A DNA stretch of 30,471 nucleotides from the IMG/VR virus record IMGVR_UViG_3300009176_000872, positions 1 to 30,471 of that record. One strand, given 5' to 3'. This document shows, one piece after another, positions 1 to 30,471 of the stretch. The notes beneath the pieces are model-generated. The model did no database searches and had not been told where the DNA came from. It saw nothing but the letters and a program-made list of their open reading frames with translations. Position numbers and translations under genes: made by a program. Position 1 is the first letter of the stretch; each line of letters begins with the position of its first letter. Source of the stretch: a virus.

Positions 1-1455
1 GCGGACGTGTGGCCCTACATCGACTTCGAAGGGGCGGTGCGCGCGGGCAAGACGACGCCGCTCGTCGCGAAGGTCGCCGCCTACTGCGTGGACTACCCGG
101 GCATCTGCTGCGCGCTCTGCCGGTGGACGCAGGACGCGCTCGACGCGCAACTCAAGCCGCGCTGGCGCGAGTGGTGCCACACGCACGGCATCGCGCTGCA
201 GTGGCACGCCGACGAGGAGTACGACGAAGTGGTCGGCACCGGGTCGCGCGTCTACCTGCGCGCGCTGAAGGGCGCCGAGGAGACGAGTCGCTACGGCAAG
301 CTCGCGGGCCTCACGCTGGCGGTGCTCGGCATCGACCAGCCCGAGGAGGTGCCCGAGGACGTGTATCGCGCCTACGTGCCTGCGCGGTTGTCGCAGCCCG
401 GCTACCCGCATCAGGTGCTGCTCACGCCGAACCCGCCGAGCCTGACGCACTGGATCGCCAGCGACTTCCCCGAGCGCAACACGCGCGAGGGCTACCTCTA
501 CCTGCGGACCTCGGTGTACGACAACCGGCACAACCTCGGCGACAGCTACATCGACACGCTGGAGCAGGCGCATCCCGAGGGCAGCGCGCTGCGGCGCCGC
601 TTCATCGAGGGCAAGCGCGGCCTGCCCATCATCGGCAAGCCCGTCTACGCGGGCGTGTTCCACGCGCGGCTGCACGTCCAGCGGCTGGCGCTCAACCCGA
701 GCGTGCCGCTGCTGGAGGGCTGGGACTTCGGCCACAGTCACCCGGCAGTCGTGTGGGCACAGATCCTGCCGTGGGGCGAGCTACGCGTGCTGGGCGGGCT
801 GCTGGGCAGCGACCAGTTCATCGAGGACTTCGCGCCGATGGCGGTCGCGCTGCGGCACCTCTGGTTCGGCGGCGAGCCGAACGCGGCAGGCGAGCGCACG
901 CTGCCGATGGAGGTCTGGAGCACGGGCGACCCGGCGGGCGACCAGAACAACTCGCAGGGCACGCGCGTGAGCGCCGCCGACGTGCTGCGCGAGTATGGCG
1001 TGATGCTCTACACCATCGGTGGGGCGAACCACCCTGACGCGCGCGACCGTTGCATCCAGCACCTCGCAGGCTACATGCAGCGGCTGACGCGGCAAGGCCC
1101 GGCGTTCACCGTGGACCCTGACCGCTGGCGGCTGAGCGGACCCGAGGGCGTGGTCGAGAGCACGCACTTCATCGACGCGCTGGAAGCGGGCTACGTGTGG
1201 GACGAGCGGAGCATCGCGCACGCGGTATCGCCGAACACGCGACGCGCGCGCAAGGACGGGTTCTACGATCACGCGATGAACGCCATCGAGTACGTCGTGC
1301 TGGCCTACGGCCCGGCGCAGCCGACGAAAGTCGATCACGAGAAGGAGCAGGCGCGCGCGCGGCACCTCGCGACGAAAGATCACGACGAGGCCGACGTGCG
1401 ACAGATGGTGCGACGCGGCATCCGCTTCGGCGGCACGCCGGGGCGTCGTCGCTGA
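1..1455 (+). CDS. terL: Terminase large subunit (5' end cut off by window)
   Basis: ATP-driven DNA-packaging motor and headful nuclease that docks on the portal. Numbering from the GTG at 7, the Walker A motif GAVRAGKTT is at residues 9-17, a Walker B-like strand ending IDQPEE at about 109-114, and the coupling-type motif TPNP near 140. The RNase H-like nuclease follows, with acids at D240 (GWDFGHSHP), D308 (STGDPAGD) and D421 (DHAMNAIEY). The frame is open to base 1 and Walker A lies only a few residues after the first in-frame GTG, whereas the family normally has several tens of residues before it. The true start is therefore outside the window. The usual Walker B Asp-Glu appears as Asp-Gln, followed by PEE; to my knowledge this variant occurs in related phage terminases. 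Position next to the portal gene supports the call. Confidence 0.95.
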   Translation, partial: ADVWPYIDFEGAVRAGKTTPLVAKVAAYCVDYPGICCALCRWTQDALDAQLKPRWREWCHTHGIALQWHADEEYDEVVGTGSRVYLRALKGAEETSRYGKLAGLTLAVLGIDQPEEVPEDVYRAYVPARLSQPGYPHQVLLTPNPPSLTHWIASDFPERNTREGYLYLRTSVYDNRHNLGDSYIDTLEQAHPEGSALRRRFIEGKRGLPIIGKPVYAGVFHARLHVQRLALNPSVPLLEGWDFGHSHPAVVWAQILPWGELRVLGGLLGSDQFIEDFAPMAVALRHLWFGGEPNAAGERTLPMEVWSTGDPAGDQNNSQGTRVSAADVLREYGVMLYTIGGANHPDARDRCIQHLAGYMQRLTRQGPAFTVDPDRWRLSGPEGVVESTHFIDALEAGYVWDERSIAHAVSPNTRRARKDGFYDHAMNAIEYVVLAYGPAQPTKVDHEKEQARARHLATKDHDEADVRQMVRRGIRFGGTPGRRR

Positions 1456-1491
1456 CGTGTGCTATCCTCGCCAGCCATCACAACCCCAGTC

Positions 1492-1505
1492 AGGAGTCAC
1501 GCATG
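1492..1505 (+). promoter_or_regulatory. Ribosome binding site plus start, copy 1 of an identical 14-mer
   Basis: AGGAGTCACGCATG places a strong Shine-Dalgarno 6 bases before the ATG at 1503. It decides the start of the Pro/Gly-rich gene over longer in-frame options. The same 14 bases recur at 12882-12895. Confidence 0.75.
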
Positions 1506-1946
1506 AAGAGCCATCTCGCACTGATCACGATCCTCGATGACCGAGGCGGGCCTGTCGATCCCGGCTACGGTGTCGGCGCGCCCGGCGGTCCTGTCGATCC
1601 CGGCTGGGGCGTGCGCCCGCCGGTTGACCCGGGCTACGGGCAGGGGCATCCGTCGCCGCCGCACCCGTGGTTCCCCGTCGGTGGTGGTCTACCGCCGCAC
1701 ATCGGTGGTGGCCCGGCGCACCCGCCGAACTACCCGACGACCGGCCCCGTGCCGACGCCGCCGCCCGTGACGCCCGACAACACGCTGCCCGAGGGTGGCG
1801 CGCCGCCGCAGATCTCGCTGCCCATCGTGCTGCCGCCGGATCCGGTGGTCGATGACACGCGGCTGTTCGAACTGAAGTACTCGGTGCGCTACGGCTGGGT
1901 GCTCGTGCCCGTCGAAGATGACGCCGTCGCCGCGCCGAAAAAGTAG
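1503..1946 (+). CDS. Pro/Gly-rich small protein, function unknown
   Basis: A 147-residue protein with no recognised enzyme domain. After a short hydrophobic start (MKSHLALITIL) there are three imperfect repeats of the type PVDPGYGV / PVDPGWGVR / PVDPGYGQG at residues 16-50. A long Pro/Gly-rich stretch follows to about residue 120, and then a compact C-terminal segment with aromatic and charged residues (FELKYSVRYGWVLVPVED). The start is set by AGGAG at 1492-1496. It sits between terminase and the PEP-CTERM gene. The layout of disordered repeats plus a small folded tail suggests a virion-associated or assembly protein, but this is inference. The N-terminus is not a convincing signal peptide. 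Confidence 0.8.
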   Translation: MKSHLALITILDDRGGPVDPGYGVGAPGGPVDPGWGVRPPVDPGYGQGHPSPPHPWFPVGGGLPPHIGGGPAHPPNYPTTGPVPTPPPVTPDNTLPEGGAPPQISLPIVLPPDPVVDDTRLFELKYSVRYGWVLVPVEDDAVAAPKK

Positions 1947-1995
1947 TAAGCTCTGCCGCACACTGGGCATCCCCGGTCAAGGAGATCGCGCACCC

Positions 1996-2673
1996 ATGAA
2001 GCTCTTCGCCCTCGCGCTCGTCGGCTTGCTTGCGCTCGCCGCTCCCGCCCGCGCAGACACCATCGTGACGTTCGGCAACGTGACGCCGAACCAGTTCTTC
2101 GCGGTGGACAACGGCGACGGGACCACGACCCTCTCGACCACGTCGTCGGTCAACATCACGCAGATCATCCTCGGCGCGACCGACCCCAACGCGCTGCTCA
2201 CGTTCACGGCCACGAGCACCGAGGACGCGCAGTTGCTGATCGGCGGCACCGTCATCAGCCAGCGGTTCGCGGGCACGTTCTCGCTGACGAACAGCGCGGG
2301 CACGTTCGACTACCTCGATGGCACCTTCGGCGCCGCGCTGGAGTTCGGCGGCACGGGCAGCACGGGCGCGATCCTGACGGCGAACAGTTCGCCCCAGTCG
2401 CCGCCGCTCGTGCTGACGACCGACCTGCTGCTGTCGCTCATCAACCCCGAGAGCTTCGGGCTGGCGTTCTCCAACATCACGCCGGGGCTGCACGTCAACA
2501 CCTACTCGGTGGGTGGCGTGTCGCACACGACCATCGCGAACTTCGCGGCCAGCTATGCGGGCAGCGCGGACGCGAACCTTGAAGCGGTGCCGGAGCCGAC
2601 GAGTCTCGTGCTGCTCGGCAGCGGGCTGTTCGGCCTCGCCGCGAAGCTGCGGAAGCGGTTCGTCCGCGCCTGA
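1996..2673 (+). CDS. Secreted protein with PEP-CTERM sorting signal
   Basis: A 225-residue exported protein. Residues 1-20 form a classical Sec signal peptide (MKLF, hydrophobic core, cleavage after ARA). The mature part is rich in Thr, Ser, Gly and Asn with alternating hydrophobics, as in beta-sandwich surface proteins. The C-terminus has the complete tripartite PEP-CTERM signal: VPEP at 198-201, a hydrophobic segment 204-216, and the basic cluster KLRKR at 217-221. In bacteria such proteins are cut and anchored or released by an exosortase of the host envelope and are linked to exopolysaccharide or biofilm. A longer in-frame start exists at 1918 but overlaps the preceding gene; the ATG at 1996 follows AAGGAG at 1980-1985 and yields the signal peptide. 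No exosortase is visible here, so processing would depend on the host. Its place among packaging genes is odd. Role inferred: envelope modification or superinfection exclusion. Confidence 0.88.
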   Translation: MKLFALALVGLLALAAPARADTIVTFGNVTPNQFFAVDNGDGTTTLSTTSSVNITQIILGATDPNALLTFTATSTEDAQLLIGGTVISQRFAGTFSLTNSAGTFDYLDGTFGAALEFGGTGSTGAILTANSSPQSPPLVLTTDLLLSLINPESFGLAFSNITPGLHVNTYSVGGVSHTTIANFAASYAGSADANLEAVPEPTSLVLLGSGLFGLAAKLRKRFVRA

Positions 2674-2870
2674 TGCTCCGCTGTCCGAAGTGTGGGCACT
2701 ACCTCGCCGTCTGCATCTGCGGGCGGCGAGCGGTGCTCATCGGCACGCCCTTCGTGCTGGTGACCGTCCTTGCCCGCACCGTCAACGCACAAGGAACGAC
2801 TGGCAGCGCGGGCGCATCTGTCGCGCCGTCAGGGACTACACGCCTCGTGGCTCCCATCGAACCCGCGTGA
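2673..2870 (+). CDS. Small Cys-rich protein, possible zinc knuckle
   Basis: A 65-residue frame whose ATG overlaps the stop of the PEP-CTERM gene (TGATG), a coupling seen repeatedly in this window. The N-terminus has CPKC at residues 4-7 and CIC at 14-16, spaced like a zinc knuckle, followed by a hydrophobic stretch (VLIGTPFVLVTVLA). The C-terminal third is low in character (Thr/Gly/Ser/Ala) and may not be genuine coding. A second Cys-rich frame overlaps its 3' half in the +1 frame, so the two could be one gene joined by frameshift or broken by a sequence error. Confidence 0.5.
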   Translation: MLRCPKCGHYLAVCICGRRAVLIGTPFVLVTVLARTVNAQGTTGSAGASVAPSGTTRLVAPIEPA

Positions 2871-3093
2871 AGACATCACCGTCTCCACGCGCGCGGACTA
2901 CGAGACGTGGGTCGAGTGTCGGCGCTGCCATCGAACGTGGCGCGCCGACGCCGCCCTTCCCGGCGTGCTCCATCACTACGTGGATCTCTGTGAACGCTGC
3001 GAGGTCACTCTCATGCAAACCACCGGCACCTTCCCTGCGCTGAGCCAACCTCGTCCGAAAGGCAAACCGAAGAGCGGCGGCAAGAAGCGGTAG
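2770..3093 (+). CDS. Cys-rich zinc-ribbon-like protein, start uncertain
   Basis: The convincing coding part is the C-terminal 65 or so residues: WVECRRCH, then about 20 residues, then LCERC (two CxxC pairs with a nearby His, as in a zinc ribbon), ending in a basic tail KGKPKSGGKKR. No ATG or GTG lies upstream of the first CxxC in this frame. The only listed start is a TTG at 2770 without a Shine-Dalgarno, and the first 30 residues lack character. Real translation may instead enter by a frameshift from the 2673 frame. It ends 10 bases before the portal start. Function unknown; a small nucleic-acid-binding protein is possible. Confidence 0.5.
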   Translation: MPAPSTHKERLAARAHLSRRQGLHASWLPSNPREDITVSTRADYETWVECRRCHRTWRADAALPGVLHHYVDLCERCEVTLMQTTGTFPALSQPRPKGKPKSGGKKR

Positions 3094-3103
3094 ACTCCGC
3101 ACC

Positions 3104-5338
3104 ATGCCGCCGTACCTGCCGGGCAAGACCCTCGGACGCCCGCCGCACGCCCCGAAGCGCGAGAAGACCCCGTTCGACGTACGCCTGAGCGAGGAGGAGA
3201 AGACCGCGCTCGTGCAGATGCTGAGCGAGGAGATCGACCGCGCGCTCGCCGCGCGTGCCCCGGTCATTCAGCCCGGCGGCGAACTGGACTACTGGCACTG
3301 GCTCTACAAGCAGGGCAAGCGCAACGTGCGCGACCTGCCGTTCCCCGGCGCCGCCGACCTCTCGACGTGGATCATCGCCGAGAAGATCGACGCGATGCGC
3401 GCGCGCTTCTGCAAGACCATCTTCGTGGAACCCGTGTGGGTCGTGGACGGCTGGGGCGCTGCCGCTGAGCGCGCGGCGATGGTCGAAGAGTTTCACCAGT
3501 GGAAGCTGGAAGAGGAGCGGCTGCAGGGCTGGCTGCAGCGCACGCTGCAGTTGTCGCTCATCGAGGGTACGGGCGTGTTGGAGTGCAGCGAGCGCGCCGA
3601 CATGATCAAGCGGCGCAGCATGAAGCAGTTGGCGCCGAAGATGGACGAGGAGACGGGCACCGTCGTGCTCGGCGACGACTACCAGCCGCAGCCGATGCAG
3701 GACGAGGAAGGCGAGTATCAGGAGGCCGACGACCCGTCGCAGCCGGGCGTGATGGCGACCGCGATGGACGAGTTCGTGCCGGTGCGGCGCGGCCCGAGCT
3801 ACCGCAACGTGTCGCTGCGCGACTTCCTGATGCTGCCCGCGCACGCGCAGGACGACTCTGAGGTGTGGTGCTACGCGAAGCGGTTCTGGCGGCGCCTGAA
3901 GGAACTGGAGTCACGCGGCAAGAGCGGCCTCTACGACAAGGACGCCGTCGCCGATCTCGCGGCGACCAGCGATCGTACGCGCACCGAACTGCCGCAGAGC
4001 GTGACCGCCGGGGGCATCGACGTGGCCGCGCAGACCACGCCGACGACCATCGAGAAGGAACTGTGGGAACTGCACTGCCTGCTCGACCTCGACAACGACG
4101 GCAACGAGGAGTGGTACATCATCACGCTGTCGAGCATCCACAAGAAGATCCTCCGCATCCAGCTTGACGACCTCGGCCTGCCCCGCTACCTGCTGTTCCG
4201 CCCGGCGCCGAACCCGCTGAACGTCTACGGCGAGAGCCACGTCGATAAGCTCGCGAGCATCGGCGAAGAGCACATGGGCACGCGCAACGCGGTCGCCGAC
4301 CGCAGCAACCTCGTGAACAACGCGCCCATCAAGCGACTGCGGAACAGCGGCTGGGACATGGACGAAGAGCCGTGGGGCGTCGGCGCGGTCATCACCGTGC
4401 AGGACATGAACGACGTGCAGCCGGTGACGCTGCCCGACGTGAGCGCGTCGATGGCCGGGCGCGAGCAGGGCATCATCGACGCTGCCGAGCGCCTGAGCGG
4501 GCTGAACGACGTGACGCTCGGCAGCGCGCCGCAGGAGTCGCGCACGCTCGGCGAAGTGCAGATGGTCACCGAGCAGAGCTTCGTTCGCATCGAAGAGCAG
4601 GTTCGCAACCTGCAAGAGACGATGGAAGACCTGTTCAAGATCCGCCACGAGTTGTGGCGGCGCGCCGCCGACGAGGCGCCGCTGGAACCGAGCGAGCGGT
4701 TCATTCGGCAGTTGGAGTTCCGGCAGATTGAGATGGCCGAGCAGGGCATCACGGGCGCCTCGCTCGCGGGCACCTTCCACGGCAAGCCGCACGGCAGCGT
4801 CGAGAGCGCGGACAAGTCGAAGCAGCGAAGCAACTACAACGGGTTCATGCAGGTCATGGGCGGGTTCGCGCAAATGAACCCGACGCTGCAGCAGGTCTTC
4901 GCGTCGCCCGACGTGATCATCCCGCTGTTCGAACAGGCGCTGAGCTTGTACGACTCGCCGAACAAGGGGCAGTTGATGCGCTCGCTGCGGCAGTGGCAGG
5001 CGCAGACCGAGCAGGCGGCACAGATGGCGGCGCAGCAGCCGCCCGCGCCGCCCGGGGCGCCGCCGGGACAACCGGGCGCACCGCCGCCGCCGGGTGGACC
5101 GGGTGCCGGGGCACCGCCGCCGCCGGGTGGCCCTCCTCCCGGGGGAGGCGCACCGCCGCCGGGACCGCCCGGTCCACCACCGGCTGGAGGCCCGCCGCAG
5201 GGAGGCCCGCCGCCGCCGCCACAAGGCCCGCCCGAGCAGGCGCCCGCGCCGCCGCCGGGGATGCCCAACGTGCCGCCTGACCTGCTCGCGTCGATGATGC
5301 AGGGCATGTCGAGCGGGTCGCAGGGGAGCGTCATGTGA
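3104..5338 (+). CDS. Portal protein (P22-like), with Pro/Gly-rich tail
   Basis: A 744-residue protein forming the dodecameric ring at the head vertex through which DNA enters and leaves, and the dock for terminase. The length is close to P22 gp1 (725 residues). The N-terminal segment DLPFPGAADLSTWIIAEKIDAM corresponds to the conserved start of the portal core in this family, in which a Trp/Pro-Gly-Ala motif precedes a helix. The helical stem and crown region runs to about residue 640, including a Gln-rich helix (WQAQTEQAAQMAAQQ). From about 646 to 722 there is an almost uninterrupted Pro/Gly tract, then a short amphipathic end. The start lacks a good Shine-Dalgarno but no better start exists. 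The stop overlaps the next gene. Confidence 0.9.
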   Translation: MPPYLPGKTLGRPPHAPKREKTPFDVRLSEEEKTALVQMLSEEIDRALAARAPVIQPGGELDYWHWLYKQGKRNVRDLPFPGAADLSTWIIAEKIDAMRARFCKTIFVEPVWVVDGWGAAAERAAMVEEFHQWKLEEERLQGWLQRTLQLSLIEGTGVLECSERADMIKRRSMKQLAPKMDEETGTVVLGDDYQPQPMQDEEGEYQEADDPSQPGVMATAMDEFVPVRRGPSYRNVSLRDFLMLPAHAQDDSEVWCYAKRFWRRLKELESRGKSGLYDKDAVADLAATSDRTRTELPQSVTAGGIDVAAQTTPTTIEKELWELHCLLDLDNDGNEEWYIITLSSIHKKILRIQLDDLGLPRYLLFRPAPNPLNVYGESHVDKLASIGEEHMGTRNAVADRSNLVNNAPIKRLRNSGWDMDEEPWGVGAVITVQDMNDVQPVTLPDVSASMAGREQGIIDAAERLSGLNDVTLGSAPQESRTLGEVQMVTEQSFVRIEEQVRNLQETMEDLFKIRHELWRRAADEAPLEPSERFIRQLEFRQIEMAEQGITGASLAGTFHGKPHGSVESADKSKQRSNYNGFMQVMGGFAQMNPTLQQVFASPDVIIPLFEQALSLYDSPNKGQLMRSLRQWQAQTEQAAQMAAQQPPAPPGAPPGQPGAPPPPGGPGAGAPPPPGGPPPGGGAPPPGPPGPPPAGGPPQGGPPPPPQGPPEQAPAPPPGMPNVPPDLLASMMQGMSSGSQGSVM

Positions 5339-5688
5339 AGCGCCGCGCACGCGAAGAGGTCGATCTCGATGCGCTCAACCAGCGCGTGGCGGATCTGGAA
5401 ACGCTGCTCACGTCCCCCGGCTGGGCCGTCATCGCTGCGGAAGCGAACAAGTTGTTCGGCGTGCGGACCTTCTCCGACCAGATCGAACACCTCGCGCGCA
5501 CCGAACCCACTGCCGAGGTCGGGCCGAAGACCATCGCACTGGTCGCCGCGCGCGTGGCCGCAGGCCGCTTGATCAACCTGCCGGGCGAACTGCTGCAGGA
5601 CGTGAAGCGGAAGATCGCGCTCGCGACGCCGACCGAGTCGCGCGAGCGCAACCCGAACGTCGAGATGTCCGATGGCCGCACGCAGTGA
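5335..5688 (+). CDS. Unknown small helical protein downstream of portal
   Basis: A 117-residue protein starting at a GTG that overlaps the portal stop (GTGA), so it is probably translated by coupling. It begins with a basic stretch (MKRRAREE), then a likely coiled-coil helix (DLDALNQRVADLETLL), and a middle region of predicted short helices. No catalytic motif or family is recognised. It overlaps the next gene by 17 bases. Position between portal and the co-chaperonin suggests a head-assembly accessory role, which is inference only. Confidence 0.72.
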   Translation: MKRRAREEVDLDALNQRVADLETLLTSPGWAVIAAEANKLFGVRTFSDQIEHLARTEPTAEVGPKTIALVAARVAAGRLINLPGELLQDVKRKIALATPTESRERNPNVEMSDGRTQ

Positions 5689-5962
5689 CCTCGTCCCGAG
5701 CGTAGACTGGCCGATGGTGCTGCGGCGCGATCTCGTGCTGGTGGCGCTGCCGCCGCGCGTGCGCGCCGTCGGGCTGGTGGTGCTGCCGGGCTACGTGCGC
5801 GAGTCGAGCCTCGGCCTCGTGCTGCAGACCGGCGACGCCGTCACCAGTGTGGAGTTGCACGACCGTGTGATCTTCGACGCCTTCGCCGCTGAGGAGGTGC
5901 GCGTGAACGACTGGCCGTGCGTGCTGGTCCCTGAGACGGCCATCGATGCCGTCGTGGAGTGA
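5672..5962 (+). CDS. GroES-like co-chaperonin
   Basis: A 96-residue protein with the GroES (Cpn10) pattern. There is an opening beta strand (LRRDLVLVALPP), a mobile-loop segment G-L-VVL-PGYVRESSLGLVLQTG at 34-54 in which VVL (36-38) matches the GroEL-binding tripeptide IVL, a core strand DRVIFDAF at 64-71, and the closing strand VLVPETAIDAVVE at 84-96. GroES caps the host GroEL chamber; phage versions such as T4 gp31 adapt it to fold the major capsid protein. This one lies between portal and scaffold/capsid genes, which fits that role. The loop lacks the first of the two Gly found in E. coli GroES. The ATG at 5672 overlaps the previous gene; an internal ATG at 5714 would still keep the whole fold. 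Family call is by pattern, not search. Confidence 0.75.
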   Translation: MAARSDLVPSVDWPMVLRRDLVLVALPPRVRAVGLVVLPGYVRESSLGLVLQTGDAVTSVELHDRVIFDAFAAEEVRVNDWPCVLVPETAIDAVVE

Positions 5963-5965
5963 GCT

Positions 5966-6916
5966 ATGGCCGATGTAGTCCTTGAAGATGCCGTCGGCGG
6001 GATGCCGACCGGCCCCGAGCCGGAAGCCCCGGCACCCGCCCCTGATCTCTCGCAGCCGCTGGTCGATCCCGACGAGCCGCCGCCCGGCGACGAGCCGCCG
6101 CCCGATGGCGACGAGGAAGTCGAAGAGGAAGGCGCGCCGCTGCCCGGCGGCAAGCGCACCGTCGTCAACGACCTCGTGCGCGAGCGCGAGCGCCGCCAGA
6201 TGGCCGAGGGCAACCTGCAGTCGTCGCAGGAACTGCTGCGGCAGGTCATGTCGCTGCCCGGCGGGATCGAACTGCTGCAGAGCGCGGCGACGGGCGCACC
6301 GCCGCCGAAGAAGCCCGGCGAGCCGAGCGAGGACGACCGCGCGCTCTACAAGGAGGCGCAGGAGGTCGCGCACGACCTCGGCCTCTACGACACCGAGGGC
6401 AACCCCGACATCCGCACCGCCGCGCGCATCGTGCTGCGGCAGCGCAAGAGCACCGAGGCCGCGCTGAGCAAGGCGCTCGCGCCGCTCCAGCAGACGACGA
6501 TGTCGCTGGCCGCGCAGCCGGTGATCCAGCACGTCCTGAGCGTGGCCGACCAGTTCGGCATCGACCGCAACCTCGTGCAGCAGGGACTGATGGCGACGCC
6601 GCCCGAGCACCTCGGCAACCCCGAGGTGCAGCAGGCCGTGCTGATGATGGCGCTCGGCACGCAGACGATGCTGGGCACCACGCCGCAGAACGGCAACGGC
6701 GGCGCCGCGCCACGGCAGAGTGTTCCACGGGGAACACCGATGGGCCGCGCGCTGCGGGCGCCCATCTTCACCGAGGCGCCCGGCGGGCGTCCGCGCAGCG
6801 GCGTCGTGCTGGACGACGTGTTCCGCGAGCGCCTGAAGAGCACGGGCATGAAGGACGAAACGATCAATGCGTCGCTGGAGCGGTTTGTCCCCGGCGCGCC
6901 GAACCGACTGGAGTAG
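5966..6916 (+). CDS. Scaffolding-like protein
   Basis: A 316-residue protein starting 3 bases after the previous stop. Residues 1-60 are acidic and Pro-rich (PEPEAPAPAPD, DGDEEVEEEG). The middle (about 65-230) is predicted mostly helical with Gln, Leu and Arg, and includes LVRERERRQMAEGNLQ as a likely coiled coil. The last 90 residues are less ordered with a short C-terminal helix (RERLKSTGMKDETINASLERF). Scaffolds are typically acidic, elongated, helical and encoded between portal and capsid genes, as here; their C-terminal helix contacts the capsid. No protease motif is seen. The role is inferred from composition and position. Confidence 0.7.
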   Translation: MADVVLEDAVGGMPTGPEPEAPAPAPDLSQPLVDPDEPPPGDEPPPDGDEEVEEEGAPLPGGKRTVVNDLVRERERRQMAEGNLQSSQELLRQVMSLPGGIELLQSAATGAPPPKKPGEPSEDDRALYKEAQEVAHDLGLYDTEGNPDIRTAARIVLRQRKSTEAALSKALAPLQQTTMSLAAQPVIQHVLSVADQFGIDRNLVQQGLMATPPEHLGNPEVQQAVLMMALGTQTMLGTTPQNGNGGAAPRQSVPRGTPMGRALRAPIFTEAPGGRPRSGVVLDDVFRERLKSTGMKDETINASLERFVPGAPNRLE

Positions 6917-6919
6917 TGC

Positions 6920-7600
6920 ATGGACCGCGACCGCAAGAAGAGCCGACTGGAGATCGAGACGGCGAAGCTGCAGGCGGGCGTCAAGAGCCGCCTGAAGGAA
7001 ACGATCAAGCAGCAGGGGCTGAAGATCAGCGACGAGGCGCTGCTCGACGCGTTCAAGGACTTCGAAAACATCGCGGTCGCCGAGCGCCGCCTGACGGACC
7101 CGGCGCTGCCGAACGCGCTGCCGATCCGGCTGAAGGATGAGCCGGAGGAGCACGAAGACCCGCGCGGCACGCGGCGGAAGTGGTACCTGCGGTGGATCAA
7201 CCTCGCGATGCCGAACCGGCACCACATCGCGCAGCAGTCGCTGGGCTACGCGCCCGTGCGCTGGGAAGACCTGCAGAACATCGACGCGGTCAGCAACCCC
7301 CACAAGGCGACCGAGTTCGTGCGGCGCTCTGAGGGCGGCAAGGAAGCCCTGATGAAGATGCCGATGGCGCTCTACCGGCGCATCAAGGCAAAGCAGCACG
7401 AGCAGCACAAGCGGACGATGACGGGCAAGGCGCTGCGCGACTCAGCCGTGGCGGCGGCGCACGCGCGCGGGTTGTCGCCGGAAGACAGCGACAACATCGG
7501 CGAGGTCGTCGGGTCGATCAAGATCGGGCGCGACACGCTGGTGTCGCCCGACGCCGAGGGCACACTCGATGCCGCTGAACAACACGAACCCCAACCATAG
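6920..7600 (+). CDS. Unknown charged helical protein
   Basis: A 226-residue protein starting 3 bases after the scaffold-like gene. It opens with basic and acidic helices (MDRDRKKSRLEIETAKLQAG), has a recognisable middle motif RKWYLRWINLAMPNRHH and GYAPVRWEDLQN at about 90-115, and an Ala/Lys-rich helical part (KRTMTGKALRDSAVAAAHARG). The segment 'WINL...GY.PV' recalls small phage proteins of unknown function found near capsid genes. No enzyme motif is visible. It could be an assembly cofactor or minor head protein. Its 3' end is followed directly by the Shine-Dalgarno of the membrane protein gene. Confidence 0.72.
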   Translation: MDRDRKKSRLEIETAKLQAGVKSRLKETIKQQGLKISDEALLDAFKDFENIAVAERRLTDPALPNALPIRLKDEPEEHEDPRGTRRKWYLRWINLAMPNRHHIAQQSLGYAPVRWEDLQNIDAVSNPHKATEFVRRSEGGKEALMKMPMALYRRIKAKQHEQHKRTMTGKALRDSAVAAAHARGLSPEDSDNIGEVVGSIKIGRDTLVSPDAEGTLDAAEQHEPQP

Positions 7601-7613
7601 GAGCTTGTGGACG

Positions 7614-7820
7614 ATGAACCTCAAGGCGCTGCTCTGGCGACTCGTCTACGCGGTGATCCTCGTGGTGATCCTCGCGTTCGTCATCCCGCTGCTGCTGGAA
7701 CTGGTCGGCCTGCCCCTCGGCAGCGTCTCGGGACCAGCCATCACGCTGCTGCGGTTCGCGTTCGCGGCGCTCGTGATCCTCTACGTGCTGTTCGGCCCCG
7801 AGCCGCCCGCGCTGTTCTGA
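7614..7820 (+). CDS. Small two-segment membrane protein
   Basis: A 68-residue protein with two strongly hydrophobic segments: about residues 9-29 (VYAVILVVILAFVIPLLLELV) and 40-62 (ITLLRFAFAALVILYVLF), joined by a short Gly/Ser/Pro loop. The ATG at 7614 follows AGGAG (7599-7603) by 10 bases and is preferred over an ATG at 7569 that lies inside the preceding gene. Size and topology allow a class II holin, but no endolysin or spanin lies nearby and it sits between scaffold-region and capsid genes. A membrane anchor for assembly is equally possible. Ends 2 bases before the capsid promoter. Confidence 0.75.
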   Translation: MNLKALLWRLVYAVILVVILAFVIPLLLELVGLPLGSVSGPAITLLRFAFAALVILYVLFGPEPPALF

Positions 7821-7822
7821 AG

Positions 7823-7852
7823 TTGACACGCGGCGGCGACGGTCCTTACACT
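7823..7852 (+). promoter_or_regulatory. Sigma70-like promoter for the capsid genes
   Basis: A consensus -35 box TTGACA (7823-7828) is separated by 18 bases from TACACT (7847-7852), which matches the -10 consensus at four of six positions. It lies immediately after a stop codon and before the only large untranslated stretch on this strand. It would start RNA near 7859 and give a leader of about 235 bases before the decoration-like gene. Confidence 0.65.
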
Positions 7853-7860
7853 GTCGTCGC
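7833..7860 (+). promoter_or_regulatory. Dyad flanking the -10 box, possible operator
   Basis: GCGGCGAC (7833-7840) and GTCGTCGC (7853-7860) form an inverted repeat, seven of eight positions exact, on either side of the -10 box. It could bind a dimeric regulator or fold as a hairpin in a read-through transcript. Chance is possible in such G+C-rich DNA. Confidence 0.4.
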
Positions 7861-7890
7861 TTGACGGGGTCGTAGAAGGAACTGGAACCG

Positions 7891-7920
7891 CGCGCCTGTT
7901 TACTCCAGTGGGCAGGCGCG
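7891..7920 (+). promoter_or_regulatory. Leader hairpin 1 upstream of capsid genes
   Basis: Perfect 8-base arms CGCGCCTG (7891-7898) and CAGGCGCG (7913-7920) with a 14-base loop. There is no T-run after it, so it is not a standard terminator. It is the first stem of the predicted capsid-operon leader. Confidence 0.55.
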
Positions 7921-8022
7921 TTGGGCCTCCGACTCGACTCCCGTCCAGCATTTCGCTCCCGGCGTATCACGCGTGCGCCGGTCCAGTGTGACCCCCAGCG
8001 CGTGCTGCTGCTCGTGACCCTC

Positions 8023-8055
8023 GGTTGGCCGGTCGCGACTGCGTCGAGGCCAACC
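8023..8055 (+). promoter_or_regulatory. Leader hairpin 2 upstream of capsid genes
   Basis: Perfect 8-base arms GGTTGGCC (8023-8030) and GGCCAACC (8048-8055), with a 17-base loop that itself contains the palindrome GTCGCGAC. It lies in the untranslated leader about 40 bases before the start codon. Confidence 0.55.
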
Positions 8056-8073
8056 CTAACCCAACGGCATTTC

Positions 8074-8089
8074 CTCTCACGGGTGAGGG
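8074..8089 (+). promoter_or_regulatory. Small hairpin covering the Shine-Dalgarno at 8095 start
   Basis: CTCTCA (8074-8079) can pair with TGAGGG (8084-8089), one G-U pair, around the tetraloop CGGG. The 3' arm holds the likely Shine-Dalgarno (GAGG) for the ATG at 8095, so folding would hide the ribosome site. The stem is short and its stability was not computed. Confidence 0.4.
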
Positions 8090-8094
8090 TTCCT

Positions 8095-8565
8095 ATGGTC
8101 ACTTTTGTCGCAGGCGCGGGCGACGGGCCTCGGCCCTATCGCAACACGCGCATCATGTATTTCCTTGAGGGTGCGGGCCAGACCTTCAAGCCGGGGCACG
8201 TCGTGATCCTGACCGCCGGGAAGATCGTGAAGGGCGCGTCAGCCGCCGTCGCCGCCATCGTGGGCATCGCTGCTGAAGCCGCGTCGGGCGTCACCGACCG
8301 GAAGATCGGCGTCTACATGGCCGACGAGAACACCGAGTTTCAGGGGCGCGTGCAGGACACGGGCGCGCTGGCGCTCGCGAACGTCGGCGCGCAGTACGGC
8401 CTCGTGCTCGATGCCGCTGCCGGGCGCGACATCTTCCGCGTGAACCTCGCGGACACCACGAACAAAGCGGTCATCGTGACCGAACTGATCGACGCCGTGG
8501 CCGACGTGAACGGCAAGGTCGTCTTCAAGTTCATCAACTCGGTGCGGACGCCGCAGGCGTCGTAG
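8095..8565 (+). CDS. Capsid decoration/cement-like protein
   Basis: A 156-residue protein directly upstream of the major capsid gene. It consists of short beta strands with Gly/Ala/Val turns: FKPGHVVILTAGKIVKGASAA, then AAVAAIVGIAAEAASG, then KIGVYMADENTEFQGRV, and a C-terminal VVFKFINS strand. Small beta-rich proteins of this layout, a surface-exposed 'G.v..lt.GkvvkG' strand followed by 'vGiA.eaa', are common next to phage capsid genes and act as head decoration or cement. The frame is open upstream to 7921, but the ATG at 8095 with GAGG 7-10 bases before it is the natural start. The exact family was not identified. Confidence 0.7.
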   Translation: MVTFVAGAGDGPRPYRNTRIMYFLEGAGQTFKPGHVVILTAGKIVKGASAAVAAIVGIAAEAASGVTDRKIGVYMADENTEFQGRVQDTGALALANVGAQYGLVLDAAAGRDIFRVNLADTTNKAVIVTELIDAVADVNGKVVFKFINSVRTPQAS

Positions 8566-8605
8566 CGCGCAAACCTTCCACCCGTAGGCAGCAGGAGAAA
8601 CCGCC

Positions 8606-9523
8606 ATGCAGGTTCGTGGAACTTTTGCGGCGCTATACGACAACGTTGACAAGACGGTGTACGCGCTGCTCGGCAAGCAACTCAAGGAACTGCCCCCCAT
8701 CTGGACCGACGTGTACTCGCGCAAGTCGTCGTCGCGCAAGTTCGAACGGTTCCAGACCGTGACGCCCTTCGGCGACGTGCCGGAGAAGCCGGAAGGCAGC
8801 GTCTACGCGTTCGACCTCATCCGCCCGGGCTACAGCAAGGACGTGACCCCGGTGGAGTTCGGCCTCGGCTTCGAAGTGACCGAGACGGCGATGGAAGACG
8901 ACCAGTTCGACGTGCTGCAGCGGCAGGCGTCGTGGCTGGCGTTCAGCGCGCGCGTCGTGCAGGAGAAGTACGCGGCGATCCCGTTCAACCTCGGGTTCAC
9001 CACGCAACTCGCGCCCGACGGCGTCTCGCTGTTCAACACCGCGCATGTGCTCGCGGGTGGCGGCACGGCGCGCAACCGGCCCGCGACGGACGCCGACCTC
9101 TCCTACGATTCGCTCAATCAGGCCATCGTGGACGTGCAGACCGACACGAAGCTGGAGTCGGGCCAGTTGGTCGCGCCCGTGATGAACTGGATCCTCTACG
9201 TGCCGCCGCAGTTGGAGATGCTCGCCGACCGGCTGCTCAACTCGACGCAGTTGCCCGGGTCGAACGACAACGACGTGAACCCGATCAAGCGTCGGCGCAA
9301 CATCTCGATCCTCACGAACCCGTACCTGACCGATCAGGACGCGTGGTACCTCGTGGCCTCCGCGAAGGAGACGCACGGCCTCGTGTGCGTGGATCGTGTC
9401 GGCATCACCGCCGCGCCTGCGATGCAGGACGCGCGGACGGGCAACCGGATCTACAAGGTGCGCTTCCGGCAGGCATGGGACGCGTTCCTCTGGCAGAACA
9501 TCTACGGCACCGCCGGGGCGTAG
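8606..9523 (+). CDS. Major capsid protein (HK97 fold, Mu gpT-like)
   Basis: A 305-residue protein that builds the icosahedral shell. Recognisable pieces are an N-terminal helix and extended arm (to about residue 75), a strand-rich region with FGLGFEVTETAMEDD near 90-104, SLFNTAHVLAGGGTARN at about 141-157, and RLLNSTQLPGSNDNDVNPIK at about 208-227, followed by ILTNPYLTDQDAWYLVA. The last three are hallmarks of Mu-like (gpT-type) major head proteins with the HK97 fold. AGGAG lies 9 bases before the ATG. The gene has a long conserved-looking frame, is preceded by the decoration-like gene and followed by a hairpin. No separate prohead protease gene is visible. Confidence 0.92.
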   Translation: MQVRGTFAALYDNVDKTVYALLGKQLKELPPIWTDVYSRKSSSRKFERFQTVTPFGDVPEKPEGSVYAFDLIRPGYSKDVTPVEFGLGFEVTETAMEDDQFDVLQRQASWLAFSARVVQEKYAAIPFNLGFTTQLAPDGVSLFNTAHVLAGGGTARNRPATDADLSYDSLNQAIVDVQTDTKLESGQLVAPVMNWILYVPPQLEMLADRLLNSTQLPGSNDNDVNPIKRRRNISILTNPYLTDQDAWYLVASAKETHGLVCVDRVGITAAPAMQDARTGNRIYKVRFRQAWDAFLWQNIYGTAGA

Positions 9524-9535
9524 TGCCGTAGGGAG

Positions 9536-9569
9536 GCGCGCGGCGGGCGGTCCCCTTCCCGCTGCGCGC
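9536..9569 (+). terminator. Strong hairpin after the major capsid gene
   Basis: Arms of 12 bases, GCGCGCGGCGGG (9536-9547) and CCCGCTGCGCGC (9558-9569), pair fully with one G-U pair around a 10-base loop. The following TGTTAGTTCG is only weakly T-rich, so this may be a leaky terminator or an RNA-stabilising or processing structure that keeps capsid mRNA high relative to downstream genes. Confidence 0.55.
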
Positions 9570-9604
9570 TGTTAGTTCGTGGCTGTTCAGACAAGGAGCA
9601 CCTC

Positions 9605-10042
9605 ATGCACGCGACTGGCGTCATGGCGATGGGTCGCAAGATCATCGACTATGTCTTCCGGCCCTCCGATCAGGCGGGCCTCCCGAGCTACAACACCGCT
9701 GGCCCCGTCACCTTCCTCGCGAGCGACCTGCTGCAGCGCCTCATCCTGCGCGACTGCAACGGCGCCGCGCGCAACGACACCACGCCGACGGCGCAGCAGA
9801 TCATCGACGCGCTGACGGTCTTCGGGCGTCAGCCGGTGCCCGGCAATAGCTTTGAGTTCGTCATCCGCAACAGCAGCGCCGCTGCGTTCGCCAGCACCAT
9901 CGTGGCGGGCACGGGCGTCACGCTGTCGCCTGCCGCCATCACCATCGCGCAGTTGAACGCGCGCGCGTTCATGGTCGTCATCAACAGCACGGGCGCGGTG
10001 CCTGCCGTCACGATCTACTCGCTGGCGGGTGGAGTGTTCTGA
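9605..10042 (+). CDS. Beta-rich structural protein, possible head fibre or decoration
   Basis: A 145-residue protein starting at an ATG with AAGGAG 9 bases upstream. The N-terminal half includes ASDLLQRLILRDCNGAARNDTTPTAQQIIDAL. The C-terminal half is a series of strands (FEFVIRNSSAAAFASTIVAGTGVTLSPAAITIAQLNARAF in outline) ending in VTIYSLAGGVF. This repeated-strand pattern with 'IRN..' and 'GTGVTLS' is common in small virion proteins encoded after capsid genes in environmental phages. No enzyme motif is present. The stop overlaps the next start (TGATG). Exact role unknown; head decoration is inferred. Confidence 0.72.
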   Translation: MHATGVMAMGRKIIDYVFRPSDQAGLPSYNTAGPVTFLASDLLQRLILRDCNGAARNDTTPTAQQIIDALTVFGRQPVPGNSFEFVIRNSSAAAFASTIVAGTGVTLSPAAITIAQLNARAFMVVINSTGAVPAVTIYSLAGGVF

Positions 10043-10368
10043 TGGGCCTCACCGTCCCGCTGGTCGATAAGTGGCTGCTGAAGGATGTCGCGTCGGGCAC
10101 CTCGGCGGCGGTCGATGTCGCGGGCTGCGCGAACCTGACCTTCTACGTCGTCGGCGGCGCGGGTGTCGGCGCGGGCGCGATCACCATCGAGGAGTCGCAC
10201 GACCCGAACTTCGCCGGGGCGTGGACGCCCATCGGCACGGCGATCACCGTCATCGCCAACGGCGTCGCGGCCCCGTCGCGCTTTGCGGGCACGGCGAAGT
10301 GCGTGCGCGCGCGCGTCACCACGCCGCTCACGGGCGGCACGGGCGGCGTCTATCTCGTCGCGAGGTAG
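10042..10368 (+). CDS. Small beta-sandwich structural protein
   Basis: A 108-residue protein coupled to its upstream neighbour by a TGATG overlap. It appears to be a single beta domain: TSAAVDVAGCANLTFYVVGG, then AITIEESHDPNFAGAWTPIG, then a strand with KCVRARVTTPL and a final GGVYLVAR. The pattern resembles small virion proteins that quantify as 'noise-distribution' beta sandwiches in many phages (strand, 'EESHDP', 'W.p.G'). No signal or membrane segment is seen. Likely a minor head or head-completion protein; not proven. Confidence 0.7.
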   Translation: MGLTVPLVDKWLLKDVASGTSAAVDVAGCANLTFYVVGGAGVGAGAITIEESHDPNFAGAWTPIGTAITVIANGVAAPSRFAGTAKCVRARVTTPLTGGTGGVYLVAR

Positions 10369-10371
10369 CCG

Positions 10372-11139
10372 ATGCAGTTCTCCGAACTGTATGGGGCGGC
10401 GCTCGACCACGAACTGGGCAGCTACGACACCACGCAGTTGTTCACGACGGCGCGGCGGAAGTACGCCATCAACCGCGCGCAGAAGGAGTTTGCGCGCCTC
10501 GCGAAGATCTCGCTCTCGCGCGAGGTCATCCTCCCGCTCATCACCGGGCAGGCGCGCTACGACTTCGACGCCGCGAGCCTCAACCGCTTCGTGAGCTTCG
10601 GGCGCGCGCCGCTGCGCCTGCGGCACACGGTGGCGGCGACCGGCGCCGTGTCGGCGACTCCGGTGCTCGTGCGCTCGGTGGCCTACCTCGATGAGGTGAA
10701 GCCGGGTTGGCGCGACAGCACGTCGCGCGGCGTGCCGGAGAACGTGGGGCACGACCCGGTCAACGGCGTGAACTGGCTGGTCTGCCTGCCCATCCCGTCG
10801 GTGACGCCGAGCGAGACGTGGGATCTCATCGTGCCGATTCAGGCGAACGCCGCCGACATGCAGAACGACACCGACGTGCCGTTCGACGGGCGACCGGACA
10901 TCGAGCCGTTCCACTGGGGCATCGCACACTTCGCCGCGTCGGTGCTGGAGCGGCTGCGGAAAGACCCCGAGGCCGAGCAGGCGCAAGTGCAGAAGTTCGG
11001 CGCGTATCTGGAAGACTGGAACGCGAAGAGCACCAGCCCGCCGGGCGCGCACAAGACGATCCTGAAGCAGCGCGACTACCTCGGCGAGGTGGCGCGCCGC
11101 CGGGGCGGCATCGCGGTGCAGGATGACCCGCGCCGATGA
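10372..11139 (+). CDS. Head-tail adaptor protein (SU10 adaptor-like)
   Basis: A 255-residue protein that probably binds below the portal and joins it to the tail hub. The N-terminal helical part (SELYGAALDHELGSYDTTQLFTTARRKYAINRAQKEFARLAK in outline, residues 3-45) matches the typical adaptor start. It is followed by a beta insertion (TGQARYDFDAASLNRFVSF, then VRSVAYLDEVKPGW), a strand pair WLVCLPIPSV and WDLIVPIQANAADM, and C-terminal helices (FHWGIAHFAASVLERLRKDPEAEQAQVQKFGAYLEDW in outline). The order capsid, adaptor, tail hub is the usual one. Family name is assigned by pattern from memory of the SU10 adaptor family. Confidence 0.78.
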   Translation: MQFSELYGAALDHELGSYDTTQLFTTARRKYAINRAQKEFARLAKISLSREVILPLITGQARYDFDAASLNRFVSFGRAPLRLRHTVAATGAVSATPVLVRSVAYLDEVKPGWRDSTSRGVPENVGHDPVNGVNWLVCLPIPSVTPSETWDLIVPIQANAADMQNDTDVPFDGRPDIEPFHWGIAHFAASVLERLRKDPEAEQAQVQKFGAYLEDWNAKSTSPPGAHKTILKQRDYLGEVARRRGGIAVQDDPRR

Positions 11140-11321
11140 GTCGCATCGAGGTGACGTTCGCGTGCGGTTGCTCGCTCTCGCTGGACGAAGCGGAGTCGGG
11201 CAGCGCCGAGCCGCACTGTGTCGAGCACAACTGCTACGTGGTGTCGCGCGTGAAAGCGCCGCCGCCGCGCTTCAAGGGATCGCCCGGCGTGACCGGGCCG
11301 CTGGTGGAGGAACTGAAATGA
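11136..11321 (+). CDS. Small CGC/CxxH protein, copy 1
   Basis: A 61-residue protein starting at an ATG that overlaps the adaptor stop (ATGA). It carries ACGCSLSLDEAESGSAEPHC and then VEHNCYVVSRVKAPPP, so Cys at 10 and 12 and a later CxxH (28-31) could hold one metal ion. The neighbouring gene repeats the same arrangement, so the two look like products of tandem duplication. Function unknown. Small metal-binding proteins in this position may be virion components or regulators. Confidence 0.72.
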   Translation: MSRIEVTFACGCSLSLDEAESGSAEPHCVEHNCYVVSRVKAPPPRFKGSPGVTGPLVEELK

Positions 11322-11587
11322 CGACGCGCGCCACTGCCGAACCGAAAGAGACGGTCACCTACGAGTCGCGCGAAGCCATCATGGGCTGCGGGTGCCGCAT
11401 CGTGATGGACGCGGCGACGTTCGACGCCGAGGGCGCGCACTGCGCCGTGCATGACAACACCGAGGTCGTGCGCGTCATCAAGACGCCGCCGGTCGAGATC
11501 GAAGCGCCGGAGCCGCCGCCTATCACGCGCGAGGGCGACGACAACGGCGGGCAGGGCACCGAGCGGCGGTCGCACCGGAGGCGCTAG
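11318..11587 (+). CDS. Small CGC/CxxH protein, copy 2
   Basis: An 89-residue protein starting at an ATG overlapping the previous stop (ATGA). The core GCGCRIVMDAATFDAEGAHC followed by AVHDNTEVVRVIKTPP repeats the preceding protein in order: CGC, an Asp-containing loop, CxxH, then a V-RV strand and PP. The C-terminal tail is acidic then basic (EGDDNGG, RRSHRRR). A start further upstream is open but would lie inside the other genes. The stop is followed at once by the low-complexity gene, whose Shine-Dalgarno (GGAGG) lies in this gene's last codons. Confidence 0.72.
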   Translation: MTTRATAEPKETVTYESREAIMGCGCRIVMDAATFDAEGAHCAVHDNTEVVRVIKTPPVEIEAPEPPPITREGDDNGGQGTERRSHRRR

Positions 11588-12883
11588 ATGGCGCAGCAGT
11601 ACGGACCTTCGTCGGGCTACGGTGGCGGCGGCTACCAGTACCAGAACCAGCCCTCGCCCTACATGCAGCAGTCGTCCGCAGGCAACCCGGCGAGCAGCTA
11701 CGGCTCGCAGGGCGGCGCGCAGGCGGGTGCGTGGGGGCAACCGGCGCCGCAGCAGAGCGGCTACCAGTACAGCGTGCCGACGCAGACCGGCGCGCCGCAG
11801 TCGCAGGCGAAGCCGCCGTCGAGCGCGCCGAACAACTGGTCGTGGCCGCAGTCGCAGCCGCAGCAGCAGCCGGGCGGCTACCAGTACCAGCCGCAGCAGA
11901 ACGCGCCGTCGCCGCAGTATCAGCCGCAGCAGTCGCCGCAGCCGACCTCGTGGCAGTACCCGCAGGCGCCGCAGCAGCAGGGCGGCGATCCCTACGCGGC
12001 GTGGATGGGGCAGATCATGCAGCCCTACCAGAACCAGCAGCCGCCGTCGGGGTACCAGAACGGGTCGCCGCAGTCGCTGATCGTCAGCGCCTACCAGCGG
12101 TACCTCGGGCGCACGCCGAGCGCGAACGAGATCGCGGACTACATGCGCTCGGGCAGCGCGCAAGCCGCCGTGGCGAACATCGCGCGCTCGTCGGAGGCGC
12201 AGCAGTATCAGCAGCAGGGACCGCAGCAGCAGCAGGGCGGCTACCAGCCGAGTGGCGGCGCGCCGCAGCCGGGCCGCGCCTACGTGCCGCCGCAGGGCGT
12301 GAACACCGACGGCTACCCGCAGCCGAAGATCACGCAGATGCCGCAGGCGAACGCGATGCCCGGCTGGGACAACACGAAGTGGAAGGATCCGAACCACCAG
12401 ACGCCGAAGTACGTCGTCGGGCGCCTGCTGCAGGACATCCCGCCGCGCACCGAGAACATGGCGATGGCGATGCAGCGGATTCAAGCGGCCTACCCGGGCG
12501 CGCGGCAGATCGGCCCGGGCGACGTGAGCATCCCCGGCGTCGGCTCGGTGGACATCCTGCAGAGCGCAGGCGCGGGCGGGAAGGCGTGGCAGTGGGGCGG
12601 CGGCGACTCGGCGAGCAAGTTCTCGGGCGGCAGCACGCAGTTGCCCTATCAGACCGCGCAGGGCGGCGGCATGGAGTCGCTGATCGCGATGCTCATGGGC
12701 GGGCAGAACCCGTACGGGCAGGTCGCGCAGGCGGCACCGCAGGTTGATCCAGCGACGGCGAAGAAGGCCGCAGAGGCCGCAGCGGCGCAGAAGCTCGCCG
12801 ACCAGCGCGCGGCGACCGCCGCTGCGGAGGCGAAGGCGCGACAGGGTCCGACCGGCGCCCATCCCTCGTTCGCTTACTACTAG
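11588..12883 (+). CDS. Gln/Pro/Tyr/Gly-rich protein with DUF4214-like core
   Basis: A 431-residue protein. Residues 1-160 are a low-complexity tract of Gln, Pro, Tyr, Gly and Ser with repeated GYQY-type units (GGYQYQNQ, SGYQYSVP, GGYQYQPQ), resembling prion-like domains. Residues about 163-207 read SLIVSAYQRYLGRTPSANEI and then SGSAQAAVANIARSSEAQQY, the pattern of a DUF4214 repeat ('Y...LGR.P...E...y...l..G'). A second Gln-rich stretch (208-250) follows. A more ordered domain with TPKYVVGRLLQDIPPRTENM and IQAAYPGARQIGPGDVSIPG comes next, then an Ala/Lys helix. DUF4214 is known from secreted and S-layer-type bacterial proteins. Here it lies between adaptor and tail hub, so a virion protein is likely. 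Note the high tyrosine content, which could support self-association. Confidence 0.82.
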   Translation: MAQQYGPSSGYGGGGYQYQNQPSPYMQQSSAGNPASSYGSQGGAQAGAWGQPAPQQSGYQYSVPTQTGAPQSQAKPPSSAPNNWSWPQSQPQQQPGGYQYQPQQNAPSPQYQPQQSPQPTSWQYPQAPQQQGGDPYAAWMGQIMQPYQNQQPPSGYQNGSPQSLIVSAYQRYLGRTPSANEIADYMRSGSAQAAVANIARSSEAQQYQQQGPQQQQGGYQPSGGAPQPGRAYVPPQGVNTDGYPQPKITQMPQANAMPGWDNTKWKDPNHQTPKYVVGRLLQDIPPRTENMAMAMQRIQAAYPGARQIGPGDVSIPGVGSVDILQSAGAGGKAWQWGGGDSASKFSGGSTQLPYQTAQGGGMESLIAMLMGGQNPYGQVAQAAPQVDPATAKKAAEAAAAQKLADQRAATAAAEAKARQGPTGAHPSFAYY

Positions 12884-12895
12884 GAGTCACGCATG
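12882..12895 (+). promoter_or_regulatory. Ribosome binding site plus start, copy 2 of an identical 14-mer
   Basis: AGGAGTCACGCATG repeats 1492-1505 exactly. Its first two bases belong to the stop codon TAG of the upstream gene, and it sets the start at 12893. Confidence 0.75.
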
Positions 12896-13828
12896 GCCCT
12901 CGGCGAATCGTTCTCTCCCATCACCGCGCAGCAGGAAGCGGGCGACCCGCGCCTGAAGAAGCGGCGCACGCCCGTGCAGCAGGCGCTGCAGCGGATGCAG
13001 TTGGCGATGCCCGCCTACACCGGGCAGAACGCGCTGACGGGCCGACTGCTCGCCGGGCAGAGCGGCGCAGGCGCAGCGCAAGCGTCGCAGGCACCGGGCC
13101 AGCAGGGTCAGCCCGGGCTGCAGACGATGCTCAACGCGCTGACCGGCAGCGGCACCAGCAGCAGCAGCGGATTCGCAGGCGGCGGGTTCGGGAACGCCGG
13201 GCCAGTCGCGAGCGCAGGCGGCGCGACCACGCGTCCCTCATCGAGGCCGGGCAGTGCGGCACCGAAGCCCCCGGGTGCAGGCGCGGCCCCGGGCGTCGGG
13301 CCGGGCGGCGGGCCGAAGCCGCCGGGTGGCGGCGGCATGAAGCTGCCGGGTCTGCCGGGCAACATCCCGGGCAAGGTACAGGGCGCGATCAGCGGCATCA
13401 AGGCCGCGCTGCCGCCGGGCGGGTTCAAGTTGCCGAGCGGCCTCAAGCCGCCGAAGAAGCCCGCGTTCGAAGCACCCGAACCGGGCGACAAGAACTGGAT
13501 GCCGCAGCCGAACATCCCCGGCATGGGGCTGCTGGAGCCGCCGAAGATGCCGTCGCTGCCTGCGGCGCCTCCCGTGAGTTTCGGGAGCAGCGGGCCGAAG
13601 TTCACGACGCCGACCGGCGGCGCGGGTGGCGGGTTCGGTGGTGGTCCGGTGTCGGGTGGCGCGCCGGGCAACGTGCCGTACGCGCCACAGTCGCAGCCTG
13701 CCGCGCCTGCGCCCGCGCAGGGAACGTGGGTGAAGAACCCGCAGGGCTACGGCTACTTCATCCCGGGCCTCACGGGCAGCGCGAGCGGCGTGGCGGGCAC
13801 CGCGAACCAGCGTCCACCCGGGTACTAA
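12893..13828 (+). CDS. Gly/Pro-rich low-complexity protein, likely virion-associated
   Basis: A 311-residue protein with a short helical N-terminus (about residues 1-50, RTPVQQALQRMQLAMPAYTG) followed by almost continuous Gly, Pro, Ala and Ser. There are runs such as GGPKPPGGGGMKLPGLPG near 140-157 and several 'PxxPxLP' segments. It ends with a small ordered segment WVKNPQGYGYFIPGL at about 278-292, repeated in spirit by the Tyr-rich tails nearby. No domain is recognised. It lies between the Gln-rich protein and the tail hub and shares their low-complexity style, so it may be a flexible tail or internal protein. Function is not assigned. Confidence 0.78.
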   Translation: MALGESFSPITAQQEAGDPRLKKRRTPVQQALQRMQLAMPAYTGQNALTGRLLAGQSGAGAAQASQAPGQQGQPGLQTMLNALTGSGTSSSSGFAGGGFGNAGPVASAGGATTRPSSRPGSAAPKPPGAGAAPGVGPGGGPKPPGGGGMKLPGLPGNIPGKVQGAISGIKAALPPGGFKLPSGLKPPKKPAFEAPEPGDKNWMPQPNIPGMGLLEPPKMPSLPAAPPVSFGSSGPKFTTPTGGAGGGFGGGPVSGGAPGNVPYAPQSQPAAPAPAQGTWVKNPQGYGYFIPGLTGSASGVAGTANQRPPGY

Positions 13829-13831
13829 CCG

Positions 13832-15715
13832 ATGGCGCAGACGGCCATCGGGCAGAAGCCGTACCAGCTTGTCCCGGTCAACGACCTGACCGCCGGGATC
13901 GATCTGCGTCACTCGCCGACGCTGCTGCAGCCGGATCGCGCGCGCTTCCTGCGGAACATCTCGCTGCAGGAACCCGGCGCGCTGCAGCCGTTCCCCGGTT
14001 GGCAGACACGCAGCACCACGAACCTCGGCGGGCTGCGTCCGCAGGGCGGGCGGCGCATCTACCTCTCGGCGGTCACGTTCCTGCTCGCCAGCTACAACGG
14101 CAGCGTCTACCGTCCGACCGATGGCGGCGCGTGGGGCGCGCCGACGCTCACCGGGCGTTCGGTCACCAACGAGCACTACTTCGTCTACGACCGCAACCTC
14201 GTCGCGCTGTTCGACGGCCTCGGCGGCATCAAGAAGTCGATCAACGGCACCGTGTGGTCGAACATGGGCATCACCGCCCCTGCTGCGCCGACGCTGTCGC
14301 TGGTCGCGGGCGGCACGTTGGTCGTGTCGAACAGCTACGAGGTCGCCTACACCTACGGCGACGCGGGCCTGAGCTTCGAAAGCAGCGGCTCGCCGGTCGC
14401 GACGATCTCGCCGACGGCGGGCAACCTCACGATCCGCGTGACGATGGCGGTCAGCGCCGACCCGCAGGTCAGCACGAAGTACATCTACGCGCGCAACGTG
14501 ACGGCGGGCGAGTCGGTGCTGCGGCGCGCGGGCAGCGTGCCCAACGCGACGACCACGTTCGACATCACCGCGCCGGGCCTCTTCTTCCCCGACGGCGTCG
14601 AGATGCCGACGAAGAACACGCTGCCGGGCGCGTTCAGCTTCGGGGTCGTGTGGCGCAACCGCTGGTGGGCACGCGACGCGAACATCACGAACCGGATCTG
14701 GTTCTCCGAGATCTTCATGCCGCAGGCGTGGCCGGGCCTGTACTACCTCGACATCCCGTTCGAACGCGGCGACCAGATCACCGCGCTCATCGCGCTCGGC
14801 GACACGCTCATCGTCTTCGGCAACACCGGGGTCTACCTCATCATCGGGCAGACCTCGCTCGACTTCGAAGTGCGCCCCAGCGCGGGCGCGGTCGCCGGGT
14901 CGCTCGGGCCGCGCAGCGTCTACCAGATCGAAGCGGGCGTGCTGCACGCGTCTGACGGCGGCGTCTACCTGTTCGACGGCGCGACCGACACGCTGCTCAG
15001 CGACGACATCTGGACCGGCTGGCAGGACATGATGAGCCACGTCGCGCCGAGCGACATTCAGCGCATCGCGGTCATCTACCACCCGAACCGGAAGGAGGTG
15101 CGGATCAGCGTGCCGCGCCTCTACGACATCTCGGTGCCGGGCGAGTGGGTGCTCGACCTCGCGCGCACGAAGATCTCCGAGGGCACGTCGGCGTGGACGA
15201 GCACGACGCGCGTCATCGGCGGCTACATCCCGTGGGACGGGCGCGAGGTGAGCGCGGGCGATCAGGGGCGTCTCTGGACGTGGAAGGCCGACCGGGGCCA
15301 GTTGGCCGAAGAGTCGATCCCCGGCGCGGGCGACGACGGCGCGGCGATGGTGAGCTACTACGAAGGCCCGGCGCTGCTGCCTGCGGCGCGCCGCTGGGCG
15401 CGCTTCATCGATCTCTTCGGCGAGTATCGTCCGACGGCGGGCAACCTCACGGTCGAGGTGCTGGTGGACGACACGTCGGTCTGCGTGCTGCCCATCGACA
15501 TCGCGGGCCTCGGCATTTCGGTGTACGGTGTGTCGGTCTACGGCACGTCGAGCTACAGCGGCAAGCAGCGCCGCTACTTCACGTCGATGCTTCCGCTGAC
15601 GGCAGAAGGCAACGCGATCACGGTGCGCGCGACCTACGTCGGCACGGGGCTGTTCAAGCTGTTCACCTACGCGATTGGCGTGCGGCCCGAGCCGCAGATG
15701 CGCGGATTCAACTGA
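13832..15715 (+). CDS. Tail hub/nozzle beta-propeller (P22 gp10-like)
   Basis: A 627-residue protein, mostly beta strands. The N-terminus (LVPVNDLTAGIDLRHSPTLL, then RNISLQEPGALQPFPGW) is the typical beginning of podoviral tail-stabilising hub proteins. Repeated blade-like units follow: 'YLSAVTFLLASYNGSVYRP', 'NLVALFDGLGGIKKSI', 'ITALIALGDTLIVFGNTGVYLI', 'GVLHASDGGVYLFDG'. The C-terminal third carries Ig-like strands (GNLTVEVLVDDTSVCVLPID, ITVRATYVGTGLFKLFTYAIGV). Such proteins plug the portal channel below the adaptor and form the short tail tube. Placement after the adaptor and before the fibre supports this. The stop overlaps the fibre start (TGATG). Confidence 0.78.
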   Translation: MAQTAIGQKPYQLVPVNDLTAGIDLRHSPTLLQPDRARFLRNISLQEPGALQPFPGWQTRSTTNLGGLRPQGGRRIYLSAVTFLLASYNGSVYRPTDGGAWGAPTLTGRSVTNEHYFVYDRNLVALFDGLGGIKKSINGTVWSNMGITAPAAPTLSLVAGGTLVVSNSYEVAYTYGDAGLSFESSGSPVATISPTAGNLTIRVTMAVSADPQVSTKYIYARNVTAGESVLRRAGSVPNATTTFDITAPGLFFPDGVEMPTKNTLPGAFSFGVVWRNRWWARDANITNRIWFSEIFMPQAWPGLYYLDIPFERGDQITALIALGDTLIVFGNTGVYLIIGQTSLDFEVRPSAGAVAGSLGPRSVYQIEAGVLHASDGGVYLFDGATDTLLSDDIWTGWQDMMSHVAPSDIQRIAVIYHPNRKEVRISVPRLYDISVPGEWVLDLARTKISEGTSAWTSTTRVIGGYIPWDGREVSAGDQGRLWTWKADRGQLAEESIPGAGDDGAAMVSYYEGPALLPAARRWARFIDLFGEYRPTAGNLTVEVLVDDTSVCVLPIDIAGLGISVYGVSVYGTSSYSGKQRRYFTSMLPLTAEGNAITVRATYVGTGLFKLFTYAIGVRPEPQMRGFN

Positions 15716-16674
15716 TGGCGAACTATCCGAGCGGCCCCGTCACGTTCCCGGCGCGCAGCGACGGCCAGACGATCTTCGCGCAGCATGTGCAGTTGCTGCA
15801 GGACGAGATCGCGGCCATCGAGGCGGGCCTGCTCGGCGGGCTGCAGCACAATTTGTGGGGCGCGCAGGGCTTCACGCTGAGCGGCGTGCTGACGCCGCCG
15901 CCCATCGGCACGAACCAGAACGACTACGCGCCAGCGGGCCTCTCGGTGGCGGCGGTCGTGCGGCAGTCGTTGTCGGCCCCGTGCCAGTTGACGGGGCTGC
16001 TCGCGCAGGCGTCGGGACGCCTCATCACCATCGTCGTCTTCGGCATGGCGGTGTCTCCGGCGAACGTGCTCACGATCAAGAACCAGAGCGCGTCGTCGGC
16101 GGCGACGAACATGATCCTCTGCCCCGGCGCGACCGATCTCGCGATCTCGATGGGCGGGTCGGTGACGTTGTGGTACGACACGGCGAACAGCTTCTGGCGG
16201 GTGATCGCCTACGCCAACCCGCCCGTGTCGGCGGCAGCGGGGCCGACCTACATCGGCGCGAAGGTCTTCAACGCGAGCGCGACCGTGGCGCTGACGGCGG
16301 CGACCTACACGACGCTGTCGTGGGTCGGCACCGAGTTCAACGCCGGGCCAATGTGGGCCGCTGGATCGCCGACGCGGCTGACGGTGCCTGCGGGGCAGGG
16401 CGGGCACTACCTCGTCTACGGCAAGTTCCAGAACGCGACCAACGCGAACGTGCGCTCGCGGATTATGAAAAACGGCGCGGTCATCACGACGGAGGACCGG
16501 CCCGGGAACAGCAGCGCGGCGGCAACCAGCAGCGCGGTGGATATGTCGATGCTGCTGCTGAACGCGGGCGACTACGTGGAGTTTCAAGCCTACACGAGTG
16601 TGGCGGGCACCATCGGCGGCACGGCGAAGGACGACCAGAGCGAGTTCGGGGCGTATCGTCTGAACCCGGTGTAG
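15715..16674 (+). CDS. Tail fibre with C1q/TNF-like tip
   Basis: A 319-residue protein. The N-terminus ANYPSGPVTFPARSDGQ and AQHVQLLQDEIAAIEAGLLG (residues 2-43) is the usual short virion-anchoring module of phage fibres, ending in a coiled-coil-prone helix. A central beta region (45-165) is followed by a C-terminal jelly-roll-like domain (about 180-319): KVFNASATVALTAATYTTLSW, LTVPAGQGGHYLVYGKF, RSRIMKNGAVIT, MLLLNAGDYVEFQAYT and a final FGAYRL strand. This order is that of C1q/TNF-type trimeric domains. It probably binds the host surface. The preferred ATG at 15715 overlaps the hub stop; frames further upstream are hub-gene sequence. Confidence 0.8.
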   Translation: MANYPSGPVTFPARSDGQTIFAQHVQLLQDEIAAIEAGLLGGLQHNLWGAQGFTLSGVLTPPPIGTNQNDYAPAGLSVAAVVRQSLSAPCQLTGLLAQASGRLITIVVFGMAVSPANVLTIKNQSASSAATNMILCPGATDLAISMGGSVTLWYDTANSFWRVIAYANPPVSAAAGPTYIGAKVFNASATVALTAATYTTLSWVGTEFNAGPMWAAGSPTRLTVPAGQGGHYLVYGKFQNATNANVRSRIMKNGAVITTEDRPGNSSAAATSSAVDMSMLLLNAGDYVEFQAYTSVAGTIGGTAKDDQSEFGAYRLNPV

Positions 16675-16676
16675 CG

Positions 16677-17042
16677 ATGGCGCAGGCGTCCTACGTCAAC
16701 CAACTGCTGGCGTCGTTCCCGACGGACCAGCGCAAGGCGCTGCAGTTGGCGTTTGAGTACGTGCTCACGAACCTGCGGCTCGGTCAGCCCGACCCGGCCA
16801 GCCGCGCGGAGAACCTGCAGTTGTACTACTTCGACGGCGTGACAGCGGCGACGCCGAACACCGAGTTCAGCATCGTCCACGGGATGGCGGTCGCACCCTA
16901 CAACATGATTCAGGTGCTCCCGCTGCGGATCGTCGGCGCGCAGATCGTCCCGCTGCGGGTGACGCGCGCTGCCGACAAGAACCGGATCTACCTCGCGTCG
17001 TCGGTGCCGAGCGCGGCGTTCATGGTCGCGCTGGAGGTCTGA
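16677..17042 (+). CDS. Small tail-fibre-associated protein
   Basis: A 121-residue protein whose ATG lies two bases after the fibre stop. The N-terminal helix (YVNQLLASFPTDQRKALQLAFEYVLTNLRLG in outline) is followed by beta segments: TPNTEFSIVHGMAVAPYNMIQVLPL and NRIYLASSVPSAAFMVALEV. The 'TPNTEF.I.HGM...P' strand is a frequent element in small fibre-tip or fibre-chaperone proteins encoded next to phage fibres. No catalytic motif is seen. It could be a second receptor-binding subunit or an assembly partner. It stops one base before the next gene. Confidence 0.72.
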   Translation: MAQASYVNQLLASFPTDQRKALQLAFEYVLTNLRLGQPDPASRAENLQLYYFDGVTAATPNTEFSIVHGMAVAPYNMIQVLPLRIVGAQIVPLRVTRAADKNRIYLASSVPSAAFMVALEV

Positions 17043-17966
17043 GTGGCGTACGGCATCAACAATCAAGGCGAGGTCGTCTTCATCGAAGACGGCGCGTCGA
17101 TGCCGCAGGGGGTTCACGCGACGTGGACGCCGTCGATGGGGGGCACGTACACGCCGTCGCAGACCGACTACCAGTCGCGCTATCTGAACAACATGCGCGC
17201 GGGCGGCGCTATCGAGCAGATGCTCGGCGTGAAGCCCGGCCAGTACGCGACGGTGGGGGGGCAGATCAAGAACAAGGGCTTCTGGGAACGCTACTCCGAG
17301 TCGCCGACGATGCTCGCGCTGACGGCCTTCGGGGCGGGCATCGGGATCCCGGCGCTGCTCGCAGCCGGTGGCGCAGCGGGCGGCGCAGCGGGCGGCGGCG
17401 CGCTGCTGGCGAACACCGCCGCGCCCGGGTCGGCCATCTACAGCGGCCTCGCGGCAGCGGGCTTGCCCGGCGCGGCGAGCGCGGGTGCGGTCGGCGCAGG
17501 CGGCGGGCTGCTGGCGAACGCCGCAGGCGTCGGCTCGCCCATCCACAGTGCCCTCGCGGCGGCAGGCTACCCCGGCTCCACGACGGCGGGTGCGTGGTCG
17601 CCAGCGGCGGCGCAGGGCGGGCTGCTGAAGAACGCGCGCACGGCCTACGACATGTACGGGAAGGCGAAGAGCGCCTACCCGGGCAGCGCGAAGAAGGAAG
17701 ACGACCAGAGTAAGCTCGGCGCGGCGGCACCGTATCTGGCGGGCGCGGGCGGTGCGATGGCGGGTTACGCGCTCGCGAACCGGGGCGGCGGCAAAGGGTC
17801 GCAGTACAACACGCCGATGGACGCGTTGATCGGGAAGCAGACGCAGCAGATGGAGCAGGAGTCGCCGCTGCGGCGCCTGCTGCTGTCGCAGAGCGCGGGC
17901 CTGCTGCCGACCTACATGAAGCAGGATCCGCAGTTCGCACAGTGGATGCGGAACAGCGGGGGATGA
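17043..17966 (+). CDS. Gly/Ala-rich internal virion (ejection-type) protein with repeat module
   Basis: A 307-residue protein starting at a GTG immediately after the preceding stop. Residues about 90-205 are extremely rich in Gly and Ala with hydrophobic runs (LTAFGAGIGIPALLAAGGAAG), and contain repeats of LLANTAAPGSAIYSGLAAAGLPG and LLANAAGVGSPIHSALAAAGYPG, so an internal duplication is visible. Residues 259-302 (MDALIGKQTQQMEQESPLRR onward) form a module repeated in the next gene. Gly/Ala-rich membrane-seeking proteins placed after podoviral tail genes are typically packed in the head and ejected to make a channel through the envelope, as P22 gp7, gp16 and gp20. The role is inferred from position and composition. 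Confidence 0.78.
   Translation: MAYGINNQGEVVFIEDGASMPQGVHATWTPSMGGTYTPSQTDYQSRYLNNMRAGGAIEQMLGVKPGQYATVGGQIKNKGFWERYSESPTMLALTAFGAGIGIPALLAAGGAAGGAAGGGALLANTAAPGSAIYSGLAAAGLPGAASAGAVGAGGGLLANAAGVGSPIHSALAAAGYPGSTTAGAWSPAAAQGGLLKNARTAYDMYGKAKSAYPGSAKKEDDQSKLGAAAPYLAGAGGAMAGYALANRGGGKGSQYNTPMDALIGKQTQQMEQESPLRRLLLSQSAGLLPTYMKQDPQFAQWMRNSGG
17817..17948 (+). repeat. 132-base coding module, copy 1
   Basis: Codes for 44 residues, MDALIGKQTQQM to FAQWM. It matches 18125-18256 at 115 of 132 bases by hand count, with most changes silent or conservative (39 of 44 residues the same). Confidence 0.9.
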
Positions 17967-17971
17967 GGCGC

Positions 17972-18322
17972 ATGACTCTGTTCAACCTACTCGGCGGGCG
18001 CGCGGTGCTGCTCGCGCTGTTCGGGGTCAGCTTCTGGCAGTACGCGATCCCGCTGATCGCGTCGGGCCTCGGCGCGCTGTTCGCGAAGAAGAAGAAGCCG
18101 ACGAACACCGCGACCTCGGCGGCGATGGACGCGCTGATCAACAAGCAGACGCAGCAAATGGAGCAGGAGTCGCCGTTGCGGAAGCTGCTGCTGTCGCAGA
18201 GCGCCGGGCTGCTGCCCAGCTACATGAAGCAGGATCCGAACTACGCGCAGTGGATGGAGAACAGCGCCCCGTCGGCGCAGGCCGCGATGACCGCTGCAGC
18301 GCGCAAGCCGTACGACGTGTAG
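17972..18322 (+). CDS. Membrane protein with duplicated C-terminal module
   Basis: A 116-residue protein. Residues about 9-38 are strongly hydrophobic (AVLLALFGVSFWQYAIPLIA, then GLGALFA) and followed by KKKKP, so a membrane segment or two with a positive-side anchor. Residues 52-95 repeat the module at the end of the preceding gene (MDALINKQTQQMEQESPLRK onward). It seems to be a shortened, membrane-anchored partner of the 307-residue protein, created by duplication. The ATG at 17972 is 5 bases after the upstream stop, with a weak GAGG. Likely acts with its neighbour in ejection; the exact role is unknown. Confidence 0.76.
   Translation: MTLFNLLGGRAVLLALFGVSFWQYAIPLIASGLGALFAKKKKPTNTATSAAMDALINKQTQQMEQESPLRKLLLSQSAGLLPSYMKQDPNYAQWMENSAPSAQAAMTAAARKPYDV
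18125..18256 (+). repeat. 132-base coding module, copy 2
   Basis: Second copy of the 44-residue module (MDALINKQTQQM to YAQWM). The five amino-acid changes against copy 1 are G/N, R/K, T/S, Q/N and F/Y. Confidence 0.9.
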
Positions 18323-18331
18323 AGGCACCTC

Positions 18332-19414
18332 ATGGCAAACCCGACCCCGTACTACAACCCGGGCACATCGATGCAGCCGAGCTACTCGGCGCCGTCGTAT
18401 GGCGGCAGCGCGCCGTCGCCGTGGGGGCAACCGGGCACCGGCAGCTACCAGCCCGGCGGCTACGGCAGCACGCCCGACACCTACTTCGATGACCCGCTGA
18501 CGCAGCCCATCATGGGCGCGTGGGGGCAGCGGATGAACCAGTTGTCGAAGCCCGGCCCGGGCTACGGCGACATCAACGCGGCGCTCGGGAAGTACCTGCA
18601 GCCCGACCCGCGCTTCAACGCCGCGCTCGGCAACCTGCAGGGCGTTGCGAGCCAGTCGGGCGCGACGAACCAGTACACGCCGCAGTTCGCGAAAGCGACG
18701 ACGCAGCGGATGAAGGAACTGAACGCGGACCCGTTCTCGACCAGCGACGAGGCCGCGCTCAAGGCGCGCTTCTTCGACTCGATGGCGCAGGACCGCGATC
18801 AGGCGTACCAGCAGAACGCCGCGCAGATGGCCGCGCGCGGGTTGGCGCCGTCGAGCGGCGTGGCGCAGGCGCTCGGCGCCGAGACGAGCATGGGCTACCA
18901 GAAGGCCCGTGCGATGCAGACGCAGCAGATGCTGCAGTACGTCACCGACGAGCGCAACCGTCGGCGCGACACCGCCGTCTCGATGTCAGGGAACCTCGCG
19001 CAGCGCGGCGGTGAGGACGCGGCGCTCGCGCAGCAGTGGCAGAGCACGCGCGCGGGCATCCTCGGCAACGTGCTGTCGGCGCTCGTGCAGCAGCAGGGTA
19101 TGGGGCTGAACGCGGCGACCACGATGGCCGGGCTGCGCCGCCAGCAGTATCTGGACGATGACCAGCGCGGCGCGAACCTGCTGGAGACGAGCGCGCTGCC
19201 GAGCGCCATCGCGCAGCAGCGCATGGGCGCGCTGCAGTCGGTGCTCGCGGGCGGGCCGACCGCCGGGTCGATCTTCAACCAGTACTCGCAGATGCAGCAG
19301 AACCAGAACCAGCAGGATCAGATTCGGGGGCAGCAGAACGCCGCCGTGTGGGGCGCGGCGGGCCAGATCGGGTCGTCGGCGCTCAACGCGTATCTCAACA
19401 ACCGGAACGGGTAG
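18332..19414 (+). CDS. Internal virion/ejection-type protein, Gln/Ala helical
   Basis: A 360-residue protein. Residues 1-50 are Tyr/Pro/Ser/Gly-rich (PTPYYNPGTSMQPSYSAPSYG), like the low-complexity tails elsewhere in the window. From about 60 to 345 the protein appears almost all helical with many Ala, Gln, Arg and Met: DEAALKARFFDSMAQDRDQA, QQNAAQMAARGLAPSSGVAQ, MQTQQMLQYVTDERNRRRD. The phrase 'AARGL.PSSGVAQ' is typical of long helical phage internal proteins. No lytic motif was seen. AGAGG lies about 7 bases before the ATG. Context suggests an ejected internal protein. Confidence 0.76.
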   Translation: MANPTPYYNPGTSMQPSYSAPSYGGSAPSPWGQPGTGSYQPGGYGSTPDTYFDDPLTQPIMGAWGQRMNQLSKPGPGYGDINAALGKYLQPDPRFNAALGNLQGVASQSGATNQYTPQFAKATTQRMKELNADPFSTSDEAALKARFFDSMAQDRDQAYQQNAAQMAARGLAPSSGVAQALGAETSMGYQKARAMQTQQMLQYVTDERNRRRDTAVSMSGNLAQRGGEDAALAQQWQSTRAGILGNVLSALVQQQGMGLNAATTMAGLRRQQYLDDDQRGANLLETSALPSAIAQQRMGALQSVLAGGPTAGSIFNQYSQMQQNQNQQDQIRGQQNAAVWGAAGQIGSSALNAYLNNRNG

Positions 19415-19417
19415 GCG

Positions 19418-21514
19418 ATGGACACCTTCCAGCGACTGCTCGGGAACCCGAACCCGCTCGCCGCGCTGCTGCAGGGCGCGCCGCAGATGATGCAGCCGCA
19501 GCAGCCGGAGGAGGAGGAGCAGTTCACGCGCCTGCCTTCGCTGACGGCGGATGGCAGCGGCGGTGCGCTCGGCGCCGTCGCGCAGGCGCTCGGCAACGTC
19601 AACTTCAGCGGCGGCGGCGCGCAGCCGACCGGCTACGGCGGCGACGACGCGCCCGCGCACGATGAAGACGCGGCGCCCGCGCACGACGAAGACGCGGCGA
19701 TCCCGGGCCTCGGCGCAGAACTGCAAGCGAACATGGGCCTCGGCGAGCAGCCTGCGGTGGACGAAGACGCGCTCGGGGCCGCGCGGGCCGATGTGGCAGG
19801 CGTCGATGACGCGGCGACGACGGCAGGCAGCGACGGGCTGGACGGGCCTGCGGCGGGCGCGCTCTCGCGGCTGAAGATGCCCGAGGCGCCCGTGCTCGAT
19901 GAGCGGTCGCTCTACCCGTCGCGCAAGCGCAGCGTGCTGCAGGCCGCGATCCCCGGCATCGCCGCGCTCATCGCCGGGCTGACCGGCGGGAAGATGGCAG
20001 CGGCGGGCGTGATGCACGGCGCCGCGACTGGCAACGAGCAGTTCAACCAGCAGCAGCGGCAGATGGGTCTGCTGCGCTACGAGCGGAGCAAGCAGCAGTA
20101 CGCGCGCGACGTGGCGCTCTACAACCAGTCGTGGACGCACGCGAAGGACCGCGCGTCGATCCTCTCCGAGTTGGCGAAGAAGGCCGCAGAGTTCGAAGAC
20201 CCCGACGTGGCGCGGCAGTGGCTCGCGTCGCAGCGGAAGATCTACGCGCCCTTCGGCGTCGATGCGATGGACGCGATGCCCGGCGGGATGATCCCCGGCG
20301 CGAAGGAGAAGATCGCGGCGCAGGCGACGAAGGTCTACAAGGAGGCGATGGCCGAGCTTCGCGCGAACAACCCCGGCAGCACGTTCGACGTGGCGAAGAT
20401 GAACGCGGGCAACTCGATCATGTTCCGAGGGAAGTTGATGACCCTCGGCGAACTGGCCGCGCTCGGCAACATCGCGAAGCCGGTGCCCGGCGCGCCCGAC
20501 GGCATCTCGTCCACAAAGACCGACGCGAACGCGATCTTTCAGGATCTTGTGGACGGGTATCGCGAGAGCACGGGGAAGGAACCCGACTCGGAGAAGCGCG
20601 CGGCGTATCGGCTGGAGGCGCTGCAGCAGTTCGCGAAGGCGAGCGCGAAGCCGCCCGACGAACTGACGAAGCAGATCACGCAGGCGCGCCTCGCGCTGCT
20701 GCAGTTGCAGCGGCAGAAGCTGCTGAACGGTGGGCACCCTGACGGCGTGAGCAACCTGAACCCCGGGCAACTCCGCTTCGGCATGGGCGTGGCGTCGCGC
20801 TACGAGAAGGCGTCGCAGCCGTTCAACCAGCGCGCGCAAGCCTACGACACCATCACGTCACTCGCGAGCGGGCCGCAGACCTCCGAGGGCGACATCGCGA
20901 TGGTGTTCGCGTGGATGAAGATGCTCGACCCGGGGTCCACCGTGCGCGAGGGCGAGCAGGCGCAGGTCAGCAACGCGCGCGGCGTGCCCGACTCGCTGCG
21001 GATGCAATACAACAACCTGCTCGGCAACACGGCGCTGCGCCTCACGAAGAAGCAGACGCTGGAGATCGTCGGCGGCGCGCATCGGCTCTACTCCAGCCTC
21101 GCGAAGGGGCAGCAGCAGTTGTTCGACAACTCCGCGCAGCAGTTGCGCGCCTACAAGGTCGCGCCGGGGCTGTTCCTCTCGCCGCAGGGCAGCGTGAACG
21201 ACACCTCGTCCTACCGCACGCTCGACGTGGAGAACGAGACGCGTCCGCTGCCGGAGAGCGCCGGGACGCCGAAGCCGACGCCACGCGCGCCGACGGAGTC
21301 GCCCATCGCGCCGCCGCAGGCGAGCGACGCCGGGCGCACGCCCGCTGCGATCCGCGCGGGTGCGCCGCCGCCGAAGGCCACGGCGCCCGCGAAGACCACG
21401 GGCGCAGCGCCGCCGAAGGGCACCATCGTGCGGAAGGGCGGGAAGACGTATCAGGTGATCGGCGTGAACCCCGACGGATCGCTGAAGTCGCAGCGCATCG
21501 ACCAGTACTTCTGA
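19418..21514 (+). CDS. Large internal virion/ejection-type protein
   Basis: A 698-residue protein. The first 40 residues have an acidic and Gln-rich stretch (QPQQPEEEEQF). Residues 78-93 are two APAHDEDA units, and an acidic Ala/Asp region continues to about 150. A Gly/Ala hydrophobic segment (VLQAAIPGIAALIAGLTGGK) lies near 173-192, suitable for membrane insertion, then long helices. At about 488-540 is a conserved-looking block 'GDIAMVFAWMKMLDPGSTVREGE' in outline, then 'GVPDSLRMQYNNLLG', a pattern recurring in large phage internal and tail proteins. The C-terminal 90 residues are Pro/Ala/Lys-rich and end in a small strand-rich motif (GTIVRKGGKTYQVIGVNPDG). No lysozyme motif found. Starts 3 bases after the previous stop. 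Confidence 0.78.
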   Translation: MDTFQRLLGNPNPLAALLQGAPQMMQPQQPEEEEQFTRLPSLTADGSGGALGAVAQALGNVNFSGGGAQPTGYGGDDAPAHDEDAAPAHDEDAAIPGLGAELQANMGLGEQPAVDEDALGAARADVAGVDDAATTAGSDGLDGPAAGALSRLKMPEAPVLDERSLYPSRKRSVLQAAIPGIAALIAGLTGGKMAAAGVMHGAATGNEQFNQQQRQMGLLRYERSKQQYARDVALYNQSWTHAKDRASILSELAKKAAEFEDPDVARQWLASQRKIYAPFGVDAMDAMPGGMIPGAKEKIAAQATKVYKEAMAELRANNPGSTFDVAKMNAGNSIMFRGKLMTLGELAALGNIAKPVPGAPDGISSTKTDANAIFQDLVDGYRESTGKEPDSEKRAAYRLEALQQFAKASAKPPDELTKQITQARLALLQLQRQKLLNGGHPDGVSNLNPGQLRFGMGVASRYEKASQPFNQRAQAYDTITSLASGPQTSEGDIAMVFAWMKMLDPGSTVREGEQAQVSNARGVPDSLRMQYNNLLGNTALRLTKKQTLEIVGGAHRLYSSLAKGQQQLFDNSAQQLRAYKVAPGLFLSPQGSVNDTSSYRTLDVENETRPLPESAGTPKPTPRAPTESPIAPPQASDAGRTPAAIRAGAPPPKATAPAKTTGAAPPKGTIVRKGGKTYQVIGVNPDGSLKSQRIDQYF
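19649..19696 (+). repeat. Tandem 24-base repeat coding APAHDEDA twice
   Basis: Two adjacent units in frame (19649-19672 and 19673-19696) differ at one base (GAT versus GAC). They add a short acidic His/Asp tract to the N-terminal linker. Confidence 0.85.
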
Positions 21515-21521
21515 GAACCCC

Positions 21522-24500
21522 ATGCCCGACGACGAGATCGTCAATCTAGATCCCAACGAGGTCGAGGTCGTCTCGCTGCCTCCGGCGATGAAGCCGATGG
21601 CGTCGCACGCGGCGGCAGCGGTGCGCGCGGGCGTGAAGCCGCGCAAGCGGCAGCACGAGATCACGCCGCTCTCCGAGGGACGCGTCGGGCAGACGCTCTC
21701 GGACCTGATGACCTACAACCCAGCCGAGGGCGGCGTCACGCTGAGCGAACTGACGGGCAGCGACAACGCGCTCGTGAGCGGCCTCGACGCGCTCTCGCAG
21801 GGCACGCACGACTTCATCACGGGCGGCGCGAAGAAGGTCGGGCAGTTCGGTTACAACCTCGGGCACGGCGCGATCACGCACGACCCGACCGGCATCGTGC
21901 GCGGCGCCTCGGAAGACTGGTGGGGCAAGGAGCACGTCAAGAACGCGTTCGGCCTCGATGACGAAGCGGACATCATCGTGCCGCCGTCGTCGCAGAAGGC
22001 TGACCCGCTGACCGGCGCCGTCACGCCGACGGCAGACGAGGCCGCGCTGATGAAGCGCGCCGAAGAGCAGCGCGTGCGGCGCGAGGGCGCACCCGAGTTC
22101 GGCGCGATGACCGACGTGCTGACGCCGCAGGGGAAGGCGCAGCACGCGGGCGCCATCACCACCGAACTGGCGGCGGCGCTCGCGCTGAACCCCGAGATGG
22201 AACTGCCCGCCGGGCTGACGGCGCTCATCGAGAAGGGCGCGACCGGCGGCATGGTGGCGCGCACGGCGGCACGCGCACCGGAGGCGCTCAAGCAGGCCGT
22301 CATCGGCGGCGTGCTCGGGCAGGCGACGACGCGCGACCCGCTCGCGGGCACGGTGTTCGGCGGCATCACGGGCGGGCTGATGGGCGGGCGCTCGCAGGCG
22401 GCGCTCGACGCAGCGGCAGACCGCATGGTCGGCAAAGCGAAGGTGCGCCTCGGGCGCGCCATCGCGCCGACGATGAAGGGCAACAAGAAGTTCGTGGAGG
22501 CCAACGCGGAGCAGATCATCCGCGAGGTGGACTGGTTCGGCACGGGCGGGCTGCAGGGGCTGCAGGAGTCGGCGGCAGCGAAGGCGACGAGCGCGGGCGA
22601 GAAGATCGATCAGGTGATGGCGAACCACCGGCAGGCCGACGTGTCGGGCCTGCTGAAGTCGGCGCGCACCGACCTGCAGACCACCGCGCAGCAGATGCTG
22701 CTGAAGGACAAGCAGGGCGTCGTGGAACTGGCGCCGCAGACGCGCGAGGCACTGGAGCACGCGGTCGAGTTGCTCACGCCCGGCAAGGGGCGGATCAACC
22801 CGATGAACACGAACCTCTCGACGCTGCGGCAGGCGCACGAGGTCGTGAACGACGCCGTCTACGAGATGCGCCGCGAGGTGCAGCGCCGCGTGCGGCAGAC
22901 GCGGCTGGGCTGGGCGGGCACCGTGATGGACAAGGCCATCGCGGCGGGCGTGCCGCAGCAGGCGCGGCAGGGCGCGCGGCTCGGGCGGGCGGGCATCGAG
23001 GATGTCATCGGCGCGGTCGAGGGCACGCGCACGAGCACGAAGCCGATCATCGCCGCGCTGGAGAAGGCGAAGGAGGGCTTCGGCAGCTACAACGCGGCGG
23101 GCCGCTTCGTCGCCGACGTGCCCGAGGCCGTCGCGCACATCGACAACATGATCAGCAACGTCGCCAGCTACGGCGACGAGATCAGCGCCGACACGTTGCG
23201 CTCGATGCGGCAGAACTGGGACAGCGTCGTCGCGGGCGCCGACGGCAAGGGCTGGCTCGGCACGAGCATCGCGGACGAGTCGCGGCGCGGCACGACGAAG
23301 ATCGGCGCGAACATCGCGCGCGAGGAACTGGGGAACCTCGTGCCGGAGGTGAAGCCGCACAACGCCGACTTCACCTTCCAGTCGAACCTGCGCGACGCCA
23401 TCGCCGACACACTGACGCGGCGCACCGGGCAGACCGGCGGGCTGATGAAGTCGCTGTCGGTGCTCGGCAGCGCGCTCGGCGTCGGCGGTTTCGCGGCAGG
23501 TTCCACGGCAGCGATGGCGACCGGCGGCACCAGCCTCGTGTTCACTGCGCTCATCCCGGCGTTCACGAAGATCGTCAAGTCGCCGGAGTTCAACCTGCTG
23601 AGCGCGAAGACGCGCCTCGCCATCGCCGACGCGGTGCGCTCGGGGTCTGCCGAGAAGTTGTGGGGCGCGGCGCAGCGGCTCACGCTGGAAGCGAAGCTGC
23701 ACGAGCAGGCGGCGGGCGGTCATCCCGCCAGCGGCGGCGCCGACCTCACCGACGAGGAGTATCAGCACGAACTGCAGAAGCTCATCGGCGGTCAGGGGCT
23801 GACGCCGGGCATCACCGACCGCGCGAACCCCGACTCGGCCTACGCCGACGCGCCCGGCTACGACGAGGACCGCCCCGGCGCGCCGGAGATGCCGGAGCCG
23901 GGCATCCTGCCGGGCAGCAGCGACGCCGACGACCCGATGCCGGGCGACCCCGACTACCAGCCGGGGATCGATGGCCCGGCAGTGGACGACGCGCCTGCCG
24001 AGGTCGCGCGCGGCGAGACATCGCTCGGGCCGCGCGACCCGGGCCGCACGCACAACGCCGAGCAGGTCTATCAGGCCAGCATGGTGCCCGGCGAGGGGCT
24101 GCTCAAGCGCGGCCTGCAGTGGGCACAGACGCCCCTGCTGGAGGGACCGGACATCGAGGGGCACCCGACCATCAGCCGGGCGCTCAAGCTCGGCGCCCAG
24201 TTCACCAGCCCCCTCGATCTGGCCTTCCTCGGCGAGGAGGCCGCACGACCCCTGCTGGCGGGCACCAGAGCGGCCCGGGGCGCCGAGGCTGTAGGGCGCG
24301 GTGTCAGCGGAACAATGGCTCTGGCGGGCGCCCAGAACCTTGAGGAGGGCATTAAGAGCGGATCCCCGAGTCAGGTCGTCGGAGGAGGCACCCAGTTGCT
24401 GTTCGGCGGGCTGGGCGCCCGGTCGCGCGGCCTCGCCGGGGCGGCTGAGGAAGTCGGCAGCGTCGCCTCCCGGGTGGGCACCGGGCTGCGCCGGGCGGGC

Positions 24501-27065
24501 ACGCAGGCCGTTGTCGGCCCGGCCATCGCGCTCGGCTCATCCGCCATCGCCGACTCGCCCGCCATGCGGCGGATGATCCCCGACGACGACCGGCGCAACG
24601 CCGTCGTCACCGGGCTGCAGGTCATGGGCATGGGCGCGCTCGGCGCCGCCGCCTACCGCAACATGACGCCGACGATGAAGGCGACCACGCACGCCGCCGG
24701 GCAGTTGTCCATCGGGCGCGCCGAATCGATCGTACGCCACGAGATCCGGCCCGCGCTGGAAGCCGACGTGCGCGCGAAGTATCCCGGCTGGGCCGACGAG
24801 AAGGTGGCCGCGAAGGTGACGACGCTGGAAGACGCCGCCATCACGAAGGCGCGCAGCGCACTGGAAGAGGTTCACGCGGAGAGCGGCGGGCGCGCGACGG
24901 ACCCGCGCACCTACGAGCAGAACGTGCGGCCCGACCTGCGCCACTTCGGCGACTGGTATCGCGGCGCGAAGGACATGGTCAAGGAGATGATCCCGGCGGC
25001 TGAGGGCGAGGCCGTCAACGCCGACGGGCTGACCACGAAGCAGGCGCTCGGCGTTGACTCGCTCGCGACGTTCGGCACGAACACGCCGCCGAAGCAGAAC
25101 TACGAACTGTTCGCCGAGGCCGCTGACCAGATCAACGGCGCGCCCGCGCACCTCTCGCGCGAGGAGTTGCTGCAGTGGACGAAAGAGAACCGGATGCCGG
25201 GCGGCAACCTCTTCGGGATGGATCCCGACAAGCCCGGCGTGCCCGCGCTGCGGAACATCGTCACCGGCAAGGAGGAGGGCTTCGGCGGGCGGAAGATCGA
25301 GAGCTACGGCATCAACCTCGCCGAGGGCACGCGTCCCGACATCACCGGCAAGGAGGTGATCCCGGCGACGGTGGACCGCTGGATCTACCGCGCGGCAGGT
25401 CTGCCGACGGAAGTGCCGGAGCGCACGGGCGAGCCGGTGTATCGCACGAACCCGAAGACCGGCCAGCCGCTGCTCGACCCGCAGACGGGCGAGCCGATGC
25501 AGCGCGGCGGCTCTCGCACGAAGCAGAAGGTCGTCGCGCTCGGCACGAATGAGGAACGCTACGCGAGCGAGACGGAGCGGCTGATGGCGCAGGCGACGCA
25601 GCGCGCGGAGGCGCGCGGCACGCCGATCACGCAGCGGGAGATCGACGCCATCGACACGCTCGCGCGGCGCAACGCGCAGCAGCACGAGGTGCCCGTGCAG
25701 AAGCAGGCCGGGCGCTCGACCGCCGTCGGCAGTCGCTGGCTCGGGCAGAGCACGCCGGGCAACGTGTCGTACGAAGTCATCGAGCAGGGGCTGAAGCGCG
25801 CCGGGCAACTGCAGGGGCTGGATGTCGATCAAGCGCAGGCGATGACGTGGTACAAGGCGAAGCTGCAGAGCAACCTCTCGCACGCCGAGGCGCCGGAGCA
25901 GGGTCTGCCGTTCCCGCAGCAGCGCAAGCTCGCGCAGACGCAGGCGCGTGAACTGGCGACCGAGGTGGCGGCGCTGCCTGCCGACGCGCCGTGGTCGGAG
26001 CGCACCGCGCAGGCGCGCAAGATCATCGAGGCGCGCAACGCCGCGCTCGCGAAGACGCTGGGCGCGAACGCGACCGGCCCCGACAGCGGGTTCTCGCGCG
26101 TCATCAAGACGAACACCGACCCGGGCGGCTCGCCCGTTTCAGCGGTCAGCATCTACCCTGAGCGGCAGGTCATCGTGCCGCGCGGCGTGCGCGCCGTGCA
26201 GGGCGACTACAACTCCGCGCTCGCGTCCTTCATCCGCGACAACGCGGACCTGCTGGACGATCCGAACCTCGGCGTCGGCGGCTGGGTCGTGAAGGCGCCG
26301 ACGGCAGCAGAGCGGCGCGCCGGGAAGAAGCCGATGCAGTTCGGCGGGCGCGAGGTGCCCGAGGGCACGCTGGTGCTCGACGTGGTCGCGCTGCCGAGCA
26401 ACAAGGCGAACAATGCCATCGCGAAGTCGCTGGGCATGGAGTACCTGCAGGATTCGATCTTCGATCTGGAGAAGTTCGAAAACGTGAAGACCGGCGGGCA
26501 GTCCTATGGACGCCGGTCGCCTGCGGCGATCCGCGCGCAGCAGGAGCGGCGCCCGGGCGTCTACGAGCGCGGCGGCGAGTTGACGCCGGAGAAGGTGCCC
26601 GAGCGGCTGCGCGGGTTGCGAGAGGGCGGCGGGTTGTCCGATCAGCAGTCGAAGATGCTCGACCAGTGGCAGGCCGAGCAGGAGGTGCGCGGGCGCTCGC
26701 GCTCGGCACCCGCGACCGCTGCCGCGCGCGGGCCGAAGCCGACGACGGTGCCCGGCGTCGATGGGCCGGTCACGATCAAGAAGGGACCGGACTTTCAGAT
26801 GGAAGGCGAGTGGCACGTCACGATGCCCGACGGGCGCACGTTCCCGATCTACAAGAACCAGTCGCCGGGCGGGCTGGGCGAGTGGCTGGTCAAGGGGCTG
26901 GAGGATCACCCGCTCTCGGGCTTCACGCGCAACGAACTGATCGAGCGCCTCGCGACGCTCGATGAGTCGAAGCCGGTGCTGAACAAATACCGTGGGGGCA
27001 GCACGGGGAAGACCATCGGCGAGACGCTCAACGCGCAGCGTCGTCGGGCCGGGCTGGCGCACTGA
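21522..27065 (+). CDS. Giant internal virion protein, multidomain
   Basis: An 1847-residue protein, the largest in the window. Residues 1-640 are mainly helical with Ala/Gly hydrophobic stretches (about 240-300, and 645-690 with LGSALGVGGFAAGSTAAMAT), suitable for envelope insertion. An acidic Pro-rich linker (760-845) separates a second Gly/Ala-rich part (about 850-1040). Residues about 1132-1450 show an ordered domain: FGDWYRGAKDMV near the start, TVDRWIYRAAGL at 1283-1294 and VDQAQAMTWYKAKLQ at 1435-1449. The same order of motifs occurs, as I recall, in phage polyvalent proteins (a DUF7178-like family; name uncertain). Residues about 1524-1660 form a further alpha/beta domain ending SIFDLEKFENVKTGG. 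A basic tail closes the protein. Codon choice changes in the middle (see findings). The role as ejected protein is inferred from size and position. Confidence 0.82.
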   Translation: MPDDEIVNLDPNEVEVVSLPPAMKPMASHAAAAVRAGVKPRKRQHEITPLSEGRVGQTLSDLMTYNPAEGGVTLSELTGSDNALVSGLDALSQGTHDFITGGAKKVGQFGYNLGHGAITHDPTGIVRGASEDWWGKEHVKNAFGLDDEADIIVPPSSQKADPLTGAVTPTADEAALMKRAEEQRVRREGAPEFGAMTDVLTPQGKAQHAGAITTELAAALALNPEMELPAGLTALIEKGATGGMVARTAARAPEALKQAVIGGVLGQATTRDPLAGTVFGGITGGLMGGRSQAALDAAADRMVGKAKVRLGRAIAPTMKGNKKFVEANAEQIIREVDWFGTGGLQGLQESAAAKATSAGEKIDQVMANHRQADVSGLLKSARTDLQTTAQQMLLKDKQGVVELAPQTREALEHAVELLTPGKGRINPMNTNLSTLRQAHEVVNDAVYEMRREVQRRVRQTRLGWAGTVMDKAIAAGVPQQARQGARLGRAGIEDVIGAVEGTRTSTKPIIAALEKAKEGFGSYNAAGRFVADVPEAVAHIDNMISNVASYGDEISADTLRSMRQNWDSVVAGADGKGWLGTSIADESRRGTTKIGANIAREELGNLVPEVKPHNADFTFQSNLRDAIADTLTRRTGQTGGLMKSLSVLGSALGVGGFAAGSTAAMATGGTSLVFTALIPAFTKIVKSPEFNLLSAKTRLAIADAVRSGSAEKLWGAAQRLTLEAKLHEQAAGGHPASGGADLTDEEYQHELQKLIGGQGLTPGITDRANPDSAYADAPGYDEDRPGAPEMPEPGILPGSSDADDPMPGDPDYQPGIDGPAVDDAPAEVARGETSLGPRDPGRTHNAEQVYQASMVPGEGLLKRGLQWAQTPLLEGPDIEGHPTISRALKLGAQFTSPLDLAFLGEEAARPLLAGTRAARGAEAVGRGVSGTMALAGAQNLEEGIKSGSPSQVVGGGTQLLFGGLGARSRGLAGAAEEVGSVASRVGTGLRRAGTQAVVGPAIALGSSAIADSPAMRRMIPDDDRRNAVVTGLQVMGMGALGAAAYRNMTPTMKATTHAAGQLSIGRAESIVRHEIRPALEADVRAKYPGWADEKVAAKVTTLEDAAITKARSALEEVHAESGGRATDPRTYEQNVRPDLRHFGDWYRGAKDMVKEMIPAAEGEAVNADGLTTKQALGVDSLATFGTNTPPKQNYELFAEAADQINGAPAHLSREELLQWTKENRMPGGNLFGMDPDKPGVPALRNIVTGKEEGFGGRKIESYGINLAEGTRPDITGKEVIPATVDRWIYRAAGLPTEVPERTGEPVYRTNPKTGQPLLDPQTGEPMQRGGSRTKQKVVALGTNEERYASETERLMAQATQRAEARGTPITQREIDAIDTLARRNAQQHEVPVQKQAGRSTAVGSRWLGQSTPGNVSYEVIEQGLKRAGQLQGLDVDQAQAMTWYKAKLQSNLSHAEAPEQGLPFPQQRKLAQTQARELATEVAALPADAPWSERTAQARKIIEARNAALAKTLGANATGPDSGFSRVIKTNTDPGGSPVSAVSIYPERQVIVPRGVRAVQGDYNSALASFIRDNADLLDDPNLGVGGWVVKAPTAAERRAGKKPMQFGGREVPEGTLVLDVVALPSNKANNAIAKSLGMEYLQDSIFDLEKFENVKTGGQSYGRRSPAAIRAQQERRPGVYERGGELTPEKVPERLRGLREGGGLSDQQSKMLDQWQAEQEVRGRSRSAPATAAARGPKPTTVPGVDGPVTIKKGPDFQMEGEWHVTMPDGRTFPIYKNQSPGGLGEWLVKGLEDHPLSGFTRNELIERLATLDESKPVLNKYRGGSTGKTIGETLNAQRRRAGLAH

Positions 27066-27252
27066 ACATCTCGCCGGGGATCTCGACGCGCCACGAGACG
27101 ACGCGCACCGCGCCGCAGCGCGCGCAGACCTCGGGGCTGATCATCACGCGCCCGAACGGGATGGTGCCGCCGCGCACGACCGTCGAGGGTGCGGGCCTCC
27201 ACTGATGGAACACGCCCCAGCGACACATGAGGCCGGAGAGGTAGCGTTTCAC
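27028..27252 (-). CDS. Small Cys/Trp protein, end of leftward operon
   Basis: A 74-residue protein starting at a GTG that overlaps the upstream stop (GTGA), with GGAGGAGG a few bases before. It has CRWGVFHQW at residues 10-18 and CARCGAVRVVSW at about 43-54, so Cys and His spacing allows a zinc site. Its last 38 bases overlap the end of the 1847-residue gene on the other strand, tail to tail. No family recognised. It is the last gene of the leftward set. Confidence 0.68.
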   Translation of the reverse strand: MKRYLSGLMCRWGVFHQWRPAPSTVVRGGTIPFGRVMISPEVCARCGAVRVVSWRVEIPGEMFSAPARPDDAAR

Positions 27253-27710
27253 GACGACACCTCCTCCGGCTCCAGCAGTGCGCGCGCCGCGCTCGTCTGC
27301 GCCATCGCCAGCTTCGCGTCGGGGATGTTCCCGGCGGCGACGTAGACGATGTCGGCGAGCGTGCCCTTGTCGAGCGCCATCAGCGCACCGCGCAGCGGCT
27401 CAGGGCAGAGCAGCGCCTCACTGCGCGGGCGCCCGGGCGAGAGCTTGCCGTTGGCCTGCGACGCCGCCGTGCGCGCCGGGCTGACGCGCGAGGCGAGCGC
27501 CACTGCCGGGTTGTCGTCCAGCCACACGACGTTGTAGCCCGCCTCACGCAGCGTGCGCGCGAGCTTGCGCCGGTCGCCGATCACCTCGGCAGCGCGCGTG
27601 CTGTCGCGCGGGTTGTAGCGCACGACCTGCACCTCGGGCGGGAGGTGAACGGTCACGCCCTGCTCGCGGTAGTCGGCGCCGGTTGCCTGCAACGAAACGT
27701 CGATGGTCAC
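27249..27710 (-). CDS. Unknown 153-residue protein
   Basis: Start chosen at GTG 27710, which has AGGAG 7 bases upstream and overlaps the preceding stop (GTGA); a longer frame to 27860 would lie inside the neighbour. The protein begins with strands (TIDVSLQATGADYREQGVTVHL), then VQVVRYNPRDSTRAAEVIGDRRKLARTLREAGYNVVWLDD, which alternates strand and helix in the way of small alpha/beta folds. The C-terminal half (MALDKGTLADIVYVAAGNI, then KLAMAQTSAARALLEPEE) is helical. No catalytic motif could be fixed. Function unknown. The gene belongs to a chain of overlapping frames. Confidence 0.7.
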   Translation of the reverse strand: MTIDVSLQATGADYREQGVTVHLPPEVQVVRYNPRDSTRAAEVIGDRRKLARTLREAGYNVVWLDDNPAVALASRVSPARTAASQANGKLSPGRPRSEALLCPEPLRGALMALDKGTLADIVYVAAGNIPDAKLAMAQTSAARALLEPEEVSS

Positions 27711-27892
27711 GTCGATCTCCTCTTCGGTTTGCTGATGAAGCTGGTGCGGCGCAGCGCGCGGAACCCCGAGCACTGACAGCGGCGATGGCTGCACGGCGTG
27801 AAGTTGCCGCGCTGCCCGAGCCGTAGCTCGTGGTCGCCCTTCGCGTGCCCGCACTTGCACGGGTCGATGGTGTCGCGATCCCCGAGTGCCAT
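27707..27892 (-). CDS. Small zinc-knuckle-like protein
   Basis: A 61-residue protein with CKCGHAKGDHELRLG at residues 12-26 and CSHRRCQCSGF at 33-43, giving C-x-C-x2-H and C-x-H-x2-C-x-C. This 'CxCGHxxxxH ... C.C..F' arrangement is common in small proteins of phages and high-G+C bacteria and probably binds zinc. The ATG at 27892 overlaps the previous stop (TGATG), with GGAG about 9 bases upstream; the longer open frame to 28192 is Arg/Ala-rich shadow sequence. The tail is basic (KPKRRST). Function unknown; nucleic-acid binding possible. Confidence 0.72.
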   Translation of the reverse strand: MALGDRDTIDPCKCGHAKGDHELRLGQRGNFTPCSHRRCQCSGFRALRRTSFISKPKRRST

Positions 27893-28212
27893 CACCGCGA
27901 CTCCCCGGCGCGCAGCACGCCCGACGCGAGCGCGCGTCGCTGGTCGGGCTGCACGATGGTGAACACGGCGTGCGGGTCGGGGCAGTCGCTCGGCAGCGCG
28001 CCGCAGATGGTGAGCGTGTCGCCCTTGCGCCACGCGTTCAGGTGCGGCAGCGAGAGCGAGTGCGACTCGGTGAGCACCTCGCGGTCGAGCACCGCGACGC
28101 GCGTATCCCAGTCGAGCCGGTACTCGTGCGAGATGCTGTAGCCGCCGACCCGGGCGACGGTGCGCGGGTCGCGCAGCGACGTGTAGGGCCACGGCGAGAG
28201 TGTGCTGTTCAT
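27892..28212 (-). CDS. Unknown 106-residue protein
   Basis: Starts at ATG 28212, which overlaps the upstream stop (TGATG) and follows an excellent AAGGAGG 6 bases away. The protein has beta-type alternation (VARVGGYSISHEYRLDWDTR, then VAVLDREVLTESHSLSLPHL), a Trp-rich opening (SPWPYTSLRDP), and Cys at CGALPSDCPD. No known family is recognised. Part of the overlapping leftward cluster of small genes. Confidence 0.68.
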   Translation of the reverse strand: MNSTLSPWPYTSLRDPRTVARVGGYSISHEYRLDWDTRVAVLDREVLTESHSLSLPHLNAWRKGDTLTICGALPSDCPDPHAVFTIVQPDQRRALASGVLRAGESR

Positions 28213-28436
28213 CACCAGCCTCCTTCGTTCGCGCCGCCGCCGACGGTCTGGATGATCCGGCGCGCCTCCTGCAGATGCTTGAGCGCCGACTGCAGCGACG
28301 CCGTGTTGCCGCGATAGACGCACCGCTCCCAGCGGGCGTTGCGGATCTCTAGCCCGGCGCTGACTTCGTCGTTGATGGCGCGGATGATCTCCACGCGTTC
28401 GTTCTGCTCGGTGGTGCGTGCGGCCTTCGTGTTCAT
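28212..28436 (-). CDS. Unknown small helical protein
   Basis: A 74-residue, mostly helical protein (TTEQNERVEIIRAINDEVSA, then TASLQSALKHLQEARRIIQT) with a Gly-rich end that encodes the next gene's Shine-Dalgarno. It starts at ATG 28436 behind a CACTGGAG leader and heads the chain of overlapping genes to 27028. No family or enzyme motif is seen. Confidence 0.7.
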   Translation of the reverse strand: MNTKAARTTEQNERVEIIRAINDEVSAGLEIRNARWERCVYRGNTASLQSALKHLQEARRIIQTVGGGANEGGW

Positions 28437-28445
28437 CGTCGTTGT

Positions 28446-28453
28446 CTCCAGTG
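28446..28453 (-). promoter_or_regulatory. CACTGGAG leader, copy 1
   Basis: The octamer reads CACTGGAG on the leftward strand; its GGAG is 9 bases before the ATG at 28436. Two bases separate it from the terminator-like hairpin upstream. Confidence 0.7.
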
Positions 28454-28455
28454 AA

Positions 28456-28477
28456 GGGGCGGGCCGAAGCCCGCCCC
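28456..28477 (-). terminator. Hairpin with TTCG tetraloop between leftward genes
   Basis: On the leftward strand GGGGCGGGC, loop TTCG, GCCCGCCCC: nine perfect pairs closed by the extra-stable C(UUCG)G loop. It follows the 28485 stop by 7 bases. Only TTC follows, so termination may be partial, or the stem may protect or process the RNA. Confidence 0.7.
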
Positions 28478-28484
28478 GGGTGAA

Positions 28485-28922
28485 CTACTTGCCGCGCGCC
28501 TCGCGACGAGCGCGGCGCTTCGCGGCCTTCGCCGTGCGCGCGGCGAGCGCCTTCGCGCGCACCTTCGGGTCGAGCAGCGGGTTCGGACGCTTCGGCGCGT
28601 CCTGCTGCGCCTCCGCGAGGCGCTGCCCCTGCTTGCGCTTCGCGAGGTAGGCGACGGCGTCGCGCTGCCGGGCGATCACGTCGGTGACGTGCGGCGGCAG
28701 CACGATGCGGGTCGTGCGGTTGCGCGCGACGTGCTCGATGAAGAGCAGATCGCCCTTCGCGTGGCGCACCGTCTGAATGATGAACGTCTCGCTCGACACG
28801 ATGTCGGTCGAGCGCACGGTGGCCGGGCGCGTCTGCACCGCATCGGGCAGTTGGTGATACTGCCCGAGTTGGTAGTCGAAGTTGTCCTGCGTCGGTTCGG
28901 TCGGTCGTAGCTGCTTCGTCAT
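28485..28922 (-). CDS. Unknown 145-residue protein with basic tail
   Basis: Starts at ATG 28922 behind the CACTGGAG leader. The first 45 residues are polar (QLGQYHQLPDAVQTRPATVR). A beta part follows (SSETFIIQTVRHAKGDLLFIEHVARNRTTRIVLPPHVTDVI in outline, about 43-85), then a long Lys/Arg/Ala-rich helix to the end (AYLAKRKQGQRLAEAQQ, then AKALAARTAKAAKRRARREA). The 'RIVLPPHVTDVIARQRD' segment is shared, as I recall, with unnamed proteins of environmental phages. The basic tail could bind DNA or RNA. Function unknown. Confidence 0.72.
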   Translation of the reverse strand: MTKQLRPTEPTQDNFDYQLGQYHQLPDAVQTRPATVRSTDIVSSETFIIQTVRHAKGDLLFIEHVARNRTTRIVLPPHVTDVIARQRDAVAYLAKRKQGQRLAEAQQDAPKRPNPLLDPKVRAKALAARTAKAAKRRARREARGK

Positions 28923-28930
28923 CTGCGGTT

Positions 28931-28938
28931 CTCCAGTG
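28931..28938 (-). promoter_or_regulatory. CACTGGAG leader, copy 2
   Basis: Octamer upstream of the ATG at 28922, with 8 bases between GGAG and the start codon. Confidence 0.7.
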
Positions 28939-28960
28939 TGGTCGAGTGAACGGTGGCGAA

Positions 28961-29383
28961 CTAGAACCCGTCGCCGACGGGGAAGTTGAGGCGCGCCTTG
29001 AGCGCCGCGATCTCGCGGCCTTCGCTCGTGGCGCCGACGACGTGCCCATCGCGGATGAGCACGCACACGTTCGTCTCTAGGTCGCGCTCGCGTCCGAAGT
29101 CGCCGTGGCGCGTCGAGTGAACGTAGAGGTCAAGCTCGGCGCAGCCGGGCGCGGCAGCGTAGCCGTTGATCGTCTTCAAGTCGCGCACGGCGCGGAAGTC
29201 GCCGAGGTCGCTGTCGTCGGTCCAGCCGAGCGCGTTCGGCAGGAGGGCGCCGTTGCCGTCGGGGCTGCAGTCGCGCAGGCCCGCCTCGGCGAAGGGCGCG
29301 AAGCCGCTCGTGTTCGCGCGCACGGCCTTCGTGATCTCGGCGCGCAGTTCGCGCGTCACCTTGATGCTCGTCGTGTCGTTCAT
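28961..29383 (-). CDS. Unknown 140-residue protein
   Basis: Starts at ATG 29383 behind a CACTGGAG leader. It begins with a helix (TSIKVTRELRAEITKAVRAN), followed by an Asp/Gly-rich middle (GWTDDSDLGDFRAVRDL), a strand block around CAELDLYVHSTRHGDFG and VCVLIRDGHVVGATSEGRE, and ends ARLNFPVGDGF. It looks like a small alpha/beta protein; no catalytic motif can be assigned. Confidence 0.7.
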   Translation of the reverse strand: MNDTTSIKVTRELRAEITKAVRANTSGFAPFAEAGLRDCSPDGNGALLPNALGWTDDSDLGDFRAVRDLKTINGYAAAPGCAELDLYVHSTRHGDFGRERDLETNVCVLIRDGHVVGATSEGREIAALKARLNFPVGDGF

Positions 29384-29392
29384 CGTCGTGTG

Positions 29393-29400
29393 CTCCAGTG
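29393..29400 (-). promoter_or_regulatory. CACTGGAG leader, copy 3
   Basis: Octamer upstream of the ATG at 29383. The 13 bases TGGAGCACACGAC are identical to those in copy 5. Confidence 0.7.
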
Positions 29401-29408
29401 TCCCGAGG

Positions 29409-29639
29409 TTAGCGGTAGAGGTTCGCGGCGGTCTTGAGGACGTTGTACTCGGCGAGCCACTCGGCGACCGTCAGTTGGTCGCTGTAGCAGACGTAGACCG
29501 AGGACGAGGGCCACGCGCACGCGTCGCCGTCGAAGTAGTAGTAGCCGCGACCGGCGCGCAGGCGCGGCGTCTCGCCGAGTGACTTCAGTTCGCGGTTCAC
29601 CGCGTAGACCGTGTTGAGGGGCTTCGTGCTCGTCTTCAT
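29409..29639 (-). CDS. Unknown 76-residue aromatic protein
   Basis: Starts at ATG 29639 behind a CACTGGAG leader and is the first gene after the predicted leftward promoter. A longer in-frame start at 29699 lies upstream of the expected RNA start and is rejected. The protein shows YAVNRELKSLG, then RGYYYFDGDACAWPSSSVYV and TVAEWLAEYNVLKTAANLYR. The 'YYYFDGD...W..SSVYV' strand pair recurs, as I recall, in unnamed small phage proteins. Function unknown. Confidence 0.73.
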   Translation of the reverse strand: MKTSTKPLNTVYAVNRELKSLGETPRLRAGRGYYYFDGDACAWPSSSVYVCYSDQLTVAEWLAEYNVLKTAANLYR

Positions 29640-29645
29640 GTCCGT

Positions 29646-29653
29646 CTCCAGTG
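29646..29653 (-). promoter_or_regulatory. CACTGGAG leader, copy 4
   Basis: Octamer upstream of the ATG at 29639, 6 bases between GGAG and start; it follows the 5' leader hairpin by 4 bases. Confidence 0.7.
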
Positions 29654-29657
29654 TCGT

Positions 29658-29680
29658 GGGACCGGCCCAACGCCGATCCC
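29658..29680 (-). promoter_or_regulatory. 5' leader hairpin of leftward transcript
   Basis: On the leftward strand GGGATCGGC, loop GTTGG, GCCGGTCCC: nine pairs with one G-U. It begins about three bases after the predicted RNA start and could protect the 5' end or control ribosome access to the adjoining leader. Confidence 0.55.
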
Positions 29681-29689
29681 GACTCCACA

Positions 29690-29720
29690 AGTATACCATG
29701 CGCTAGGGTTTAGAGGTCAA
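29690..29720 (-). promoter_or_regulatory. Extended -10 promoter for leftward genes
   Basis: Leftward strand: TTGACC (29720-29715), 19-base spacer, TATACT (29695-29690) preceded by TGG, i.e. an extended -10 element. This AT-richer patch stands out against the surrounding DNA. The long spacer is tolerated by extended -10 promoters. Confidence 0.6.
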
Positions 29721-29728
29721 GCCCCTAG
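29703..29728. promoter_or_regulatory. Inverted repeat across the leftward -35 box
   Basis: CTAGGG (29703-29708) and CCCTAG (29723-29728) bracket the -35 box, and GTTT/AAAC bases continue beside the arms. It could be an operator for a dimeric repressor. The left arm includes the TAG stop of the upstream gene. Confidence 0.4.
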
Positions 29729-29930
29729 AAACCTTAACGAATCTGCCGGTTTTCGCGTCCCGGGCAGCGCCCGCTGGTCGCCGCTGGGGCGTCGGCGGGT
29801 CCGTCGGCGACCCGCCGTAGAGCACGTCGAAGCTCGGGCCGCGCGCCGGGCCGCAGCCGCCCGAGGGCGCGTCGTCGCGCAGCGCGAGCACGACGACGGC
29901 CCAGAGCAGGATGAGCACGAGCGGCGTCAC
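29703..29930 (-). CDS. Small single-pass membrane protein
   Basis: A 75-residue protein starting at GTG 29930, which overlaps the upstream stop (GTGA). Residues 2-17 are a hydrophobic helix (TPLVLILLWAVVVLAL). A short acidic/Gly stretch, a Pro-rich linker (SPTDPPTPQRRPAG) and a basic tail ending KTGRFVKVSRGL follow; the tail recalls the common small phage motif 'RDakGRFvk'. Function unknown; it could be an inner-membrane regulator or lysis-related protein. Confidence 0.66.
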   Translation of the reverse strand: MTPLVLILLWAVVVLALRDDAPSGGCGPARGPSFDVLYGGSPTDPPTPQRRPAGAARDAKTGRFVKVSRGLTSKP

Positions 29931-30277
29931 GAGCGCCGCCCGGTGAGGCGCGCGACGGCCTCGGCGTTCGCACGCACGATGATGTCGGCGACGTGGTTGC
30001 GCTGGTCGTCGCAGAGCTTCTGCGTCTGCGCGCGCAGCCGCTCCGCGTTCGTGCTCGCGGTGTCGGTGATGACCTTCGCCGACTCGCGCGCGTCGCGCAC
30101 GATCTGGTCGGCCTTGCGCCACGCGCCGCCCAGCGAGAGCGGCGCGACCGGCAGGTCGGAGTGGATGTCGGCGACGATGCTCTCGCGCTGGTCGGCCATC
30201 CACGGGCCGAGGTAGCTGTTCGGGCCGAGCTTCGCGATGAACGCGTCGAGGGCGGTGATCTCTTGCTGCTTCGTCAT
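29927..30277 (-). CDS. Unknown 116-residue helical protein
   Basis: Starts at ATG 30277 behind a CACTGGAG leader. The N-terminal part (ALDAFIAKLGPNSYLGPWMADQRESIVADIHSDLP in outline) has a Trp/Tyr/Gly motif 'LGPNSYLGPW' that recurs, as I recall, in unnamed phage proteins. The rest is a long Ala/Arg/Gln helix with coiled-coil potential (ADQIVRDARESAKVITDTAS, then AERLRAQTQKLCDDQ). Function unknown. Confidence 0.72.
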   Translation of the reverse strand: MTKQQEITALDAFIAKLGPNSYLGPWMADQRESIVADIHSDLPVAPLSLGGAWRKADQIVRDARESAKVITDTASTNAERLRAQTQKLCDDQRNHVADIIVRANAEAVARLTGRRS

Positions 30278-30286
30278 GGTCGTGTG

Positions 30287-30294
30287 CTCCAGTG
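30287..30294 (-). promoter_or_regulatory. CACTGGAG leader, copy 5
   Basis: Octamer upstream of the ATG at 30277 with 9 bases between GGAG and start; two bases from the upstream hairpin, as in copy 1. Confidence 0.7.
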
Positions 30295-30296
30295 AA

Positions 30297-30320
30297 GGGC
30301 GCGAGCCGCAGCCCGCGCCC
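30297..30320 (-). terminator. Hairpin between leftward genes, second cassette
   Basis: Leftward strand GGGCGCG pairs with CGCGCCC (30320-30314 with 30303-30297), then one mismatch and two further pairs around a TGCG loop. TTCAC follows. It lies after the 30334 stop and repeats the layout at 28446-28477. Confidence 0.6.
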
Positions 30321-30333
30321 GGGGTTGTGTGTC

Positions 30334-30471
30334 TCAGAGGGCGTCGTAGTCGGCGCAGTTGGTGCCGACCGTGTGGTAGTCGCCGCAGTCGCTGCAGAGC
30401 ACCGTGCGGGTGAGGCGCGCGGCCTTCGCGGCGCCCTCGTTGTAGTCGAGCGTGCCGTCGAAGTCGCCGCC
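30334..30471 (-). CDS. Zinc-finger-like protein, C-terminal fragment
   Basis: The last 45 residues of a leftward gene that continues beyond the window. It reads GGDFDGTLDYNEGAAKAARLT, then LCSDCGDYHTVGTNCADYDAL. The CSDCGDYH...C cluster gives three Cys and one His that could bind zinc. The frame is open to base 30471 without an ATG, so its start is outside. Function unknown. Confidence 0.62.
   Translation of the reverse strand, partial: GGDFDGTLDYNEGAAKAARLTRTVLCSDCGDYHTVGTNCADYDAL

Follow-up and report, generated by a model that had tools for sequence, protein, structure and literature searches.

A phage-encoded PEP-CTERM protein, a putative substrate of the host exosortase

Our analyses confirmed that a phage genome fragment carries a genuine gene for a PEP-CTERM protein, and the gene is one case of a practice that recurs among phages. 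The PEP-CTERM/exosortase system (XrtA, EpsH; TIGR02595, PF07589) is a Gram-negative bacterial system, reportedly associated with the work of Haft (2006), and sorting of this type has so far been studied as a bacterial exopolysaccharide and floc system. In the portions of the open-licence literature that were covered, we found no published description of a phage-encoded PEP-CTERM protein or of a phage role for one, in agreement with the initial annotation of this DNA, which knew of no described phage function. One line in the portion consulted of a study of Yellowstone viruses places TIGR03118-type proteins with a putative exosortase-interaction tail among horizontally acquired genes (PMC11003980). 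Those proteins resemble the one described here in being virus-encoded and in bearing such a tail, but they belong to another family and, in that portion, are presented as transferred cellular proteins with no function proposed. Three further papers (PMC12642866, PMC4886054 and PMC11844469) treat host genes.

Results

A PEP-CTERM Gene Lies between Terminase and Portal Genes

The window, by which we mean the whole stretch of DNA analyzed, is a 30.5-kb IMG/VR record (IMGVR_UViG_3300009176_000872) with terminase, SU10-type portal and capsid genes (Table 1). The 225-aa product starts at an ATG with AAGGAGA ahead of it. Its N terminus is MKLFALALVGLLALAAPARA followed by D and, read by eye, contains a basic residue, a hydrophobic core and A-R-A at the expected cut; its C terminus is VPEPTSLVLLGSGLFGLAAKLRKRFVRA. 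In searches with the 225-aa product, PF07589 scored 27.5 bits (cut-off 20.7) and TIGR02595 scored 21.5 bits (cut-off 16). On the whole record, PF07589 reached 31.7 bits (E 8e-9), with matches in 0/14 control genomes. The product therefore carries the tail that defines PEP-CTERM proteins, namely a PEP motif, a hydrophobic segment and a basic tail, with scores above the curated cut-offs. The initial annotation, which had described a Sec signal peptide followed by a VPEP motif, a hydrophobic segment and a KLRKR tail, was correct in all sequence details, the signal being judged by eye, and the profile check that it proposed gave scores above both curated cut-offs.

Like bacterial PEP-CTERM proteins, the product combines a signal peptide, a divergent mature domain, a PEP motif, a hydrophobic segment and a basic tail, and processing by exosortase would be expected. 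Unlike the bacterial system, it is phage-encoded, lies apart from an exosortase/exopolysaccharide locus, has a mature domain with no match in the bacterial genomes that were searched and is accompanied by a small companion. The best whole-protein resemblance in NCBIfam was to NF033554, the PepA flocculation family (33.1 bits, residues 93 to 221), which is far below the family cut-off of 80, and membership in that family was rejected. Pfam/NCBIfam-type profile searches recognized no polysaccharide-degrading or -binding domain in the PEP protein, and the PADLOC anti-phage defense profiles matched neither it, nor its companion, nor the second PEP proteins described below.

Table 1. Features of the window around the PEP-CTERM gene
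Feature	Position	Strand	Basis
Terminase large subunit (terL), open at left contig end	7..1455	+	Best tblastn match to an annotated phage terminase, E 3e-22
Pro/Gly-rich protein, 147 aa, upstream neighbor of PEP gene	1503..1946	+	Homologues adjoin PEP gene in several relatives
Shine-Dalgarno-like AAGGAGA 5' of ATG	1979..1985	+	Sequence; aligned relatives with similar GGAG
PEP-CTERM protein gene, 225 aa	1996..2673	+	PF07589 and TIGR02595 above cut-off; 25 full-length viral relatives with same architecture
Sec-type signal peptide (predicted), residues 1-20, MKLFALALVGLLALAAPARA	1996..2055	+	Sequence reading; relatives conserve its place and character
Mature domain, predicted antiparallel beta-barrel	2056..2583	+	pLDDT 88.8, pTM 0.84, domain alone
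PEP-CTERM tail: VPEP motif, hydrophobic segment, KLRKR	2584..2655	+	PF07589 match, residues 197-220
Companion gene, 65 aa, one-base overlap of its ATG with the PEP stop	2673..2870	+	Zn-ribbon-like CPKCG..CIC start
Small Cys-rich ORF (WVECRRCHRTW...LCERC), two CxxC pairs, start not settled	2878..3093	+	Similar ORF 3' of PEP gene in L006/L007
Portal protein, SU10 type	3104..5338	+	PF23899 E 1.4e-18; phrog_1216
Major capsid protein (MCP)	8606..9523	+	PF25209 E 3.3e-18

The Gene Belongs to the Phage

Two further IMG/VR records, drawn from different metagenomes, have an identical PEP gene in the same order and among genes of 100% identity. The order terL, PEP gene, portal is also kept in diverged relatives (L041, L045, L046, L017 and L051) with terL identities of 83 to 90%, and on other contigs the companion holds its place in the order terL, PEP gene, companion, portal. 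The PEP gene has a GC3 of 0.95, close to the 0.91 to 0.93 of terL, portal and MCP. Because gene order is kept in independent and diverged contigs and GC3 matches the neighbors, the PEP gene is a phage gene and no chimera. PEP-CTERM proteins are otherwise a bacterial feature, which would fit a bacterial gene in a viral contig that is chimeric or was called viral by mistake; the initial annotation had itself raised the chimera objection. For this lineage the conserved order, the GC3 and the diverged relatives contradict that objection, and with the mature domain also not found in the bacterial genomes searched, an artefact is scarcely credible.

Further along the window, positions 19418-21514 encode a 698-aa protein matching phrog_13634, a family of unknown function (E 2.7e-13), and positions 21522-27065 hold an ORF of 1847 aa with no Pfam match in its first 693 residues, the product of which is possibly a large virion or ejection protein.

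Relatives Keep Both Sorting Signals and Show Purifying Selection

Our first scan of viral contigs relied on six patterns that all lie within the mature domain and so had no bias towards the tail. All of the loci recovered by these patterns (16/16) keep a signal peptide and the VPEP, hydrophobic and basic parts of the tail. A profile search yielded 27 loci, including 25 full-length relatives with identities down to 36%, all with the tail; this search included a tail pattern and, taken alone, is biased towards the tail. The two loci left out of the full-length set are L053, which is cut by a contig end, and L056, which has only the tail in common. Every full-length family member has the PEP motif unchanged. 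For the close pair L006/L007, dN/dS (NG86) was 0.09, and in the other computable pairs it was mostly 0.1 to 0.6, with several pairs saturated; these ratios indicate that the PEP gene is under purifying selection. In lineage A, where the PEP gene lies between terL and portal, the PEP protein is 52 to 62% identical between relatives, compared with 97 to 98% for MCP and 82 to 90% for terL and portal, which places it among the fastest-evolving products of its module. Such rapid change would be as expected of a surface protein in conflict.

The Mature Domain Moves between Phages

The neighbors of the PEP gene differ among phages. It lies upstream of terL in L048 and L049 and, in L043, L044 and L047, upstream of a terminase that belongs to another family (phrog_979). 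In L038, L039, L050 and L054 its neighborhood includes genes for a helicase (phrog_62), a DNA polymerase (phrog_17) or methyltransferase/ParB, and in L040 it includes QueC, PDDEXK and AAA genes. The mature domain is thus found in phages with differing terminases, polymerases and helicases. The placement among packaging genes given by the initial annotation holds in this lineage, and the survey that it suggested found the gene between terL and portal in the five diverged relatives named above; in other phages the neighbors are others, replication genes among them. Late expression, which had been proposed from the position, was not borne out: consensus scans, which are weak for such GC-rich phages, found no promoter or terminator near the PEP gene, and elsewhere the gene adjoins helicase, DNA polymerase and methyltransferase genes.

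In one pair, L014/L016 (also given as L043/L045), the DNA detectably in common is confined to a 554-base mature-domain block that is 83% identical. When the segments are compared separately, the mature domain is 95% identical in amino acids and 85% in nucleotides, against nucleotide identities of 43% for the signal peptide and 56% for the tail. We read this pattern as a shared cargo domain whose sorting tags appear to have been swapped to match the host of each phage. Rapid divergence is common in signal peptides and tails, and quick drift of the tags under relaxed constraint, which we consider a weaker explanation than replacement, could account for part of the pattern.

A homologue of the Pro/Gly-rich gene that precedes the PEP gene in the window also lies beside the PEP gene in L047, from another lineage, and this gene may be part of the same movable group.

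A Small Companion Accompanies the PEP Gene

The companion contains a single hydrophobic, signal-like stretch that ends in AxA, and its tail reads GSAGASVAPSGTT, with PSGTT; its relatives have CGSCVPSGTT. Forms lacking the Zn-ribbon occupy the same place in other lineages (L038, L040, L043 and L048). A search with the companion only returned five loci, a small number, each of them on a contig with the PEP gene. Comparison with NCBIfam gave no convincing profile for the companion, and a ten-member companion alignment was too diverse for scanning. The companion-only search provides good evidence that the PEP gene and the companion form a two-gene unit, and the companion, which often travels with the PEP protein, probably acts with it.

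The Predicted Fold Points to No Function

AlphaFold2 modeled the mature domain as an antiparallel beta-barrel (Table 1). The best structural neighbors had Z scores of 8.7 to 9.6 and were tied between soluble dirigent/cyclase barrels and OmpA/OmpW barrels; scores for individual neighbors were 8.7 for PloI4, 8.1 for OmpA, 8.0 for dirigent and 7.9 for OmpW, and a Z of 8 to 9 is about what a model lacking a clear match would give. Foldseek gave no match for the mature domain at E ≤ 0.001, and there was no sequence match in the PDB. As modeled, the fold points to no function.

Exosortase Is Found on the Cellular Side

Exosortase (PF09721) was detected in 0/18 and 0/48 viral records and was present in 10/10 cellular genomes with a similar tail. 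Because the viral records tested carry none, a host exosortase would be needed, which upholds the phage side of the earlier suggestion that the phage uses the host's own sorting enzyme. A profile of the mature domain matched none of 396 Acidobacteriota genomes and none of 369 genomes of the class of Aromatoleum (765 bacterial genomes in total); as a positive control, it matched 10/13 viral records, down to E 2e-9. With the domain absent from the 765 bacterial genomes and the control positive, we conclude that it is phage-only within the sampled genomes. In GTDB contigs, the search for cellular relatives gave tail matches only, and among the isolated phages of INPHARED neither the protein nor the consensus tail had a match. 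No integrase was found in 18 records, which makes an advantage in lytic infection more likely than lysogenic conversion.

Comparison with Acidobacteriota genomes pointed to no host. The capsid search gave one remote match in 396 genomes, at 32% identity only, and 20 kb of the window compared as DNA with 396 Acidobacteriota genomes gave weak matches in 114 of them (best 57 bits) that were scattered and compositional. The window had no spacer-like perfect match in these genomes, and 18 sources contained no tRNAs for host matching.

Viral PEP-CTERM Proteins Form a Wider Class

A tail-only scan of IMG/VR returned 344 stretches, with 80 loci among the matches listed. The hydrophobic and basic parts were present in 80/80 of these listed loci, and a hydrophobic N-terminal segment, by a crude rule, in 77/80, the other three ORFs running off a contig end. 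The mature domains of the 80 listed loci fell into at least 23 clusters with no mutual match at E 1e-5. Among the listed loci, the largest cluster is the family of the window's protein and the next hold 15 and 10 loci, some of them copies of one virus. A recognizable phrog_2 terminase was present in 16/48 tail-scan records, and some loci may be provirus flanks or mis-called contigs. Another large viral PEP-CTERM family is formed by L082:3293-4084 and its cluster mates L080, L092, L099, L104, L122, L127, L133 and L142; these proteins are about 240 aa long with an RGQ motif before the tail, and several of the contigs have a recognizable terminase.

Some records encode a second, unrelated PEP-CTERM protein beside the first, with one family common to L040 and L045 and another to L043/L044. 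These second genes follow directly after the first (L040:6442-7158, L045:10688-11539 and L043:10810-11595). The second proteins of L040 and L045 are related despite the differing phages and have a long poly-proline stretch before the tail. The L040 phage, with its two PEP-CTERM proteins, also has a QueC gene at L040:8578-9345 (E 6e-53).

From these comparisons it seems reasonably probable that phage exosortase substrates are a widespread, overlooked class of cargo, in which the unrelated secreted domains of many phage lineages, bearing host-matched PEP-CTERM tags, would be exchanged as modules, often with a small signal-bearing partner, and would rebuild the infected-cell surface via the host exosortase.

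Discussion

In the mechanism that we propose, the PEP protein would be made during infection and exported by host Sec via its predicted signal peptide. The hydrophobic tail would hold it in the inner membrane with the basic end inside, and a host exosortase of the XrtA/EpsH type would cut near VPEP. We consider Sec export and cutting by the host enzyme likely, with the tail present in the protein and no such enzyme in the viral records tested. Bacterial PEP-CTERM proteins keep exopolysaccharide attached to the cell (PMC9850573, PMC12188702), and the system offers a basis for surface or polysaccharide placement (PMC12188702, PMC9850573, PMC11980579). By analogy with it, the small beta-barrel domain would reach the outer surface and exopolysaccharide and either be set free or be anchored there. 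The infected-cell surface would then be changed in the phage's favor, most likely because the protein masks a receptor or polysaccharide to which phages attach, such that superinfecting phages are excluded and progeny are spared sticking to debris. We hold this last step tentatively, at somewhat less than even confidence. The initial annotation had put forward surface roles of this kind, namely a block on other phages, an altered polysaccharide layer or help in release, and these likewise stand as proposals. The explanation as a whole, a phage-encoded exosortase substrate displayed on the infected cell and most likely masking it, we rate as slightly less likely than not.

The proposed benefit is comparable to that of the T5/BF23 lipoprotein Llp, a phage protein in the infected-cell envelope that acts as a receptor block and presumably protects progeny (PMC4728585), although by a different sorting pathway. 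The likeness lies in how the two may work, that is, in the proposed envelope placement of a phage protein in the infected cell. Llp is a lipoprotein encoded beside a receptor-binding gene, whereas the PEP protein bears an exosortase tag, has no lipobox Cys at the end of its signal peptide and neighbors terminase and portal; we therefore did not class it as Llp-type, and a receptor role for it is put forward by analogy. That the PEP gene, unlike llp, is not beside a receptor-binding protein gene argues against receptor masking.

Several other explanations were weighed. The sorted protein might instead join the exopolysaccharide and loosen or thicken it for virion exit, spread or competitor exclusion, with no specific receptor block. 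PEP-CTERM proteins decide whether polysaccharide is bound or released (PMC9850573) and act in adhesion to polysaccharide (PMC12188702), and many unrelated mature domains in phages would fit differing actions on differing matrices; no polysaccharide-degrading or -binding domain was recognized, however, and the fold is not informative, and we think this alternative rather unlikely. Given that the phage families have nothing in common but the tail and that the enzyme is in no phage record, an abundant phage substrate could also serve to occupy the host exosortase and leave host surface proteins undisplayed. Such a decoy would not need the mature domain, which is more conserved than the tail in several pairs and appears to be under purifying selection, and we judge it quite improbable.

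The two remaining alternatives draw on the position of the gene near structural genes in this lineage. If the protein served lysis or signaling, its single C-terminal hydrophobic segment and basic end might do no more than anchor it in the membrane, with the PEP motif incidental, but a plain anchor requires neither the PEP motif that every full-length member keeps unchanged nor the match to curated profiles, and this explanation is improbable. Placement between terminase and portal could also reflect assembly of a virion protein whose domain decorates the particle. Every full-length member has a signal peptide and tail, and elsewhere the domain lies beside replication genes, which make a virion protein very improbable. 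We thus favor display of an exosortase substrate on the infected cell.

If phages routinely supply substrates, exosortase would be a host factor in phage infection, and PEP-CTERM genes in phages would mark hosts with exosortase and an outer membrane. A sorting system with few understood substrates would become testable via phage biology, and the finding suggests a way for viruses to shape soil and water biofilms.
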